NCBI RefSeq assembly: GCF_017876675.1
Contig: NZ_JAGIOI010000001.1
Span: 1,674,001 to 1,738,000, forward strand
Length of the DNA stretch: 64,000 bases
From: Arthrobacter stackebrandtii
Lineage (GTDB): Bacteria; Actinomycetota; Actinomycetes; Actinomycetales; Micrococcaceae
Direction: 5' to 3'
Under the pieces are notes generated by a model. It did no database searches, had not been told where the DNA came from, and was given only the letters and a program-made list of their open reading frames with translations. The position numbers and the translations under genes were made by a program. Positions 1-64,000 of the stretch are shown piece after piece; position 1 is the first letter of the stretch; each line of letters opens with the position of its first letter.

Positions 1-959
1 CCGCAGCCCGCGCACTCGTCGCGAAGATCACCGAAATGGCCGAGACCAACCGCGCCGTCCCCATGCTCTCGCGCACGCACGGCCAGCCCGCAACCCCCAC
101 CACACTGGGCAAGGAACTGGCCGTCACGGCCTTCCGCCTGACCCGCCAGCTGGACCGCATCGCCAAGACGGAATTCCTGGGCAAGATCAACGGCGCCACG
201 GGCACCTACGCCGCGCACTACGCATCCGTCCCGGCCGCCGACTGGGAAGTTGTCGCCAAGGGCTTCGTCGAGGCCCTGGGCCTGACCTGGAACCCTCTCA
301 CCACGCAGATCGAATCCCACGACTGGCAGGCAGAGCTCTACGCGGACATGGCCCGCTTCAACCGCATCCTGCACAACCTGTGCACGGACGTGTGGAGCTA
401 CATCTCCATCGGCTACTTCGCCCAGATCCCCGTTCCCGGCGCCACCGGTTCCTCCACCATGCCACACAAGGTCAACCCGATCCGCTTTGAAAACGCCGAG
501 GCCAACCTGGAGATCTCCAACGCCCTCCTGGACACCCTGGGCGCAACCCTGGTGACCAGCCGCTGGCAGCGCGACCTCACCGACTCCTCCAGCCAGCGCA
601 ACATCGGCGTGGCATTCGGCCACTCCTTGCTGGCCATCAACAACGTGCTGGGCGGCCTGGGCCGTCTGGACACCGCCGAGGCCGTCTTGGCTGCGGACCT
701 GGACACCAACTGGGAGGTCCTCGCCGAGGCCATCCAGATGGTCATGCGCGCCGAGGCCATCGCCGGTGTCGAGGGCATGGAAGACCCCTACGAGCGCCTC
801 AAGGACCTGACCCGCGGCCACCGCGTGGATGCCGCCCGCATGCAGGAGTTCGTCTCCGGTCTGGGCCTGTCCGACGGCGCCCAGCAGCGCCTGCTGGACC
901 TGACCCCGGGCAAGTACATCGGCATCGCCGAGTCGCTGGTGGACCACCTGAACAAGTAA
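1..959 (+). CDS. purB: Adenylosuccinate lyase, 5' end missing
   Basis: Cytoplasmic purine-biosynthesis enzyme that removes fumarate from SAICAR and from adenylosuccinate. The reading frame is open from the window edge (codons begin at base 3), so the N-terminal part lies outside. The fumarase/aspartase superfamily signature GSSTMPHKVNP lies at about 445-477, preceded by SHDWQAELYADMARF, which fits the E. coli-type PurB of about 456 residues. The frame ends at TAA 957-959 and is followed by a strong stem-loop. The family call is secure; only the start is unknown. Confidence 0.95.
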   Translation, partial: AARALVAKITEMAETNRAVPMLSRTHGQPATPTTLGKELAVTAFRLTRQLDRIAKTEFLGKINGATGTYAAHYASVPAADWEVVAKGFVEALGLTWNPLTTQIESHDWQAELYADMARFNRILHNLCTDVWSYISIGYFAQIPVPGATGSSTMPHKVNPIRFENAEANLEISNALLDTLGATLVTSRWQRDLTDSSSQRNIGVAFGHSLLAINNVLGGLGRLDTAEAVLAADLDTNWEVLAEAIQMVMRAEAIAGVEGMEDPYERLKDLTRGHRVDAARMQEFVSGLGLSDGAQQRLLDLTPGKYIGIAESLVDHLNK

Positions 960-988
960 TTTTGAAAAAATTCCCCACAGGGAATGCT

Positions 989-1039
989 CGACGGCGGCAC
1001 CTCGCTTGCGCTTCAAGCGCTGGCGGGGTGCCGCCGTCG
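989..1039. terminator. Stem-loop terminator after purB
   Basis: CGACGGCGGCACC (989-1001) pairs perfectly with GGTGCCGCCGTCG (1027-1039). A smaller inner stem (GCGCTT/AAGCGC) lies in the loop, and GTTTGTC follows on the plus strand. It lies 30 bp after the purB stop and between convergent genes, so it may serve both strands. Confidence 0.65.
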
Positions 1040-1084
1040 TTTGTCAACGAATCGCCGGCCTACGTTCGAGCGGCCGCCGGTGAC

Positions 1085-1507
1085 TCAGGGGCTTGCGACG
1101 CGACTGCCCTTGGGCCAAAAGACCGCGGCAAACACGGTCAAGAGCAGCAGCACTCCCGTTGACGCGAGCCACAGGAACATGCCGCCGATATCCCCGGCCG
1201 CACCTGCGGACGACCCAAAGGACAGCAAAACACCAGCCATGACGGCTGATAATGCCCCAAGGACCGACAACGCGACCATCATGAACGTCCGAATACCTCG
1301 GTCCTGAGGTCGCGGACGCGCGCTCAGGACCGCATAGCTCAGCGGAACCGCCAGGGCAAAGGCCGCCGCAAGCGCACAACCAAGCACATACAAGCCTTCG
1401 ATCCGGGGCAGGAGCAGGCCGCAGGCAGCTGCCAGGACTGAGAAAAACAGCGGGATCACCCGGACGAGCCAATTCGCAGTATCTGAAATATTATCGCCCT
1501 TCATCAT
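1085..1507 (-). CDS. Small multi-pass membrane protein of unknown function
   Basis: About 140 residues with four strongly hydrophobic segments (for example VIPLFFSVLAAACGLLL and FMMVALSVLGALSAVMAGVLL). I recognise no family. The start is taken at the ATGATG at 1507/1504, because the TGA stop of the upstream secreted protein overlaps it (ATGATGA); this implies translational coupling. Earlier in-frame starts would lie inside the upstream gene. Pairing of a secreted lipase-like protein with an overlapping membrane protein could mean an export or immunity partner, but nothing in the sequence proves this. Confidence 0.6.
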   Translation of the reverse strand: MMKGDNISDTANWLVRVIPLFFSVLAAACGLLLPRIEGLYVLGCALAAAFALAVPLSYAVLSARPRPQDRGIRTFMMVALSVLGALSAVMAGVLLSFGSSAGAAGDIGGMFLWLASTGVLLLLTVFAAVFWPKGSRVASP

Positions 1508-2448
1508 GTCGTCCAGGTTTTCACTGAGACCACGGCATAATATGATGCAGCAACCGCGGAGCAAGAATTACGGGTAACGCCCGGACCATAGGCAGTGCGG
1601 CAACTTGTCGTCAAATTGACTCCGAGCGCAAGGTCACAGCCCTTTCGCAATGACTTCTGCACTGCCTTGCTCTTGCCGAGATTCCCTTCAATGCACATGT
1701 CGTGGCGTGCACAGGAGCCCCGGAAATCGGCATTAAACCAACTATCTGGCGACATTGTACAATAGTCATGAAGCGATTTTCGAGAATGCTTCGTATTGTA
1801 TACGTAATTTCCGGGAATGCTCACGCCAGCGGCGCGGCTCTGCGCAAGCAAAGTTCCCTCTGCGCCACCCATCGACATGGATTTATTTACTGGTACTTCT
1901 CGAAAAAACTGATGATATGCGGAGATCAGCCGAATATCATCTTTATGACCCTTTCTGATAATCGCTGGAGCTAACGTAACAGGGAAGCTTGCATCCACAC
2001 CCACGTTCACTACCTGTCGAATCACATTCCCATGCACCTCATAGTGCGATTCAAGGACCTTGCCATTCGCATCAACCGCGAATGGATCGGAAAGGTCACC
2101 AAAAACTTTTCCCTTGACTTTGACCCGAACACCACCATTCGAGGTTTCCACCAATTTGCGGTCCGACTGAAGTCCACTGAAACCCTCAACAGCGTAGCCG
2201 TTATCATCAATCTTGCCTTCAACAATAATCGCATCAAGGAAAGGAGAGTATTCGTCGGATCCGCCGAGAACTTTGGAATCACCAGATTGAACACGGCTCT
2301 CATCGCCGACCACATCGAAGTCATCTCCGCCCAAGTATTCAGGAGCGGCATTCGCAGACGGCGCAGCAAACAACGCCCCCAAACACAGCAAAGCGACCAC
2401 TATAAAACTGCGTATACGTCGTTTCAAAAAATTCCCCATATTACTCAA
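1504..2448 (-). CDS. Secreted phospholipase A2-like protein
   Basis: 314 residues. A signal peptide covers roughly residues 1-34 (KRRIRS, hydrophobic core, then SANA before APE). Residues 35-215 form a region I cannot assign. The C-terminal part carries LHDYCTMSPDSWF, then FRGSCARHDMC with the His249-Asp250 pair typical of secreted prokaryotic and fungal phospholipase A2 (catalytic His-Asp dyad), and several paired cysteines suited to disulphides outside the cell. The expected role is hydrolysis of the sn-2 ester of phospholipids. It overlaps the following membrane-protein gene. Whether the dyad is active is not known, as the region after HD departs from the usual HDFGYRN. Confidence 0.65.
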   Translation of the reverse strand: MSNMGNFLKRRIRSFIVVALLCLGALFAAPSANAAPEYLGGDDFDVVGDESRVQSGDSKVLGGSDEYSPFLDAIIVEGKIDDNGYAVEGFSGLQSDRKLVETSNGGVRVKVKGKVFGDLSDPFAVDANGKVLESHYEVHGNVIRQVVNVGVDASFPVTLAPAIIRKGHKDDIRLISAYHQFFREVPVNKSMSMGGAEGTLLAQSRAAGVSIPGNYVYNTKHSRKSLHDYCTMSPDSWFNADFRGSCARHDMCIEGNLGKSKAVQKSLRKGCDLALGVNLTTSCRTAYGPGVTRNSCSAVAASYYAVVSVKTWTT

Positions 2449-2860
2449 CCACTTGCCCTCACAATCTATGAGGCAGGTTCAGCATCGCACAACAGAGCTA
2501 GCGTCATATCCAGAGTCGATCGGATGGCCCGTACGCACGTCTCCTGATGCGTGAAAGTATGTCACACCGACTCATGCACTCCCCGCTCACGAGCGTGAAT
2601 ATCCGGCAGAAGAATGTTCGATAGTCTTGAAATACTGTCACCGACTCAAGGGGGGACGATAATCACTGGACCCCGCTCTTCACTTATGGCTGTCCTTTTG
2701 GACAATGGTTGCCCTGTAACATTTCGTCATATCGAAGGTTTTTAGGTCCGAGGAAAGCTGGCCGGCCGGGGTTGCTCCGGCTGATTCCCACCGACTCTCG
2801 GTATGCCGGCCTCCGGTAAGGAGTCCCGTCAAACCTTAAAGAGCCACTTGTCTGCCCTTG
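2449..2860. other. Intergenic region without a recognised gene
   Basis: 412 bp between the start of the phospholipase-like gene and the end of the interrupted DUF2695-like gene. It presumably holds the promoter of the minus-strand phospholipase gene. I see no RNA gene, repeat or convincing open frame. Confidence 0.4.
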
Positions 2861-3159
2861 TCAGTACGAAGGATCCAGCCAATCCGTACCTGGAATGAGC
2901 GTGGCGTCCCGCCGCCAGATCCAGAGGCGGCACGGCTGGGTCGATCCCCTGCGCACCCCGATGCATGGCGGCGCCCCCACGGGAATGTTGCAGTCGGCGC
3001 AGCGCAGATCTTCCCGCAACAGGCCGTTGGCCACCACGCCGCTTTGCAGCAGATGGACATCCCCGTAGATCCCCATCTGCAGCAGTCGGCCGCCAAGGTT
3101 GGTGGCACGGGGCGCGTTGTGCTCCTGAAAGACCCGTGTCATGGCAAATCCCGTGTCCT
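2861..3159 (-). pseudogene. DUF2695-like gene, 3' part cut off by an IS
   Basis: This is the downstream fragment of a gene whose 5' part is at 5576-5734. Removing the IS (3160-5575) and one copy of the GTCCT duplication joins codon GAC (5578-5576) to ACG (3154-3152) in frame, reading GLED then TGFAMTRVFQEH. The joined protein would be about 150 residues. This half contains RATNLGGRLLQMGIYGDVHLL, which resembles the C-terminal pattern of DUF2695 proteins (RATxLxxRL...G.C/GDV). The function of this family is unknown. The family call is moderate; the reconstruction itself is firm. Confidence 0.65.
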
Positions 3160-5575
3160 CAGGGCTCCGGTCATGGTCGGGGACAGGCATTTGAAGTTCG
3201 TTGATTTTCAGGGGTTTTGAGTGGCTGAAGGGCTGTTAATCTTGCCCGCGATACGAAAAATAGAGTTAGTGTTTTGTCGTCAATCGAGGGGTGAAATGAT
3301 GGTTTTTATGACTGCTCAACTTCCCCTGCCTGTGACGATGGATCCTGTTGCCGTGTCGGTGGGCCTGGCGGTGTCCCTGGTGGAGAACGATCGTGGCGGG
3401 GAAGTCTATATTCGCGGGCAACTGTGTGACGTGTGGGACGCCGAAGACGCTGCTGCACGTCGCTGGGCGGCAGTGAAATTGGTGCGTTTGGGTGCGGCTT
3501 CGCAGGAGCAGGTCGCGGCAGCTTTCGGAGTTTCCTCGGTGGCGGTGTGGAAATGGGTCCAGCGGGCGGCCGTCGGTGGCATTGCTGCGTTGGTGTCGGA
3601 AAAGAAGGGCCCGAAGAAGGCTTCCCGACTTAGTGACACTGTCATCGCCCGGATCGTGGAACTGCGCAGCACTGGCCTGTCCCAGCAGGCTGTCGGCGAC
3701 ATGGTTGGCGTCTCGGAATTCAGTGTCCGCCGCGCCCTGAAAATCGCTGCCGAACAAACTGCCACAGAAACAGCAGCCCTCGAGCCAGAACCCCTGGAAC
3801 CAGCACCAGCACCACAGCCTGAGCTGCCGCTCTTTCCAGCCCCGGCACCCCGCACTGCTGAGCGTGCCGCCGCCGGCCTGCTCGAGGCTGCAGCGCCTTT
3901 GTTTGCCCCGGCCGCCCATGTTCGCTATGCCGGACTGTTTCTGGCGTTCCCCGCACTGGAAACCACCGGACTACTCGCCTGCGCTAGGCAAGTGTACGGG
4001 GCGTTGCCGAATGGTTTCTACGGCCTGGAAACGATACTGATTGATAGTGTGCTGCGGGCACTAGCTGGGGAAGCCCGGGCCGAGGGCGCGACCCGCTTTG
4101 ACCCGGAGGAACTTGGGCGGGTGTTGGGGTTGGATCGGGCCCCGGAAGTAAAAACCATCCGCCGCCGGATCAGCCAACTTGCCGAAACGGGCAAAGCCGG
4201 GGAACTGATCGCTGCCCTCGCCAAACACCACTTGTCAGGTACCGGTTCCGGTGGTGAGGACCTGGCGGCGATTCTTTATGTTGATGGGCATGTGCGCGCC
4301 TACCAGGGCACGAAGAAGATCGGGAAGATCTACTCCACACGGTTGAAGTTCCCGGTTCCGGCGACCGAGGAAACCTGGGTCACCGACGCGCACGGTGCCC
4401 CTGTCTTTGTCGTCATGGCCGCGCCCGGTGCGTCCCTGGCCGCCGAACTCCGCGACCTCCTGCCGGAACTGCGCACCACGGTCGGGGACGAGCGGCGGGT
4501 GCTGGTCGGCTTCGACCGCGGAGGATGGTCCCCCGCCTTGTTCAAGCACATGGATGCGGCTGGTTTTGATGTGCTGACTTGGCGCAAAGGCACCACCAAA
4601 GACATCGAAGAAAAGTTGTTCGCCCAGGTGTCCTACACCGACGAACACGGTGAAGAGAAGACTTGGTCGGTTGCTGACACGGTCGTTGACCTGCCCCTGA
4701 ACACCACGAAGAAGACCGGTGAAGTCTTCAGTATCCGCCAGATTAGCCGGATCGTGGGCACCACCGGTGGTGGCACGAGGCAAATTCATATCCTCACCAC
4801 TGACCGGACCATGAGCGCTGGGGAGGTCGTGTATCGGATGGGGAATCGGTGGCGGCAGGAAAACCAGTTCCGCTACGCGCGCATGCACTTCGCCCTCGAC
4901 TCACACGACTCCTACACCAGCACCGATGACAACGAGGACCGTTTGGTGCCGGAACCGGCGAAGGCCCGCGCCTACCAAAAAGTTGTCGCCGCCCGGCGCC
5001 ACCACGCAGAAGCAGCAGCCATAGCTGATCTGAACCTGTTGGCATTGAAAACCCCGACCGAGGGCACCGATGAAATCACGGTGACCAGTGCCATGCACAA
5101 CCACGTCATGGCACCAGTATGGGAAGCAGAAAGTGCTTTGGTTGCTGCTGAGAATGTACATCAAAGCATTCCGGCGAAGATCCGCCTCGGTGACCTGAAC
5201 CCGGGCCAACAAGTCCTGGATATCGAGGTGAAACTGATCCACACCGGGATCCGGATGGCCGCCTACAACACGGCGATGACGATCGCCAGAGAGATCCGTA
5301 CCAACACTGGCTACCGGCGCGCGAACCAGGAAGCCCACGCCCTCATGCGTCAGATGTTCAATCAGCCCGGTGACGTGAATACCACCGACCCCGGCCATCT
5401 CACCATCACTCTGGACCCGCTACCGACCAAGGCCAAAACTGCGGCCGCCGCTCAGCTGTGCGAGCACCTCACCGCCACCGAAACCCGCTACCCCGGCACC
5501 AATCTCATCCTCAAATACGCCATCAAAACCAAGGCCTCGGCTCTCATCAAATAAATCGTGATGTCAGGAGCCCTG
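3160..5575 (+). mobile_element. 2416-bp insertion sequence with large transposase
   Basis: The left end reads CAGGGCTCCGGTCAT at 3160 and the reverse complement of the right end reads CAGGGCTCCTGACAT at 5575: 13 of 15 positions match, the first nine perfectly. Both ends are flanked by the 5-bp direct repeat GTCCT (3155-3159 and 5576-5580). The element carries one transposase gene and has split a DUF2695-like gene. The intact target duplication and intact transposase suggest a fairly recent insertion. Confidence 0.85.
3296..5554 (+). CDS. Large IS transposase with two N-terminal helix-turn-helix regions
   Basis: An ATG at 3296 is preceded at 4 bp by GAGGGG, giving 752 residues; the frame is open from 3221. 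Residues numbered from 3221: two helix-turn-helix regions at about 84-118 and 139-175, a proline/alanine/glutamate-rich linker at 185-215, then a DDE-type catalytic region with candidates D355 (YVDGH), D432 (GFDRGGW) and E547 (RWRQENQFRY). The last pattern resembles the Y(2)R(3)E(6)K region of IS4-like transposases. I cannot place it in a named IS family, but the terminal repeats and target duplication around it show it moves. It looks intact. Confidence 0.85.
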   Translation: MMVFMTAQLPLPVTMDPVAVSVGLAVSLVENDRGGEVYIRGQLCDVWDAEDAAARRWAAVKLVRLGAASQEQVAAAFGVSSVAVWKWVQRAAVGGIAALVSEKKGPKKASRLSDTVIARIVELRSTGLSQQAVGDMVGVSEFSVRRALKIAAEQTATETAALEPEPLEPAPAPQPELPLFPAPAPRTAERAAAGLLEAAAPLFAPAAHVRYAGLFLAFPALETTGLLACARQVYGALPNGFYGLETILIDSVLRALAGEARAEGATRFDPEELGRVLGLDRAPEVKTIRRRISQLAETGKAGELIAALAKHHLSGTGSGGEDLAAILYVDGHVRAYQGTKKIGKIYSTRLKFPVPATEETWVTDAHGAPVFVVMAAPGASLAAELRDLLPELRTTVGDERRVLVGFDRGGWSPALFKHMDAAGFDVLTWRKGTTKDIEEKLFAQVSYTDEHGEEKTWSVADTVVDLPLNTTKKTGEVFSIRQISRIVGTTGGGTRQIHILTTDRTMSAGEVVYRMGNRWRQENQFRYARMHFALDSHDSYTSTDDNEDRLVPEPAKARAYQKVVAARRHHAEAAAIADLNLLALKTPTEGTDEITVTSAMHNHVMAPVWEAESALVAAENVHQSIPAKIRLGDLNPGQQVLDIEVKLIHTGIRMAAYNTAMTIAREIRTNTGYRRANQEAHALMRQMFNQPGDVNTTDPGHLTITLDPLPTKAKTAAAAQLCEHLTATETRYPGTNLILKYAIKTKASALIK

Positions 5576-5734
5576 GTCCTCCAGCCCCGAGACGGCCCGC
5601 ATCAAAAAACACACCAGGCATTCATTGGGGTGCGGCGTCATGAGGCTGCCGGCCAGCTGCCAAAACTCCCGGTCCTCCCGATCCTCCGGATCTTCCATAC
5701 CGTCGTCGTCAGCGCTGAAGTCGTAGTCGTCCAT
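5576..5734 (-). pseudogene. DUF2695-like gene, 5' part cut off by an IS
   Basis: The ATG at 5734 follows AGGAAAACGC, a good ribosome binding site. The product starts with an acidic stretch (MDDYDFSADDDGMEDPEDRED), then WQLAGSLMTPHPNECLVCFLMRAVSGLED, matching the HPxECLxCFLxR motif I associate with DUF2695. The frame then runs into the IS and stops at 5564 after three foreign residues. The remainder is at 2861-3159. The native gene is broken; a 56-residue remnant could still be made. Confidence 0.7.
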
Positions 5735-5852
5735 GCGTTTTCCTTTCCATGGTTCAACCATGGCGGGCCGAACACGCACGCAAAAGGGCGGCTTGGGGAA
5801 TTGTGGACCACCGCCTCGCCACGCCCGGCTGTGGAGGAACGAACGGGCCCGC

Positions 5853-7064
5853 TCAGCCTGCGTGGGCGCGCTGGAACCGTTCGATTCGCGCCATGGCCGA
5901 GCTGACGGCGTCGTACCCGGCGGCAAAGCTCAGGCGCACGGTGGCTGTCCCGCCCACCCCGTCAAAGTCGGTGCCCGGCACCAGCGCCACGGCCTCGGAT
6001 TCCAGCAGCGCGGCGCAGTATTCACGCGAATCCGCGAAACCGGCAAGGGCGGGCCCCAGGTTTGCGTAGTAGTAGAAGGCGCCGTCGGCCGGGGCGGCGT
6101 CCGTCCAGCCCAGATCCGCAACCTTGCCAAGAATGTAGTTGCGGGTGCGGGAGAACTCGGCCACCCAGGCGTCCGCCTCCGCATACGACTCCCCACTGAA
6201 CGCCTCCACGGCCGCCATTTGGGCCGGCGCCGGCGGGCACAGGGCCACGTTGCCGGCCAGCGCGTCCACGCCGGGCAGGAGGTCGTCGGGTACAAGTGCC
6301 CAGCCGAGCCGCCAGCCGGTCATCCCCCAGTACTTTGAAAAGCTGGAAATTACGACGCCGGACTGGTCCAGTTCCCAGGCGCAGACCCCCTTGGGGTCGG
6401 GGTTCCGGGGCGCCGGGTAGGTGATGCCGTGGTAAATCTCGTCGCTGATCAGGCGCACCCCGTGCTCGCCGCACCACTGCGCCAGCTCCGCCAGTTCCTC
6501 CCGGGACACCATGGTGCCGGTGGGATTGGCGGGCGAGGCCAACATCAGTCCCGCGAGCGGACCATGCTGGGCCACAGCCTGCCCAAGGAGCGCGGGGGTG
6601 GGCTGGAAGCGGGTGTCCGCTCCGGCGTCGAGCTCCACCACCTCAATACCCAAGGCCGTGAGGATGTTTTTGTAGGCCGGGTAGCCGGGGCGGGCGAGGG
6701 CCACCCTGTCACCGGGGTTGAAGGCGGCCAGGAAGACCAGCATGAAGGCGCCGGAGGATCCGGTGGTGACTGCGATGTTGCGGGCGGGAACGTCCAGCCC
6801 ATACCAGCGCTTGTAGTGCCCGGCGATGGCCTGGCGAAGCTCGGCGATCCCGAGCGCCGGCGTGTACGTCAGCGGCGTCCCGGCGGCATGGATGGCCGCG
6901 GCACGGGCGGAAACGGCGGTGGGCGCTCCCCCGCTGGGCTCGCCCGCACAGAGGGAAATGACGTCGCGACCGGCTGCGCGGAGGTCGGCCACGCGCTGCA
7001 GGATGTCCATGACGGCGAAGGGCTGCACACTGGCGCGGGCGGCGACGGCGAGGGGTGGGCGCAT
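5853..7064 (-). CDS. Class I/II pyridoxal-phosphate aminotransferase
   Basis: 403 residues starting MRPPLAVAARASVQPFAVMDIL at 7064. The longer open frame would run past the divergent gene start at 7156, so this ATG is preferred. Fold-type I features are SPANPTGTMVS, SDEIYHGI (the Asp that contacts the cofactor nitrogen) and SSFSKYWGMTGWRLGW with Lys244 as the Schiff-base lysine. The C-terminal RLSFA fits the substrate-carboxylate arginine. Its substrate is not evident; aspartate/alanine-type aminotransferases are nearest. It is transcribed away from the peptidyl-tRNA hydrolase-like gene. Confidence 0.85.
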   Translation of the reverse strand: MRPPLAVAARASVQPFAVMDILQRVADLRAAGRDVISLCAGEPSGGAPTAVSARAAAIHAAGTPLTYTPALGIAELRQAIAGHYKRWYGLDVPARNIAVTTGSSGAFMLVFLAAFNPGDRVALARPGYPAYKNILTALGIEVVELDAGADTRFQPTPALLGQAVAQHGPLAGLMLASPANPTGTMVSREELAELAQWCGEHGVRLISDEIYHGITYPAPRNPDPKGVCAWELDQSGVVISSFSKYWGMTGWRLGWALVPDDLLPGVDALAGNVALCPPAPAQMAAVEAFSGESYAEADAWVAEFSRTRNYILGKVADLGWTDAAPADGAFYYYANLGPALAGFADSREYCAALLESEAVALVPGTDFDGVGGTATVRLSFAAGYDAVSSAMARIERFQRAHAG

Positions 7065-7155
7065 GGGAACTCCTTGGGTGGCGGCGGAATCAGGCCTCAA
7101 GCAGCCTTGGGCTGGACTCCAGCTTGCCACACGCCGCTGCCGATACCCTTGTGGG

Positions 7156-7806
7156 GTGAGTGAATATACCGAACGTGCCCGGGGAGAATTGATCCAGCCC
7201 ATCATCTTGTATGTGGACCGCGAGGAGCCGGCCGGCGAGCAGCATGGCATTGCTGCGGCGGCGCTGGCGTCCGTGCAGGCCTACCTGCAGGACCCCGCGA
7301 ATCCGGACTGGCGGGTGTGGGCATCGGAGGCGTTTGGCAAGACGGTCCGGCGTGCCGACGCGAAGATGTTTGCCAAGGTCCGGGCGGCATTCCCGGAGGC
7401 GGTGCTGGCGACGGTGGGTGAGGGATCCGCCGTCGGGCTGCCGCCCATGCCCGCAGATGCCCTGCCCAAACTGCTGGCCAAGCTGCAGGTCTCCGGCACG
7501 GCGTTGCCGCCCGGGGTACCACTGCCGCCTGCGCCGCTTTCCATTGTGTTGAACGGCTCGCTGGGGATGTCCACGGGCAAGGCCTGCGCCCAGGCGGCGC
7601 ATGCGCTGTTTGCCTGGCTGGTGGAAGCCAAACCGGCCGTGGTGGAACAGTGGGTGGCCGACGGTTTCCCCCTGGGCGTGCTGGACCTGCCCGCCAAGGA
7701 GTTCCGCAGGGGTGCGCGGAAGGCGGCAGGGCCGGTGATCCGGGACGCCGGCCGGACGGAGATTGAGCCGGGATCGACGACGGCGTATGTGACCCTCTCC
7801 CGTTAA
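7156..7806 (+). CDS. Peptidyl-tRNA hydrolase 2 (PTH2)-like protein
   Basis: 216 residues from GTG 7156 (VSEYTERARGEL). The C-terminal half has the PTH2 pattern: SIVLNGSLGMSTGKACAQAAHALFAWL (family form: VxVRxDLxMxxGKxAAQxxHA) and, near the end, IRDAGRTEIEPGSTTAYVTL. Family members release peptides from stalled peptidyl-tRNA. The roughly 120-residue N-terminal extension is not part of the basic PTH2 domain and I cannot assign it. Standard bacteria rely on the unrelated Pth, so this is probably an accessory actinobacterial paralogue. Confidence 0.75.
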   Translation: MSEYTERARGELIQPIILYVDREEPAGEQHGIAAAALASVQAYLQDPANPDWRVWASEAFGKTVRRADAKMFAKVRAAFPEAVLATVGEGSAVGLPPMPADALPKLLAKLQVSGTALPPGVPLPPAPLSIVLNGSLGMSTGKACAQAAHALFAWLVEAKPAVVEQWVADGFPLGVLDLPAKEFRRGARKAAGPVIRDAGRTEIEPGSTTAYVTLSR

Positions 7807-7808
7807 AC

Positions 7809-7886
7809 AGGATCGAGCCCTGCCCTCAGCGTTGAGCTGCGCGTCTCCAGCCGCTCATATCAACACCAAGGGCAGAACTCGATCCT
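7809..7886. repeat. Long imperfect inverted repeat between convergent genes
   Basis: AGGATCGAGCCCTGCCCT at 7809 pairs with AGGGCAGAACTCGATCCT ending at 7886 (16 of 18 positions), and an inner GTTGA/TCAAC pair extends it. It begins 3 bp after the PTH2-like stop. It could act as a transcript end or a processing stem for both convergent genes; there is no clear T-run. Confidence 0.55.
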
Positions 7887-7889
7887 GCC

Positions 7890-7909
7890 GGGGCCGGCCA
7901 GCCGGCCCC
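7890..7909. terminator. GC-rich hairpin downstream of the LPMO gene
   Basis: GGGGCCGGC and GCCGGCCCC flank a 2-nt loop, a perfect 9-bp stem lying 22 bp beyond the LPMO stop (minus strand) and right beside the larger inverted repeat. It has no T-run, so intrinsic termination is plausible but not certain. Confidence 0.45.
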
Positions 7910-7931
7910 GGGTCAAGCTACCGGACTGGGA

Positions 7932-9056
7932 CTAGCAAACGCCCAGGTCCTTCCAGACGCCATACTTGTCCGTGGCACCGGGCTCGTCGCCCTGGGTCCA
8001 CCACTTGGCTTCCCAGTTGTGGCCGTTGCTGGAGATCTGGTCTCCGCCGCTGTAGATGTTGCCGGCAACCCAGGGTGCCAGGCCGCATGCAGCAGGGTCG
8101 CCGGGGGTGGCGGAGACCGTCGGTGCCACGGACGGTGAAGCCGTGGGTGCGGTGGCGTCGGCGCAGGGGCCCACGTATTGCCAGACACCGGAGGCATCCA
8201 CCAGGTTGGGGGCGTTGCCCACGGTCCACCACTTGGCCTTCCACACATCGCCGTTGTAGTTGACCTCGTTGCCGCCAACATACGTCTGGAGGACGTTCCA
8301 TGCCGCGGCATCGCATACTTCACCTGCCGGGGGGACGGTCGGCTCCGTGGTGGGGGCTACGGTCGGGGCAACCGTGGGCTCCGTCGTGGGCTCAACCGTC
8401 GGCTCAACCGTCGGCTCAGTCGTGGGCTCAACCGTCGGGGCAACGGTGGGAGCAACCGTCGGCTCAGTCGTGGGCTCAACCGTGGGTTCAACCGTCGGGG
8501 CAACCGTCGGCTCAGTCGTGGGTTCAACGGTGCCGGTCTTGGTGACGTTGACATCAAGGCAGTTGTAGAAGGCGTTGATGGTGTCGGCAACGTTCCAACG
8601 GGCCAGAATCGTGTGCTCGCCCTCGGGCAGATTGGTCAGGCGGTGGGTTACAAGAGCTTCCGGCTTTGCACCATTGCTCTCCACCGTCTGGATCAGCTTG
8701 CCGTCCAGGAAGTACTCCCAGCTCGCCGTTGCGTGGCGGGCCGTGATGTTCCAGTTGATGTCAACGTCGGTGCCGATGGTCTTGACCGGCCAGGGCAGGG
8801 TGTCGTCGTTGAGAATGGCATAGTCGACGTTGCCGCCGCTGCATTCCATTGATCCCTTGGGCGCTTCCACGCTCTGGGGCTCGTACTTGAGCTTGCCGCA
8901 GTCGAAGGACAGGGCCCCTGCCGCGCAGCTGTCTTGGCGGCTGGGCGGATCGGTGACCCAGCCATGGGCCGAGGCGCTGCCAGCCAATGCGACAGGTGCG
9001 ATTGCCGTGGCGGCAAACACGAGTGTCAACATGCCTGCCTGAAGTGGCTTCTTCAA
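7932..9056 (-). CDS. AA10 lytic polysaccharide monooxygenase with two CBM5/12-type domains
   Basis: 374 residues, secreted. The TTG at 9056 gives the basic KK start of the signal peptide; the next ATG (9032) would lose it. Cleavage after GSASA exposes His31 (HGWVTDPPSRQ), which with His108 (WNITARHATASWEYF) forms the copper histidine brace of AA10 enzymes. The catalytic domain runs to about 172, then a Pro/Thr/Glu/Val repeat linker (177-243), then two carbohydrate-binding domains at 248-298 and 324-374, each with a GxVxxxGxxWxAKWWT-like core of ChiA/C-type (CBM5/12) modules. The likely role is oxidative cleavage of crystalline chitin, fitting the amino-sugar uptake genes at 39462-45773. A stem-loop follows. 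Confidence 0.93.
   Translation of the reverse strand: MKKPLQAGMLTLVFAATAIAPVALAGSASAHGWVTDPPSRQDSCAAGALSFDCGKLKYEPQSVEAPKGSMECSGGNVDYAILNDDTLPWPVKTIGTDVDINWNITARHATASWEYFLDGKLIQTVESNGAKPEALVTHRLTNLPEGEHTILARWNVADTINAFYNCLDVNVTKTGTVEPTTEPTVAPTVEPTVEPTTEPTVAPTVAPTVEPTTEPTVEPTVEPTTEPTVAPTVAPTTEPTVPPAGEVCDAAAWNVLQTYVGGNEVNYNGDVWKAKWWTVGNAPNLVDASGVWQYVGPCADATAPTASPSVAPTVSATPGDPAACGLAPWVAGNIYSGGDQISSNGHNWEAKWWTQGDEPGATDKYGVWKDLGVC
8330..8530 (-). repeat. Tandem codon repeat encoding the LPMO linker
   Basis: Near-repeats of GGCTCAGTCGTGGGCTCAAC on the plus strand encode units of EPT/APT/VEPTTEPTV. This is an in-frame low-complexity linker, prone to length change by recombination. It is not a CRISPR array. 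Confidence 0.85.
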
Positions 9057-9224
9057 GAAATTCTCGCTTCGTGTGGGGAACGGGTGGCCGTCATAAGGTG
9101 AGCGGCCCGTCCGAAATTTCCGGACCGAGCAACCACGCTAGCCAAAATCGCCTGCCGCTGTAATGAGGGAAACCCCTTAGCGGACCTACGTAGGGACCCA
9201 TTCATGCCTCCCACGGAATGCTTT

Positions 9225-9264
9225 AAAAACCCCGCAACGACGCCGGAAGCCGGGCTTGGCGGGG
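9225..9264 (-). terminator. Secondary terminator beyond rlmN
   Basis: Read on the minus strand, CCCCGC (9264-9259) pairs with GCGGGG (9235-9230) across a 23-nt partly structured loop and is followed by TTTTT. It lies beyond the main rlmN terminator and may stop read-through before the LPMO promoter. Confidence 0.5.
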
Positions 9265-9365
9265 CTCCCACCCAGGGCGGCACACACCTGCACTGACCGC
9301 GCAAGTTTCGCCTATGTGACGACGCCACCCCGCGCACGCGCCCGCCAGCCACCCTTAAAAGCCAA

Positions 9366-9399
9366 GGACGACGGCGGAACCCAGGTTCCGCCGTCGTCC
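9366..9399. terminator. Terminator of rlmN
   Basis: GGACGACGGCGGAAC (9366-9380) pairs perfectly with GTTCCGCCGTCGTCC (9385-9399) over a 4-nt loop. On the minus strand TTGGCTTTTAA follows. It lies 50 bp past the rlmN stop. Confidence 0.8.
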
Positions 9400-9448
9400 C
9401 TCAGACAGTGATTCTTCGGCAGGGCGCTCAACTGGCGCCCGCCCGGCG

Positions 9449-10717
9449 CTACTCCGTGGCGGCGAGCTGCCCGCAGGCGCCGTCGATTTCCTTGCCGCGG
9501 GTGTCGCGCAGCGTGGTGGGCACGCCGTGCTCGATCAGCGTGTCAATGAATTCCTGCATGACATGCGGCTCGGAGGAAGTCCAGATGGAGCCGGGTGTGG
9601 GGTTCAGCGGGATCGGGTTCACGTGGACCCAGCCGCGGCCGCGCTGGTTCAGCTTCTTCGCGAGAAGTTCAGCACGCCACGGGTGGTCGTTCATGTCCTT
9701 GATCAGCGCGTACTCAATGGAAACGCGGCGGCCCGTGACCTTGTAGTAGTTGTACGCGGCGTCAAGGACCTCATCCACCTTCCACTTGTCGTTGACCGGG
9801 ATCAGCTCGTCGCGCAGCTCGTCGTCCGGCGCGTGCAGGGAGAGCGCGAAGGTGATGCCCAGGCCCTCCTGCGCCAGCTTGTTGATGGCCGGCGCCAGGC
9901 CCACGGTGGAAACCGTGATGCCGCGGGCGGACATGCCCAGGCCCTCGGGGGCTTCGGCGACCATGCGGTGAACGGCATTCATCACGCGCTTGTAGTTGGC
10001 CAGGGGCTCGCCCATGCCCATGAAGACGATGTTGGTGACGCGCTCGGCGTCGTGCCCGCCGTCGCGGCGCAGGTTGCCCAGGCCGCCCTCGGCGATGACC
10101 CGGTTGGCCTGCACAATCTGGTCCAGGATCTCGGCCGTGGACATGTTGCGGGTCAACCCGGCCTGGCCGGTGGCGCAGAACGGGCAGTTCATGCCGCAGC
10201 CGCACTGGCTGGACACGCACAGGGTCACGCGGCCGGGGTAGCGCATGAGCACCGACTCCACGAGCGAGCCGTCAAAGAGCCGCCACAGGAACTTGATGGT
10301 GTCGCCGTTGTCCGTGGTGAGGCGCTTGACCTCGGTCAGCAGCTTCGGGAACATCGTCTCGACGATCTCGGCGCGGCGGTCCTTGGGGAGATCGCTCATC
10401 TGCTCGGGATCGGTGGTGTAGTGCTGGAAGTAGTGCACGGAGAGCTGCTTCGCGCGGAACGCCGGCAGGCCCATCTCCTTGAACTTCGCCTCGCGCTCGG
10501 GCAGTGTCATGTCAGCCAGGTGCGCCGGCGGCTGCGACACGCGCGGGGACTTGAACTGCAGCAGCGGCCGTCCGCCCGGGTCCTTGGCCTGCTTCCAGCC
10601 CTCCGTGGCAGGCATGACCTGCGCCGCACGGCGGACCGGGCGCGTCTTCGAAGCGATCGAGGCGGGTGCGTCGACGGCAGGGCTGGGGGCGTTTTTGGGG
10701 GAAGTCATCCTTTCCAT
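9449..10717 (-). CDS. rlmN: Dual-specificity RNA methyltransferase RlmN
   Basis: 422 residues, cytoplasmic radical-SAM enzyme that methylates C2 of A2503 in 23S rRNA and of A37 in some tRNAs. The cluster motif CGMNCPFC binds the 4Fe-4S centre; the order [40 protein letters not shown] and ALSLHA is characteristic, and the C-terminal [15 protein letters not shown] supplies the second catalytic cysteine. The ATG at 10717 follows AAGGGACA; a second ATG three codons later is possible. The N-terminal 70 residues are longer than in E. coli, as often in actinobacteria. A strong terminator follows. Confidence 0.95.
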
Positions 10718-10970
10718 TGTCCCTTAGTTGGCCGGCTATGTCCCGCCGTGGCCGCCAAGATCACATTTGTGCCCCTGCCGTCCCGTCGCGCACAAGGCAT
10801 GCACGACGGCGGCACCCCCTTCCGCAGGCTGCTCGGCCTGCGTCGTGGCTGCGCGGGCGGCCGGTGCCGGCGCGGCCCGGGGCAGCTGCCCCCGTGGTTG
10901 GACCGGGGGCACAGGACACTCCTCCCCTGGTGCCATGCGCAGCCGGCAGGCCAACAACTAGGCTGAATGC
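10718..10970. other. Divergent intergenic region, no gene recognised
   Basis: 253 bp between rlmN and the YdcF-like gene, presumably holding both promoters. It is very GC-rich. The GACGGCGGCACC word at about 10804 also occurs in the purB terminator, but here it lacks a pairing partner. Confidence 0.35.
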
Positions 10971-11981
10971 GTGATGTCACTCTTCTTCGCTGCGGCCCTC
11001 GGCTGCTCCTATGTCTACTTGCGGCGCAAGGACCCGCGGATGCTCCGCAACGGCCTCGTCCTGGTGGCCGCCTGCTGGTTTGCGGCGGTGGGCGCGCTGG
11101 ATGTCCTTTCGCAGTGGTTCCCGTGGACCAGCTGGATCACCCTTGCCCTGTTTGCCCTGACCCCGCTGGCCATTGTGGTGCTGGCCGGATTTTTGATCAG
11201 CAATGGAGCAACCATGATGCGTCATGAAGGGCGGAGCCTGGGCAACCTACTCTCCCTCATCGCCGGCGTCGCGCTCTTGGGACTGCCGGCAGTGGCCCTG
11301 CTGCTGGTCACCACACTGAACCCGGTGGCGATTGGCATGGCCGCGCTGCTGTTCTTTTTGTGCAGCTACTTCGGCGTGGTGTTTGTGGTGTTCCTGGCCT
11401 ATGCCGTGGTTTACGGCAGGATGAAGCACAGCACCACCCCGGACGCCGTGGTGATTCTGGGCTCGCAAATCATCAACGGAAAAGTTCCGCCACTGTTGCG
11501 GTCCCGGCTCGACAAGGGCATTGAGGTGTACCACGCAGTCCCCTCCGCGGCGGCTCCCCTGCTGATTCCCTCAGGCGGCCAGGGCGCGGACGAGGCCATG
11601 CCTGAAGGGGTGGCAATGGCCGAATATCTGGTGGCCGCCGGGATTCCCGGTGAGCATGTGGCGGCCGAGGACCAGGCCGTAAACACGGCACAGAACCTGC
11701 AGCTCTCCACCGTTGTGGCCCGGGCCCATGGCAGGACCGGCGCCATGGTGGTGGTGACCAACAATTACCATGTACTGCGCGCCGCCCTGCTGTCGCGCAA
11801 GCTGGGGCTCGACGCCCAGGTTGTGGGCTCTCCCACCGCACGGTATTTTCTGCCAAGCGCATTTCTGCGCGAGTTTGTCGCCATCTTGCAAGAACACAGG
11901 AAACTGCACGTGTTCATGTGCCTGCCATTTCTGGCCCTGACAGGATTGCTGACTGCAGCCATCGTGCTGGTCAGCCAGTAG
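10971..11981 (+). CDS. YdcF/ElyC-family membrane protein (DUF218)
   Basis: 336 residues from GTG 10971; ATG 10974 is equally possible. Five or so hydrophobic segments (residues 1-150) precede a DUF218 domain (about 153-300) with DAVVILGSQI, IPSGGQGADEAMPEG, AEDQAVNTAQNL and VVTNNYHVLRAAL, the standard order in the YdcF/SanA/ElyC group. A last transmembrane segment is at about 312-334. Members are linked to cell-envelope maintenance, but no reaction is established for most. It stands alone, opposite rlmN. Confidence 0.8.
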   Translation: MMSLFFAAALGCSYVYLRRKDPRMLRNGLVLVAACWFAAVGALDVLSQWFPWTSWITLALFALTPLAIVVLAGFLISNGATMMRHEGRSLGNLLSLIAGVALLGLPAVALLLVTTLNPVAIGMAALLFFLCSYFGVVFVVFLAYAVVYGRMKHSTTPDAVVILGSQIINGKVPPLLRSRLDKGIEVYHAVPSAAAPLLIPSGGQGADEAMPEGVAMAEYLVAAGIPGEHVAAEDQAVNTAQNLQLSTVVARAHGRTGAMVVVTNNYHVLRAALLSRKLGLDAQVVGSPTARYFLPSAFLREFVAILQEHRKLHVFMCLPFLALTGLLTAAIVLVSQ

Positions 11982-12017
11982 TCGGCAACAACTGAAGCGG
12001 CCGGCGCCCAGCCCGGG

Positions 12018-12042
12018 TGAACTGCACCCCGAAAGTTGGACT
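12018..12042 (+). repeat. Orphan IS3-type terminal inverted repeat
   Basis: These 25 bases (TGAACTGCACCCCGAAAGTT then GGACT) are identical to the right-hand end of the IS3 element at 18332-18356, in the opposite orientation. The sequences diverge just inside (CGGTAATTAGG against GAATAATTCAG), so this is the end of a related element whose body is gone, not the partner end of the 14052-18356 copy. Confidence 0.75.
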
Positions 12043-12060
12043 CGGTAATTAGGAGTCTAT

Positions 12061-12098
12061 GGGGCCCGGGGATGATCCGTACGGGAATTCACGCTAAG
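12061..12098 (+). repeat. Tn3-family-like 38-bp terminal repeat
   Basis: A 38-bp stretch starting GGGGCCCGGGG and ending AATTCACGCTAAG has the length and both termini (GGGG...ACGCTAAG) of Tn3-family inverted repeats. No transposase, resolvase or second end was found in the window, so if real it is a relic or one end of a large transposon. Confidence 0.5.
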
Positions 12099-12438
12099 GG
12101 GATCATGTGCTCGGAGTGCATCGTTTGGTTCCCCATCATCGGGTTACTTCTCGGGCAGGGTATAGGGCAATCTGACACCTGCAGAAGTAAGGTTTTTCGA
12201 AAATTCCCGAAGCTGTCTGCATGTGCTCCGGTGAACGACCGCGGCTTACGGGAAACTAACGGGACGGCGTTTCCCGTACGACAACTCCGGCTACCCGGGT
12301 GGTCTTTCAGTTCGGGAAATTCGGCGTCCCGGTTGACTGTTCAACAGATCAAGAATGCTAACTTCGATGACAGGGCCCTGCCCATCGCTGAGGTAGTCAA
12401 AACTGAATCTACGAAAAGTAGCCCGGACTATGGTGGTA
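12099..12438. other. Non-coding stretch with inverted CGGGAA motifs
   Basis: Inside the Tn3-like end. It contains a perfect 10-bp inverted repeat TACGGGAAAC / GTTTCCCGTA (12247-12256 and 12269-12278) with a 12-nt spacer, plus further scattered CGGGAA/TTCCCG words. Such paired arms can be recombinase or regulator sites. An open frame here (from 12036) runs into the convergent ltrA gene and has no coding character. Confidence 0.4.
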
Positions 12439-13686
12439 CTAGCTCGCCGCAGATTCCAGCCGTTGGATAGCCACTGCCCTGCCCTTGTGACTACTTCGTT
12501 CGTCGAAGGCGATTACCAACCCCAGAACAATCATCATTTCAAGCATGCACAGTGATACTGGCACGCCTGCAGCTGCCATTCCCACGCCCGCTCCGAGGCC
12601 GGCTACGACGAATGCCGCGACCCATACGAAGCTGCGGTCCACGCCCAACAGAGACGTATACAGGGACGTAAGCGAAATCTGGAAGATAGCGATGGGTATC
12701 GCAATGGAGGCTACTGCGATGGTTGCGCTGATGTGGGTTTCGTGGGCGATGAAGTACGCAGCAACGTGGAGTCCGGCGCCTGTTGCAGCAATCGCTGCGA
12801 ATACAGGCATGTGCCAGTATCCGAATCTCGGGCCTCGGTCCCGTCTGGCGTGGAGGGCCTGGCCGGAAGGCAATACGAAGTAAATCCACCACATTGCGAA
12901 GGCTAAGCCAGTGCCGCTCAATCCGACTAGTGCTGTTTCAACGCTCCACCCATCGATGGCCACGATCGCACGAAGAGTCTCGATGGCACCGAGCAAGCAT
13001 TCACCCAAGGCAATGATGGCCAGGAGGCCGAATCGTTCGGCCATGTGGTGTGCATGCCACGGGGTCCCGGTTCCTTTTCGTTCTGCCGTGTAGGGGATCA
13101 TCACTTCAAGGATGAACAAAGGAGCCGCCATGGCAAGCATGGTGGGTATGTTGGCATCGACCAACAACACGGCAACCCATCCGACCTGAACAATGGCCAG
13201 GTACGCGGCATACCGCAGGCACACCTGACGATGGGCGGGGTCTTGGCGGGCGGCGCGCAGCCACTGGAAGATTAGGGCCACCCGCATGATGATGTAGCCG
13301 GCCACCATGGTGGCGTTATCGACATGGTTGCCTTCAATGATCGAGTGGAACAATGGCTCAATGCCCATGGCCAAGACCAGGACACCCACCATCTGGACCA
13401 TGGTCACGAGACGGAATACCCAGTCATCAGTGTCGTATGCGCTGGCGAACCAGGAGAAGTTAATCCAGGCCCAGATAATGCAGAACATCGCGAAGGCGAA
13501 GGCGAGGAGCCCGGGCCAGACGTGAGCTTCCGCTATCGCGTGGGCAAACTGGCTACCAGCAACGCCAAAAGCAATAACGAAGGTCAAATCGAAGAAGAGC
13601 TCCAGAGGAGTCGACGCACGGTGCTTTTCGTGAGGATCGCGGCCACCCATGCGGGACAGGGTATGGCGCAGGGGATTCGTGGACAT
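12439..13686 (-). CDS. Low temperature requirement protein A (LtrA) family
   Basis: 415 residues with about ten to twelve membrane segments. The N-terminal motif HRASTPLELFFDLTFVIAFG is the LtrA signature (HxxxTPLELFFDLVFVFA). LtrA was first linked to growth of Listeria in the cold; its molecular role is not established. The gene lies between a Tn3-like end and an IS3 element, and by eye its base composition is less GC-rich than flanking chromosomal genes, so acquisition on a mobile element is plausible. It appears intact. Confidence 0.85.
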   Translation of the reverse strand: MSTNPLRHTLSRMGGRDPHEKHRASTPLELFFDLTFVIAFGVAGSQFAHAIAEAHVWPGLLAFAFAMFCIIWAWINFSWFASAYDTDDWVFRLVTMVQMVGVLVLAMGIEPLFHSIIEGNHVDNATMVAGYIIMRVALIFQWLRAARQDPAHRQVCLRYAAYLAIVQVGWVAVLLVDANIPTMLAMAAPLFILEVMIPYTAERKGTGTPWHAHHMAERFGLLAIIALGECLLGAIETLRAIVAIDGWSVETALVGLSGTGLAFAMWWIYFVLPSGQALHARRDRGPRFGYWHMPVFAAIAATGAGLHVAAYFIAHETHISATIAVASIAIPIAIFQISLTSLYTSLLGVDRSFVWVAAFVVAGLGAGVGMAAAGVPVSLCMLEMMIVLGLVIAFDERSSHKGRAVAIQRLESAAS

Positions 13687-14051
13687 GAGCGGAGGACTAC
13701 CTTTACACCGGAGACAAGAGTACGGATCTGCAATGCCTAACCCTCAATACGGGCGAAATGAATCCTGCGGATCACCCAGTTACTATACTGCGAAGTCTCA
13801 GCCATTGAGCCTTGACCACTCATGAATAGCTGCACCGATGTGGCACCGAACTGGGCCGAGATTGCATCAATCTCGGCCAAGTCCGGTGTGATGAACTGAC
13901 CCCAGGCCCACGAGGGCTATGCTCGACCGCCCCAAGATGGACAAATATGAGGCTGAAAGTCTTCTTTGTCCAGGCACCTCAGCCATCAAGAACCATCTTA
14001 AAAACGACTCACGTCCCGCGTTGGCCCTACGGGAACAGGTATGTCCAGGGC
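13687..14051. other. Non-coding region upstream of ltrA with a hairpin
   Basis: Likely holds the ltrA promoter. A perfect hairpin GGCCGAGATTG-cat-CAATCTCGGCC is at 13854-13878, and TGAACTGACCCCAGG at 13892 resembles the outer end of IS3-type repeats. No gene is recognisable; it looks like mixed mobile-element debris. Confidence 0.4.
13854..13878. repeat. Perfect 11-bp hairpin
   Basis: GGCCGAGATTG and CAATCTCGGCC are separated by 3 nt. There is no T-run on either side. Its role is unknown. Confidence 0.5.
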
Positions 14052-14098
14052 TGAACTTCAGCGCGAATTTCCGTTCAGATCATCCGCGGACCCCGAGT

Positions 14099-14170
14099 CT
14101 ACGCAGCCAGTGCTTGTGATCGATATTCCATTGGGCTCAGACACTCAAGCGTCAACGAGATTCGCTCATG
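14099..14170 (-). pseudogene. IS3 orfB, C-terminal fragment
   Basis: Encodes HERISLTLECLSPMEYRSQ, then ALAA and stop TAG at 14101-14099, the usual end of IS150-type transposases. It continues directly and in frame from AAC at 15572-15570 (IHWYN then HERIS), with IS110 between. No bases were lost or gained at the join. Confidence 0.85.
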
Positions 14171-14186
14171 GACTCTTCTATATCTG

Positions 14187-15275
14187 TCAAGCCGCTTCCT
14201 GCACCTTTGTCGCCTGAGCCGCGGCAGTCAGAATCCTGAACACCCGACGGGCCAGATAGCGCTTGATGCAACGTCGGATTTCTTTGTCGGTCTTACCTTC
14301 GGCACGTCGTTTCTCGACGTAGTCGCAGGTTTCAGAGTCGTAGGTCATCCTGGTGATCGCGGCCATGTGAAGAGCACTGTTGAGCCTTCTATCGCCTCCA
14401 CGGTTCAGCCGATGCCGAACGGTGTTCCCGGACGATGCGGGGATGGGATTCACGCCGGCCAGACAGGAGAAGGCAGCCTCGCTACGGACCCGTCCCTCGT
14501 GCGACCACGCCACCAGACATTTCGCCGCGGCGACCGCCTGGAATCCCTTCTCCTCAAGCAGGGGCGCGGCTTCGCTGACCTTGACCAGCTCGTCCAGCTT
14601 TTGCTCGTTGGACTCCAACTGCTCACCGAGGTCCAGGATGTGTTTGGCGAGGCGGACCGCCTCGGAGCGGGCGATACTCAAAGCCAGTTCTTCCACGCGT
14701 TCACGCCAGCGTGAGATCTCCTCGATCTGGACTGGGGTGAGCTTCCTGCGGGCATCAATGCCGAGATTGTTACTTCGTACCAAAGCGTTCAATGCGTTGA
14801 TCGAACGGGTACGGCCCTTGGTCATGGACTCGCGGGCGGTGACCAGGATCCGCAAGCCTTGGCGGATCCCTTCATTCAAGCGGGGGCAGCGCAGTTTCTC
14901 GACCGGCAACGACAGCACGGCCATGCCCATCCGGTGGGCGTCCAAGGCATCGGTTTTACCGACACCGCGGTTCTTCTTGGCATCCATACGAGGAGCCTCG
15001 GTAACGGGGAATCCATGGGCGGCTACGGTACCGGCGAGGATCGCTCCGTAGGACGCGGCTCCCTCGATAACCCAGAGGGTATCGGCGTCGGCGTTGGTGC
15101 GGCGTGCGACCCATTTGATGGCGCGGTTGATACCGGCCGCGGTAGTCGGGAAAGACTGCGTATCCAGCAGTGCGCCATTGGTGGCGTCAAGGATGGCGTA
15201 GACGTGGTTGCGTGCGTGAGTGTCGACACCCACGACAAATGGGTGGCAATGAGAGACGATAGACAGAGCGGTCAC
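14187..15275 (-). CDS. IS110-family DEDD recombinase
   Basis: 362 residues from GTG 15275, preceded by AAGGAAAAGCACG; a TTG start at 15329 is open but has no clear site. The N-terminal RuvC-like domain has VVGVDTHARNH, WVIEGAASYG and KTDALDAHRMG (the DEDD residues). The C-terminal Tnp domain has CLAGVNPIPASSGNTVRHR with the expected catalytic serine, then LNRGGDRRLNSALHMAA. It acts with the bridge RNA to join the circular element to its target. The frame is complete. Confidence 0.92.
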   Translation of the reverse strand: MTALSIVSHCHPFVVGVDTHARNHVYAILDATNGALLDTQSFPTTAAGINRAIKWVARRTNADADTLWVIEGAASYGAILAGTVAAHGFPVTEAPRMDAKKNRGVGKTDALDAHRMGMAVLSLPVEKLRCPRLNEGIRQGLRILVTARESMTKGRTRSINALNALVRSNNLGIDARRKLTPVQIEEISRWRERVEELALSIARSEAVRLAKHILDLGEQLESNEQKLDELVKVSEAAPLLEEKGFQAVAAAKCLVAWSHEGRVRSEAAFSCLAGVNPIPASSGNTVRHRLNRGGDRRLNSALHMAAITRMTYDSETCDYVEKRRAEGKTDKEIRRCIKRYLARRVFRILTAAAQATKVQEAA

Positions 15276-15339
15276 CGTGCTTTTCCTTTTGTGATGGACT
15301 TGGTTGGTGGCCGTTGACGGCCGGTACAAGTCCGGGTAG

Positions 15340-15510
15340 GAATCACTACGGAACAGAACTGTGAGGGGTCACGCCCGTGAGGGTGGACAATCTTCTAATC
15401 AAGCTACCGTGGTGGGCCGGACGGGTACCGGCCGAACCATCCTGGTAGACGGACAAGTCCACAAAAGGACACCATGAGGGTCAGTTGTACCAAGGGTCAC
15501 GCCTGCAGTG
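15340..15510 (-). ncRNA. Predicted IS110 bridge RNA
   Basis: Read on the minus strand, the target-binding loop comes first: TGGTACAAC (15492-15484) equals the left half of the target plus core, and CTCATGGT (15478-15471) is the complement of core plus right half (the undisturbed target on the IS3 coding strand reads TGGTACAACCATGAG). The donor-binding loop follows: TAGAAGA (15397-15391) equals the element's 3' end (14180-14174) and CTCACAGT (15365-15358) is the complement of ACTGTGAG at the 5' junction (15571-15564). This order and polarity are those known for IS621. The exact ends of the RNA are estimated. Confidence 0.75.
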
Positions 15511-15569
15511 TGGAGCGGCCGGTAACTATCCTGCCAGCCAGTCCCAGACCAGCTAAAACAAGTCTCACA

Positions 15570-15768
15570 GTTGTACCAGTGGATGTAGTCTTCCAGCTCG
15601 GTGACGAACCCACTGGCATCGGTTAAGTTTTGGCGGTGGAACATCTCCTCTTTCAAATGTCCGAAGAAGTTTTCCATCACCGAATTATCTAGGCAGTTAC
15701 CCTTTCGGGACATGGATTGGGCCATGTTGGCATTGCTGAGAAGTTTTTGCCAGCTGGTGTGCTGGTAT
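15570..15768 (-). pseudogene. IS3 orfB, middle fragment
   Basis: Encodes YQHTSWQKLLSNANMAQS, MSRKGNCLDNSVMENFFGHL (with the catalytic Glu of the DDE triad) and KEEMFHRQ to EDYIHWYN. It joins upstream to HSDQGFQ at 17225 across the ISL3 element and downstream to HERIS at 14170 across IS110. Past 15570 the frame runs into IS110 sequence and stops at 15399. Confidence 0.88.
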
Positions 15769-17091
15769 TGAAAACCGGCTCTTCAGATTTGAGGGTGTAG
15801 TTTTGGTCTGAATCCGCCGGATTCCAGCAATGCCCGGGCGACATAGATTGGTGAGATTGCGGAAGCCGAGGGCAGATCCGCGGAGGTGTTCCAAACGGCC
15901 ATTGATCGCTTCAGTTGGGCCATTGGAGGTTCTTGGGTGGTCGAAGTATGCGAGGATGTCGGCTGCCCTGCGTTTGAGTGTTCCGCCCATCTTTTTCAAC
16001 TCTTTCAGCGCGGCCGGAACGCCGGTACTGAGGGAGTCAATGAGTGCCTGCATGAGCTTCTTGCCCTGGACCGGGTCTTTCTCCCGGTAGGCGGAGATCA
16101 TGCGTTGATATGCGCCCCATGTTGCTTCGACCTCGACATGCTTCTCGTCGGCGAAGAGGTCAATGATGCGTTGCTGTTGCTTCTCGGTCAGCAGCCCGTC
16201 CCCGGTATGTAGCGTCAGCCGGGCTTTGTAGAGTGGGTCTCCGGCCCGTCCACGGTGTCCGCACGTGTCCTGCTGTACCCGGCGCCGGCAGTCATCGAGC
16301 GCGTCCCCGGCAAGACGGACTACGTGGAACGGGTCCATGACCGCAACAGCTTCGGGGAGCTCTTCGGCGGTGGCACTTTTGAAGCCGGAGAACCCGTCCA
16401 TGGCCACGACTTCCACCCCGTCCCGCCACTGCTGCGGGCGAGCCTGTAACCATGTAGCGAAGACCTGTTTGGAGCGGCCCTCGACCATGTCCAACAGCCG
16501 GGAAGGGCCCGTCTTGTCACGGGCCGGGGTGAGGTCGATGATGACGGTGACGTACTTGTCCCCGCGCCTGGTGTGGCGCCAGACATGCTCGTCAACACCG
16601 ATGATCTTGACCCCGTCGAAGCGGGTGGGGTCATTGATCAGGACCCGTCGCCCTTCGGCCAACACGGCCTTGTTCGCGGTATTCCAAGACACGCCCAGCC
16701 CCTCGGCGACACGGGCAACAGTGAGGTGCTGACAAACAATGCCTTCAAGCGCCCACACCAGGCCGCGTCGGGAGAGCTTTGACCGTGGCTCAGCGGCTTC
16801 AGCGGTGTCTTGCCTCCAGACATGACCGCACTCGGTGCACTTGTAGCGGCGGATCCGCACGAGCAAAGTCGTTGGTCGCCAGCCGAAGGGTTCATGGCCG
16901 AGTTCCCGCGTCACGGTGTCCCTCGGAATACCTTGGCTCCCGCACTTGTGGCACCACTCGTCCGTAGAAGCCACCTGGCAGGCAATCACGGCACGATCCG
17001 GGGCAAGGAACTGTCCGGTCGCTTGCAAACCAAGGCCGTCAAGACGGCAGAAAGTAGTCAGGTCAGGGCATTGGAAGGTAGCGTTAAACAC
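15697..17091 (-). CDS. ISL3-family transposase with a C-terminal frameshift
   Basis: 464 residues as read. Zinc-binding cysteines (CHKCG, YKCTECGHVW), a helix-turn-helix (GLGVSWNTANKAV) and a DDE domain with GVDEHVW, AMDGFSGFKSA and NGPTEAINGRLEHLRG follow in ISL3 order. After RNLTN the frame reads an unfamiliar tail and leaves the element to stop at 15697. Shifting by one base at about 15846-15849 restores YVARALLESGGFRPKLHPQI with a stop at 15783 inside the terminal repeat, the normal ISL3 ending. So one base was gained (or two lost), and the protein may be inactive. Confidence 0.85.
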   Translation of the reverse strand: MFNATFQCPDLTTFCRLDGLGLQATGQFLAPDRAVIACQVASTDEWCHKCGSQGIPRDTVTRELGHEPFGWRPTTLLVRIRRYKCTECGHVWRQDTAEAAEPRSKLSRRGLVWALEGIVCQHLTVARVAEGLGVSWNTANKAVLAEGRRVLINDPTRFDGVKIIGVDEHVWRHTRRGDKYVTVIIDLTPARDKTGPSRLLDMVEGRSKQVFATWLQARPQQWRDGVEVVAMDGFSGFKSATAEELPEAVAVMDPFHVVRLAGDALDDCRRRVQQDTCGHRGRAGDPLYKARLTLHTGDGLLTEKQQQRIIDLFADEKHVEVEATWGAYQRMISAYREKDPVQGKKLMQALIDSLSTGVPAALKELKKMGGTLKRRAADILAYFDHPRTSNGPTEAINGRLEHLRGSALGFRNLTNLCRPGIAGIRRIQTKTTPSNLKSRFSIPAHQLAKTSQQCQHGPIHVPKG

Positions 17092-17224
17092 GAGGGCCTT
17101 GCTGTAGAAAACGAGATCTAGACAATCTGATTCTCTACCAAGGCCCTCACCTATCCCGAACCAACTTCCCCGCCCCGGCTCTCACGCGCACCAACCCCGA
17201 CTACACCCTGCATTCGGAAGAGCC
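15777..17224 (-). mobile_element. ISL3-family insertion sequence
   Basis: 1448 bp. The left end reads GGCTCTTCAGATTTGAGGGT and the reverse complement of the right end reads GGCTCTTCCGAATGCAGGGT, both followed by GTAGT. Perfect 8-bp direct repeats TGAAAACC flank it (15769-15776 and 17225-17232), the target size expected for ISL3. It sits in the IS3 orfB gene. Confidence 0.93.
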
Positions 17225-17793
17225 TGAAAACCCTGATCTGAGTGCATCATCGGGGTCTCACCCGGGGCCAGGGTCCCGATCGCCTCGATGAGTGATTCGT
17301 TGGTGAACGCCGTGTTTGGAGATTCGGAAACCGAGTAGGCAACGATAGAGCGGTCGAACAAGTCCAGCACCGGTGAGAGGTAGACCTTGCGCTCAGCGAT
17401 TTTGAACTCGGTCACGTCGGTCACCCATTTGGTGTTCGGCGCCGCAGCGTTGAACTCGCGTTTGAGCAGGTTGTCGGCGATCCTGCCGACCTGGCCCTTA
17501 TAGGAAGAATATTTGCGCCGAGTGCGGACTTTGCAGACCAGGTTCTCCTCACGCATCAGCTTCAACACGGTCTTCCGTGCGATCTGCTCGCCTTGGCGCG
17601 TCAGGACTGCGTGGACGCGTCGGTGTCCATAGCGGCCTCTGGCACCGGTGAAGACTTCGTGGATCTGGGCTCGAAGCTCAGCATGACGGTCAGGCTTCTT
17701 CAGGGCCGCTTGGCGGTGGAAGAACGTAGAACGAGCCAGACCAGCTGCCTGTAGCAACAGGGGCAGAGAATGGGATGCCTTGAGGGCAATCAC
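17225..17793 (-). pseudogene. IS3 orfB, N-terminal fragment
   Basis: From GTG 17793: LLQAAGLARSTFFHR, GRYGHRRVHAVL, then the integrase core with WVTDVTEF (first Asp) and MMHSDQGFQ (second Asp). It is interrupted by ISL3 just after the second Asp. Reconstruction over all three pieces gives 840 nt, 279 residues. orfB lies in the +1 frame relative to orfA; the usual -1 shift at the AAAAAAG run near 17840 would end at 17817, so the fusion protein may already have been lost. Confidence 0.85.
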
Positions 17794-17824
17794 GGCGCCA
17801 ACTTTCAGCGCCGTGGTTAGTTCC

Positions 17825-18295
17825 TCAAGGCTCGTACTTTTTTAGGTAAGCATTCTCCGCCAGTAGACGTTGATTCTCGTGACGCAGCTTCTCCAGCTCG
17901 CTGACTTCGCCCGATGAGGTGGCAGGGGCAGATTTGGGTCGCCCCTTGGCCTTGGGTCGCAAACCGTCTTCGCCATGGATTCGATAGGTGTGGATCCATG
18001 TGCGCAAGAGCGTTGGAGAACTGAGTTCGTGCTTGAAGGCTATCTCAGGCTGGGTTCCTTCACCATTCAGGAACTGACGAACAATCGCGAGTTTGAACTC
18101 GAAGCTGTACACCGGTTTGGTCGGTTTACTTTCCAACATTGCTCTACCCCAAATCATGAATCGTTCCCGAAGAATCCGGGTGGCCTTGGCGCTGACGTTC
18201 ATTTTGGAGGCTACAGCGTAGTACCCGAATCCCTCCTCGAAAAGATCAAGGGCGGCTAACCGCTGAGCGGGGGTCAAGGAACTTTGTGGACGCAT
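17825..18295 (-). CDS. IS3-family OrfA (IS150-type, helix-turn-helix)
   Basis: 156 residues. Two helix-turn-helix regions: LTPAQRLAALDLFEEGFGYYAVASKM and YSFEFKLAIVRQFLNGEGT...LLRTWIHTY. A leucine-zipper-like C terminus follows (VSELEKLRHENQRLLAENAYLKK). This is the DNA-binding part of the IS150-like transposase; it starts 37 bp inside the element's right end. A run of six A followed by G at the end of the gene is the place where such elements shift frame into orfB. Confidence 0.88.
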   Translation of the reverse strand: MRPQSSLTPAQRLAALDLFEEGFGYYAVASKMNVSAKATRILRERFMIWGRAMLESKPTKPVYSFEFKLAIVRQFLNGEGTQPEIAFKHELSSPTLLRTWIHTYRIHGEDGLRPKAKGRPKSAPATSSGEVSELEKLRHENQRLLAENAYLKKYEP

Positions 18296-18391
18296 GAAAA
18301 TCTCCCTGGAATTGCTGGAACTGAATTATTCAGTCCAACTTTCGGGGTGCAGTTCAGGGAGGGGCTGGCGCCGGCCGCTTCGAAACGCCGC

Positions 18392-18739
18392 TTAGGCCGA
18401 AACTTCTGCCGGGTAGCCGGCGGCAATAACGGCCGCAGTGACAGTCTCGGGGCTGACGTCGCCTGCAACACTCAGGGTTGAGGTGCCTCCGTTGACAAGT
18501 GCCACGGATGCGGATTCGACGCCGGCCAGCCCGGCCACCAGAGTCTCCACCTTGCGCACGCAGCTGCCGCAGGTCAGGCCCTGCAGGTCAAAGTTGATGC
18601 TGCCTGCCACATCCGGCGCCTGGACCGCGGTGTCCTTGGCGGAGCCGCAGCCGCAGGAGGAATCCTGCACGGGGGCAAGTCCCAGTTCGGTGGCGTTCGA
18701 GGTGTCGGCTGTCTTGGTTTCTGTAGTGGAGTCACACAT
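18392..18739 (-). CDS. Heavy-metal-associated (HMA) copper-binding protein
   Basis: 115 residues. The C-terminal HMA domain has LTCGSCVRKVE with Cys57 and Cys60, as in copper chaperones, and a cysteine-rich SSCGCGS (29-31) adds a second possible site. The first 45 residues are otherwise unlike CopZ. AAAGGA precedes the ATG. A perfect CsoR-type palindrome upstream (18858-18874) implies copper induction, as for the csoR-copZ-copA genes at 34575-37489. It begins 36 bp beyond the IS3 end, and nothing shows that it is damaged. Confidence 0.85.
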   Translation of the reverse strand: MCDSTTETKTADTSNATELGLAPVQDSSCGCGSAKDTAVQAPDVAGSINFDLQGLTCGSCVRKVETLVAGLAGVESASVALVNGGTSTLSVAGDVSPETVTAAVIAAGYPAEVSA

Positions 18740-18857
18740 GGTGTGGCATTCCTTTCAACGCAGGGTAATTGGACACGTTGTGGGTTGAAGGGAACGTAAT
18801 GGCTTGAGGCGCGTGGCCCGGCCGGGACAAACCTATGTCACTGACAACAACTCAATA

Positions 18858-18874
18858 ATACCCCCTAGGGGTAT
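18858..18874 (-). promoter_or_regulatory. CsoR-type operator
   Basis: ATACCCCCTAGGGGTAT matches the CsoR palindrome and the two sites before csoR. On the minus strand TATTAT (18860-18855), a likely -10 box, overlaps it, so repressor binding would block transcription of the HMA gene. Confidence 0.8.
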
Positions 18875-18954
18875 GTGCTGGGAAATTGGCCGCACGGTGG
18901 GCCTGCAGCGGCGGGCGGGCGCCGCCGTCGCGCCTGAGAAACGTGCACAAGGCG

Positions 18955-19146
18955 TCAGTCAACAAACTCTGACTGGGTCACAATGAAATCCCACTCCCGC
19001 TGCGTCAACGTGCCTCCAGTGAGACTGCCGCCGGCGCCCTCCACGGCCTCCGCCACAAAGTCCGGCACGGATTCCGACTCGTTGTTTTCGCGCAGCCACT
19101 GCTTGGCCGGCAGTTCCATATTGATCCACCACAGGTGAATTTCCAT
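18955..19146 (-). CDS. Small acidic hypothetical protein
   Basis: 63 residues from ATG 19146, preceded by AGGGGG at 9 bp; a GTG three codons upstream has worse spacing. It contains MELPAKQWLRENNESESVPDFVAEAVEGAGG and ends SEFVD. No family recognised. The good ribosome site and lack of a better frame on either strand support it. Confidence 0.55.
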   Translation of the reverse strand: MEIHLWWINMELPAKQWLRENNESESVPDFVAEAVEGAGGSLTGGTLTQREWDFIVTQSEFVD

Positions 19147-19230
19147 TTGGGCCACCCCCTAGGATGCCCCTTCACGCTATGCCTGTTCGAGTGGCCGGGC
19201 AATGGCTTGCAGGCAGTTTTCGCGGTGCGC

Positions 19231-19617
19231 CTAAATGGCCAGCCAGACGGTCAGCAGCACGACCGCCACCAGCGGGAACGCCAGCTGCACGGCAGCGGCC
19301 CGCACCTTGTTCGGCGCGGATATCAGCAGGACCAGGCCGGCGGCAAGCATGGATCCGCAGCCGGCCAGCACCAGCGCAGCCCCGACGGCGTGGTGGCCGG
19401 TGGTCGCGGCCACAATGCCGGCCACAGCCACAATGGCGAGAAAAAGGTTGTAGAAGCCCTGGTTGAAGGCCAGCTCCCTGGTTGCGGCAGCCTGCTCAAC
19501 GCTGGTTCCGAAGGTTTTGCGGGTGGCCGGCAGCGTCCAGCGCAGCGATTCCAACACAAAAATGTAGACATGGACGAGCGCTGCCAGGCCGGCGAAAACA
19601 AGTGCTGCAGCGAGCAT
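19231..19617 (-). CDS. DUF1304 integral membrane protein
   Basis: 128 residues with four membrane segments. HVYIFVLESLRW, TRELAFNQGFYNLFLAI and the C-terminal hydrophobic pair follow the DUF1304 pattern (HxYIFxLE, NQGxYNxFLA). Function unknown. It starts 26 bp after poxB on the same strand and is probably co-transcribed with it. Confidence 0.8.
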   Translation of the reverse strand: MLAAALVFAGLAALVHVYIFVLESLRWTLPATRKTFGTSVEQAAATRELAFNQGFYNLFLAIVAVAGIVAATTGHHAVGAALVLAGCGSMLAAGLVLLISAPNKVRAAAVQLAFPLVAVVLLTVWLAI

Positions 19618-19643
19618 GGGGGTTCCTTCCCTGACGTTGGGCC

Positions 19644-21392
19644 TCAGCCGCGCGGAATGTTGCGCAGGTTTGAACGGGCCATGCTGACGGCCTCGCCGGC
19701 GCCCCTGTTCAGCACAATCTTGGACATGGCCGTGGCGAATCCCACCACCTGCCCACCCTTGATCTTGGGCGGGATGGAGAGGGCATTGGGATCGGTGACC
19801 AGCTCCACCAGGGCCGGCCCCTCATGGGCGAAGGCCGCCCGATACGCGTCGGCGATATTGGCGGGGTCGGTGACCCTGACGGCGTGAAAGCCCATGGCTG
19901 CGGCAATGGCCGCATAGTTCACGTCGGGAACATCCACACCAAAGTCCTGCAGCCCGTCCACCAGCATTTCCAGCTTCACCATGCCAAGGGTGGAGTTGTT
20001 GAACACCACCACCTTGACGGGCAGCTTCTGTGCTGCGGCAGTGATCAATTCACCCAGCAGCATGGACAGTCCGCCGTCGCCGGAGACGGAGATGACCTGC
20101 CTTCCGGGATGGGCGGCCTGCGCGCCGATGGCTTGCGGCAGGGCGTTGGCCATGGAGCCGTGGAGGTAGGAACCGATCAGGCGCCGGGTGCCCAGGGGGT
20201 TGATGTAGCGTGCTGTCCAGACGTTGCACATGCCGGTGTCGGCAGTGAAGATGGCATCGGCTGCGGCGATTTCATCCAGCAGCGACGCCGCATATTCGGG
20301 GTGGATGGGCACCAGCGCATCGGCGTTGCGGGTGTAGGCGCCGACGGCCTTGTTCATCAGCTTGTCGTGCTTTTTCAGCATTTGATCCAGGAACTTCGAG
20401 CTCTTCTTTGCCGCCACAAGCGGCAGGAGGGCCTGCAGGGTTGGCAGCACGTCGCCATGCACGGCGATGTCAACGTCGGTGCGCCGGCCCAAATGTTCCG
20501 GGGCCCTGTCGACCTGGGCGGTGCGGGTGGCGGGAAGGAATTGGTCGTAGGGGAAGTCTGTGCCCAGCAGGATCAACAACTCGGCACCGGCAATGCCCTC
20601 CGCGGCGGCCCCGTAGCCAAGCAGGCCAGTCATGCCAATGTCGTACGGGTTGTTGTGCTGGATAAAGTCCTTGCCGCGCAGGCTGTGGCCAATCGGAGCC
20701 TTGACCAGTTTCGCCAGGGCAAGCACCTCGTCGTGGGCGCCCTGGACGCCGGCACCGGCAAAGATGGCCACCTTGTCAGCCTTGTTGATGGCTTCGGCCA
20801 GCTCCGCGACGCTTTCTGACGCCGGGACCAGGCTTGCAGGCCGCACGGTCCGTTGCAGGGGCGACGGCGCGGTGGCGGGCAGACTCGCGATGTCGCCGGG
20901 CAGCGTCACGACGGCCACGCCGCGCAGGCCCACGGCGTGCGAGATGGCGTTGTGCATCACCCGCGGGGCCTGGTCGGAGGTGCTGATCAACTCGGAGTAC
21001 ACCGAGCACTCGTCAAACAGCCTGTCCGGGTGCGTTTCCTGGAAGAAACCGCTGCCGATTTGCACGCTGGGCAGGTGCGAGGCGATCGCCAACACCGGGG
21101 CACCTGTGCGGTTGGCGTCATAGAGACCGTTCATCAGGTGCAGGTTGCCCGGCCCGCAGGAGCCCGCACATACGGCCAGCTCGCCGGTCAACTGGGCTTC
21201 CGCACCGGCCGCGAAAGCAGCCGCCTCCTCGTGGCGGACATGGATCCAGTCGATGCCGCCGTTGGCTGAGCCGCCGGTCTTCCGCACCGCGTCCACCAGC
21301 GGATTCAGGCTGTCGCCCACAATCCCGTAGATGCGCCGCACACCGGCGGACTGCAATTGTTCAATGAGCTGGGTGGCAAGTTCCTTGGCCAT
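19644..21392 (-). CDS. poxB: Pyruvate dehydrogenase (quinone) / pyruvate oxidase, ThDP-dependent
   Basis: 582 residues. Peripheral membrane flavoenzyme expected to convert pyruvate to acetate and CO2 and pass electrons to quinone. Thiamin-diphosphate enzyme landmarks are VRHEEAAAFAAGAEA (catalytic Glu, about 53), the central FAD-type domain (AIFAGAGVQGAHDEV) and SVSGDGGLSMLLGELITAA...VFNNSTLGM (Mg-ThDP binding, about 435). The C-terminal lipid-binding tail of E. coli PoxB is not obvious. DUF1304 follows; the polyol dehydrogenase gene diverges. Confidence 0.88.
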   Translation of the reverse strand: MAKELATQLIEQLQSAGVRRIYGIVGDSLNPLVDAVRKTGGSANGGIDWIHVRHEEAAAFAAGAEAQLTGELAVCAGSCGPGNLHLMNGLYDANRTGAPVLAIASHLPSVQIGSGFFQETHPDRLFDECSVYSELISTSDQAPRVMHNAISHAVGLRGVAVVTLPGDIASLPATAPSPLQRTVRPASLVPASESVAELAEAINKADKVAIFAGAGVQGAHDEVLALAKLVKAPIGHSLRGKDFIQHNNPYDIGMTGLLGYGAAAEGIAGAELLILLGTDFPYDQFLPATRTAQVDRAPEHLGRRTDVDIAVHGDVLPTLQALLPLVAAKKSSKFLDQMLKKHDKLMNKAVGAYTRNADALVPIHPEYAASLLDEIAAADAIFTADTGMCNVWTARYINPLGTRRLIGSYLHGSMANALPQAIGAQAAHPGRQVISVSGDGGLSMLLGELITAAAQKLPVKVVVFNNSTLGMVKLEMLVDGLQDFGVDVPDVNYAAIAAAMGFHAVRVTDPANIADAYRAAFAHEGPALVELVTDPNALSIPPKIKGGQVVGFATAMSKIVLNRGAGEAVSMARSNLRNIPRG

Positions 21393-21487
21393 GGGGGCCT
21401 TCCTGCAGCAGAGTCCTTTAGCGGATACTGGCCAATATAGCCCCCTGCGGCCAGCGGCGCAGCGATCGCACGGCCAATCGGCAATTC

Positions 21488-21520
21488 GCTCATTTGAGAA
21501 ACGTAGTTCTGCTCATTTGA
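21488..21520 (+). promoter_or_regulatory. Two GCTCATTTGA operators before the polyol dehydrogenase gene
   Basis: GCTCATTTGA occurs at 21488-21497 and 21511-21520, 23 bp apart (about two helical turns). The same word, in both orientations, fills the control region beside the SorC-family regulator (26841-26924). This links the dehydrogenase to the importer operon. Confidence 0.75.
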
Positions 21521-21559
21521 TATGGTGGGACGAAGATCACGTCGCCCAAGGAGCGCAGC

Positions 21560-23041
21560 ATGCCGCAACTCAACGCAGAGACCCTGACCCATTTGCCGGA
21601 ATCCGTCTCGATTCCCAACTACGACCGCGCGGCGGTAACAACGGGAATCGTGCACTTTGGGGTGGGCGGCTTCCACCGCGCGCACCAGGCCATGTACCTG
21701 GACCGGCTGATGAACGCCGGCCAGGCTCTGGACTGGGGCATCTGCGGTGTTGGCGTGCTGCCCCATGATGCCAAGATGGCACAGGTCATGGCGGAACAAG
21801 ACTGCCTTTACACAATGCTGCTGAAGCACCCCGACGGCCGCCGCGAGGCACGGGTCATCGGCTCCATGACCGAGTACCTGTTTGCCCCGGCGAACCCAGA
21901 GGCCGTCATTGAAAAGATGGCCTGCCCGGACACCCGCATCGTCTCGCTCACCGTGACGGAGGGCGGCTACAACTTCCACCACGTCACCGGCGAGTTCGAC
22001 GCCGAAAACCCCGACGTCCTCCACGACTTGACGCCCAACGCGGCCCCCCGCACCGCGTTCGGCCTCGTCACGGAGGCCCTCTCCCGCCGCCGGGCCCGCG
22101 GCATTGAGCCGTTCACCGTCATGTCCTGCGACAACATCCAGGGCAACGGCGACGTCGCGAAGAAGATGTTCACGGCGTTCGCGGAACTGCGCGACCCGGA
22201 TCTTGCCGCCTGGATGCGTTCCAACGTACTGTTTCCGAACTCCATGGTGGACCGGATCACCCCCGTCACCACCGATGAGGACCGCAGCGCCATCGCCAAG
22301 GAATTCGGCGTCGTGGACCAGTGGCCCGTGGTCTGCGAGCCGTTCGAACAGTGGGTCCTCGAGGACCACTTCACGCTGGGCCGCCCGCCGTTTGAGGACG
22401 CCGGCGTGCAGGTGGTGGACGACGTCGAGCCCTACGAACTCATGAAGCTGCGCCTGCTCAACGCCAGCCACCAGGCCCTCTGCTACTTCGGCACACTGGC
22501 CGGCTACACCTACGCGCACGAGGTCGCCCAAGACCCGCTGTTCGTGCAGTTCCTGCTCGACTACATGGACCTCGAGGGCACGCCCGCGCTCTCCCCGCTG
22601 CCCGGCGTCGACCTCCCGCTCTACAAGCGCACGCTCATCGAGCGCTTCGCCAATGAGCACGTCCGCGACACCCTTGCCCGCCTCTGCGCCGAGAGCTCGG
22701 ACCGCATCCCCAAGTGGCTGATCCCGGTGGTCTGGATCAACCTGAAGAACGACGGCGGGATCTCCCGTTCCGCCGGCATCGTCGCCTCCTGGGCCCGCTA
22801 TGCCGAGGGGACGGACGAGGCCGGCGGGCCCATCACCGTGGTTGACCGGCTCAAGGAGCCGCTCATGGCCGCCGCGGCCCTGCAACGGGAGGACAAGCTG
22901 GCGTTCCTGCGCAACCGCGACGTCTTCGGCGACCTCGTGGACAACGAACGCTTCACGGAGGCCTACCTGCGCGCCCTCGACACCCTGCACACCCGCGGCG
23001 CCCGTGCCGCCGTTGCGGAATTGGTGGCACTGGGCCGGTAG
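21560..23041 (+). CDS. Mannitol 2-dehydrogenase family (polyol dehydrogenase)
   Basis: 493 residues, NAD-dependent long-chain polyol dehydrogenase. The N-terminal nucleotide-binding region reads VHFGVGGFHRAHQAMYLD; SMVDRITPVT is the family signature, and Lys296, Asn301 and His304 (MKLRLLNASHQAL) are the catalytic triad known from Pseudomonas mannitol 2-dehydrogenase (K-x4-N-x2-H). It would oxidise D-mannitol to fructose or D-arabitol to D-xylulose; the neighbouring xylulokinase favours arabitol. Two SorC-type operators lie upstream. Confidence 0.9.
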   Translation: MPQLNAETLTHLPESVSIPNYDRAAVTTGIVHFGVGGFHRAHQAMYLDRLMNAGQALDWGICGVGVLPHDAKMAQVMAEQDCLYTMLLKHPDGRREARVIGSMTEYLFAPANPEAVIEKMACPDTRIVSLTVTEGGYNFHHVTGEFDAENPDVLHDLTPNAAPRTAFGLVTEALSRRRARGIEPFTVMSCDNIQGNGDVAKKMFTAFAELRDPDLAAWMRSNVLFPNSMVDRITPVTTDEDRSAIAKEFGVVDQWPVVCEPFEQWVLEDHFTLGRPPFEDAGVQVVDDVEPYELMKLRLLNASHQALCYFGTLAGYTYAHEVAQDPLFVQFLLDYMDLEGTPALSPLPGVDLPLYKRTLIERFANEHVRDTLARLCAESSDRIPKWLIPVVWINLKNDGGISRSAGIVASWARYAEGTDEAGGPITVVDRLKEPLMAAAALQREDKLAFLRNRDVFGDLVDNERFTEAYLRALDTLHTRGARAAVAELVALGR

Positions 23042-23067
23042 CGCCGCCAGTTCGCCACCCAGCCTTC

Positions 23068-23141
23068 GCCGAGGACGTGGCAGGCTGGCGATTGTAGGGG
23101 AATTTTCACCCGCGGTCGCCAGCCTGCCACGTCCTGGGCGG
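23068..23141. repeat. Palindromic element, copy A (3' side of the AbiEi/DUF559 gene)
   Basis: AGGACGTGGCAGGCTGGCGA (23072-23091) pairs perfectly with 23116-23135 over a 24-nt loop. It closely resembles copy B at 24193-24264, including much of the loop. The gene ends 10 bp away, so it may also terminate that transcript and the convergent dehydrogenase. Confidence 0.8.
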
Positions 23142-23144
23142 GCG

Positions 23145-24110
23145 CTACTTCAATCGGAGGCTGGCTGCGGCAATGGCGGCCAGGATCCGCCGTTTCAGCA
23201 GCTCCGGGTTGTCCAGATCATTCCACTCAACCCGAATGAACATCCAACCCTCCTCCATCAGCTCGCGCTCCCGCTGCCGCTCCTCGTAGATGGCCTCGTC
23301 GGTGCGTTGGTAGTTGAAGTACTTGGTCTTCCCGTCGAATTCCAGGGCCAGCTTGATGTCCTGCCAGGCCCCGTCGACGCGATAGTTGTTGCCGGCGGCC
23401 CGCAACCAGACCTGATAGTCCGGTTGCGGGATGTCCATGTCCGACACCACCAGGCGCATCCGGGTCTCGCCGGCTGATTCTGAGCCCTTGTCCAAGGCCC
23501 CCAGCACCCGCCGCGCGGCCCTGACGCCCCTATGCCCGGCCATCCCATCCAGCAACTGGAGCATGACATCAAGGCGCGCACCGCGGTGCAGCCCGGAATC
23601 CCCAATAATCACTGCAGTGACAAAATCCTCGGTCCGCGCACAATCCACAATCGTTTGCTCAAGCGAGGTCACCCTCACCTGCCCAAACTTTCCGTGTGTA
23701 ATGCGCCGGCGCAGCTCCGGAGCCAGCGTGCGGCGGTGCACGCGGACACCCGGCACAGCACTGTCGCCGGCAAGCGCAGACTTCGCACTCACATGGACAA
23801 CCGGGCCGCCGTTCCAGACGTGAAGCCCCCACAACCGAGCCGCACTGAGGTGGCTGTACAGCGCCTTGGCCTTCGTGGCCTGGCAGTGCGCAAGCAGCCG
23901 CAGCATGTCCTTCTGGGACGGATACTGGTTCTCCCAGTCCGTTCTGCGAATGTACACGCCGTGCCGGAGACGGACGAGCAGGCCGCATTTCACGCCCATG
24001 GCCAGGCGCCGCGGCCCCAACCCGGCACTTGAGAGCTGTGCCGTGGTGGCAGAAGTGAGGCCCGCCGGCCAGTCCCGGTCAAGCCTCGACGCCAGTGCTT
24101 GAATGTCCAT
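23145..24110 (-). CDS. AbiEi-type N-terminal domain with DUF559 nuclease-like C terminus
   Basis: 321 residues. The N-terminal part (LVRLRHGVYIRR, ALYSHLSAARLWGL, VHVSAKSA, VTSLEQTIVDCAR) matches the AbiEi antitoxin-like winged-helix region. The C-terminal part (LVVSDMDIPQPDYQVWL, DIKLALEFDGKTKYF, EERQRERELMEEGWMFIRVEWND) matches DUF559/VSR-like PD-(D/E)xK nuclease folds, with LEFDG and VEW as candidate catalytic regions. No AbiEii toxin gene is adjacent. Two copies of a hairpin repeat flank the gene. Its role is unknown; it interrupts the polyol gene block. Confidence 0.75.
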   Translation of the reverse strand: MDIQALASRLDRDWPAGLTSATTAQLSSAGLGPRRLAMGVKCGLLVRLRHGVYIRRTDWENQYPSQKDMLRLLAHCQATKAKALYSHLSAARLWGLHVWNGGPVVHVSAKSALAGDSAVPGVRVHRRTLAPELRRRITHGKFGQVRVTSLEQTIVDCARTEDFVTAVIIGDSGLHRGARLDVMLQLLDGMAGHRGVRAARRVLGALDKGSESAGETRMRLVVSDMDIPQPDYQVWLRAAGNNYRVDGAWQDIKLALEFDGKTKYFNYQRTDEAIYEERQRERELMEEGWMFIRVEWNDLDNPELLKRRILAAIAAASLRLK

Positions 24111-24192
24111 GCCTCAAGCCTTGTCCCGCTTGGGCGCGGATTCAATGCCCTCCGCACCGGCTGTGGATAACCCCGCCCTGTGGATCCGGACC

Positions 24193-24264
24193 GCCGAGGA
24201 CGTGGCAAGTCGGCGACTGTGGGGGACATTTCACCTACAGTCGCCAGCCTGCCACGTCCTCGGC
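24193..24264. repeat. Palindromic element, copy B (5' side of the AbiEi/DUF559 gene)
   Basis: GCCGAGGACGTGGCA (24193-24207) pairs perfectly with 24250-24264; the inner arms GTCGGCGACTGT / ACAGTCGCC also pair mostly. It lies about 83 bp before the gene start and is a near-copy of element A. Confidence 0.8.
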
Positions 24265-24355
24265 AGTTGCCCGGCCGGCCTGCCACGCCGTCGACGCTTG
24301 GCCGGTCAGTTGAGAGCGCCGGTCGGAGTGCGCCAGTCGGAGTGCGCCGGCCGTC

Positions 24356-25867
24356 CTACACCCCGTAAACGGTTCTCCGCGCAGAGGAGTACCGCCCGCG
24401 CACTGTGGCACCCCATCCGCCGTCGGGCATGAAGGACTCCTCGATCCGCCGGCCCCACACCGGCAGTTCCCCGGTGGCGGCCCAGGCGGCCTGGCGTGCG
24501 GCACCGAGGGCCACGTATTCGCGCTGTTCGGGGACGTCGACGGGCACCCCAAATACGGTGGCGGCCGCCTCGCGCAGCGCCCGCGACTTCGAGCCGCCGC
24601 CAATCAGCAGCACACGCTCCACGGGCACGCCGAATGAATGCAGCCCGGCAAGGGCGTCGGCCAGGGAATTCAACACGGCCAGCACGGAGGCGCGGGCCAG
24701 GTTTTCCGGCGTCATGTTGGCCCGGGTCATGCCCGTGAGCGTGCCGGTGGCGTCGGGCAGGTTGGGCGTGCGTTCGCCGTCGAGGTACGGCAGCAGGGTG
24801 AGGCCCCCGGCATCGGGCGCGGCGGCGAGTGCGAGCCGGTCAAACTCGGCCAAGTCCACATTGAGCATGGCCGCACCGGCCGCCATGACGCGGGCCGCGT
24901 TGATCGTGGCCAGCAGCGGCAGGTGCCGGCCGGTGGCGTCAGCGAAGCCCGCCAGCTGGCCGGACGCGTCCTGCACCGGTTCCTCCGAGACGGCAAACAC
25001 GGTGCCCGAGGTGCCGATCGAGACGGCCACCTCGCCCGGCGCCAGCTCCAGCCCCAGCGCGGCCCCGGCGTTGTCCCCCATGCCGGCACCAACGACGGCG
25101 GAACTTGCGCCCCAGCGTGGCAGGAGTTGCCCGGCGCTTGCGTTGGGAGCGAGCACCTCCGGGAGCGCAGGCACGGAGCCGAAGTATTCCTTGAGCAGGT
25201 GGGGCCGGTAGGTGTTGGCCACCGGGTCAAAGTAGGCGGTGCCGGAGGCGTCGCTGCGGTCTGTGGACCAGGTGCCGGTGAGTTGGCGGTTCAGCCAGTC
25301 GTGCGGCAGGCCCACGGTGTGAAGCCGGGCTGCGGCGTTCGGCTCCGAACGGGCCAGCCAGGCCAGCTTGCTCAGCGTGAAGGAGGCAACCGGAACCACG
25401 TTCACGGCCTCGACCCAGGCCTTCGCGCCGAAGTCGGCAACCATGGCCGCGGCATCATCGGCGCTGCGGACGTCGTTCCACAACAGGGCGTCATGGACTG
25501 GTTCGCCGGCGCTGTCCACGGCCACCATGCCGTGCTGCTGGGCGGCAACGGACACGCCGGCGACGCGGCCGCCCAGCGCATCGATGCCGGCCGCGGCCCA
25601 CGCGTCCCCAAGCGCAACGGTCCACACCCCGGGGTCCACGGCCGTCCCGTCCGGATGGGCCGCCGAGCCCGTGGAAACCTGGGCCCCGGTGAACAGGTCC
25701 ACGGCAACCACCTTGCAGGACTGGGTGGAAGAGTCGATGCCAACCACGACGGAGCCGGCGGCTGCCGAGACGGCAGAAGACGGACTCACAGATGCCTGGC
25801 CAGGCGTCGGCGGGCGGGGCACCTGGGCGCCGGCCGCCGTCGCGCCTTCCCCCGAAGCAGCACTCAC
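24356..25867 (-). CDS. xylB: Xylulokinase (FGGY family)
   Basis: 503 residues from GTG 25867, which overlaps the regulator's stop by 4 bp (GTGA). FGGY-kinase order: VVVGIDSSTQSCKVVAVD, SVAAQQHGMVAVD, LLWNDVRS, HDWLNRQLTG, SIGTSGTVFAV, LLPYLDGERTPNLPDATGTLTG and LIGGGSKSRAL. It phosphorylates D-xylulose with ATP, feeding the pentose phosphate pathway. Translational coupling to the SorC regulator and the nearby polyol dehydrogenases point to D-arabitol or xylitol as the source of xylulose. Confidence 0.9.
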   Translation of the reverse strand: MSAASGEGATAAGAQVPRPPTPGQASVSPSSAVSAAAGSVVVGIDSSTQSCKVVAVDLFTGAQVSTGSAAHPDGTAVDPGVWTVALGDAWAAAGIDALGGRVAGVSVAAQQHGMVAVDSAGEPVHDALLWNDVRSADDAAAMVADFGAKAWVEAVNVVPVASFTLSKLAWLARSEPNAAARLHTVGLPHDWLNRQLTGTWSTDRSDASGTAYFDPVANTYRPHLLKEYFGSVPALPEVLAPNASAGQLLPRWGASSAVVGAGMGDNAGAALGLELAPGEVAVSIGTSGTVFAVSEEPVQDASGQLAGFADATGRHLPLLATINAARVMAAGAAMLNVDLAEFDRLALAAAPDAGGLTLLPYLDGERTPNLPDATGTLTGMTRANMTPENLARASVLAVLNSLADALAGLHSFGVPVERVLLIGGGSKSRALREAAATVFGVPVDVPEQREYVALGAARQAAWAATGELPVWGRRIEESFMPDGGWGATVRGRYSSARRTVYGV

Positions 25868-26817
25868 GCGGTGGCGCCTTGGGTTGCGGCGTGGGATTGC
25901 AGGGCAAGCGCCAGTGACTCGTCCAGGACCAGCGTGTGCACGATTCCGGCGGCGATGCAGGCCCGGACGGCGTCGGCACGGGCGGCCCCCTGGGCCACGG
26001 CGATGACGCGCGGGGTGCCCTGCAGCTGTCCGACCGTGACGGAAAGTGTGCGGGCATCGAGCTCGGCAGCAACCGCAGTGCCGTCGGCGGCGATGAGCCG
26101 GCCGGAGCATTCGGCCACGGCGCCCCTGGCGATGCCGTCCTGCCGGACCGCGTTGTCCACGCGCTCCCAGACGGTGGAGAGGTTGGGGGCCCAGGCGCCA
26201 ATGGCCACAACGGCCAGGTCCAGGGAGTCGGCCTTGCTCATGGCGTCGGCGATTTCCGGCTGGCGCCGCAGGCCGGACGCCGTGGCGGCACTGTCAACCA
26301 CGAGGGGAGCCCACATGGGCCAGGTCCGGCCGCCGCCCACACGGCCCAGGCGCTGGATCAGTTCCAGGGGATTGCCGCCGCCGGCCGAGGGCAGTGCACC
26401 GGCCAGTTGCACGATGTTGCACTTGGGCAGTTCCGTGACGTGGCGGGCGGCGAGGTCCAGGGTGCGGGACCAGGAGATGCCGATGGTCATGCCGGTGCGG
26501 GCCGCGGACATGAGCTCTCCGGCGACGGCCTGGGCCTGGAGGTCGCGCTGGCGGAAGTCGTCGTCGACCGACTTGACCACCACCACCCGGTGCAGCCCGA
26601 GGCGATCGGCGAGCGCACCGGCGTCGACCTCCACGGCGGCGCCGGGGCGGCGGATTTCAATGTGGACGATGCCCTCGGCGCGGGCCTCGTCGAGGAAGCG
26701 GGCCACCTGGAACCGTGAGATTCCGTGTTCGTTGGCGATCTCCACCTTGGAATGGTTGTCCAGGTAGTAGGCCTGCCCGATGCGGGCAAGCAGCTCCTCG
26801 TGGGTAATTTCCGGCAC
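25864..26817 (-). CDS. SorC/DeoR-family sugar-responsive regulator
   Basis: 317 residues from GTG 26817 with AGGAAG 7 bp upstream; the longer open frame reads through the control region and is less likely. The N-terminal helix-turn-helix is YYLDNHSKVEIANEHGISRFQVARFLDEA; the rest is the SorC sugar-binding domain (RVVVVKS, GMTIGISWSRTL, NIVQLAGAL). It probably binds a phosphorylated sugar and controls the divergent importer, itself with xylB, and the dehydrogenase at 21560 through shared GCTCATTTGA sites. Confidence 0.88.
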   Translation of the reverse strand: MPEITHEELLARIGQAYYLDNHSKVEIANEHGISRFQVARFLDEARAEGIVHIEIRRPGAAVEVDAGALADRLGLHRVVVVKSVDDDFRQRDLQAQAVAGELMSAARTGMTIGISWSRTLDLAARHVTELPKCNIVQLAGALPSAGGGNPLELIQRLGRVGGGRTWPMWAPLVVDSAATASGLRRQPEIADAMSKADSLDLAVVAIGAWAPNLSTVWERVDNAVRQDGIARGAVAECSGRLIAADGTAVAAELDARTLSVTVGQLQGTPRVIAVAQGAARADAVRACIAAGIVHTLVLDESLALALQSHAATQGATA

Positions 26818-26840
26818 GGCGCGCCTTCCTAAAAAGAAAC

Positions 26841-26924
26841 ATTTGAGCGACTGCTCTTGCTCAAATGAGTATATATGACTAGAGTCACTTAACAAATGAG
26901 CAAGATCATGTTCTCAAATGAGCA
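26841..26924 (+). promoter_or_regulatory. Four ATTTGAGC/GCTCAAAT operators in the divergent control region
   Basis: ATTTGAGC at 26841, the palindrome CTCAAATGAG at 26860-26869, AAATGAGCA at 26894-26902 and TCTCAAATGAGCA at 26912-26924. They lie between the SorC regulator and the solute-binding protein gene, covering its likely promoter. The last one ends 19 bp before the gene. Confidence 0.75.
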
Positions 26925-26943
26925 ACGAGATTGAGAGTGACCA

Positions 26944-28332
26944 ATGAAGTTCCCACCATTTCGCGCCGCAAAGGCGCACCGGCCGCGGCCCGGCAAGAAG
27001 GCTGCCGGCTGGATGGCCCTGGCCGCCGCCGCAACCCTCACCCTGGGCGGCTGCGCTCCGGCCGGTGCAGCCCAGGACACCCTCGTGGTGGCCATCGTTG
27101 CCAACCCGCAGATGAAGGACGCCATCTCCCTGCAGGATGACTTCAAGGCCAAGCATCCCAACGTCAACGTGAAGTTTGTGACGCTGCCGGAGAATGAGGC
27201 CCGCGCCAAGATCACCGCGTCGGTGGCCACCGGCGGCGGCGAGTTCGACGTCGTCATGATCTCCAACTATGAAACGGAGATGTGGGCGGCCAACGGCTGG
27301 ATTGAAAACCTTCAGCCCCTCGCGGACGCCACCCCCGGCTATGACACCAAGGATTTCATCCCCACCATCAAGGACGCGCTGAGCTACCAGGGCGACATGT
27401 ATTCGGTCCCGTTCTACGGCGAGTCCTCCTTCCTTGTGTACCGCGAGGACCTGTTCAAGGAAGCCGGCATCACCATGCCCAAGCACCCCACCTGGGACGA
27501 GATCGGCACCATCGCCCGCAAGCTCAACGACCCCGCCAAGGACTTTGCCGGCATCTGCCTGCGCGGCCTGGCCGGCTGGGGCGAGGTCATGGCCCCGCTG
27601 GACACCGTCATCAACACCTACGGCGGCCAGTGGTTCGACATGGACTGGAACGCCAAGCTGGACTCACCCGAGGTCAAGGCCGCCGTCACCGACTATGTGG
27701 ACCTGCTGCACGACGCCGGCCAGCCCGGCGCCGCGACCAGCGGCTACGGCGACTGCATCACGCGCTACAGCCAGGGCAAGGCGGCCATGTGGTACGACGC
27801 CACGGCCATGGTTTCCAGCATCGAGGATCCCGCCTCCTCCCTCGTGGCCGGCAAGTCGCAGTACGCCCCCGCACCCGTGGAGAAGACGGAGTCGGCAGGC
27901 TGGCTCTACAGCTGGTCGCTCGCCATCCCCACCACCACCAAGCACAAGGACGCCGCCTGGGACTTCATCTCCTGGATGACCAACAAGGACTACATCAAGC
28001 TGGTCGGCAACAACATCGGCTGGGAGCGAGTTCCCCCGGGCAGCCGCCAGTCCACCTATGAGATTTCCGAATACGCCGCCGTCGCCAAGGCCTACGCCAA
28101 GCCCACCCTGGACGCCATGTACAGCGCCAAGCAGGCCACGTCCATGGTCAACCCCGTCCCCTATCCCGGCCTGCAGTTTGTGGCCATCCCGGAATTCCAG
28201 GACCTCGGCACCCGGGTCAGCCAGCAGATTTCCGCCGCCATTGCCGGGCAAAAGTCCGTCGGTGAAGCGCTGAAGCAGGCCCAGCAGTATGCAGAGCCCA
28301 TCGCCGCGTCATACCAAGAAGGAGGCAAGTAG
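26944..28332 (+). CDS. Polyol ABC importer, solute-binding lipoprotein (SmoE-like)
   Basis: 462 residues. Basic N terminus (KAHRPRPGKK), hydrophobic core and lipobox LGGC with lipidated Cys37. The mature part is a family 1 extracellular binding protein (NPQMKDAISLQDDFKAKHP, YSVPFYGESSFLVYREDLFKEAG, AWDFISWMTN), most like sorbitol/mannitol binding proteins SmoE. First gene of the importer operon. No ATPase is encoded, so a shared MsmK/UgpC-type ATPase elsewhere is expected. Confidence 0.9.
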   Translation: MKFPPFRAAKAHRPRPGKKAAGWMALAAAATLTLGGCAPAGAAQDTLVVAIVANPQMKDAISLQDDFKAKHPNVNVKFVTLPENEARAKITASVATGGGEFDVVMISNYETEMWAANGWIENLQPLADATPGYDTKDFIPTIKDALSYQGDMYSVPFYGESSFLVYREDLFKEAGITMPKHPTWDEIGTIARKLNDPAKDFAGICLRGLAGWGEVMAPLDTVINTYGGQWFDMDWNAKLDSPEVKAAVTDYVDLLHDAGQPGAATSGYGDCITRYSQGKAAMWYDATAMVSSIEDPASSLVAGKSQYAPAPVEKTESAGWLYSWSLAIPTTTKHKDAAWDFISWMTNKDYIKLVGNNIGWERVPPGSRQSTYEISEYAAVAKAYAKPTLDAMYSAKQATSMVNPVPYPGLQFVAIPEFQDLGTRVSQQISAAIAGQKSVGEALKQAQQYAEPIAASYQEGGK

Positions 28333-29279
28333 TGGCTACCACCCTGGTTGACAAGCACAACCTCAAACAGCACCAGCGCCGCACTGAAAAGGACGGCTCC
28401 GGCATGTCCAAGGCGGAGGGCTGGCGCCGCCGCGGCCCACTCCTGCCCGCGCTGATTTTCACAATCGTCATCACGCAGCTGCCGTTCCTCGTCACCATCT
28501 GGTACTCCATGCGGAACTGGAACCTCCTGCGCCCCGACGGCAACCAGTTCAACGGCCTGCAAAACTATGTGGACATCTTCCGCGACTCCACCTTCCGCAG
28601 CTCGGCAGTCAACAGCATCGTCATCACCCTTGGCTGCGTGTTCTTCGCCATGGTCCTGGGCATCATCTTCGCCCTCCTGCTCGACCGCAAGTTCCGCGGC
28701 CAGGGCGTGGTGCGCACCATGCTCATCACCCCGTTCCTCATCATGCCGGTCGCCGGGGCCACGCTCTGGAGCATCTCCATGCTGAACCCGAGCTTCGGCC
28801 TGGTGAACTGGGTGATCTCCCTCGTGGGCATCCCGCCCGTCGACTGGACCTCGCAGCACCCCATCGTCTCCATCCTCATGGCGCTGGTCTGGCAGTGGAC
28901 CCCCTTCACCATGCTGCTGGTGCTGGCCGGCCTGCAGTCCCAGCCCAAGGACGTCCTTGAGGCCGCACAGATCGACGGCGCCGGCTGGACCAAGACGTTC
29001 TTCTGGGTCACACTTCCCCAGCTGCGCCGCTACATCGAACTCGGCGTGCTGCTGGGCACCATCTACGTGGTCAACACCTTCGACCAGATCTACCTCATGA
29101 CCGCGGGCGGCCCCGGGACGGCGAGCGCCAACCTGCCGTTTTACATCTACCAGCGGGCCTTCCTGGGCTTCGACATCGGACAGGCCGCAGCCATGGGCGT
29201 CGTGGTCGTCATCGCGACGATCATCATCGCCACCCTCGCCCTCCGCCTGATCTTCCGCAGCTTTGACGCAAAGGACTAA
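28332..29279 (+). CDS. Polyol ABC importer, permease 1 (SmoF-like)
   Basis: 315 residues from GTG 28332, which shares one base with the binding-protein stop. Six membrane segments and the inner-membrane EAA loop VLEAAQIDGAGWTKTFFWVTLPQL, which docks the ATPase. Belongs to the MalF/UgpA-type permeases. Confidence 0.9.
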   Translation: MATTLVDKHNLKQHQRRTEKDGSGMSKAEGWRRRGPLLPALIFTIVITQLPFLVTIWYSMRNWNLLRPDGNQFNGLQNYVDIFRDSTFRSSAVNSIVITLGCVFFAMVLGIIFALLLDRKFRGQGVVRTMLITPFLIMPVAGATLWSISMLNPSFGLVNWVISLVGIPPVDWTSQHPIVSILMALVWQWTPFTMLLVLAGLQSQPKDVLEAAQIDGAGWTKTFFWVTLPQLRRYIELGVLLGTIYVVNTFDQIYLMTAGGPGTASANLPFYIYQRAFLGFDIGQAAAMGVVVVIATIIIATLALRLIFRSFDAKD

Positions 29280-29282
29280 GCC

Positions 29283-30161
29283 GTGACAACCACCATCACT
29301 CCCCCTGCAACCGCCCCCGTTTCGGCCGAGCGGAAGTCCCGTGAGGCACGACGGCGTTTCGCCGGTTCCAGCATCACCACCCTTACGTGGCTGCTCGCCT
29401 TTGTGTTCTTCGCACCCGTGATCTGGCTCGTCATGACCGCGTTCAAGCCCGAGTCAGCGGCCGCCTCCAACCCGCCCGTGTTCTTCTTTGTCCCAACGTT
29501 CGAGCAGTTTGAGGCGGTGCTGGCCAACGGTGCCGGCGCGTACTTCCTCAACTCGCTCATCGCCACGGGGCTCTCAACGGTGCTTGTCATCGTGCTGGCC
29601 GTCCCGGCGTCGTACGCCCTGAGCATCCGGCCAGTGAAGAAGACCTCTGACGTGCTTTTCTTCTTCATCTCCACCAAGATGCTGCCGGTTGTTGCCGTCA
29701 TCATGCCCATCTATGTCATTGCCGGGCAGATCAAGGTGCTGGACAACATCGGCACCCTCGTGGTGCTGTACACGGCCATGAACCTGCCCATCGCGGTGTG
29801 GATGATGCGCTCCTTCTTCCAGGAAGTCCCGGCGGAGGTGCTCGAGGCCGCTTCCATGGACGGTGCCGGGCTCATCAAGACCCTGCGCACCATCCTGATC
29901 CCCATGGTCACGCCAGGCCTGGCCGCCACGGCCCTGATCTGCGTGATCTTTGCCTGGAATGAGTTCTTCTTTGCCCTGAACCTCACGGCCGCCAATGCCG
30001 CCACGGTGCCGGTGTTCCTCGTGTCGCAGATGACCAGTGAGGGCCTGTTCCTGGCCAAGCTGTCGGCAGCCTCGGTGCTGGCGTCGCTGCCTGTGGTCAT
30101 TGCCGGCTGGGTGGCCCAGAAGCAGCTGGTCCGCGGCCTCTCCATGGGTGCGGTGAAGTAG
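29283..30161 (+). CDS. Polyol ABC importer, permease 2 (SmoG-like)
   Basis: 292 residues from GTG 29283, 3 bp after the first permease. Six membrane segments and the EAA loop VLEAASMDGAGLIKTLRTILIPM. Partner of the preceding permease in a MalFGK-type importer. Confidence 0.9.
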   Translation: MTTTITPPATAPVSAERKSREARRRFAGSSITTLTWLLAFVFFAPVIWLVMTAFKPESAAASNPPVFFFVPTFEQFEAVLANGAGAYFLNSLIATGLSTVLVIVLAVPASYALSIRPVKKTSDVLFFFISTKMLPVVAVIMPIYVIAGQIKVLDNIGTLVVLYTAMNLPIAVWMMRSFFQEVPAEVLEAASMDGAGLIKTLRTILIPMVTPGLAATALICVIFAWNEFFFALNLTAANAATVPVFLVSQMTSEGLFLAKLSAASVLASLPVVIAGWVAQKQLVRGLSMGAVK

Positions 30162-30165
30162 AAAC

Positions 30166-31251
30166 ATGGCAACCCAGGCAACCTCAATTCCAGAAGCGTC
30201 GGCAGGAACCATGTTGAATTCACCCACCGCGCCGGCCCCCGCCGTTCCGGACACCATGACGGCCTCGGTCCTGGTCCGGCAGGGCGAGCTGCGCACCGAA
30301 CAGCGCCCCGTCCCCGCACCAGGGCCGGGCGAGGTGCTCGTGCGCATCACTTCGGTGGGCGTGTGCGGATCCGACACCCACTACTTCACCCACGGCAGGA
30401 TCGGCAGCTTCGTGGTCGATTCGCCGCTGGTGCTGGGCCACGAGCCCGCCGGCGTGGTGGTGGCACTGGGGCCGGGCGTCACCGATCGCGAGGCAGGGCA
30501 GCGCGTCTCGCTTGAGCCGGGAATCCCGGATCCGCTCTCGAGGCAGTCGCTGGCCGGCTGCTACAACCTTGATCCCGGCGTGCGGTTCTTTGCCACGCCT
30601 CCCATCGACGGGGTGTTTTCCGAATACGCGGTGCACCCGGCAGCCTTCTGCCATCCCGTCCCGGACTCAGTCTCGGACGACGCCGCAGCACTCCTGGAAC
30701 CTCTCAGTGTTGCACTCGCGGCCCGGGCAGCCGGAAAAGTCCAGCTCGGCGACAAGGTACTCGTGGCCGGAGCCGGGCCCATCGGGCTGCTCATCTCCAA
30801 GGTGGCCCAGCTGGCCGGGGCAACCGTCACCCTGACAGACGTACGGGCTGAACGCCTCGAAATTGCGGAGGCCTACGGCGCTGCGCAGACGTTTACGGCA
30901 GCCAACCAGCCGCCTGTCGTACCCGAATTCGATGTCTTCATCGACGCCAGCGGCGCCGAGCGGGCCATCCTGGGCGGGCTGGAACGGCTCGCCCCGCGCG
31001 GGCGCGCCGTCCTGGTGGGCATGGGCGCGGACACTGTCGCACTTCCGGTGCCGCTGCTGCAGGGCCGGGAGCTGACGATTACCGGCACCTTCCGCTATGC
31101 GAACACCTGGCCCACCGCCATCGAGCTGGCCGCCTCCGGCCAGGTTGACCTCGACGGCCTCGTCACCTCAACCCACGGGCTGGCAGACGTGGAGGCTGCG
31201 CTGACGGCAGGCGCCACCCCGGGCGCCCTGAAGGCCATGGTCCACCCCTAA
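30166..31251 (+). CDS. Zinc-dependent polyol dehydrogenase (sorbitol/xylitol type)
   Basis: 361 residues from 30166; ATG 30211 with AGGAACC upstream is a good alternative and would remove a 15-residue tail. Medium-chain dehydrogenase with catalytic-zinc ligands Cys67 (VGVCGSD), His92 and Glu93 (LGHEPAG), NAD-binding VAGAGPIGLL, and YNLDPGVRFFATPP. The lobe that usually holds the four structural-zinc cysteines keeps only Cys132. Likely oxidises sorbitol, xylitol or a related polyol to a ketose. Last gene of the importer operon. Confidence 0.87.
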   Translation: MATQATSIPEASAGTMLNSPTAPAPAVPDTMTASVLVRQGELRTEQRPVPAPGPGEVLVRITSVGVCGSDTHYFTHGRIGSFVVDSPLVLGHEPAGVVVALGPGVTDREAGQRVSLEPGIPDPLSRQSLAGCYNLDPGVRFFATPPIDGVFSEYAVHPAAFCHPVPDSVSDDAAALLEPLSVALAARAAGKVQLGDKVLVAGAGPIGLLISKVAQLAGATVTLTDVRAERLEIAEAYGAAQTFTAANQPPVVPEFDVFIDASGAERAILGGLERLAPRGRAVLVGMGADTVALPVPLLQGRELTITGTFRYANTWPTAIELAASGQVDLDGLVTSTHGLADVEAALTAGATPGALKAMVHP

Positions 31252-31257
31252 AATACC

Positions 31258-31305
31258 GACGCCATCGCAGCAATCGACCGTTTTCTGGGGACGCCATCGC
31301 AGCAA
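31258..31305. repeat. 16-bp direct repeat
   Basis: GACGCCATCGCAGCAA occurs at 31258-31273 and again at 31290-31305, a 32-bp period, just past the dehydrogenase stop. No gene is seen in 31252-31430. Confidence 0.7.
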
Positions 31306-31394
31306 ATGCGTGATTATTCGCATCGCGAGCGCAGCAGGCAATGGGCCGTTTGGTGCTCGGCGCAGGAACGACGCGGTTTGGTTTTCGAGCAGGC

Positions 31395-31421
31395 GAGGTG
31401 CCGGCCACAGGCCGGCGCCTC
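31395..31421. terminator. Hairpin between convergent genes
   Basis: GAGGTGCCGGCC and GGCCGGCGCCTC pair with one mismatch over a 3-nt loop, 10 bp beyond the hydrolase stop (minus strand). Confidence 0.55.
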
Positions 31422-31430
31422 GTGCTGTGG

Positions 31431-32156
31431 TCAGTCGGCTGCGTAAGCGTCCAGGATGATCCGGGCCAGCGCTTCGGGGCGGCTCCACATGGGCCAATGG
31501 CCCGTTGGGAGGTCGATGTAGTCGACCTTTTTGAGGTTTGCGACCTCAGCGAACATTGGGTGGCCTGCTTCGACGAGCTCCCTCACCTGCGAGCTCGGAA
31601 TCGAACAACACACGAGAGTGTTCGGCACCTCAAGGCGGGCGTCGTTGGTGAGTTCCACGGCTTGGCGCAGCACAGGACCTGGCTCCGGAACGGCACGATT
31701 CCTGAACCGTTCAAGAGTGCCGGCATCCAGGCCCTCAAGGCTGGCTTGCCGGCCAAGCACGTTGAAGGGCGGCAGCGGAAGCCCCTCTGCGTCTTCGGGG
31801 AAGCCAGGGGCGAAAGCTGTGCCGGGGGCGACCGGGCCGCTGTCGACCCAGATCACCCGGCGGACCAACTCTGGATGCCGGTCGAGGACGAGACTCACCG
31901 GGGCGTTGGCGCCGCTGTGTGCCACAATGACCGCCTCCCCGTCATCAGCAGTCAAGGCCCGCTCGATTGCTGCGGTCTGATCATCAAGCGTTCTGGAGGA
32001 TCGTTCAGCGTCCGTTGGGTCCAGGCCCGGCAGAGTCAGTGGAACAGCCCACGGCCCGTTGGCCGGAAGGTTCTCAAGCAATTCGTCCCAAGCCCAGGCA
32101 CCCAGCCAGTGGCCAGGCACAAGGATTATTTTCGGGCTGGTCTTTTCAGTTGTCAT
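31431..32156 (-). CDS. Alpha/beta hydrolase
   Basis: 241 residues. Oxyanion-loop region LVPGHWLGAWAWDEL, nucleophile elbow AHSGANA with Ser81, acid region VIWVDSGPV, and catalytic His in LPTGHWPMWSRPE. It resembles the small esterase/hydroxynitrile-lyase-like group; the substrate cannot be named. The divergent WYL regulator gene, 75 bp away, probably controls it. Confidence 0.83.
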   Translation of the reverse strand: MTTEKTSPKIILVPGHWLGAWAWDELLENLPANGPWAVPLTLPGLDPTDAERSSRTLDDQTAAIERALTADDGEAVIVAHSGANAPVSLVLDRHPELVRRVIWVDSGPVAPGTAFAPGFPEDAEGLPLPPFNVLGRQASLEGLDAGTLERFRNRAVPEPGPVLRQAVELTNDARLEVPNTLVCCSIPSSQVRELVEAGHPMFAEVANLKKVDYIDLPTGHWPMWSRPEALARIILDAYAAD

Positions 32157-32231
32157 GTCAGAATCCTCGCAGCAGGTTTGGACAACTGCATGTCACTATT
32201 TATGGCACGATTATGGCAAGGGGGTGGTGCA

Positions 32232-32987
32232 ATGAAGCGGACGGAGAGGCTTCACGCGTTGTCGGAAATGCTGCGTCGCAGCGGCTCTCGCGGGCGCACA
32301 GCCGAACGGCTGGCGAGCGAGTTCGGCGTGTCCGTGCGCACCATCAAGAGGGACCTGGATGCGCTGGAGAACAGCGGCGCGCCAGTCTGGGCCCGTCCGG
32401 GGCCCGGCGGCGGGTACGGCCTGGCCGGCCGTGCCAATCTCCCGCCAATCACCCTGACACCGGAGCAGGCAGTGGCCCTGCTCGCTGCCGTCACGGCAGC
32501 GCCTGATGCGCCTTTTGCGGATCTCGCCGCCGCAGGCATCCGGAAGATTGTCGATGTGCTGGACCCGCGGACCCGCAAAAGGGCGGACGAACTCGCCCGC
32601 CGAATCTGGATCAACACCGAAACTCCCGTTGCGCGGGTGATCAGCTCCGCCCTCGAGCAGGCAATGGCGGAGCAACTGGTTGTCCGGATCCGCTATTCCT
32701 CGGCCACTGGAAACACAACCACCCGCGACGTTGAGCCCGTGATCTTCGCTTGCCGGGACGGGCGCTGGTACCTGATCGGCTGGTGCCGCATGAGGAACGA
32801 CATGCGGTGGTTCCTGCTCAAGCGCATCGAACGCGCCAGCGTCACCAGGATGCCTTGCGGGGACCATGGCGTTGAAGAGGCCGGCATTCCCCCGGCGACC
32901 GCCAGATCGGTACGGCTCGGAGATGGCCAACAACCAGTGCAAGCACGCCCGGATTTGAGGCTGGATCCTGACGAACGTGAGGGATAA
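32232..32987 (+). CDS. YafY-type regulator (HTH + WYL domain)
   Basis: 251 residues from ATG 32232 (MKRTERLHALSEMLRRSG). N-terminal winged helix RTAERLASEFGVSVRTIKRDLDALENSGAPVW; WYL domain with RDGRWYLIGWCRMRNDMRWFLLKRI. WYL domains sense small ligands or nucleic acids. Divergent from the hydrolase gene. Confidence 0.87.
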   Translation: MKRTERLHALSEMLRRSGSRGRTAERLASEFGVSVRTIKRDLDALENSGAPVWARPGPGGGYGLAGRANLPPITLTPEQAVALLAAVTAAPDAPFADLAAAGIRKIVDVLDPRTRKRADELARRIWINTETPVARVISSALEQAMAEQLVVRIRYSSATGNTTTRDVEPVIFACRDGRWYLIGWCRMRNDMRWFLLKRIERASVTRMPCGDHGVEEAGIPPATARSVRLGDGQQPVQARPDLRLDPDEREG

Positions 32988-33001
32988 ACTCCGGGCGAAG
33001 G

Positions 33002-33292
33002 CTAACCGCCGGCGACGGACTGGATGACCAGCAGTTCGGCACCGGCGGCGATACGGGTGTCCAGGCCGGAGAGCCGGCGCACCTCGTCTCCGTCGAGGTA
33101 GATGTTGACGAAGCGGCGCAGCGCCCCGGTTTCGTCCCTTAGGCGGCGGCCGAAAATGGGGTACTCCGCGGCAACGGCATCCAGCAGCTCGGACAGCGGA
33201 GCCCCCTCCCCCACGTCAAGCCGCAGTTCCGCACTGTCCCCCACCAGGGGCTGGAGCAGCCGTGGCACGAGCATCGTCACCTCTCCCGACAT
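33002..33292 (-). CDS. MoaD/ThiS-family ubiquitin-like sulfur carrier
   Basis: 96 residues with the beta-grasp pattern and a C-terminal GG (SVAGG) that would be adenylated and thiocarboxylated. PLSELLDAVAAEYP and RRFVNIYLDGDEVR fit MoaD-like proteins. It follows the BNR-repeat gene by 9 bp, so the two are likely co-transcribed. No moa genes are nearby, so molybdopterin synthesis is not implied. Confidence 0.82.
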   Translation of the reverse strand: MSGEVTMLVPRLLQPLVGDSAELRLDVGEGAPLSELLDAVAAEYPIFGRRLRDETGALRRFVNIYLDGDEVRRLSGLDTRIAAGAELLVIQSVAGG

Positions 33293-33301
33293 AGCAGCCG
33301 C

Positions 33302-34420
33302 CTAGATCACGGCGGCGCGGACGCACAGGACATCCGGCAACTGTGTCAGCACAGGCTCAAAGTGGGCACCCTCGTCCGCACTGGCATACACGGTGCCGCC
33401 GCGGGTGCCGAAGTACAGCCCTGCCGGTTCCGCGGTGTCAACGGAAGCCGCATCACGAAGCACCACGTTGAACTCGGGCTGAAGCAGGCCGTCGGCCAGC
33501 CGTGTCCAGGACGTCCCGCCGTCATCCGTCCTGTGCACCGCCAACTGCCCGTCCGGCGGAATCCGCTGGGCATCGGCAACGAGGGGAATGACCCAGGCGG
33601 TGTCCGAGCGGCGCGGGTGGGCCAGGATGGTGAAGCCAAAGTCCGCGGGGAGCCCGCCGGCAATGTACTCCCATGAATCACCGCTGTTGCCGCTGCGGTA
33701 CACGCCGCCGTGGTTTTGTGCGAACAGCACCTCCGGGGTGTTGGGATCGCGGGCCACCTTGTGCACGCACTGGCCGAATTCGGGCGTCTCCTCGGGCAGG
33801 AACGTGGCACCGATGCCCTTGTTCCGGGGCTCCCAGTTGGCGCCGCCGTCCACGCTGCGGTAGACGCCGCCGGTGCTCATGGCGACATGGATGGCATTTT
33901 CATCAAACGGGCTGGGCAGCACAGTGTGTGCCGCGGCGCCGCCAAATCCGGCGCCCCACTCGGAGCGGTGCGGGTGGTCCCACAGCCCGCGGTTCAGCTC
34001 GAAATGCTCGCCGCCGTCAGTGGATTTCCATACCGAGATGGGCTCGCAGCCTGCCCACACCACGCCCGGCCGGTCCGCGGAGTCGGGCTGGATCTGCCAG
34101 ACCCGCTCCAAGGCGGCTTCCGTGTCGGGCGGGAAGGTGATGGCGCCGCGCTCAGGCTCCTGCCAGGTGGCGCCGAGGTCGTCCGAGTGCGCCACCGTGG
34201 GACCCCAGTGCTCGCTGCGCAGGCCCACCAGGATCCGTGTCCGCCCGTCGCGGGTGTCAATGCCGATGCTGGGGATCTCCTGCATCAGGAAGTGCGGGCC
34301 GGTGAAACTGTAATTAACCCTGTCGTTGCTCGTGCCCAGCCAGAGGCCCTTCTTGGTGCCCACCGCCAGCAGATGGGTCATTTCGGAGCGCATGCCATTC
34401 GTTGCTTCGCTATTTTCCAT
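33302..34420 (-). CDS. BNR/sialidase-like beta-propeller protein
   Basis: 372 residues with repeated Asp-box motifs (SDDLGATWQ, STDGGEHFE, SVDGGANWE, SGNSGDSWE, TDDGGTSWT, SADEGAHFE), giving a sialidase-type or WD40/VPS10-like propeller. No signal peptide, so probably cytoplasmic. The start could be a later ATG (34381, MTHLLAVGTKKG). Paired with the MoaD-like gene; the joint function is unknown. Confidence 0.8.
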   Translation of the reverse strand: MENSEATNGMRSEMTHLLAVGTKKGLWLGTSNDRVNYSFTGPHFLMQEIPSIGIDTRDGRTRILVGLRSEHWGPTVAHSDDLGATWQEPERGAITFPPDTEAALERVWQIQPDSADRPGVVWAGCEPISVWKSTDGGEHFELNRGLWDHPHRSEWGAGFGGAAAHTVLPSPFDENAIHVAMSTGGVYRSVDGGANWEPRNKGIGATFLPEETPEFGQCVHKVARDPNTPEVLFAQNHGGVYRSGNSGDSWEYIAGGLPADFGFTILAHPRRSDTAWVIPLVADAQRIPPDGQLAVHRTDDGGTSWTRLADGLLQPEFNVVLRDAASVDTAEPAGLYFGTRGGTVYASADEGAHFEPVLTQLPDVLCVRAAVI

Positions 34421-34522
34421 GGGTTAAAGTCGACCACCGCAGCCGTGGCACGGCAAGGGTTACCAGCCGGTAATTTGCGCAGGCCAGGAATGGCAACCGT
34501 CCACCCCGGCGCCTCCTGAAGC

Positions 34523-34563
34523 ATACCCCCCAGGGGTACTTGACACATACCCTATGGGGGTAT
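34523..34563 (+). promoter_or_regulatory. csoR promoter with two CsoR operators
   Basis: ATACCCCCCAGGGGTAC (34523-34539) lies just before TTGACA (34540-34545), and ATACCCTATGGGGGTAT (34547-34563) lies between it and TATAAAT (34561). Repressor on the second site would fill the promoter spacer. The copper operon starts 12 bp later. Confidence 0.85.
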
Positions 34564-34574
34564 AAATTGGAGAC

Positions 34575-34883
34575 ATGGAAACAGAACAATACGGATACTC
34601 GGAAGAGAAGCAGGCCTACCTCCGACGCCTCAAGCGCGCCGAGGGCCAGGTCCGCGGTATCGCCCGGATGGTCGAGGAAGACAAGTACTGCATCGACATC
34701 CTCACCCAGATGGCCGCCGTCAACAAGGCCCTGCACGCCGTCAGCATCGGCCTGCTGGAAGACCACATTGCGCACTGCGTGGTCAACGCCGCCAATGAAT
34801 CCCAGGAATCAGGCAACCCGGAGATCGTCTCCGACAAGGTCGCCGAAGCCACCGCCGCAATTTCCCGCCTACTCAGGAGCTAA
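34575..34883 (+). CDS. csoR: Copper-sensing repressor CsoR
   Basis: 102 residues. The Cu(I) ligands Cys39, His64 and Cys68 (YCIDIL, DHIAHC) have the spacing of M. tuberculosis CsoR (C-x24-H-x3-C). Expected to bind the two operators just upstream and the similar site at 18858, and to release DNA when copper is bound. First gene of csoR-copZ-copA. Confidence 0.95.
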   Translation: METEQYGYSEEKQAYLRRLKRAEGQVRGIARMVEEDKYCIDILTQMAAVNKALHAVSIGLLEDHIAHCVVNAANESQESGNPEIVSDKVAEATAAISRLLRS

Positions 34884-34885
34884 CC

Positions 34886-35110
34886 ATGAACACCACCACC
34901 ATCAACGTCTCCGGCATGACCTGCGGCCACTGCGTCAGCTCCGTCACCGAGGAACTCACAGAACTGGCGGGCGTTGAGAACGTCGCCGTCAACCTCAACG
35001 CCGGAGGCATCTCCGAGGTCACCATCACCTCCACCCTGACCCTGCGCCCGGAAGAGATCTCCGAGGCCGTTGCCGAGGCCGGCTACCTCGTCGTCGCCAA
35101 CAACGCCTAG
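34886..35110 (+). CDS. copZ: Copper chaperone CopZ
   Basis: 74 residues, a single HMA domain with MTCGHC (Cys13, Cys16). It would carry Cu(I) to CopA. It starts 2 bp after csoR. Confidence 0.92.
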   Translation: MNTTTINVSGMTCGHCVSSVTEELTELAGVENVAVNLNAGGISEVTITSTLTLRPEEISEAVAEAGYLVVANNA

Positions 35111-35149
35111 CCCGACACCACCCAAACCACACTCAAAGCAAGGAGCGCC

Positions 35150-37489
35150 ATGAGCGCCTCAGACATTTTGTCCCAAACCGCCACACCCGGCCCCCGCATG
35201 GTCGAGATCGACATCGAAGGCATGACCTGTGCCTCGTGCGTCAGCCGGGTTGAACGCAAGTTGGGCAAACTCGAAGGCGTCAGCGCTTCCGTGAACCTCC
35301 CGCTGGAATCAGCCCAGGTCACGGTCCCCGCCGGCATGTCAGACCAGCAAATCCTCGACACCGTCAAGGCCACCGGCTACAAGGCCACCCTGAAGAATCC
35401 CCCCGCCGTTAAGCACGACGCCGGAACCCAGCTTGCGCACGACACCCACCCGGGTGCCGCGCAGGTAAGCGTCCAGCACGGCGATCATGCCGAGCAAGGC
35501 TCGCATGAGGACCACATGGCCCACGGCGGCACGGCGTCGACCCTGCGCCCCCGCCTCATCCTTGCCGCCATCCTGACCGTCCCGGTCTTTTTGGTGTCCA
35601 TGTTCCCGGCCCTGCAGTTCCCAAACTGGGGCTGGGTTGCCGGAATCCTGACCCTGCCAGTCGTCACGTGGGCTGCTTGGCCGTTCCACCGTGCGGCAGC
35701 CATCAATGCCCGCCACTTCGCGTCCACCATGGACACCCTGGTCTCCATCGGCGTCAGCGCAGCATTCCTGTTCTCGGCCGTCGAACTGGCCATGGACCCC
35801 ACAATGACCGCGCACGGCGGCGCCATGGCCGGCCACGCACCCCTGTACTTTGAGGTCTCGGCCGTCGTCATCACCTTCCTGCTGCTGGGCCGCTACCTGG
35901 AGGCCCGCGCCAAGTCCAAGGCCGGCGATGCCCTCAAGGCGCTGCTGAACCTGGGCGCCAAGGAAGCCACGGTGCTGCGCAACGGCGTCGAGGTCAAGAT
36001 CCCGGCGGCAGACCTGGCCGTGGATGAGATCTTCGTGGTCCGCCCCGGAGAGAAAATCGCCACCGACGGCGTCATCACCGACGGCATTTCCGCCGTGGAC
36101 ACCTCGCTCATCACGGGCGAATCCCTGCCCGTGGACGTGGTCCCCGGAGACAGCGTCACCGGCGCCACGATCAACACCTCCGGCCGCCTGCTCGTGAAGG
36201 CCACCCGCGTCGGCAGCGAAACCACGCTCGCCCAAATGGGCAAGCTGGTCAGCAACGCCCAGGCCGCCAAGGCTCCCATCGCCCGCCTCGCCGACCGCAT
36301 CAGCTCCGTGTTTGTGCCGATCGTGCTCGTCATCGCCGTCCTCACCTTTGCCCTCTGGCTGGTGTTCAGCGGCGACATCCAATCCGCGTTCACGGCCGCC
36401 GTGGCCGTGCTGATCATCGCCTGCCCCTGCGCCCTGGGCCTGGCCACGCCGGTCGGCCTGCTGACCGGAACCGGCCGTGCCGCCCAGCTCGGCATCCTCA
36501 TCAAGGGCCCGCAAGTCCTTGAGGACACCCGCGTGGTCAACACCATCCTCCTGGACAAGACCGGCACCGTCACCGAGGGCCGCCTCTCCGTGGTCGACGT
36601 CGTCCCCCTCACCCAGGTGCCTGCCGCAGAGCTTCTGCGGCTGGCCGGGGCAGTGGAATCCCACAGCGAGCACCCCATTGCCCACGCCATCACGGCCCAT
36701 GCCCGTGAACAGGCTGGCGGCGACGGCACACTCCCCGAGCTCAGCGACTTCATGTCAGCGCCGGGCGGCGGCGTCCGCGCCGTGATCGAGGGCAGCACCG
36801 TGCTGGCCGGCCGGGCAGGCTGGCTGGAGGAAAACGGCGTCGTGCTTTCCGCGGAGGCCCGTGCATCACTGGCCGAGCAGCAGCAGCGCGGCACCACGGC
36901 CATTTGGGTTGCCGTGGACGGTGAAGCAGCCGGACTGATCGCGCTCAAGGACACCATCAAGGCGGGGTCCAAGGAGGCCATTGCCAAGCTGCAGGAACTG
37001 GGCCTGCGCCCCATCCTGCTGACCGGTGACAACGCCGCCGTGGCCGCCCAGGTGGCCGCCGCCGTCGGAATCGCGCCGGAAGATGTGTATGCGGACGTCC
37101 TGCCGGAAGGCAAGGTTGAGGCTGTCAAGAAGCTGCAGGCCGAAGGCGCCACGGTGGCCATGGCCGGCGACGGCGTGAACGACGCCGCAGCCCTGGCACA
37201 GGCCGACCTTGGCATCGCCATGGGTTCGGGAACGGATGTGGCCATTGCCGCCGCGGACCTCACGGTCATGGGCAGCGACCTCGGCCAGGTCGCCACTGCC
37301 ATTGCCTTGTCACGCAAGACCTTGGGCACCATCAAGACGAACCTGTTCTGGGCGTTCTTCTACAACGCGATCGGCATCCCCATCGCTGCACTCGGCCTGC
37401 TCAACCCGATGATCGCCGGCGCCGCCATGGCTGCCAGCTCGGTGCTGGTGGTGGCGAACTCGCTGCGGCTGCGGCGCTTCGGCCGGTAG
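35150..37489 (+). CDS. copA: Cu(I)-exporting P1B-type ATPase
   Basis: 779 residues. N-terminal HMA domain (MTCASC, Cys27/Cys30), then a His-rich linker (residues 86-125: [12 protein letters not shown]...[18 protein letters not shown]) that may bind extra metal. Membrane metal site CPC at 425-427, phosphorylation DKTGT with Asp469, SEHPIA for nucleotide binding and GDGVND from 673. Exports Cu(I) from the cytoplasm. A strong stem-loop follows. Confidence 0.95.
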
Positions 37490-37560
37490 CCCGGGCAGGC
37501 CCGCCGCGAGAATGCGGCGGCGGTCAAGCGGCGGCAAGCCTGCCGCGAGGTGAGCGGCAC

Positions 37561-37602
37561 AGTGAAGCGGCCGGCGATGCAAAAATCGCCGGCCGCTTCA
37601 CT
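37561..37602. terminator. Bidirectional terminator after copA
   Basis: AGTGAAGCGGCCGGCGAT (37561-37578) pairs perfectly with 37585-37602 over GCAAAA. It lies between copA and the convergent EamA transporter gene. Confidence 0.75.
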
Positions 37603-37619
37603 GTTCCGCACCGCTCCAT

Positions 37620-38693
37620 CTATCGTGGACCGGCATCCGCCAGGCCCTCCGCCGCCGCAGCAGCGTCCGCGCCGCCGGGGCCGGCAGGCGCATTGAGGTC
37701 CACCTCGAACGTCCCGCCGCGGACCGGCGACCCGCGCAGCTCATCAAGGCGCACAAGCACCACCCCGGCCATGATCGCCACCCCGCCCAGCAACTGAACG
37801 AACCGCGGCATCTCCCCCAGCAGCAGCCAGGCCCAGACCACGGCAAACAGCACCTCAAACAGCGCCACAAAAGACGCCACCTTCGAGCCCAGCCCGCGGG
37901 TTGCCACGATCCCCATCAGGTACGCAAACACAGTGGTGACCAGCACCAGCCCCAGCACCGGAACCAGCCAGGAGACCTCGGCCCCTGCAAAGACGGGGTT
38001 GTTGAACGTGAACGCCATGGGCAGCAGGCCCGTCCAGCCAAGCAGCAGAATCAGCACGGCCCCCACCGCCATGCCGCCGCCGGCCATGAGAACGGGAGGG
38101 ACGTCGTCGTCCGTCCTGGCCGACATCACAAAGTACACGGCCGAGCACACCGCCGCACCCAGCCCCCACAGCACGCCGGCCACACTGACTCTCTGGTCTC
38201 CGGCCAGGTCAAGCACCAGCACGAGTCCCGCCATGGCGCTTGCCCCGCCAATGATGGTCAGCAGCCTCGGGCGCCGGCGCGTCATGAACCACGCCCAGAC
38301 CACCAGGAGCACGGGCGAGAGGTATTCCAGCAGCAGCGCCACGCCCACCGACAGGTGCTGCACTGCGTTGAAGTAGAACAGCTGGCACAGGGCAATCGGT
38401 GCCACGCCGTAAATTGCAATCCGTCCAAGCGAGCCTTTCACGGTGGTCCAGCGCCGCACCAGGATGATGGTGACGGGCACCAGAAGCACGACGGCGGCAC
38501 CCCCTATGCGGACGGCGACGGCTGCGCCGGGGGTCCAGCCGACATCGAAAAGCGACTTCGCGAAGGGACCCGACAGTGCAAACGCCGCGGCCGAGATGAG
38601 TGCCAGCAGCAGCGCAGGTGAGGCGAGGGCGGTCCGGGCGGCGGGCATGGGACGCACGGCAGGCGTGCCGGAGGAGGGGTTTGGGGCGGTCAT
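37620..38693 (-). CDS. EamA/DMT-family transporter
   Basis: About 357 residues from ATG 38693; the frame is open to 38750, but that start would overlap the promoter region of the divergent gene. Ten membrane segments in two five-helix EamA repeats (SAAAFALSGPFAKSLF..., GLGAAVCSAVYFVMSA...). Exports or imports a small metabolite; the substrate is unknown. The divergent CGNR gene probably regulates it. Confidence 0.82.
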   Translation of the reverse strand: MTAPNPSSGTPAVRPMPAARTALASPALLLALISAAAFALSGPFAKSLFDVGWTPGAAVAVRIGGAAVVLLVPVTIILVRRWTTVKGSLGRIAIYGVAPIALCQLFYFNAVQHLSVGVALLLEYLSPVLLVVWAWFMTRRRPRLLTIIGGASAMAGLVLVLDLAGDQRVSVAGVLWGLGAAVCSAVYFVMSARTDDDVPPVLMAGGGMAVGAVLILLLGWTGLLPMAFTFNNPVFAGAEVSWLVPVLGLVLVTTVFAYLMGIVATRGLGSKVASFVALFEVLFAVVWAWLLLGEMPRFVQLLGGVAIMAGVVLVRLDELRGSPVRGGTFEVDLNAPAGPGGADAAAAAEGLADAGPR

Positions 38694-38764
38694 GGCTGTC
38701 CAAGTGTCAGGAGTGAAAGGCGTTACACTGGTGACATTACGCTCGTCCATTGTCAGGAGTCAAC

Positions 38765-39337
38765 ATGGTCTTTAGTCATGACACGGAGCTGGCCCTGGCG
38801 TCGGCTGTCAACTTGATCAACACGGGGCCCACGTCGCTCGCAGAGGACGGAGCGGTCAGTGGCGCCGACACCCTGGAAACCGCCGCACAGCTGGATGAGT
38901 TTGTGCGCCGGGAACAGTTTTCAGGATCCCGCGAACACTCCGCACAGGAGCTCGCCGCCGTGCGGGACATGCGGGACGAGCTGCGCACCATTTTCACCGC
39001 AGGAGAGACCGAGGCGGCAATGCTGGTCAACGGCCTGCTGGCCAGGGCGCATGCCCTGCCGCAGCTGGTCAAGCACGATGCGTGGGACTGGCACCTGCAC
39101 GCGACCGCGCCGGCGGCACCGCTGGCCGAACGCATGGGCGTGGAGGCTGCCATGGCACTCGTGGACGTGATCCGCAGCAAGGAACTGCCCCGGTTGAAGG
39201 TGTGCGCCGCACCCGACTGCTGCGCTGTGGTTATTGACCTGTCCAAGAACCGGTCCCGGCGGTATTGCGACACCGGAAACTGCGGCAACCGCGCCCACGT
39301 GGCTGCCTACCGCCGCCGCAAGTCGGAACAGGCATGA
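38765..39337 (+). CDS. CGNR zinc-finger regulator (ABATE domain)
   Basis: 190 residues from ATG 38765 with AGGAG 6 bp upstream. The N-terminal ABATE domain is followed by the C-terminal zinc finger CAAPDCCAVVIDLSKNRSRRYCDTGNCGNRAHVAAYRRR (only the core CGNR and its spaced cysteines are diagnostic). Such proteins often sit opposite a transporter gene, as here, and are thought to repress it. Confidence 0.87.
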   Translation: MVFSHDTELALASAVNLINTGPTSLAEDGAVSGADTLETAAQLDEFVRREQFSGSREHSAQELAAVRDMRDELRTIFTAGETEAAMLVNGLLARAHALPQLVKHDAWDWHLHATAPAAPLAERMGVEAAMALVDVIRSKELPRLKVCAAPDCCAVVIDLSKNRSRRYCDTGNCGNRAHVAAYRRRKSEQA

Positions 39338-39391
39338 GCCGCACAAACCAACGACCACAAGGACGATGGAGTGAGGTCCACTTAACCAGTT

Positions 39392-39426
39392 GAGGCCCGC
39401 ATCGACTGGCGATGCGGGCCTCTTTT
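39392..39426. terminator. Terminator between the CGNR and importer genes
   Basis: GAGGCCCGCATCG pairs perfectly with CGATGCGGGCCTC over a 5-nt loop and is followed by TTTT on the plus strand. Confidence 0.85.
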
Positions 39427-39461
39427 GGCATTCTACGGAAGAAGATTCCGTGGGACTGAAT

Positions 39462-40355
39462 TTACTTCATGGTTCCTGCAGACACCGAGCCCTGGAGCTG
39501 GCGCTGGAACAGCACGTACATGATCAACACGGGGATGATCACGATGATGGCTGCTGCGAACATGGCGCCGAAGTCCACGGCGTAGCCCATCTGGCCGGCA
39601 AAGGCGGCGATGCCCTGCGACAGCACGTAGTTCTCCGGCTTGGTGTTGATGGCAACCGGAATCAGGTACTGGTTCCACAGGCCGAGGAAGTTGAAGATGG
39701 CCACTGAGGCCATGCCGGGCTTGGCCATGGGAAGCATGACCTGGAAGAAGGTGCGCCACTCGCCGGCACCGTCAATCTGCGCCGCTTCTGCGATCTCGTG
39801 TGGGAGCGCCTTGAAGAATGAGAACAGGAAGAACACGGTGAAGGGCAGCGCGAACGCCACGTACACAATGATCAGGCCCGGCAGCGTGTTCAGCAGGCCG
39901 ATGTTCTTCAGGATGAAGAACAGCGGAACGATGGCCAGGAAGATCGGGAACGTCAGGCCGGCGAGCATCAGGTAGTAGATGGCCCGCGAGCCCGGGAACA
40001 CGTAGCGCGCCAGCACATAAGCACACATGGCGCCCAACACCATGACGATCACCAGGGCGAAACCCACGACGATGACAGTGTTGAAGAAGTAGTTGCCAAT
40101 GCCGGCCGTGTTCCACGCATTGAGGTAGTTCTCAAATTTCCAGTCGGCTGGAAGCGAGAACGGCGAGGCAAGGATTTCCTTGGTCGTCTTGAACGAGGAA
40201 AGCAGTGTCCACAGCAGCGGGATGAGCACCATCAGCGTCCAGAGGGCGAGCATGGTGTGTGAAACGCCAGCTACAACCTTGTCACCCTTGGTGTCCTGGG
40301 CCTTGCGTTCAACGTGGTCGTTGAGCGCCGTGGTCTTGGAGAGTTGGATAGACAT
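39462..40355 (-). CDS. Amino-sugar ABC importer, permease (NgcG-like)
   Basis: 297 residues, six membrane segments, EAA loop EIAEAAQIDGAGEWRTFFQVMLPM. Third gene of the importer operon; its ATG shares a base with the preceding stop. The nearby SIS, RpiR and GlcNAc-kinase genes suggest N-acetylglucosamine or chitobiose as substrate. No ATPase gene is present. Confidence 0.87.
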   Translation of the reverse strand: MSIQLSKTTALNDHVERKAQDTKGDKVVAGVSHTMLALWTLMVLIPLLWTLLSSFKTTKEILASPFSLPADWKFENYLNAWNTAGIGNYFFNTVIVVGFALVIVMVLGAMCAYVLARYVFPGSRAIYYLMLAGLTFPIFLAIVPLFFILKNIGLLNTLPGLIIVYVAFALPFTVFFLFSFFKALPHEIAEAAQIDGAGEWRTFFQVMLPMAKPGMASVAIFNFLGLWNQYLIPVAINTKPENYVLSQGIAAFAGQMGYAVDFGAMFAAAIIVIIPVLIMYVLFQRQLQGSVSAGTMK

Positions 40356-41350
40356 TATTCAGACACATCCTGACTGCCGCCGGTGATCTTGTTGACAAGG
40401 AACACCAGTGCGGAGAAGAGCAGCGTAATGGCGGCCAGCACCACGCCCATGGCGCAGGCCAGACCGAACTGGTTCTTGCCGAAGGCCGTCATGAACAGCT
40501 TTTGCGACATCACCAGGGTGGAGTTTTCCGGGCCGCCCGTGGAGTTCAGGACAGACATGTAAACGAAGGCGTCCAGGGCAAGGATGCCCATGTAGACGTA
40601 TGCCGTCTGGATGTTGTCGCGGATCAGCGGGATGGTGATGCTGATGGCGGTGCGGAAACGACCGGCGCCGTCAATGCGGGCGGCCTCGAACGTCTCTGCA
40701 GGGATGCCCTTGATGGCGGCAATGAACAGGATCATGTAGAAGCCTACGAAGCCCCACACAATGACCACCATTGAGGCGATCATGGCCGTGCGGGAGTCGC
40801 CCAGCCAGGCGTAGTCCTTGAAGCCGTCGAAACCCACGGCCGTCAGAATCCCGTTGAGCAGGCCGTTTCGGGGTGCGAAGATCTGCGCCCAGATGATGCC
40901 GATGACAACGGCAGGAATGACATAGGGGAAGAAGGAGATGACACGGTAGAACCCGGCGCCCTTCAGGCCCTTGATCTGCCCGCGGCTGCTGCCGCCGATG
41001 GTGACCAGGGTGGCCAGCACCAGGGACAGGATCACAGTGATGATGGGCAGGAAGATGGCGAGGGTGATGCTGTTGCGCACCGAGAGCATGAAGATGTCAT
41101 CGTTGAAGAGCTTGACGTAGTTGTCGAAGCCCACGAACGGCATGTTGTTGTCGAAGCCGCCCCAGCTGGTCATGGAGTAATAGATCGCCTGGGCGAACGG
41201 AGAAATCACAAAGACCAGATAGATCACCAACGGCAGTCCCAGGAAGACTGCCATGAAGCTAACCTTGTCGAATGTCAGTTTTTTCCGGCGCCGCCGGGCA
41301 GTGGCGACAACGCCACTGCCCGACTGCACTTCGTTTGTTGCTTGGGTCAC
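40355..41350 (-). CDS. Amino-sugar ABC importer, permease (NgcF-like)
   Basis: 331 residues from GTG 41350, overlapping the binding-protein stop by 4 bp (GTGA). Basic N terminus (ARRRRKK), six membrane segments, EAA loop TFEAARIDGAGRFRTAISITIPL. Pairs with the following permease. Confidence 0.87.
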   Translation of the reverse strand: MTQATNEVQSGSGVVATARRRRKKLTFDKVSFMAVFLGLPLVIYLVFVISPFAQAIYYSMTSWGGFDNNMPFVGFDNYVKLFNDDIFMLSVRNSITLAIFLPIITVILSLVLATLVTIGGSSRGQIKGLKGAGFYRVISFFPYVIPAVVIGIIWAQIFAPRNGLLNGILTAVGFDGFKDYAWLGDSRTAMIASMVVIVWGFVGFYMILFIAAIKGIPAETFEAARIDGAGRFRTAISITIPLIRDNIQTAYVYMGILALDAFVYMSVLNSTGGPENSTLVMSQKLFMTAFGKNQFGLACAMGVVLAAITLLFSALVFLVNKITGGSQDVSE

Positions 41351-42765
41351 TTCACTTCAATCTTCTTGACCGAGGAGTCGTTCGCCACGTTGTCGGTGAT
41401 CTTCTGCATGGCGCTCGTCAGGCCGGCAACATCCAGCTTGCCGTCCAGGAAGGAGTTCCACGGCACCAGCAGGTCGGCGTTCATGCCGTAGGTGTCAATG
41501 AAGTTCCAGGTGAAGATGTTCTTCCCGGCACCTTCCAGCATGGTGGTCTGGGAGACCAGCGCGGTGGAACCGAAGCCGTCGGCGGGCACGGTGCCCTTGA
41601 CGACTGTGGGAGCCAGCTTCTCCTTGGCGAAGTTGGTTGCAGCTTCCTTGGAGAGCATGGTGCGCAGCAATTCCTTGCCGGCAGCCGGGTTGACGCCCTT
41701 GGAGGGGACGATGAAAGGCTCGCCGCCCGCGGAGCGGACACCCTTCTGGTCGATCTTCGGGCTGGAGGAGACAACGGGAGTCGGAGCACCGGTCATCTCG
41801 AAGCCTTCCTTGGTGACATCCTTCATCTCGTTTTCGATCCAGGAGCCCGAGGGGTACAGCAGGGCTTCCTGGTCGTTGGACCAGGCAGCCTGAGCGGCCG
41901 TGAACTCAGTGCCGGAGCCGCCGGGGACAAACATGCCCGCCTTGACGATCTTTTCCAGGGCGGTCAGGACTTCCTGCATGGCCGGCTGCGACCAGCAGTC
42001 GGGCTTCAGGTTTTCCAGCGACAGGCGGACCTCGTCGCCGCCTTCCTTGATGGCCGACTCGATGGCCATGGTCAGGTAGTATGTGGCTGCCTGCTTGCCC
42101 CAGACGAACAGGTACTTGCCCTTTTCCTTGGCCTTGGTGCCCAGCTCGTAGGCCTCATCCCAGGTGGTGGGGACGGTCCAGCCATTTTCCTTGAACAGGC
42201 TGGCGGAGTACCACACGGCGTAGACCGTGAGCACGTAGTTGATGGCGGCGAGCTTGCCGTCAAAGGTGCCCGGTGCCAGCACGCCGTCGAACAGGGTGTC
42301 GGCAATCTTGGTGCCTTCGAGGTTATTGGCATCAATGACACCCTGCAGGTCCTCGAGCTGGTCCAGGATGGTGCTGAAGCCGATGGACTTGGCGCCCGAG
42401 TTGTCGATCAGGTCCGGCGGGGTGCCGCCGGCAAAGCGGGGCTGCAGTTCCTGCGCAATGTCCGTCGAGGGGCTGATCTTCACGTCAATGTCCGGGAAGT
42501 TCTTGCTCAGGATCTTGCCGGCGAACTCGACGTAGTCGATGCCGTATCCGCCCTTGAAGATCACAGCGTCCAGTGCGCCGGTTGAGGCCAGGCCGAACGG
42601 GTTCTTGGTGGGGTCAACTTCGCCGCCGGGAGCCTTCGAAGTCTCGCTGGATCCGCCGCCTCCTGCGCAGGAAGCCAAGGCTCCACCCACGGGCAAAAGA
42701 ACGGCGGTGGCCAGTGCACCGCGGAGGAATCCACGGCGCTGCAGCGGCTTGTTCTGAATAGTCAT
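41347..42765 (-). CDS. Amino-sugar ABC importer, binding lipoprotein (NgcE-like)
   Basis: 472 residues. The N terminus has a twin-arginine motif (QRRGFLRG) and a lipobox LASC with Cys33, so it is probably a Tat-exported lipoprotein. The mature domain (GYGIDYVEFAGKILSKNFPDIDV, RFAGGTPPDLIDN, LFVWGKQAATYYL) resembles the N-acetylglucosamine/chitobiose binding protein NgcE. First gene of the importer operon. Confidence 0.86.
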   Translation of the reverse strand: MTIQNKPLQRRGFLRGALATAVLLPVGGALASCAGGGGSSETSKAPGGEVDPTKNPFGLASTGALDAVIFKGGYGIDYVEFAGKILSKNFPDIDVKISPSTDIAQELQPRFAGGTPPDLIDNSGAKSIGFSTILDQLEDLQGVIDANNLEGTKIADTLFDGVLAPGTFDGKLAAINYVLTVYAVWYSASLFKENGWTVPTTWDEAYELGTKAKEKGKYLFVWGKQAATYYLTMAIESAIKEGGDEVRLSLENLKPDCWSQPAMQEVLTALEKIVKAGMFVPGGSGTEFTAAQAAWSNDQEALLYPSGSWIENEMKDVTKEGFEMTGAPTPVVSSSPKIDQKGVRSAGGEPFIVPSKGVNPAAGKELLRTMLSKEAATNFAKEKLAPTVVKGTVPADGFGSTALVSQTTMLEGAGKNIFTWNFIDTYGMNADLLVPWNSFLDGKLDVAGLTSAMQKITDNVANDSSVKKIEVK

Positions 42766-42920
42766 TCTGTGTACTGCCTTCCATTGATGGTTCGAACGTT
42801 AGAAAACGGTCTTACTCTGTACTGCTCTGTACTTGGAAAGTACGGGCACTGCATTTCACTGCAACTTGCTTCGGCTGACTTCACGCGCTGTAGCTGACTT
42901 CAACTACTTGGCTGTTGGAA
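42766..42920 (-). promoter_or_regulatory. Promoter region of the ngcEFG-like operon
   Basis: 155 bp with short direct repeats on the plus strand: CTCTGTACT twice (about 42814 and 42824) and GCTGACTTCA twice (about 42873 and 42891). They may be binding sites for the RpiR-type regulator, though the same words were not found by eye before the kinase gene. Confidence 0.4.
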
Positions 42921-43685
42921 TCACGCCTCACGCCTGAGCCGGCCAACATACTGGCCCACCAGTGCTGTGTTGTGTTCGTCCCCGCCCGGAATATTTGCCG
43001 AAATATAGATGGGCGGTTTCTTCCCCGCACGAACCAGGCATTGGACCGTCTCAATGGTCAGCAGCTGCGCAATGTACGCAGACGTGATGGATGACACGGC
43101 ACCAACACCCCCTCCGCCGGAAACTTGTAGGGTCGTATCGCCATACGGCGCCCTGTTATCCATAACAATATCGGCAATCTCACTGAGACGCATCCCACTC
43201 GGGTGTTTCGTCGCCACGGCATTGGTGTGCTCGAGGCTTGTCACGGCGATGACTTTGTGTCCGCGCTGCTTGGCGGCCAGGGCGAGTCCCACGATGGAAC
43301 CGTTCACACCCGAGTTGGAGGCGATGATGAAGATGTCGCGGGGGTCCACCAGCGAGAGGTTGAAGAGCTCCTCCGCGACGCCGGTGTCCCGCTCCAGAAC
43401 GGAACCTTCCAGGGAGTCCAGCACGGACACATCGCGGTCCCCATGCAGGACCAGGTCGCGCAGGGCAATCTTGCTGGTGGGGATCAACCCGCCGGCGCGT
43501 CCGGCAATTTCCATGGCGAAGGCCTCGGAATGGCCGGTGCCAAAGGCCTGGATAACGCCCCCGTTGGCAAGCGTGTCGGCCATGGCATTGGCCGCCTCGA
43601 CCAGTCCGCCGCCAGCCGCCCAGGCAGTGATGGCGTCAAGCCGTGTGGAGACCTCGAGGCTGAAGGCTGTCAGTGAATCAGGCAC
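42921..43685 (-). CDS. SIS-domain phosphosugar-binding protein
   Basis: 254 residues from GTG 43685 (AAAGGTGG upstream), overlapping the regulator's stop by 8 bp; a longer open frame lies inside the regulator gene. SIS-fold motifs: GGVIQAFGTGHSEAFAMEIAGRAGG, DIFIIASNSGVNGSIVGLALAAKQRGHKVIAVTS. It likely acts on GlcNAc-6-P or MurNAc-6-P; the exact reaction is not established. Confidence 0.84.
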   Translation of the reverse strand: MPDSLTAFSLEVSTRLDAITAWAAGGGLVEAANAMADTLANGGVIQAFGTGHSEAFAMEIAGRAGGLIPTSKIALRDLVLHGDRDVSVLDSLEGSVLERDTGVAEELFNLSLVDPRDIFIIASNSGVNGSIVGLALAAKQRGHKVIAVTSLEHTNAVATKHPSGMRLSEIADIVMDNRAPYGDTTLQVSGGGGVGAVSSITSAYIAQLLTIETVQCLVRAGKKPPIYISANIPGGDEHNTALVGQYVGRLRREA

Positions 43686-44661
43686 GGTCGTCCACCTTTC
43701 CGGAGTTTCGTGAACCGCGGCCCGTGCCAACCTCCAGCCGGGCGGCCCGGGTGGGGCGCCGGTGGGGGGAGACTGCCATGGCGGACGCGGCAAGTTTTGA
43801 TGTGGTCTGGGCAAAGTTCACCTGGGCCACCAGCAGGTAGATCAGGTCGAGGACCAGCAGTTGCACGTGCTTGGCGGAGAGGTCATCCGGCTGCAGGAAC
43901 TGCTCGTGCACTGAGGTGATGATTGACTCGTCGGCGCTTTCCGCCAGCGGGGAGCCGGGGTTGTTGCTCAGCGCCACTGTCAAGGCGCCGGCTTCTCCGG
44001 CTTCGCGCAGCATCTGCAACGTCTCTTCCGTGCGTCCGGTGTTTGAGATGCCGATGGCCACGGAGTTGGAGTCCTGGATCGCGGCACTTGTCAGGCCAGC
44101 ATGGACCTCAGCCCAGTAATGGGCGTTGATCCCGATCCGGTACAGGCGCGACTGCAGCTCCTTGGCCATGACCGAGCTGCCGCCGATGCCGTAGATGTCC
44201 ACGTGCTGGCACATGGCGATCCGGCGGGCAACCTTGTTCATCTGGGCCAGGTCAATGACCGCCGCGGTCTCCGTCAGTGAACGGGTGTGGGCGTTGACCA
44301 ACGTGCTGAGTACATCACGGGGCGAATCATCCGGGCCAAAGGCGCGGCCAATGTCGGCCTTCCATGACTCCCGCGCGTCGCTGCGCCCCAGGTCCGAGGC
44401 GATGCTGACACGGAAAGGCACGTAGCCGGCGTAGCCGAGCAGGCGGCAAAAACGTGTCACGGTGGCCGGTGACGTCTTGGTCTGTTCCGCCAGTTCCATG
44501 ATGGACAGTTCCAGCGGGGCCTGCGGATGCTCCAACAGGTAGGAGCCGATTTTCGCCATGGCGGCCGGCATGTCAGGTAGTTTGGCCTGAATGCGGTTCA
44601 CAACACCGGCGGCCGGTGCAGCGGCCGCAGAGGACGTGAAGGCTGACATGTGAAAATCCAT
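43678..44661 (-). CDS. MurR/RpiR-family regulator
   Basis: 327 residues. N-terminal HTH_6 domain (IGSYLLEHPQAPLELSIMELAEQTKTSPATVTRFCRLLGYAGY) and a C-terminal SIS domain (VDIYGIGGSSVMAKELQSRL, AIGISNTGRTEETLQML) that would sense a phosphorylated amino sugar. The start could be ATG 44649. It is translationally coupled to the SIS gene and divergent from the kinase gene, so it probably controls both and the importer. Confidence 0.88.
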   Translation of the reverse strand: MDFHMSAFTSSAAAAPAAGVVNRIQAKLPDMPAAMAKIGSYLLEHPQAPLELSIMELAEQTKTSPATVTRFCRLLGYAGYVPFRVSIASDLGRSDARESWKADIGRAFGPDDSPRDVLSTLVNAHTRSLTETAAVIDLAQMNKVARRIAMCQHVDIYGIGGSSVMAKELQSRLYRIGINAHYWAEVHAGLTSAAIQDSNSVAIGISNTGRTEETLQMLREAGEAGALTVALSNNPGSPLAESADESIITSVHEQFLQPDDLSAKHVQLLVLDLIYLLVAQVNFAQTTSKLAASAMAVSPHRRPTRAARLEVGTGRGSRNSGKVDDRA

Positions 44662-44732
44662 TTCTTTTCGGTGAGTACATACTGAAAACTATTATCGTCC
44701 CCGATGTAAGTCAAGTCACACCTAGACACAGA

Positions 44733-45773
44733 ATGATAACGATGCGAAATTATCTAGCGATTGACGCCGGCGGAACCTCCACGAGGGCCGTCCTGGTTGA
44801 CCCTTCCGGGCAGTGCCTGGGATACGGCACGGCGGGCGGTGGGAACCCGGTTTCCCGCGGATTTGAGTCTGCACTGGCCGCACTTGTGGAGGCCTCCCGG
44901 AAGGCCCTCGGGGACACCCCCGGCGGCGTCGAGGGGGCACTTGCAGGAATGGCCGGCGCCTCACTCGAGCTGCCGTCACAATTGTTCCGGGAAGGGTTCC
45001 GGACGCTCGGGTTGCGCGGAGAGGTCATGATCGAATCTGACCTTTTGGCCGCCTTTTACTCAGGAACCTTTCACGATGATGGCCTGGCTTTGATAGCTGG
45101 TACCGGAGCCGTCGGCGCGCGGGTTGTGGACAGCAGGCTCGACATGGTGGCGGATGGAACCGGCTGGCTGCTTGGCGACAACGGTTCAGGATTCTGGCTG
45201 GGCAGGGAGGTTGCCCAGGCGGTTGCTGCGGCCCTTGACGGGCGCGGTCCTGCGACGGCACTGACGCCGCTGGTGCTGGCTGAGCTGGACATCACCCTGG
45301 ACCCTCAGGCGCGCACCCTGGGACGCCTGCGGGCGCAGCAGCAGCTGATTTTCAAGGTTTATGAGCTGAAGGCGATTGAACTTTCACGGTTTGCCCCACT
45401 GGTCTTCGCCGTTCCGGAGGATGCCGTTGCCCGGGCCATCGTCGACCGTGCGGCGCAGGCACTGGCCCAGACTCTGGTGGCGGCATGGGAGGGCAGCGGC
45501 GCCTCCGGCTCCGGGGCGTCCGGGGAGCAGCTGGCGGCCCAGCCGCTGGTATTTGGCGGCAGCGTGCTGACCAAGGGCGGCACAGTGGCTGCTGCCGTCG
45601 TTGAACGCCTGCGCACGGCCACGGGCGTTGGCTCGGGCGACATAGCACCCGTGCTGGTGGGCGACGGAGTGGTGGGTGCTGCTGTCCTGGCACTCAAGCG
45701 CCACGGCATCGCCGTGGATGCCCGTGTCTTTGCCCGCATACAGGAAAGCCTGGCCGCCCTCCGCGGCGGATAG
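44733..45773 (+). CDS. N-acetylglucosamine kinase (BadF/BadG ATPase family)
   Basis: 346 residues (MITMRNYLAIDAGGTSTRAVLVD; ATG 44742 is an alternative). ASKHA-fold motifs: phosphate-1 AIDAGGTSTRAVL, ALIAGTGAVGARV, WLLGDNGSGFWLGREV and VFGGSVLTKGG. Typical of GlcNAc kinases, giving GlcNAc-6-P for the neighbouring amino-sugar genes. Confidence 0.87.
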   Translation: MITMRNYLAIDAGGTSTRAVLVDPSGQCLGYGTAGGGNPVSRGFESALAALVEASRKALGDTPGGVEGALAGMAGASLELPSQLFREGFRTLGLRGEVMIESDLLAAFYSGTFHDDGLALIAGTGAVGARVVDSRLDMVADGTGWLLGDNGSGFWLGREVAQAVAAALDGRGPATALTPLVLAELDITLDPQARTLGRLRAQQQLIFKVYELKAIELSRFAPLVFAVPEDAVARAIVDRAAQALAQTLVAAWEGSGASGSGASGEQLAAQPLVFGGSVLTKGGTVAAAVVERLRTATGVGSGDIAPVLVGDGVVGAAVLALKRHGIAVDARVFARIQESLAALRGG

Positions 45774-45797
45774 CAGCCAGGGCCGGAAGTCAGCGTT

Positions 45798-46175
45798 TCA
45801 GCGGGTGGGGGCTCCGCCGTCGTCCGTGTCCCTGCCGCTGCCTGCCGAAGGGCCTGTTTCGCCGTCACGGGCCTGGCTGTCCTGCCGGGCCTGCTTGAGG
45901 CGGTCGGCCGAGCGGCGGTTGATGCCGGAACCCTCGCTGAGGGAGGGGTCATTCTCCTTGTGGCCCATGACCAGCAAGGAGGCGATGAGCAGGGAGGCGA
46001 CGAAGGCGATCCCGAACGCTATCCCGCCCAGGTCCCAGCGCAGGCCGTTGCGGGTGCCGCCGGCGGAGACGATCAGCGTCACCAGGCCGGCCACGGCACC
46101 CATGGCGAAGGAGAAGCCGAGGGGAAACTTGATGGATTTGGCAGAATCCTGGTTCTGCGGCTCTACACTGCCCAC
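45798..46175 (-). CDS. Two-helix membrane protein, unknown function
   Basis: 125 residues; two hydrophobic helices (FSFAMGAVAGLVTLIVSA and IAFGIAFVASLLIASLLVM), then a hydrophilic, charged cytoplasmic tail ending GGAPTR. No family recognised. Confidence 0.65.
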   Translation of the reverse strand: MGSVEPQNQDSAKSIKFPLGFSFAMGAVAGLVTLIVSAGGTRNGLRWDLGGIAFGIAFVASLLIASLLVMGHKENDPSLSEGSGINRRSADRLKQARQDSQARDGETGPSAGSGRDTDDGGAPTR

Positions 46176-46249
46176 AATTGGTCCTTTTGCTTGTTTGGTA
46201 TTTCACGCACCACGCGCTTCTACGCAGGGTAGAACATATGGTGTCCAGT

Positions 46250-46855
46250 TTACGCGGCTTTTGCCTTGCCGCCGTCATGGCGGAGTGTGAGGGCCGACAA
46301 GGTCCACAGGGCGCCGGTCATCATTGCACCGCCGCCCATCACGCCAAGGATGGCGTGGGGGCCCGCGGCGGCGAAGAAGGGCAGCAGAAGGCCGGTGCCC
46401 AGGCCCAGTGCGCCGGAGATGATCCAGTCGCCACGCAGCGGCGGACGGCCCCCGCCGGCTGTGCGTTTCCGCATCCCGGCGAACAGCTCTGCGGCGCCCA
46501 TGACGGCCAGGGCGGCGCCGGCAAGCCAGGCGGTGACGACGGCGCTCAGTGACACGGCCGCGACCACGGCACTGACGGACAGCAGGCCGACAGCACCCGC
46601 TATGGCCATGCGGCGGGAGTCCCCCCGGGGCAGGTCGAGTGTGCGCAGCACCCAGTAGTGCGAGGCGGCGAGGGCCAGGAAGTACAGTGCCACACTGACA
46701 CACAGGCCCACCGTGCCCGGGTTGCCCCAAAACACCGTGGTCAGGCCGAACGCCAAGGTCACGAGGGCGCGCAGGAGAACCGGCTGCCAGACTGGACGCG
46801 ATCCACTGGCGGAGGTGCTTGCGTTGCTGGGCTGGGGCAGGGCTGTTTCAGTCAC
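46250..46855 (-). CDS. Six-helix membrane protein, unknown function
   Basis: 201 residues with about six membrane segments after a Ser/Thr-rich start; short basic loop MRKRTAGGGRPPLRGDW. It resembles DUF308-like membrane proteins in layout, but I cannot assign it. It begins 9 bp after the MATE gene on the same strand. Confidence 0.65.
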   Translation of the reverse strand: MTETALPQPSNASTSASGSRPVWQPVLLRALVTLAFGLTTVFWGNPGTVGLCVSVALYFLALAASHYWVLRTLDLPRGDSRRMAIAGAVGLLSVSAVVAAVSLSAVVTAWLAGAALAVMGAAELFAGMRKRTAGGGRPPLRGDWIISGALGLGTGLLLPFFAAAGPHAILGVMGGGAMMTGALWTLSALTLRHDGGKAKAA

Positions 46856-46864
46856 GCATCAAGT

Positions 46865-48310
46865 CTAGCCGCGGCCGGGCCGGGCGCCGACTTGCAGCCA
46901 CCGTCCCGTGCGGGCCCGCAGCCCCAGGGTCAGTCCGCGCGCACCCATGTAGCCGATGCTGAAGGCGGCCCAGACCCAGAACAGGCCCGCGGGGGTGTCA
47001 CCCAGGCCCGCATGCCAGACCCAGTAAAGCAGCGGCAGGTAGATCACAAGGTTGGCCATGCCGGCGAGGGCCAGGTAGCGGGCGTCGCCCGCGCCGATGA
47101 GGACGCCGTCGAGCACAAAGACATAGCCCGCAAGGGGCTGGCCGACAGCCATGACCAGCAGCGCCGCGGCCAGTGCTGCGTGGACGCTTGCGTCCGAGGT
47201 GAAGATCCAGCCCACAACGCCCGAGACCGCCCAAAGCCCCAGTCCGGTAATGACGCCGAACCCCAGGCCCCAGCGGGTCATGGTGCGTGTCAGCAGATGG
47301 ACCTGGGCGGTGTTGCCGGCGCCAAGCTCCTTGCCCACCAGCGCCTGGGCCGCGATGGCGAGGGCATCGAGGGCAAAGGCGAGGAAGCTGAACAGCGTCA
47401 TGGCGAGCTGGTGAGCGGCGAGGTTTGCGGGGCCCTGCGCCGTGACGACCAGGACGGTGACGAGGATTGCCGCCCGCAGCGACAGCGTGCGCAGCATGAG
47501 CCAGCTGCCCACGGTGGAGACCGCACGGACGCCCGCCCAGTCCGGCCGCAGGGAAACCTCGTAGTGCCGCGCCGCCCGGGTCACAATCACCAGGTAAACA
47601 GCGGCCATCCCCCACTGCGCGATCACAGTGCCGAGGGCCGCGCCGGCCACTGACATGCCAAGGCCGTAGACAAAGGCGAAGTTCAGGACGATGTTGATGC
47701 CGAAGCCAACCGTGGCAACGATCAAGGGTGTCTTGGTGTCCTGCAGGCCGCGCAAAACGCCCATGGCGGCCATGACCAGCAGCATCGCCGGGATGCCCGC
47801 CAGGCTGACCAGGAAGTATTCCTGTGCGTAGGCCAGGACATCACCGTGGGCACCCATGGCGTTGAGCAGGGGACCGCCGGTGAACATGCCGACGACGGCG
47901 AGCACCAGTCCCAGGCCGGCCGCCAGCCACAGTCCGTCCCGGCCCACGGCAAGTGCCTCTGCGTGTTTGCCGGCACCCAGGAGGCGGGCCACTGCGGGGG
48001 TGGTGGAGTAGGCCAGGAACACCATGAGTCCCACGACCGTCTGCAACACCGTGGCGGCAAGGCCCACTCCGGCAAGTTGCGGCACACCCAGGTGGCCAAC
48101 GATGGCGGAGTCGGCCAGCAGGAACAGCGGTTCGGCGATGAGGGCGCCGAAGGCGGGGATGGCCAAGCCGCGGATGGCCCTCGCCGTGGAGCGGCGGCTG
48201 GCTGCCGTGCCGGTCTTCGGCGTCACCGAGCCACGCACCTCGGGGCCTGGGATGGGATTGTTGGGCATGGATTCCTTGGGCATGGGAGAGCTGTCCGGGG
48301 CGTGGTTCAA
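46865..48310 (-). CDS. MATE-family efflux transporter (DinF-like)
   Basis: 481 residues, twelve membrane segments. N-terminal LAIPAFGALIAEPLFLLADSAIVGHLG is the DinF-type MATE start; GVLRGLQDTKTPLIVATVGFGINIVLNF is the loop before helix 5. Exports cationic compounds or metabolites using an ion gradient; substrate unknown. It lies just after dnaB. Confidence 0.88.
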   Translation of the reverse strand: MNHAPDSSPMPKESMPNNPIPGPEVRGSVTPKTGTAASRRSTARAIRGLAIPAFGALIAEPLFLLADSAIVGHLGVPQLAGVGLAATVLQTVVGLMVFLAYSTTPAVARLLGAGKHAEALAVGRDGLWLAAGLGLVLAVVGMFTGGPLLNAMGAHGDVLAYAQEYFLVSLAGIPAMLLVMAAMGVLRGLQDTKTPLIVATVGFGINIVLNFAFVYGLGMSVAGAALGTVIAQWGMAAVYLVIVTRAARHYEVSLRPDWAGVRAVSTVGSWLMLRTLSLRAAILVTVLVVTAQGPANLAAHQLAMTLFSFLAFALDALAIAAQALVGKELGAGNTAQVHLLTRTMTRWGLGFGVITGLGLWAVSGVVGWIFTSDASVHAALAAALLVMAVGQPLAGYVFVLDGVLIGAGDARYLALAGMANLVIYLPLLYWVWHAGLGDTPAGLFWVWAAFSIGYMGARGLTLGLRARTGRWLQVGARPGRG

Positions 48311-48343
48311 CAGTAGCGGCCGAAGGGCGGCCGCCGCCGTGAA

Positions 48344-50944
48344 CTAGTAGCCGCCACCGCTTTCGCTGGCCATGTTGGCGAAGCGCGAGTAGTGGCCCTG
48401 GAAACCAAGCACGATGGTCTTGGTGGGACCGTTACGGTGCTTGGCCACGATCACGTCGGCTTCGCCGGCCCGCGCCGACTCCTTGTCGTAGATGTCTTCG
48501 CGGTGCAGCAGGATGACCATGTCGGCATCCTGCTCGATCGATCCGGATTCACGAAGGTCGGAAACCATGGGCTTCTTGTCCGTGCGCTGTTCGGAACCTC
48601 GGTTCAGCTGAGAGAGGGCCACCACCGGAACTTGCAGTTCCTTGGCGAGCAGCTTCAAGGCACGCGAGAACTCGGAGACTTCCTGCTGTCGTGATTCCAC
48701 ACGCTTGCCGGAGGACATCAGCTGCAGGTAGTCGAGGACCACAAGCTTCAGGTCATGCTGCTGCTTGAGCCTTCGGCACTTGGCGCGGATTTCCATGAGT
48801 GACATGTTGGGGGAATCATCGATGAACAGGGGGGCCTCGTTCATCTTGCCCATCGTCGTGGCGATCTTGGACCACTGGTCGTCCTTGACGGTTCCCTTGC
48901 GGAGGTCCTGCAGACTGATGGTGGCCTCGGCAGAAAGCAGTCGCATGGCGATTTCGTTGCGGCCCATTTCCAGGGAGAAGACAACAGTGGCCATGTTGTG
49001 GTCAATCGCGGCAGACCGGGCCCAGTCAAGTGCGAACGTTGAGTTGTGCGTGGGAATGAAGGACGGGCCCGCCAGATACAGATGACTGCTGTGGGCGATC
49101 TGTATGCATTTCACCGGAACCGAATCAACGGCGCGTACGGACGTGATGAACCGCTGGCTGCGCTTGGGCGTTGCCCTCGCGTCGCGTTCCTTGTGCAGCA
49201 ACTGCTTGCGAGTCAGTCCGAAGACCACATCATCCGTGGCGAAAGTGATCGTGTAGGCGGTGGAAGAAGACTCTGATCGCCCCCGGACGGACTTTTCTGA
49301 CCATCCGGTTCGGTAGCCCAAGCTGTGGATGAGTTCCCGGGTACCCCTCGCCAAGACGAGATTCGTCACAGCAAATTGCACGCAGCCACTGCTGGTCACG
49401 GTTCCATCCGTATCAAGAAGCCCAGCGAGCAGTTCCCGACGCTGGGCTTCGCTGGCCCGAAGATACACGTCGGGAATGTGCTTGTTGTTCAACAGCGAGT
49501 TGGAGCGCAAAAGCGCCTGAAGTGATCCATGGTCGAGACGGCACGGTTCACAGCGAAGTCCACCGCTGCAGGCAATGCCGCAGTCAATGCATGTTGGAGC
49601 AGGAACGGGATCAGTTGTGTAACGTGCCTTTCGGCCACAATTCTGAGAGCAAGTGCGCACCTGACGCTGCTTGCTGGTGAACGCTTCCCCGCACACGACG
49701 CAAATCCCGTCAAAGACAAATGACTCCGGTGGCAGGTGGATGCTCATCGTCAGATCAGTAACAGACTTTAGTTCATAGCCTTCGGCGGAAATCCGCATGA
49801 ACACTTCATCGTCCGCGTTCGTGACACGGGCAGCAGCCGATTCACCGTCACCAAGCCACGCACCTAGCGTGTATGGTCCGATGGGAAGCTCCGCTGTCGG
49901 AAGGTCCAGTGCCCCGGTGTTGTGTATTGAGTGGTTCAGCCGATTGTCCGATACAGCGCACCGCAATGTGTTTGCGATTTGCGTGGTTGTCCGCACTTCC
50001 GCGGTGATTCTCGGATGAGTGGATGTCTGGGCAGATTTCCTCGAAGCCCTGGTGTCGGTGAGCCACTGGTGTTCGGCATCCGCTATGAGGACACTGCCGT
50101 CGTCAAAAGTCACTTCAAAGCAGGGCCGATCCAGCATGATCTCGGTGGCTGCCACAACTGTCGTCGGGGTTCCATCCGCAGCCAGAACCCAGTCGCCCTC
50201 TTTGACCTCTCCCATCGTGGTCCAGCCACTCGGCGTGGGCAGCAAGGTGTCCGTTGCCAGAGCCTTGCCCACGGCCGGACGAGCCGCGATGACGATCATC
50301 TGGCCCGGGTGCAGGCCGTTGGTCAGTTCATCGAACTCGTAGAAACCGGTGGGCACGCCCGTCATGCCCTGGCCCTTGTGGCCCGACGCCTCGATTTCAT
50401 CCACTGTGGATTCCATGACGTCCTTGAGCAGGACGTAGTCCTCAGTGGTGCGCCGCTCGGCCACGGCAAAGATTTCCGCCTGAGCGGCGTTGACCGTGTC
50501 CTCAACCTCGCCGTCCTGGGCGTAGCCCATCTGGACGATCTTCGTGCCAGCAGTGACCAGCCGGCGGAGCACGGCCCGCTCGGCCACGATCTCGGCATAG
50601 AAGCCGGCGTTGGCAGCGGTGGGAACGGACTGGATGAGCTGGTGCAGGTAGGCTGCGCCGCCGGTCTTCGTGATCTCGCCGCGCTTGGTCAGCTCATCGG
50701 CGACGGTGACGGCGTCGGCGGGCTCGCCTCGGCCATAGAGGTCCAGGATGGCCTCATAGATACTCTCGTGGGAGGGCCGGTAGAAGTCATTGCCGCGCAG
50801 GACCTCAACGACGTCCGCGATGGCGTCCTTGGAGAGCATCATGCCGCCGAGCACGCTTTGCTCGGCAACAAGGTCCTGGGGTGGTGTCCGGGCGAAATCC
50901 GGTTCGCGGGATGAAGCTTCTGATTCCCTGGCTGGAGCCGACAT
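48344..50944 (-). CDS. dnaB: Replicative DNA helicase DnaB with an intein in the P-loop
   Basis: 866 residues before splicing, from ATG 50944 (AGAGG upstream). The host protein would be 459 residues. The extein N-terminal part has PPQDLVAEQSVLGGMMLSKDAI; the RecA domain has ARPAVGK then, after the intein, STFALDWARS (Walker A GxxxGKST), LVVLDYLQLMSS (Walker B) and SQLNRGSEQR. It unwinds DNA at the replication fork. The intein must splice out for the Walker A to form, so splicing is needed for helicase activity. Confidence 0.95.
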   Translation of the reverse strand: MSAPARESEASSREPDFARTPPQDLVAEQSVLGGMMLSKDAIADVVEVLRGNDFYRPSHESIYEAILDLYGRGEPADAVTVADELTKRGEITKTGGAAYLHQLIQSVPTAANAGFYAEIVAERAVLRRLVTAGTKIVQMGYAQDGEVEDTVNAAQAEIFAVAERRTTEDYVLLKDVMESTVDEIEASGHKGQGMTGVPTGFYEFDELTNGLHPGQMIVIAARPAVGKALATDTLLPTPSGWTTMGEVKEGDWVLAADGTPTTVVAATEIMLDRPCFEVTFDDGSVLIADAEHQWLTDTRASRKSAQTSTHPRITAEVRTTTQIANTLRCAVSDNRLNHSIHNTGALDLPTAELPIGPYTLGAWLGDGESAAARVTNADDEVFMRISAEGYELKSVTDLTMSIHLPPESFVFDGICVVCGEAFTSKQRQVRTCSQNCGRKARYTTDPVPAPTCIDCGIACSGGLRCEPCRLDHGSLQALLRSNSLLNNKHIPDVYLRASEAQRRELLAGLLDTDGTVTSSGCVQFAVTNLVLARGTRELIHSLGYRTGWSEKSVRGRSESSSTAYTITFATDDVVFGLTRKQLLHKERDARATPKRSQRFITSVRAVDSVPVKCIQIAHSSHLYLAGPSFIPTHNSTFALDWARSAAIDHNMATVVFSLEMGRNEIAMRLLSAEATISLQDLRKGTVKDDQWSKIATTMGKMNEAPLFIDDSPNMSLMEIRAKCRRLKQQHDLKLVVLDYLQLMSSGKRVESRQQEVSEFSRALKLLAKELQVPVVALSQLNRGSEQRTDKKPMVSDLRESGSIEQDADMVILLHREDIYDKESARAGEADVIVAKHRNGPTKTIVLGFQGHYSRFANMASESGGGY
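49043..50263 (-). other. Intein with LAGLIDADG endonuclease, class 3-type
   Basis: 407 residues (Ala228 to Asn634 of the precursor), between GK and S of the Walker A motif. It begins with Ala instead of Cys/Ser, and carries Trp294 (EHQWLT), Cys613 (PVKCIQIA) and Thr632 (FIPTHN), the WCT set of class 3 inteins; Asn634 and +1 Ser635 complete the splice junction. Two LAGLIDADG-like helices (LGAWLGDGE at 360, LLAGLLDTDG at 505) flank two zinc-finger-like cysteine sets (C415/C418/C432/C436 and C452/C455/C465/C468). Confidence 0.9.
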
Positions 50945-51101
50945 TGTGGTGCCTCTTTCTGCCCTGCTGGCCGGGCGCTTCACCGCTGGAAGGCGGCGTA
51001 TACCTATTGCTACTACTCTTTACCAGCTGGTTCCGACAAAGTTGCCGCAGAGGAGCGCTCAACTGCAACGTTAGACGCAGAAACGGCAACCACCAACCCC
51101 G

Positions 51102-51348
51102 TTATCCACCCAGCCTGTGGATAACCGGTGCATTAACTGCCCCAGCTTGTGCACAGGATGGGGACAACGATGTGGATAACTACGGACAGGGTTGTGGAAC
51201 ATGCCTCTGACCTGCATAAACACTGTCCACCACTTGTGGAGAACCACAATATTTACATAGCTGGAACATCTTCCCGGGATCCCTTGACGCTCCGGGTGAC
51301 ACAAGATACAGCGGTGATATCCACAGATATATGCGTGTGTGTGGATAT
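51102..51348. promoter_or_regulatory. Cluster of DnaA-box-like sites next to dnaB
   Basis: Two perfect boxes TTATCCACA (minus strand: 51116-51124, 51171-51179), and 8-of-9 matches at 51102-51110 (TTATCCACC), 51235-51243 (TTCTCCACA on minus), 51317-51325 and 51340-51348 (ATATCCACA, opposite strands). An A/T-rich stretch lies at about 51243-51262. No gene is recognised in 50945-51506. It could regulate dnaB, titrate DnaA, or be an accessory origin. Confidence 0.6.
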
Positions 51349-51506
51349 CCCCGCCCAGCCCGTCCACAGCGCACCGGTCCGGTGCCTTCCTGCGTAACAA
51401 AGTGCGCGGACCATGTGCCTGCATGCGCACACGGACATGTTGGCCATCTATATAGTTGGCTGCACGACACCGCCGCCGTGCGCCCGGCCCACAGGAGAGC
51501 GATTGC

Positions 51507-51947
51507 ATGAGCAACAAGACCCCGCCCACAAATATTGACCCGAGGGAATTCATTGCCGAAGTGGACACCACAGCCGTCCGCCGCGCGGATGCCATCACCC
51601 TTCTGGAGATGATGGAGGACGTCACCGGCCTGCCGCCACGCATGTGGGGACCGAGCATCATTGGCTTCGGGGAATACCACTACAAGTACGCCTCGGGCAG
51701 GGAAGGCGACACGGCCGCCGTCGCATTTTCCCCGCGAAAGGCCAGCCTGGTGGTCTACGGCCTGGGCGAGCCGCCCGGAGCCGCACCGCTGCTGGAAAGG
51801 CTGGGCAAGTTCAAGTCGAGCGTGGCCTGCACCTACATCAGCAAGCTGGCGGACGTCGACATGGACGTGCTGCGCGAGCTGGTGGACATGACGTACCGCC
51901 ACTTCACCACCCGAGATATCCAGTCGCAGCAGTCACAGCCGGACTGA
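51507..51947 (+). CDS. DUF1801 domain protein
   Basis: 146 residues from ATG 51507 with AGGAGAG 8 bp upstream. Contains MMEDVTGLPPRMWGPSIIGFGEYHYKYASGREGDTAAVAFSPRKASLVVYG (read as the DUF1801 core) and KFKSSVACTYISKLADVDMDVLRELV. Function unknown; small cytoplasmic protein. It is convergent with rplI, sharing a terminator. Confidence 0.82.
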   Translation: MSNKTPPTNIDPREFIAEVDTTAVRRADAITLLEMMEDVTGLPPRMWGPSIIGFGEYHYKYASGREGDTAAVAFSPRKASLVVYGLGEPPGAAPLLERLGKFKSSVACTYISKLADVDMDVLRELVDMTYRHFTTRDIQSQQSQPD

Positions 51948-51962
51948 GGCGGAAACCGGCCC

Positions 51963-51997
51963 AAAAAAGCCCGGCCCCCGCAATGGGGACCGGGCTT
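51963..51997. terminator. Bidirectional terminator between DUF1801 and rplI
   Basis: AAGCCCGG-CCCC pairs with GGGG-CCGGGCTT; TTTTTT follows on the minus strand and CTTGTG on the plus strand. Confidence 0.85.
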
Positions 51998-52019
51998 CTT
52001 GTGAAGCGGTGCAGCGAGA

Positions 52020-52469
52020 CTAGCTTGCTACAACGTTCAGGGTGATCGTTGCTGAAACATCTTCGTGGAGACGAAGGGTTGCAGTGTGCTTGCCGACCGA
52101 CTTGATGTGGGCGGGCAGTTCGACCTTGCGCTTGTCAATGGTGCCCAGGCCTGCAGCTGCAACAGCATCTGCGACGTCGGCAGCCTTGACGGTGCCGAAC
52201 AGGCGGCCCGAGGCGCCGGCCTTGACCTTGAGGACAACGGCGTTGGCCTGGAGGGCAGCTGCCTGCTCCTGTGCAGCCTCAACGGTTGCGTGCGCGTGAG
52301 CAACACGTGCAGCCTTGATGGTCTCCACCTGCTTCTCACCGCCCTTGGTCCAGGTCAGTGCGAAGCCGCGGGGCAGAAGGAAGTTACGTGCGTAACCGTT
52401 CTTCACCTCAACGATGTCGCCAGCGGCGCCGAGGCCGCTTACTTCGTGGGTCAAAATGAGCTTTGCCAT
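52020..52469 (-). CDS. rplI: 50S ribosomal protein L9
   Basis: 149 residues. [37 protein letters not shown] is the L9 signature; C-terminal domain [16 protein letters not shown]. Last gene of rpsF-ssb-rpsR-rplI; ends 23 bp before a terminator. Confidence 0.97.
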
Positions 52470-52484
52470 GTTTATTTATCTCCC

Positions 52485-52724
52485 TTAACCGCGGCCAGCG
52501 CCGGAGTAGGGCAGCAGTGCAACTTCGCGGGCGTTCTTAATTGCCTGTGCGATCTTGCGCTGCTCCTGGACGGTGACACCCGTGACGCGGCGCGCACGGA
52601 TCTTTCCGCGATCAGAGATGAACTTGCGCAGCAATGCTACGTCCTTGTAGTCGATGACGGTGACGTCAGCGGCCTTCAAGGGGTTGGACTTTGGTTTGGG
52701 CTTACGGAGTTCAGCCTTAGCCAT
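52485..52724 (-). CDS. rpsR: 30S ribosomal protein S18
   Basis: 79 residues; [42 protein letters not shown] is the S18 core. It lacks the cysteine knot of zinc-dependent S18 forms (no CxxC), so it is a C-minus version. It starts 15 bp before rplI. Confidence 0.96.
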
Positions 52725-52811
52725 CGTGGAGCTCCTTAGTATTAGTGGAGCCCGTGGATATTAATCCGCGGGATGGTGAGCGTGCGACGGTTGCCGCACA
52801 AATGATTTTGT

Positions 52812-53414
52812 TTAGAAGGGGGGCTCGGAGTTGTCCGGGCCCGCACCCCAGCCGCCGGTGTTTCCGCCGGGCGTTGCCCAGGGATCCGCCGCCGGTGCAG
52901 CCTGGGGCTGCTGCTGGCCGCCGCCCCAGGGAGCGTTGCCGCCACCCTGGTTGCCGCCGCCGAAGCCGCCCTGTCCCCCGCCGGCGTTTCCGCCGCCGAA
53001 GTTGCCGCCCTGTCCGCCGCCAAAGTTGCCGCCACCCTGACCGCCGGAGCGCTGGGTGCGGTTGACCTTGGCATTGGCGTAACGGAGCGAGGGGCCGATT
53101 TCCTCGACCTCAAGCTCCATGACGGTGCGCTTTTCGCCTTCTTTGGTGTCGTAGGTCCGCGACTTCAGCCGGCCGGAAACAATCACGCGCATGCCCTTTG
53201 TCAGGGATTCGGCAACGTTCTCGGCCGCTTCACGCCAGATCGACGCACGGAGGAACAGCGTTTCGCCGTCCTTCCACTCGTTGGACTGGCGGTCAAAGGT
53301 CCGAGGAGTGGACGCAACGGTGAAGTTCGCTACTGCTGAACCGCTCGGGGTAAACCGAAGTTCGGGGTCACCGGTGAGATTACCAATGACCGTGATAGTG
53401 GTTTCGCCTGCCAT
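52812..53414 (-). CDS. ssb: Single-stranded DNA-binding protein
   Basis: 200 residues. OB fold ([35 protein letters not shown]), Gly/Gln/Asn-rich linker from about 125, and the acidic tip PDNSEPPF that recruits replication and repair partners. Between rpsF and rpsR. Confidence 0.96.
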
Positions 53415-53490
53415 CTGCTCCTGCTTCCTGCTTGGTGTTTTCCTACTGGCGTTTTTCCTGCAACGGAAAAGCTAAAACGAAGTGCCGAAA

Positions 53491-53796
53491 TTACTCGGCA
53501 ACAACCTTCTGCTCTTCCGGGCGGGTGATCTTGGTGCGCAGGATGGTCTCATTGAGGCCAAGCACGCGGTCGAGTTCCTGTGCGGTAGCAGGCTCAGCGG
53601 TGAAGTTCACCACGGCGTAGATACCCTCGGACTTCTTCTGGATGTCGTAAGCCAGGCGACGACGGCCCCAGATGTCAACCTTTTCGATGGTTCCACCATC
53701 GTTGGTGATGACATTGAGGAACTTCTGAAGCGACGGCTCAACGGTACGCTCATCAACATCGGGGTCGATGATTACCATCAGTTCGTAAGGACGCAT
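53491..53796 (-). CDS. rpsF: 30S ribosomal protein S6
   Basis: 101 residues from ATG 53796 ([13 protein letters not shown]), preceded by AGGAGG; a start four codons upstream is less likely. First gene of the rpsF-ssb-rpsR-rplI operon, with [12 protein letters not shown] at the end. Confidence 0.96.
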
Positions 53797-54074
53797 ATGT
53801 GAACCCACCTCCTTTGGTCTAGGCGGTTACGGCATTTCCGTAACAGGAGGTTCATTTGCGATGCCCGTGCGGCGGTCAATTCCACATAAATGTGGTCCCG
53901 GTGCCAGCACAGACTTGTCCATCTTACCGTAACTACGACGCCGGACGGTCGCGCCTGTGGGTAACTCTCACCACACGCTTCGGCCGGGTTGCGCACAGCT
54001 GCAACGGGAATCCGCAGGGCCTTCATGCCTTAAAATGGAATGACACCCCGATTCTCCTGCCGAAAGGCCGTGCC

Positions 54075-55532
54075 ATGCGCTCCACCGACCAAGCCGTTGC
54101 GCAGTGGCACGCGCAAAAACAACTGCGGCTCAGCCCGGCATGGAAGCTGCTTCAGGGCGCCCCGTGGGCCCTTGCCTTCCTGCGTGCGGAATTCACGGCA
54201 TCCAGGCAGCGGGTGGGCCTGGAGGAGTTCCACGCCGACCTGGCCGACTTCATGAAGGAGCTCCGCGAGGAGAACCTCAGCCTGAACGACGCCTGGCAGG
54301 CGTCGCACTACGCGGATTCCTGGGTGCGCAGCCAGTTCCTGTCCCGCCCCATGGTGGAGGGCAGGTTCCACTACGAACCCACCGCAGCAACGGCCCGGGT
54401 GCTGGCATTTGTGGACAGCCTGACGGGGCAGCACACCAACCTCAACAGCTCCCGCCTGAGCACGCTGCTCAACAGCATCGAGACCCTCTCGCGGCAAAGC
54501 GACCCCAACCCGGAGTCCCGCATCGCCGCACTTGAGGCCGAAATTGCCGAGCGCCAGGGCGAGATTGCCGCCCTGCGGAGCGGCGCCAGCCCGGCCATCC
54601 TCTCGGATGATTCCGCCGCAGCTGCGGCCCGCAGCGTGCTGGACCTTGCCGCGGGCCTGCCTGCAGACTTCAAGCGGATGCGCGACGGTGTCGAGGCCAT
54701 GCTGCATTCAATCCGCACGGAAATCATGGAATCCTCGGTGACGAAGGGTGTTGCGGTGGGCCAAGTCCTGGCCGGCGACAAGGCCCTGCGCGGCACGGCC
54801 GAGGGCGAGACCTTCCAGGGCTTCACCGAGTTCCTCAACGATCCCGTCCAGCAGGCCCGCTTCCGACAGTCGGTCAATGAAGTGCTGGAGCGCGACTTCA
54901 CGGACCAGCTGACCTCCGAGGAGCGGGCCAACCTGGCCTCACTGCTGCGGGAGATGCGCCGCCAGGCCGCCGAGGTGCACGCCATTTACGGGCGCCTGTC
55001 GGAGAGCCTGCACGCCTACGTCCAGTCCGCCGAATTCCAGGAATCGGTGCTGCTGCGCAAGGCGATCCACGCCGCCGAACAGGCCGTGGCCACGGCGCCG
55101 CTGGGCGCCCGCACCGGGGTGGTGGAACCGCGGCTGTTCGCCCCCAACTTTGAGACGCTGTCCGGGCTGGGCATCTTCAATCCTGACGACCACGTCCCGC
55201 CGCCCAAGCTGGCCGCACCACCGGCCCTGAGCGACGCCGACATCCACCGCACCCCCGTGACGCCGGCGCCTGACATGCCAACCCTGCGCGCCGCCGTCGA
55301 ACGCGTGCGGGAAACGCGCAACGGCCAGGCCACCCTGGCCGAGGTGTACGCGGGGCTGCCGCATGAACTCCGGCACATCAACACCATTCGCGGGCTTATC
55401 CTGGCCGCGCGCGGCTCCGGAGACAACGTCGACACCGGGCGCAGCGAGACGCTCGAGTTCACCCAAATAGACGGCACCGTGCGCACCGCAACCGTCCCCT
55501 TGTTCACCTTCACAAAGGAACCCATAGCATGA
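54075..55532 (+). CDS. jetA: Wadjet protein JetA (DUF3375, MukF-like kleisin)
   Basis: 485 residues from ATG 54075 (MRSTDQAVAQWHAQK) with GAAAGG upstream; the longer frame upstream is not coding. It has ASRQRVGLEEFHADLADFMKELREE at the N terminus and long helices in the middle, as in DUF3375. It would bridge two JetC dimers in the SMC-like complex that senses and removes small circular plasmids. It overlaps jetB by 4 bp. Confidence 0.87.
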   Translation: MRSTDQAVAQWHAQKQLRLSPAWKLLQGAPWALAFLRAEFTASRQRVGLEEFHADLADFMKELREENLSLNDAWQASHYADSWVRSQFLSRPMVEGRFHYEPTAATARVLAFVDSLTGQHTNLNSSRLSTLLNSIETLSRQSDPNPESRIAALEAEIAERQGEIAALRSGASPAILSDDSAAAAARSVLDLAAGLPADFKRMRDGVEAMLHSIRTEIMESSVTKGVAVGQVLAGDKALRGTAEGETFQGFTEFLNDPVQQARFRQSVNEVLERDFTDQLTSEERANLASLLREMRRQAAEVHAIYGRLSESLHAYVQSAEFQESVLLRKAIHAAEQAVATAPLGARTGVVEPRLFAPNFETLSGLGIFNPDDHVPPPKLAAPPALSDADIHRTPVTPAPDMPTLRAAVERVRETRNGQATLAEVYAGLPHELRHINTIRGLILAARGSGDNVDTGRSETLEFTQIDGTVRTATVPLFTFTKEPIA

Positions 55533-56311
55533 GCAGCACCGAGCGCACACTCTTCCCCGGCGACACCGGTTCCTTCCCGCTGGACATGCGCCAGGCACTG
55601 GTGCGGCTGCTGCGCGGGCCGTACATCGACGGCGCGACCGACCCTGCCCTGTGGACCACCGTCCTGACCCACGCAGTCTCCCTGCAGCAGTACCTCAGCG
55701 AGATATTCCTGCTGCTGGAGATCGACGGCGAACGCAAGATCGCACTGCTCTCGCCTGCCGGGGTGGACGCCGTGCATACCCAGCCGATCGTGGCGCGCAA
55801 GCCCCTGCGCAGGGAGGAGACGCTGCTGGCGCTGCGGCTGCGCGTGCTGCTGGACAGGCACGCCGGCTCGGGCACGGACGTGGGCATTTCCCGCGCCGGC
55901 GCCAGGGAGATCCTCGCCGAACACCGCCAGCCCGGCGCCGTGGACGACAAGCGCCTGGATGAACAAACCGATGCCGCGCTGGCCCGGCTGCTGAACCTGA
56001 AACTGATCCTGCCCACGGAACTGCCGCACGAATACCGGGTCAGCAACGCCCTGGCGCTGGCCCTGCCGTTTGACTCCATCGACCAGATTCCGGCGTACCT
56101 CGCTGCCATCGACGCTGCCACGCAGGATGCCCCGGACGGCCAGGACGAAGCATTTGACCTGGACGGCGGGCCTGAAGTGGAAGTCGAGGTGGACGGAGGG
56201 CTGCACGGGCAGCTTGCGGACGATGCACGCAGCGCAAAGGACAGCGGCACCGCCGAGGACACCGGCCGGGAACGCACCGCGCAGGACACCACGATGCAGG
56301 AGATCTTCTAA
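55529..56311 (+). CDS. jetB: Wadjet protein JetB (DUF4194, MukE-like)
   Basis: 260 residues; LDMRQALVRLLRGPYIDGATDPALWTTVLTHAVSLQQYLSEIFLLLEID is the DUF4194 start, with two winged-helix regions (ETLLALRLRVLLDRH, DAALARLLNLKLI). The C terminus is acidic (about 205-255). It binds JetA. Starts in the jetA stop (ATGA) and ends flush with jetC. Confidence 0.86.
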   Translation: MSSTERTLFPGDTGSFPLDMRQALVRLLRGPYIDGATDPALWTTVLTHAVSLQQYLSEIFLLLEIDGERKIALLSPAGVDAVHTQPIVARKPLRREETLLALRLRVLLDRHAGSGTDVGISRAGAREILAEHRQPGAVDDKRLDEQTDAALARLLNLKLILPTELPHEYRVSNALALALPFDSIDQIPAYLAAIDAATQDAPDGQDEAFDLDGGPEVEVEVDGGLHGQLADDARSAKDSGTAEDTGRERTAQDTTMQEIF

Positions 56312-59300
56312 GTGAGCATTGCAACCACCCTGCCCATCGGCGGGGAACTCAACCCGGGCCAGTTCCGGCTCAGCCAGATCCAGATCATCAACTGGGGCAC
56401 CTTCCACGGCCGGCACAGCATGTATGTGGACCGTGCCGGGACGCTGCTGACAGGCCATCCCGGCGTCGGCAAGTCCACCTTGTTTGACGGCATCCAGCAC
56501 ATTTTCTACGCGGCGCCGCGCCTGAACGAATCCGCCCACGAGGCCTCAAACCGCAAGGACCGCCGCACCACGTTCAGCTACATGCGCGGGCGCAAAATCA
56601 AGACGGCCAGCGGCATTGAGTACCAGCGCCCCAGCGCCACCTGGTCCGCCACCGCACTGGTCTTTGAGGACGGCCTGGGCCGTCACGTCACCATCGCCGC
56701 CCTGTTCGACCTGCCCGCCAACGGGCTGGAGGGCCAGGTGGGCAAGCACTATGTCATCCACGACCGGCCGCTGGACACCGAGGCGCTGGAGAACCACGGC
56801 AGCCGCCGCTTCTCGCCCTCCTCCCTGCATGCCGCCCTGCCCGGTGCCGAGGCGTTCGACGTACACAAGACCTTCGCCGAACGCTTCCGGCGCAGGCTCG
56901 GCATCCACAACGACAAGGCATTCAGCCTGCTGCGCACGCTGCAGAACGGCAAGGGCCTGGACAAGGGCGTCAACCGCTTCTTCCGCTACGAGGTCCTGGA
57001 CAAGCCGGCCACGCTGGCGGCGGCCGCGGCAGCGGTGGAGGACTTCAGCCACTTGAGCGGCATCTACCGCCAGCTGGAGGACGCCCGCGGGCAGCGCGAT
57101 GCCCTGGCGCCCGTGCCGGAACTGCACCAAAAACTCCGGCACCTGGCAGAGAAGCATGAGCGCACGATTGAGTTAAAAAACGTCCAGCTTCCCCTGCTCC
57201 GGCAGCAGTTCCAGGGCGAGCTGCTGGCGTCCCGTGCAGTCGCCCTCGCTGAAGCGCAGGCCCACAAGAAGGCCGACATCACGGCCGCCGGACAGGCCAA
57301 GGATGCCCTCGCCGAAACTGTTTCCGCACTGGCCCGGCAGCACGCCACCCACGGCGGGCAGGCCATCGAGTCCCTCGAAAAGGACATCCGCACAGGCCGG
57401 CGCGAGCTGGCGGAGAGCCAGCGCCTGGAGGCCGCTGCCCGCGACGAACTTGACGCCACCGGGCTCGAGTATGACTGGAGTGCGCAGGGACTGGCCGCTG
57501 CGCGCCTGGCTGCGGCGTCCGGCGTCGAACACCAGCAGGTGGACATGGACGCGGCGCGCACGCTGGAATACCAGGCCGTCGCCGCCAGTGTGAACCTCAA
57601 GGCCCGGGAAAAGGCGCTGCGGGCCGAGATCGCAGCCTACGAGCGCCGCGGCTCCAACATTGACTCGCGCAGTGCCGCCGCCCGGCGCGCCATCTGCGCC
57701 GCGACCGGCCTGGAAGCCGCGGACATGCCGTTTGCCGGCGAGCTGGTGGACATGGGCGCCGGACACGGTGCATGGCGGCCGGCGGCGGAAAAGGTGCTGC
57801 GTTCGCTCGCCACCACCCTGCTGGTTCGGGGTGGCGACATTGCGGCCGTCACCTCGGCCATCAACGCGCTCGACGGCCACGGCAAGCTGCGCTGGATCGA
57901 CCTTGGCGTGCCCGCCAAGCCTGCCAAGGAGGGCCGCAACCAGCTGGTAGGCAAGCTGGATTTCCATGATTCCGAGGCAGGAGCCTGGCTCCGCGGGAAA
58001 ATCGCGGCCGACTTTGCCTTCACCTGCGTTGACGACGACGCCGCCCTGCACGAACAGGCCAAGGCCGTTTCGCTGGCGGGAACCGTGAAGCTGGGGCAGG
58101 CGCTGTTTGAACGAGACACCCGCACCATCAACCCGGGCGACTACCTGCTGGGCTTCAACAACGTGGCGAAGATTGCCGAACTTGAGGACCAGGCCCGGCT
58201 GCTGGCCGACGAGCAGGGGGCCTTGGACGCCGCGGCGGCCGAAAGCAGCCTGGCGAAAGAACAGTCGGTCCGCAGGCTGGCGGCCCTGAAGCGCGTCGCC
58301 GCAGACCCCCGCACTTTTGAGGAGCTGGACTCAGCAGCCCCGGCGGCAGCGCTGGAGGCCTTGCAGGCCACCCTTGAAGCCACCATCGCCGGCAGCACCA
58401 CGCTGGCCCAGCTCCGGGATTCGCTGGCGGAGGCCCAGGGTGAACTCGAGGCCGCCGTCGGGCGCGTGGCAGTGCTGCACCACGACCTGGCCGGAATCGA
58501 GAAGGACCTTGCCGCGGTCCAGGGCGTGTTGGCCGGAGGCAGCCCGGACAAGGCTGCGGACGACTGGGCGCAGGAGGCATTTGCGCCGTTCCTGGAGGCG
58601 GGCGAACCCGCCTCCCTCGACGAGCTCGAAGTCCTGCTGAGCCATGTCGCCGTCGACCTTGGGGAACGGATCGCCACCATCAAGGAACGCCAGTTCCGCA
58701 CCGAAGCCGCGCTGAGTGAGATCTTCAAGGCGTTTGCCCGGCAGTTCGGGCCAACAATGAGCGCCAGCCACGGCACCGGTGCCGAAGCCGCTCCCCACTA
58801 CGAGGAGCTGTACCACCGCATCGTCTCGGACGGGCTGCCGCAGCGCCAGGAGGAATTCAAGGAGTACTTCAACAACCGCTCCTACGAACGATTCTCCGAC
58901 CTCCTGCAGCTGCTGGAAGAAGAACGGCGATCCATCGAGGAACGCATCCTGCCCCTGAACCAGATCCTGGCCGACGTCCCCTTCGAGAAGGGCAGCCGGC
59001 TGCGGCTGGAGGTGAAGACCACCGTTCCCGACGAGGCACGCGCGTTCCGCCAGGACCTCAAGGAGGCCCTCGGAAATGCCTACACCAAGGCAACGGAGGA
59101 AACCATGGCCAGCAGCTACCAGCAGCTGGAACGGCTCGTCACCTCACTGGCGGATCCCGCCATGGCGTCCTGGACCGACACCGTGCTGGACGTCCGCCAG
59201 CATGTCACCATCAGCTGCAACGAGCACCGCCCGAACGGGGAAACCGAGCTCGGCCTCGAACCCGGCACCCTGTCCGGCGGCGAGGGCCAGCGGTTCACGT

Positions 59301-59605
59301 CGTTCATCATGGGCGCCGCCCTGGCCTACCAGCTGGGGATCGATGTCCAGGGCTACAGCACCTACGGCACCGTCATGATCGACGAAGCCTTCATTCAGGC
59401 CAACTCCGAATACGCCGGGGCCGGCATCAACGCGCTGCAGGAATTCGGCTTCCAGCTGCTGCTGGCGGCACCCGAAGACAAGGTGGACCTGTCCCGCCAC
59501 CTGGGTTCAGTCACCGACATCATCAAACATCCGCAGGCCAACGTCTCTGGTTTTGTCTCCACCGGCCAGTCGCCGGCCACCGCAACGGACATCATCCTGC
59601 GGTAA
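56312..59605 (+). CDS. jetC: Wadjet protein JetC (SMC/MukB-like ATPase)
   Basis: 1097 residues from GTG 56312, directly after the jetB stop. Walker A GHPGVGKST (48-56), two long coiled-coil arms (about 260-480 and 610-880) around a hinge near 500, signature LSGGEGQR (from 987) and Walker B VMIDEAF with Asp1024-Glu1025. It is the motor that would extrude plasmid DNA. The usual fourth gene, jetD (TOPRIM nuclease), does not follow. Confidence 0.9.
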   Translation: MSIATTLPIGGELNPGQFRLSQIQIINWGTFHGRHSMYVDRAGTLLTGHPGVGKSTLFDGIQHIFYAAPRLNESAHEASNRKDRRTTFSYMRGRKIKTASGIEYQRPSATWSATALVFEDGLGRHVTIAALFDLPANGLEGQVGKHYVIHDRPLDTEALENHGSRRFSPSSLHAALPGAEAFDVHKTFAERFRRRLGIHNDKAFSLLRTLQNGKGLDKGVNRFFRYEVLDKPATLAAAAAAVEDFSHLSGIYRQLEDARGQRDALAPVPELHQKLRHLAEKHERTIELKNVQLPLLRQQFQGELLASRAVALAEAQAHKKADITAAGQAKDALAETVSALARQHATHGGQAIESLEKDIRTGRRELAESQRLEAAARDELDATGLEYDWSAQGLAAARLAAASGVEHQQVDMDAARTLEYQAVAASVNLKAREKALRAEIAAYERRGSNIDSRSAAARRAICAATGLEAADMPFAGELVDMGAGHGAWRPAAEKVLRSLATTLLVRGGDIAAVTSAINALDGHGKLRWIDLGVPAKPAKEGRNQLVGKLDFHDSEAGAWLRGKIAADFAFTCVDDDAALHEQAKAVSLAGTVKLGQALFERDTRTINPGDYLLGFNNVAKIAELEDQARLLADEQGALDAAAAESSLAKEQSVRRLAALKRVAADPRTFEELDSAAPAAALEALQATLEATIAGSTTLAQLRDSLAEAQGELEAAVGRVAVLHHDLAGIEKDLAAVQGVLAGGSPDKAADDWAQEAFAPFLEAGEPASLDELEVLLSHVAVDLGERIATIKERQFRTEAALSEIFKAFARQFGPTMSASHGTGAEAAPHYEELYHRIVSDGLPQRQEEFKEYFNNRSYERFSDLLQLLEEERRSIEERILPLNQILADVPFEKGSRLRLEVKTTVPDEARAFRQDLKEALGNAYTKATEETMASSYQQLERLVTSLADPAMASWTDTVLDVRQHVTISCNEHRPNGETELGLEPGTLSGGEGQRFTSFIMGAALAYQLGIDVQGYSTYGTVMIDEAFIQANSEYAGAGINALQEFGFQLLLAAPEDKVDLSRHLGSVTDIIKHPQANVSGFVSTGQSPATATDIILR

Positions 59606-59656
59606 ACACGGTCCGCCCCTGGCCAGGGTAGCCCCGCCCATCCCGCTGCTGGGCCA

Positions 59657-60496
59657 TCAGCCCAACTGAAGGGCCACAATTCCGGCGACTGCCGCCGTCG
59701 TCCATCCCAGCCTTGCCCTGGAGAACTTTTCGCCGAAAAACAGGAAGCCCACCAGGCCGGCGAGCAGCACGGAGGACTCGCGCAGGGCTGAGACCAGGGC
59801 TAGCGGGGCAAGGCCCTGCGCCCACACCACAATCCCGTATGCGAGCAGCGACAGCAGGCCGCCGAGCGAGCCAAGGCGCCAATGCCGGCCCATGGCGCCC
59901 AGGTAGGTGCGGCGGTCCGGGGCGGCCAGCCAGCAAACCACGGGCAGCAGGACGCCCTGCAGCAGAAACAGCCACGCGATGTAGGCGAAGGAATCACCGG
60001 ATTCACGTACGCCCACGCCATCCACCAGCGAGTAGGCCGCGATGCATACGCCCGTCAGGAGGGCGAAGATGACCCCAGTGCGGCTGCCACGTTTTCCGAG
60101 CAAGGCCAGTGACAGCAGTGATCCGCCCACGACGGCGACGCCTGCCACCTGCACCCAGCTCAAGTCTTCTGCCAGGAGGGTCACCGAAACGACTGCCACC
60201 AGCAGGACTGCCAGGCCTCGGGCGAGTGGATAGATTTGGCTGAAGTCGCCATGTTTGTAGGACGCGGTCAGCAGGAGCAGGTAGCCGGTTTGCAGGCCCG
60301 CCGAGACAGCTATGAAAGGCCAGGCTTCAGCCGCGGGCAGGCCAAACGCGGCAACCCCAGCCGCGCCGGCCACCAGATAGACCAGGGCGATGAGAGTGGC
60401 TGACGCCAACCGGTGGGGGATGTGCTTGGCAATCGCATTCCAAGTGCTGTGGAAGACGGCCGCCAACAGCACCAGAAGGGTTATGCCCAGGGTCAT
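59657..60496 (-). CDS. EamA/DMT-family transporter
   Basis: 279 residues, ten membrane segments. N-terminal LLVLLAAVFHSTWNAIAKH and SALRESSVLLAGLVGFLFFGEKFS near the C terminus are typical of EamA transporters. It follows the phosphatase-like gene with no gap (60496/60497), so the two probably form one operon; substrate unknown, possibly a phosphonate or phosphoester. Confidence 0.82.
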   Translation of the reverse strand: MTLGITLLVLLAAVFHSTWNAIAKHIPHRLASATLIALVYLVAGAAGVAAFGLPAAEAWPFIAVSAGLQTGYLLLLTASYKHGDFSQIYPLARGLAVLLVAVVSVTLLAEDLSWVQVAGVAVVGGSLLSLALLGKRGSRTGVIFALLTGVCIAAYSLVDGVGVRESGDSFAYIAWLFLLQGVLLPVVCWLAAPDRRTYLGAMGRHWRLGSLGGLLSLLAYGIVVWAQGLAPLALVSALRESSVLLAGLVGFLFFGEKFSRARLGWTTAAVAGIVALQLG

Positions 60497-61348
60497 TTAG
60501 CGGTCACCAAACGGCACACCGCTGAGGTCGGGTGCCTCCAGGCCGAACGTTTTGAGCACCTGGACTGCGATGTCCGCATGGTCCAATGCAGTGATTCCGG
60601 CTGGAAGGCCCGGTCCGCTGGCGGCCATCCACGCGGTGCGCTCCTCAGGCGAGTCACCGCCGTGGCCGCCTTCAGTCAGGTGGCCGTGGTCGGTGACCAC
60701 AATGACGGTCCAGTCTTCATCGCTGCGGCCGGGACGGCCGTCGATCGCGTCGAGCAGCCTGCCCAACCGTGCGTCGCATCGCTCAATGGCTGCCGTGTAC
60801 CCGGCGCCGGTTCCGTGGTTGTGGGCCTCAACGTCGCACTCGCCAAAGTACACAAAGCTGGCAGCGAGGTCTTCTGTCAGCAGCCGCTGCGAGGCATGGT
60901 CGGCAATCTCGTCGTCGGCCTTGATCCAGCTTGCGCTGTTGTTCTCACCCTCGGGATCAACCGGATTCACCCATCCACCGGATGAAAAGATGGGCCCGCA
61001 CGCCGTCTTGGCTGCTAGGGGGAACCAGCTGGCGGCCATCATTGTCTGCAGTTCCGGCCGCCGCTGCCGAAGCAGGGCCGTGAAGTCTGCATAGCGTCCC
61101 AACTCCGGTGGGTGCGTCTCATTTCCAACCACTCCGTGCCGGTCCATGTAGACGCCGGTTGCAACCGTCGCCCAGACGGGCCCTGAAACGGTCAGGTTTT
61201 TCTCATGGACCTGGACCGGCAGCAGCACACCGGCGTCTGCGAGGGAGTCAAGGTACGGCGTTCCAGCATGCACAAGTGAGTCGTGGCGGACCCCGTCAAT
61301 GCCAACAACCAAGACATGGGGTACACGCGGCGTTAATGAATTGTTCAC
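60497..61348 (-). CDS. Alkaline phosphatase superfamily hydrolase (phosphodiesterase / phosphonoacetate hydrolase-like)
   Basis: 283 residues. Metal-site motifs: HVLVVGIDGVRHDSL (Asp18), a Thr nucleophile region LTVSGPVWATVATGVYMDRHGVVGN, ECDVEAHNHGTGAGYTAAIERCD, and VVTDHGHLTEGGHGG. This is the type I phosphodiesterase / phosphonoacetate hydrolase fold with two metal ions. The divergent LysR gene and the adjoining transporter fit a small catabolic unit for a phosphorus compound, but the substrate is an inference. Confidence 0.78.
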   Translation of the reverse strand: MNNSLTPRVPHVLVVGIDGVRHDSLVHAGTPYLDSLADAGVLLPVQVHEKNLTVSGPVWATVATGVYMDRHGVVGNETHPPELGRYADFTALLRQRRPELQTMMAASWFPLAAKTACGPIFSSGGWVNPVDPEGENNSASWIKADDEIADHASQRLLTEDLAASFVYFGECDVEAHNHGTGAGYTAAIERCDARLGRLLDAIDGRPGRSDEDWTVIVVTDHGHLTEGGHGGDSPEERTAWMAASGPGLPAGITALDHADIAVQVLKTFGLEAPDLSGVPFGDR

Positions 61349-61424
61349 GTTCCTACGCTACTGAAGGAGCATGGGCGATCTCTATTCACATTGAGTACTC
61401 CTATGTCGAATATAGAATTCATCT

Positions 61425-62294
61425 ATGAACATGACCCACTTGCGCGCGTTCCACCTTGTCGCCTCCCATGGCAGCTACTCGGTTGCTGCGACCGCGGCGG
61501 GAGTCAGCCAGCCAACATTGTCGGAACAGGTCCGCCGACTGCAAATGGACCACGGGGTGTTGCTGTTGCACCGGACCCGCGGGGGCATGGAAACCACCAG
61601 TAAGGGCGAGGAACTATTCAAAGTGACCCGCAGGATCTTTGCAGCCGAACGCGATGCAGAACTGCTGCTCTCAACCGAGAACATGACAGTCCAGGCACGA
61701 CTGCGCCTCGGCGCCGATGCGCCCGTCCATGCAGTCCCGGTCCTGAAGCGGCTTCGCGAGCTGCACCCCGGAGTGAAGATCTCCATCAGCAGTGGAAACT
61801 CAGCAGGCATCCGGGCCCAGGTGCTCAGTGGCGCCTTGGACGCAGGCATCGTCGCGGATGCCACGACCGATCCGCTGCTGACCACGCAAGTACTCACGAC
61901 GCAGGACTTGGTGGCAGTGGTGCTGCGCGACTCGGCGCTGACTGCCATGAGAACGGCGAGTGTGCACATTCTCAACAGTCAGCCAGTCGTCATCCGCGAA
62001 CAGGGCTCCGTGACCCGCAGTGCCACAGAAGAAGCCTTCCTACGGTGGAATGTGGTCCCGTCGGAGGTTACGGAAGCCGGCAGCAGGGAAGCTGTGGAAG
62101 CATCCGTGCTGGCGGGATTAGGCACGGGGCTCATGGGTGAAGTGGAATTCAGTCACGACCCCAGGCTGGCACTTGTCGACTTCAACGAAGGCCTTCCGCC
62201 TCTGGTGGAATACATCGTGCATCGCACAGATCGCGGCAACGACCCGGCGCTGAGGGCGGTCCTCGCTGCTGCTTTGGGCACCGTTGCTTCTTGA
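61425..62294 (+). CDS. LysR-family regulator
   Basis: 289 residues. HTH: LRAFHLVASHGSYSVAATAAGVSQPTLSEQVRRLQ; then a substrate-binding domain (RLRLGADAPVHAVPVLKRLREL, GALDAGIVADATTDPLL). Divergent from the phosphatase-like gene by 76 bp, so it is the likely activator of that operon. Confidence 0.87.
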   Translation: MNMTHLRAFHLVASHGSYSVAATAAGVSQPTLSEQVRRLQMDHGVLLLHRTRGGMETTSKGEELFKVTRRIFAAERDAELLLSTENMTVQARLRLGADAPVHAVPVLKRLRELHPGVKISISSGNSAGIRAQVLSGALDAGIVADATTDPLLTTQVLTTQDLVAVVLRDSALTAMRTASVHILNSQPVVIREQGSVTRSATEEAFLRWNVVPSEVTEAGSREAVEASVLAGLGTGLMGEVEFSHDPRLALVDFNEGLPPLVEYIVHRTDRGNDPALRAVLAAALGTVAS

Positions 62295-62356
62295 CTCGAC
62301 GCCCGCCAGGAAGCAGCAGAAGGACCTGTTGCTGCCGGTGTGTGGTGGTTGTGGCT

Positions 62357-62455
62357 GCCGACTTGGCGGAAACCCTCAGCGGTCAGGCTCGGTGATATGA
62401 CGCGGTAGTCGGGCAGATTGAAAAGCATGGTGGCAGCGTCAACTGCCACAACGGT
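62357..62455 (-). pseudogene. Fragment of a transposase N terminus (ISL3-like)
   Basis: Reads VAVDAATMLFNLPDYRVIS then LTAEGFRQV, resembling the start of actinobacterial ISL3-family transposases. After RQV no family match continues, and no terminal repeat was found, so it is only a remnant between the LysR gene and the rRNA operon. Confidence 0.45.
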
Positions 62456-62673
62456 AGGCTCGTTCAAGGCTCGTGGTCCTGTTCCAGGTTGTATGCTTAG
62501 ACACACTCATCCCAGCAGGGCCACGGGCCCTTTGCATAGGCAAATCAAGAACTCAAACCCCCACCAACCGCGGAGAGCCGGTTAAAGGGGTGTGGCCGCC
62601 TGGTGGGGCGGCCATGGTGTGTGGTTGAGCCGGCCGTGTGGTGGCCGTGGTGGTTTTGGTTGTTAAGTGGAGG

Positions 62674-62703
62674 GAGGCCCCGCACCTGGTGGTGTGGGGC
62701 CTC
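62674..62703 (-). terminator. Terminator of the rRNA operon
   Basis: GAGGCCCCGCACC and GGTGTGGGGCCTC pair with one mismatch over TGGT, 17 bp beyond the 5S gene on the minus strand. Confidence 0.7.
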
Positions 62704-62720
62704 GACCTCGTTTTGGTGTT

Positions 62721-62839
62721 GTCCGGCGGTGTCCTACTCTCCCACATCCTCTCGAATGCAGTACCATCGGCGCTGTGGGTCTTAGCTTCCGGGTTCGGAA
62801 TGGGACCGGGCGTTTCCCCCACGCTATGACCACCGTAAC
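62721..62839 (-). rRNA. rrf: 5S ribosomal RNA
   Basis: 119 nt. On the minus strand it starts GTTACGGTGGTCATAGCG and ends CACCGCCGGAC; the internal CCGAACCCGGAAGCTAAG loop and the GATGGTACTGC region are diagnostic, and the two ends pair. Sequence is that of Micrococcaceae-type 5S. Confidence 0.95.
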
Positions 62840-63064
62840 TCGTTCCCCGAACCGTGTTTGGTTGGGTGGCTTGTTGGGTGTTCCTTTTGTGAACAACTTG
62901 TTGTTATTTTATTGTACAGGCCCCTGGTGCCGTCCCGTACCGTTGTGGTGGTGGGGGTGGTCACAGGGTTTCTGTGGTGTTGGGTTTCCAAACGGTTTGT
63001 TGTTTGGGAACCACATAGTGAACGCGAGCAGTCTTAGTGTTTATAAGAGTGTGTGTGGTGTAAG
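62840..63064 (-). other. 23S-5S spacer
   Basis: About 225 bp, rather A/T-rich compared with the rest of the window. No tRNA gene. It includes a run (about 62893-62925, TGTACAATAAAATAACAAC on the minus strand) that may be part of a processing stem. Confidence 0.6.

Positions 63065-64000
<936 letters not shown>

What the first reader, a model, noticed from the sequence alone, without database searches (positions are those of the whole stretch)
54075..59605. Wadjet jetABC without the jetD nuclease
jetA, jetB and jetC are intact and coupled (overlaps of 4 and 0 bp), but an unrelated EamA gene follows 51 bp after jetC on the opposite strand, and rpsF precedes jetA. JetD (DUF3322/DUF2220, TOPRIM nuclease) cleaves the extruded plasmid in known Wadjet systems. 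Its absence here means jetD is elsewhere, another nuclease substitutes, or the complex has a different job, such as chromosome handling near the origin like MksBEF.
Basis: partly seen in the sequence, partly recalled or inferred. Interest (0 to 1): 0.7.

Follow-up and report, generated by a model that had tools for sequence, protein, structure and literature searches.

The report
Nuclease-free Wadjet motor in Arthrobacter relatives
Besides a normal plasmid-cutting Wadjet defence system, this soil bacterium carries a second Wadjet-type DNA motor without the cutting enzyme, kept by nearly every relative checked in two genera, which suggests a former defence machine that now looks after the chromosome.

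Summary
Observation confirmed: jetA, jetB and jetC are intact and coupled, with no jetD beside them. The genome is one 4.43-Mb contig. Its only JetD (PF09983) sits in a second, complete jetABCD operon about 450 kb away, whose JetC is 27% identical to the window's.

The window's jetABC belongs to a Micrococcaceae clade ("clade B") with no JetD nearby in 38 of 38 family-sample loci or in 80 of 80 named loci (10 of these end within 1.5 kb downstream). 24 of the 38 genomes have no strong JetD hit anywhere. Clade B is in 23 of 23 genomes of the window's genus and 100 of 101 of a second genus; the other JetC class is in 13 of 23 and 33 of 101. ATPase motifs are intact in 38 of 38, and pN/pS is in the range of the complete operon, so it is not decaying. 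All 38 genomes also carry ScpB.

Best reading: a nuclease-free, MksBEF-like second condensin of Wadjet ancestry. The function is inferred, not shown. New variant of a known kind.

An early result, that JetD presence splits cleanly on the JetC tree, was my sampling artefact: a related clade mixes JetD-plus and JetD-less operons.

The parts
54075..55532 (+). jetA: kleisin-type subunit (DUF3375), 485 aa
   Evidence: Pfam PF11855 E 1.8e-97; PADLOC JetA1 761 bits; solved JetA 8q72_E E 9.4e-21
55529..56311 (+). jetB: KITE-type subunit (DUF4194), 260 aa, overlaps jetA by 4 bp
   Evidence: Pfam PF13835 E 4.8e-25; PADLOC JetB1 264 bits; AlphaFold2 model, mean pLDDT 80.9, best match solved JetB 8as8_C, E 5.7e-10
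56312..59605 (+). jetC: SMC-like ATPase, 1097 aa, abuts jetB
   Evidence: PADLOC JetC1 1078 bits; solved JetC 8dk2_C E 6.7e-64
56453..56479 (+). jetC Walker A, GHPGVGKST (residues 48-56)
   Evidence: Walker A pattern found in 38 of 38 clade-B JetC; residues numbered
59270..59290 (+). jetC ABC signature, LSGGEGQ (residues 987-993)
   Evidence: found as LSGGEGQ/MSGGEGQ/MSGGERQ in 38 of 38 clade-B JetC
59372..59392 (+). jetC Walker B, VMIDEAF (residues 1021-1027)
   Evidence: found as VMIDEAF/VMMDEAF in 38 of 38 clade-B JetC

Best explanation
This is a nuclease-free JetABC complex that works as a second chromosomal condensin beside SMC-ScpAB, as MksBEF does in Pseudomonas. JetC is the ATP-driven SMC motor, JetA the kleisin and JetB the KITE subunit; together they would load on DNA and extrude loops. 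Without JetD, completing or stalling a loop does not cut the DNA, so the complex can act safely on the chromosome (and perhaps on resident large replicons). Shown here: three intact coupled genes; no JetD in or beside the operon across its clade; intact ATPase motifs; purifying selection; near-universal presence in two genera; coexistence with ScpB and, in this genome, with a separate complete jetABCD. Inferred: complex assembly, loop extrusion, action on the chromosome, and that an ancestor had JetD and lost it.
For: No JetD: one PF09983 in the genome, in another operon; a local JetD profile finds JetD in 29 loci but in none of 38 clade-B loci at E <= 10; none in 80 named loci. Core: 23 of 23 genomes and 100 of 101 (the one miss is 68% complete), against 13 of 23 and 33 of 101 for the other JetC class. 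By genus with 2 or more genomes, clade B is all/mixed/none 9/1/16 (shuffled labels: mean 20.2 mixed); strong JetD hits 0/15/11 (shuffled mean 16.4 mixed, P 0.29). Motifs intact 38 of 38. pN/pS of jetC 0.126-0.360 against 0.159-0.248 for the complete operon's jetC in the same six genome pairs. ScpB in 38 of 38. Precedent: P. [quoted passage not shown]
Against: No functional data. Being core within a genus does not exclude defence: a survey reports Wadjet plus RM with Eleos or PD-T4-3 in 73% of Rhodococcus genomes (PMC10482375, passages). Clade-B JetC occurs on two records listed as Arthrobacter plasmids, 754 kb and 1.35 Mb. Origin proximity is not general. In 5 of 100 genomes of the second genus the JetC match is split over reading frames (G525, G529, G532, G552, G594). 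In 2 of 6 genome pairs (G096, G076) jetC has a higher pN/pS than the complete operon's jetC. A related clade loses or gains JetD repeatedly, so absence of JetD alone does not prove a new job. The direction, loss rather than never having had it, rests on an unrooted tree.
Confidence: 0.6

Rival explanations
1. Defence without cutting: JetABC still recognises small circular DNA by total loop extrusion but silences, compacts or missegregates it instead of cleaving it, as Smc5/6 is thought to do with viral episomes.
For: All motor parts are kept and the family is a plasmid sensor; the review describes JetABC as the sensor and JetD as the executor (PMC10586767). The co-resident complete jetABCD would leave room for a division of labour.
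Against: Near-universal, genus-wide retention differs from the patchy JetD operons of the same genomes. A review passage says all four subunits are needed to suppress plasmid transformation in B. subtilis (PMC10586767).
Confidence: 0.17
2. Another nuclease takes JetD's place, for instance the TM0106/RecB-type nuclease fused to an SF1 helicase (P0004) that lies directly upstream of jetA, on the same strand, in some relatives.
For: It is present in 30 of 38 clade-B genomes against 18 of 62 others (Fisher p 1.4e-6, not corrected for kinship).
Against: Missing from 8 of 38 clade-B genomes, among them all 4 of genus g20 and all 3 of g32. In this genome it is about 130 kb away (1860972-1864631). No flanking family is shared by more than 12 of 38 loci. 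Linkage may simply be old synteny.
Confidence: 0.12
3. JetABC borrows JetD in trans from the complete jetABCD operon of the same genome.
For: This genome has such a JetD, intact over 407 aa.
Against: 23 of 38 clade-B genomes have no PF09983 match at E <= 0.001, and the window's JetC is only 27% identical to the JetC next to that JetD.
Confidence: 0.06
4. A recent loss of jetD has left a decaying remnant with no function.
For: Five of 100 second-genus copies are split over frames.
Against: 23 of 23 genus copies and 38 of 38 family copies have no stop inside; motifs intact 38 of 38; pN/pS well below 1 in all six pairs; deep clade spanning 11 genera.
Confidence: 0.02

Closest known systems
Wadjet type I (JetABCD; EptABCD; MksBEFG of Corynebacterium glutamicum)
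   Same: Same three core families (DUF3375, DUF4194, SMC-like ATPase), same gene order A-B-C and coupling; PADLOC calls all three type I.
   Different: The defining nuclease JetD/MksG is absent from the operon, from its neighbourhood in the whole clade, and in 23 of 38 genomes from the genome (E <= 0.001).
MksBEF of Pseudomonas aeruginosa
   Same: Kleisin-KITE-SMC trio without a nuclease, coexisting with SMC-ScpAB; [quoted passage not shown]
   Different: Sequence family: the window's JetB is below the Pfam cut-off for MksE (22.4 against 27 bits) and hits DUF4194 instead. A chromosomal role is shown for MksBEF and only inferred here.
JetABC without JetD listed in Paenarthrobacter lasiusi S21 (PMC11719660, Table 6)
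   Same: A PADLOC table with one 'Wadjet' entry of JetA, JetB, JetC only, beside a complete type I entry, as in this genome.
   Different: Listed there as an antiviral system without remark in the passages I saw. Whether it belongs to clade B was not tested.

Membership tests
Wadjet type I | JetA kleisin (DUF3375) | tested here: met
   PF11855 E 1.8e-97, PADLOC JetA1 761 bits
Wadjet type I | JetB KITE (DUF4194) | tested here: met
   PF13835 E 4.8e-25, PADLOC 264 bits; model matches solved JetB. Plain sequence search against solved JetB is weak, E 0.11
Wadjet type I | JetC SMC-like ATPase with Walker A, signature and Walker B | tested here: met
   PADLOC 1078 bits; motifs in 38 of 38 clade members
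Wadjet type I | JetD nuclease (DUF3322/DUF2220) in the operon | tested here: not met
   No PF09983 in or near the operon; the genome's one match belongs to another operon; two local JetD profiles find none in the clade apart from one 11-bit noise hit
Wadjet type I | Restriction of small circular plasmids | not testable with these tools
   needs transformation and plasmid-stability assays
MksBEF | Three-gene kleisin-KITE-SMC operon without MksG | tested here: met
   38 of 38 loci carry jetA, jetB, jetC and no JetD
MksBEF | Occurs together with SMC-ScpAB or MukBEF | tested here: met
   ScpB (PF04079) in 38 of 38 clade-B genomes of the family sample. SMC and ScpA themselves were not searched
MksBEF | Membership in the MksE sequence family (PF21980) | tested here: not met
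   22.4 bits against a cut-off of 27
MksBEF | Role in chromosome organisation or segregation | not testable with these tools
   needs deletion strains, imaging and Hi-C

The most novel reading that the evidence does not exclude
A plasmid-defence SMC motor was domesticated: after losing its nuclease it became a core, housekeeping condensin of a group of Micrococcaceae genera, while a separate JetABCD paralogue in many of the same cells stayed a patchy defence system.
Probability: 0.5. Interest if true: 0.72.

Novelty: new variant of a known kind. Interest (0 to 1): 0.57.

Why it matters
Whether chromosomal condensins of the Muk/Mks kind descend from plasmid-defence machines is an open question (PMC10586767, section 7). 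Here a nuclease-free and a nuclease-bearing type I complex sit in one genome, so the two can be deleted and compared in the same cell. It also warns annotators: tools that score JetA, JetB and JetC call this complex Wadjet although the defining nuclease is missing, which may inflate Wadjet counts in Actinomycetes.

Tried and rejected
Rejected, JetD split as one or two events: trees of 99 rows and 40 rows showed only 2 changes of the JetD label, with an AU p of 0.042 against one JetD-less clade. That was my sampling: I had fetched only 12 of the JetD-bearing loci of the class search. After fetching 20 more loci, 19 were added to the pool (L241, a partial JetC of 493 aa, was dropped) and a 55-row selection gave 10 changes (shuffled mean 18.3). 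Clade A is mixed: 8 of the added loci with clade-A JetC have JetD (L232-L235, L240, L246, L247, L249), some of them near JetD-less rows. Clade B stayed JetD-less (10 of 10 rows there). The AU result gets no weight.

Rejected, JetB N-terminal motif as a JetD marker: a [F/W]-x-GD-x-[G/S] motif near the JetB N-terminus looked like F without JetD and W with JetD; added loci broke the rule both ways.

Rejected, constant fourth gene: the first clustering output was cut, so it was repeated on flanks only; the most widespread flanking family reaches 12 of 38 clade-B loci, 3 of 18 in clade A and 3 of 13 in clade M.

Weak points: 12 of 99 JetB proteins were not recovered. Named loci are the best 80 of 394 and 10 of them end within 1.5 kb after jetC. 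One hit of 11 bits (E 0.13) to the clade-A JetD profile in L041, and the same genome as L169, was taken as noise. dS is above 1 in many pairs. dnaA could not be measured on the same contig in 2 of 17 genomes, G403 and G085. Genome searches score only the best few candidates per genome (7), so the second JetC class may be undercounted. The JetA alignment was not used.

Full report
What is there. The window holds jetA, jetB and jetC, intact and coupled, and no jetD. The genome is a single contig of 4.43 Mb and the window is its bases 1674001-1738000; the only PF09983 match lies at 2179891-2180418. That JetD is the last gene of a second operon on the minus strand: jetA, jetB, jetC of 1126 aa and jetD of 407 aa, typed JetC1 and JetD1 by PADLOC; its JetD matches the solved MksG of C. 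glutamicum (E 3.7e-30). The two JetC proteins are 27% identical, so the window's operon is an old paralogue, not a fresh copy.

A clade without JetD. In a 100-genome sample of the family, JetC matches fall into two groups: 38 genomes with a close relative (779 bits or more, 43-100% identical), called clade B here, and a second group at 322 bits or less. All 38 clade-B loci carry jetA, jetB and jetC in order. JetD matches lie by the second group: 15 of 38 clade-B genomes have any PF09983 match and 23 have none; counting only matches with E under 1e-40, 14 have one and 24 have none. A JetD profile built here finds JetD in 29 of 99 loci and in none of the clade-B loci at E <= 10. A second profile from the clade-A JetDs adds one noise hit, 11 bits. 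In 80 named loci, the best 80 of 394, no JetD was found; 10 of them end within 1.5 kb after jetC. The named records are Arthrobacter, Pseudarthrobacter, Paeniglutamicibacter, Glutamicibacter, Zhihengliuella, Zafaria, Specibacter, Sinomonas and unclassified Micrococcaceae, plus one labelled Sporosarcina.

A core gene set. Clade-B JetC is in 23 of 23 genomes of the window's genus, all in one open frame, while the other class is in 13 of 23. In a second genus it is in 100 of 101; the one miss is 68% complete, 5 of the 100 are split over frames, and the other class is in 33 of 101. In the family sample, genera with two or more genomes are all/mixed/none 9/1/16 for clade B, where shuffling gives 20.2 mixed on average and never under 13 in 5000 draws; strong JetD matches give 0/15/11, like shuffling (16.4, P 0.29). 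Kinship within genera explains part of such a contrast, but both classes were counted in the same genomes.

Not decaying. Walker A, signature and Walker B are intact in 38 of 38. In six genome pairs pN/pS is 0.126-0.360 for the window's jetC and 0.159-0.248 for the jetC of the complete operon; the window's copy is lower in 3 pairs, equal in 1 (G024) and higher in 2 (G096, G076). dS is often near or over 1, so these ratios are rough.

Place in the genome. dnaA is at 1787043, 57 kb from jetC. Nine genomes of the genus, this one included, have 39-62 kb; seven genomes of other genera have 117-816 kb; the complete operons lie at 307-394 kb in five genomes. So origin proximity is a genus trait. rpsF is directly upstream in 16 of 30 genus clade-B loci, several of which are the same genome twice, and the rRNA stretch of the window's end is found downstream in 22 of 30. 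The window's own 5S rRNA is at 62721-62837 and 23S rRNA at 63055-64000, minus strand.

Partners. All 38 clade-B genomes carry ScpB, so this is a second SMC-type complex. No flanking gene family reaches more than 12 of 38 loci. The most widespread one is a TM0106/RecB-type nuclease fused to an SF1 helicase, co-directional and about 59-155 bp upstream in 9 loci, but 130 kb away here and missing in 8 of 38 clade-B genomes. It is a lead, not a constant partner. Clade-B JetC is also on two records listed as Arthrobacter plasmids of 754 kb and 1.35 Mb, so it is not strictly chromosomal by label.

Phylogeny and a correction. Trees of 99 and 40 JetC suggested that JetD presence changes only twice. Loci with JetD that I had not fetched turned out to lie within clade A; with them a 55-row tree needs 10 changes (shuffled mean 18.3). 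JetD is therefore gained or lost repeatedly in type I operons of Actinomycetes, and clade B (here 10 of 10 rows) and clade M (13 of 13 loci) are lineages in which no JetD was seen. The trees are unrooted and quick, so loss is the likely but unproven direction.

Mechanism. Known JetABCD extrudes DNA loops and cuts when a small circle is fully extruded; JetABC is the sensor and JetD the executor (PMC10586767, passages and section 7). A motor without executor, kept by nearly all relatives beside ScpB, fits the MksBEF pattern: in P. aeruginosa MksBEF and SMC both organise and segregate the chromosome (PMC7485682, outline and introduction). In C. glutamicum, by contrast, MksBEFG with its nuclease acts only on plasmids (PMC7083940, passages; PMC10123090, passages). 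I put 0.6 on a chromosomal, nuclease-free condensin, 0.17 on non-cutting defence, 0.12 on another nuclease, 0.06 on JetD in trans and 0.02 on decay.

Literature. Nine searches of the open library listed no paper whose title or listed abstract start describes a conserved JetD-less type I lineage. One genome paper lists a 'Wadjet' of JetA, JetB, JetC only beside a complete one in Paenarthrobacter lasiusi (PMC11719660, passages), without remark in the passages seen. The key structural papers are not in the library (for one), so prior description elsewhere cannot be excluded.

Noticed in passing
window 48344-50983 (-): The dnaB frame (879 aa) looks interrupted by an intein-like insert within the Walker A region (reading by eye; no search made).
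   Followed up: no
L229:8059-11679, L035, L036, L223, L224 and others; G000:C1:1860972-1864631 (-): A TM0106/RecB-type nuclease fused to an SF1 helicase lies directly upstream of jetA on the same strand in some relatives and about 130 kb away in this genome.
   Followed up: partly
   Followed up: partly
L229 (NZ_CP012477.1) and NZ_AP024648.1: JetC of clade B sits on two records listed as Arthrobacter plasmids of 754 kb and 1.35 Mb; these may be secondary chromosomes or assembly splits.
   Followed up: partly
L232-L235, L240, L246, L247, L249 against L092, L099, L250, L251: In clade A, operons with and without JetD are close on the JetC tree, so JetD seems to be gained or lost repeatedly.
   Followed up: partly
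window 55550-55571 region (jetB N-terminus) and JetB of relatives: A short [F/W]-x-GD-x-[G/S] motif near the JetB N-terminus is strongly conserved with and without JetD, but absent from the JetB of this genome's complete operon; its role is unknown.
   Followed up: partly
L096-L098, L104, L109-L117: Another lineage (clade M, families f10 and f26) has jetABC with no JetD in 13 of 13 loci; one of them (L112) has a partial JetC.
   Followed up: partly
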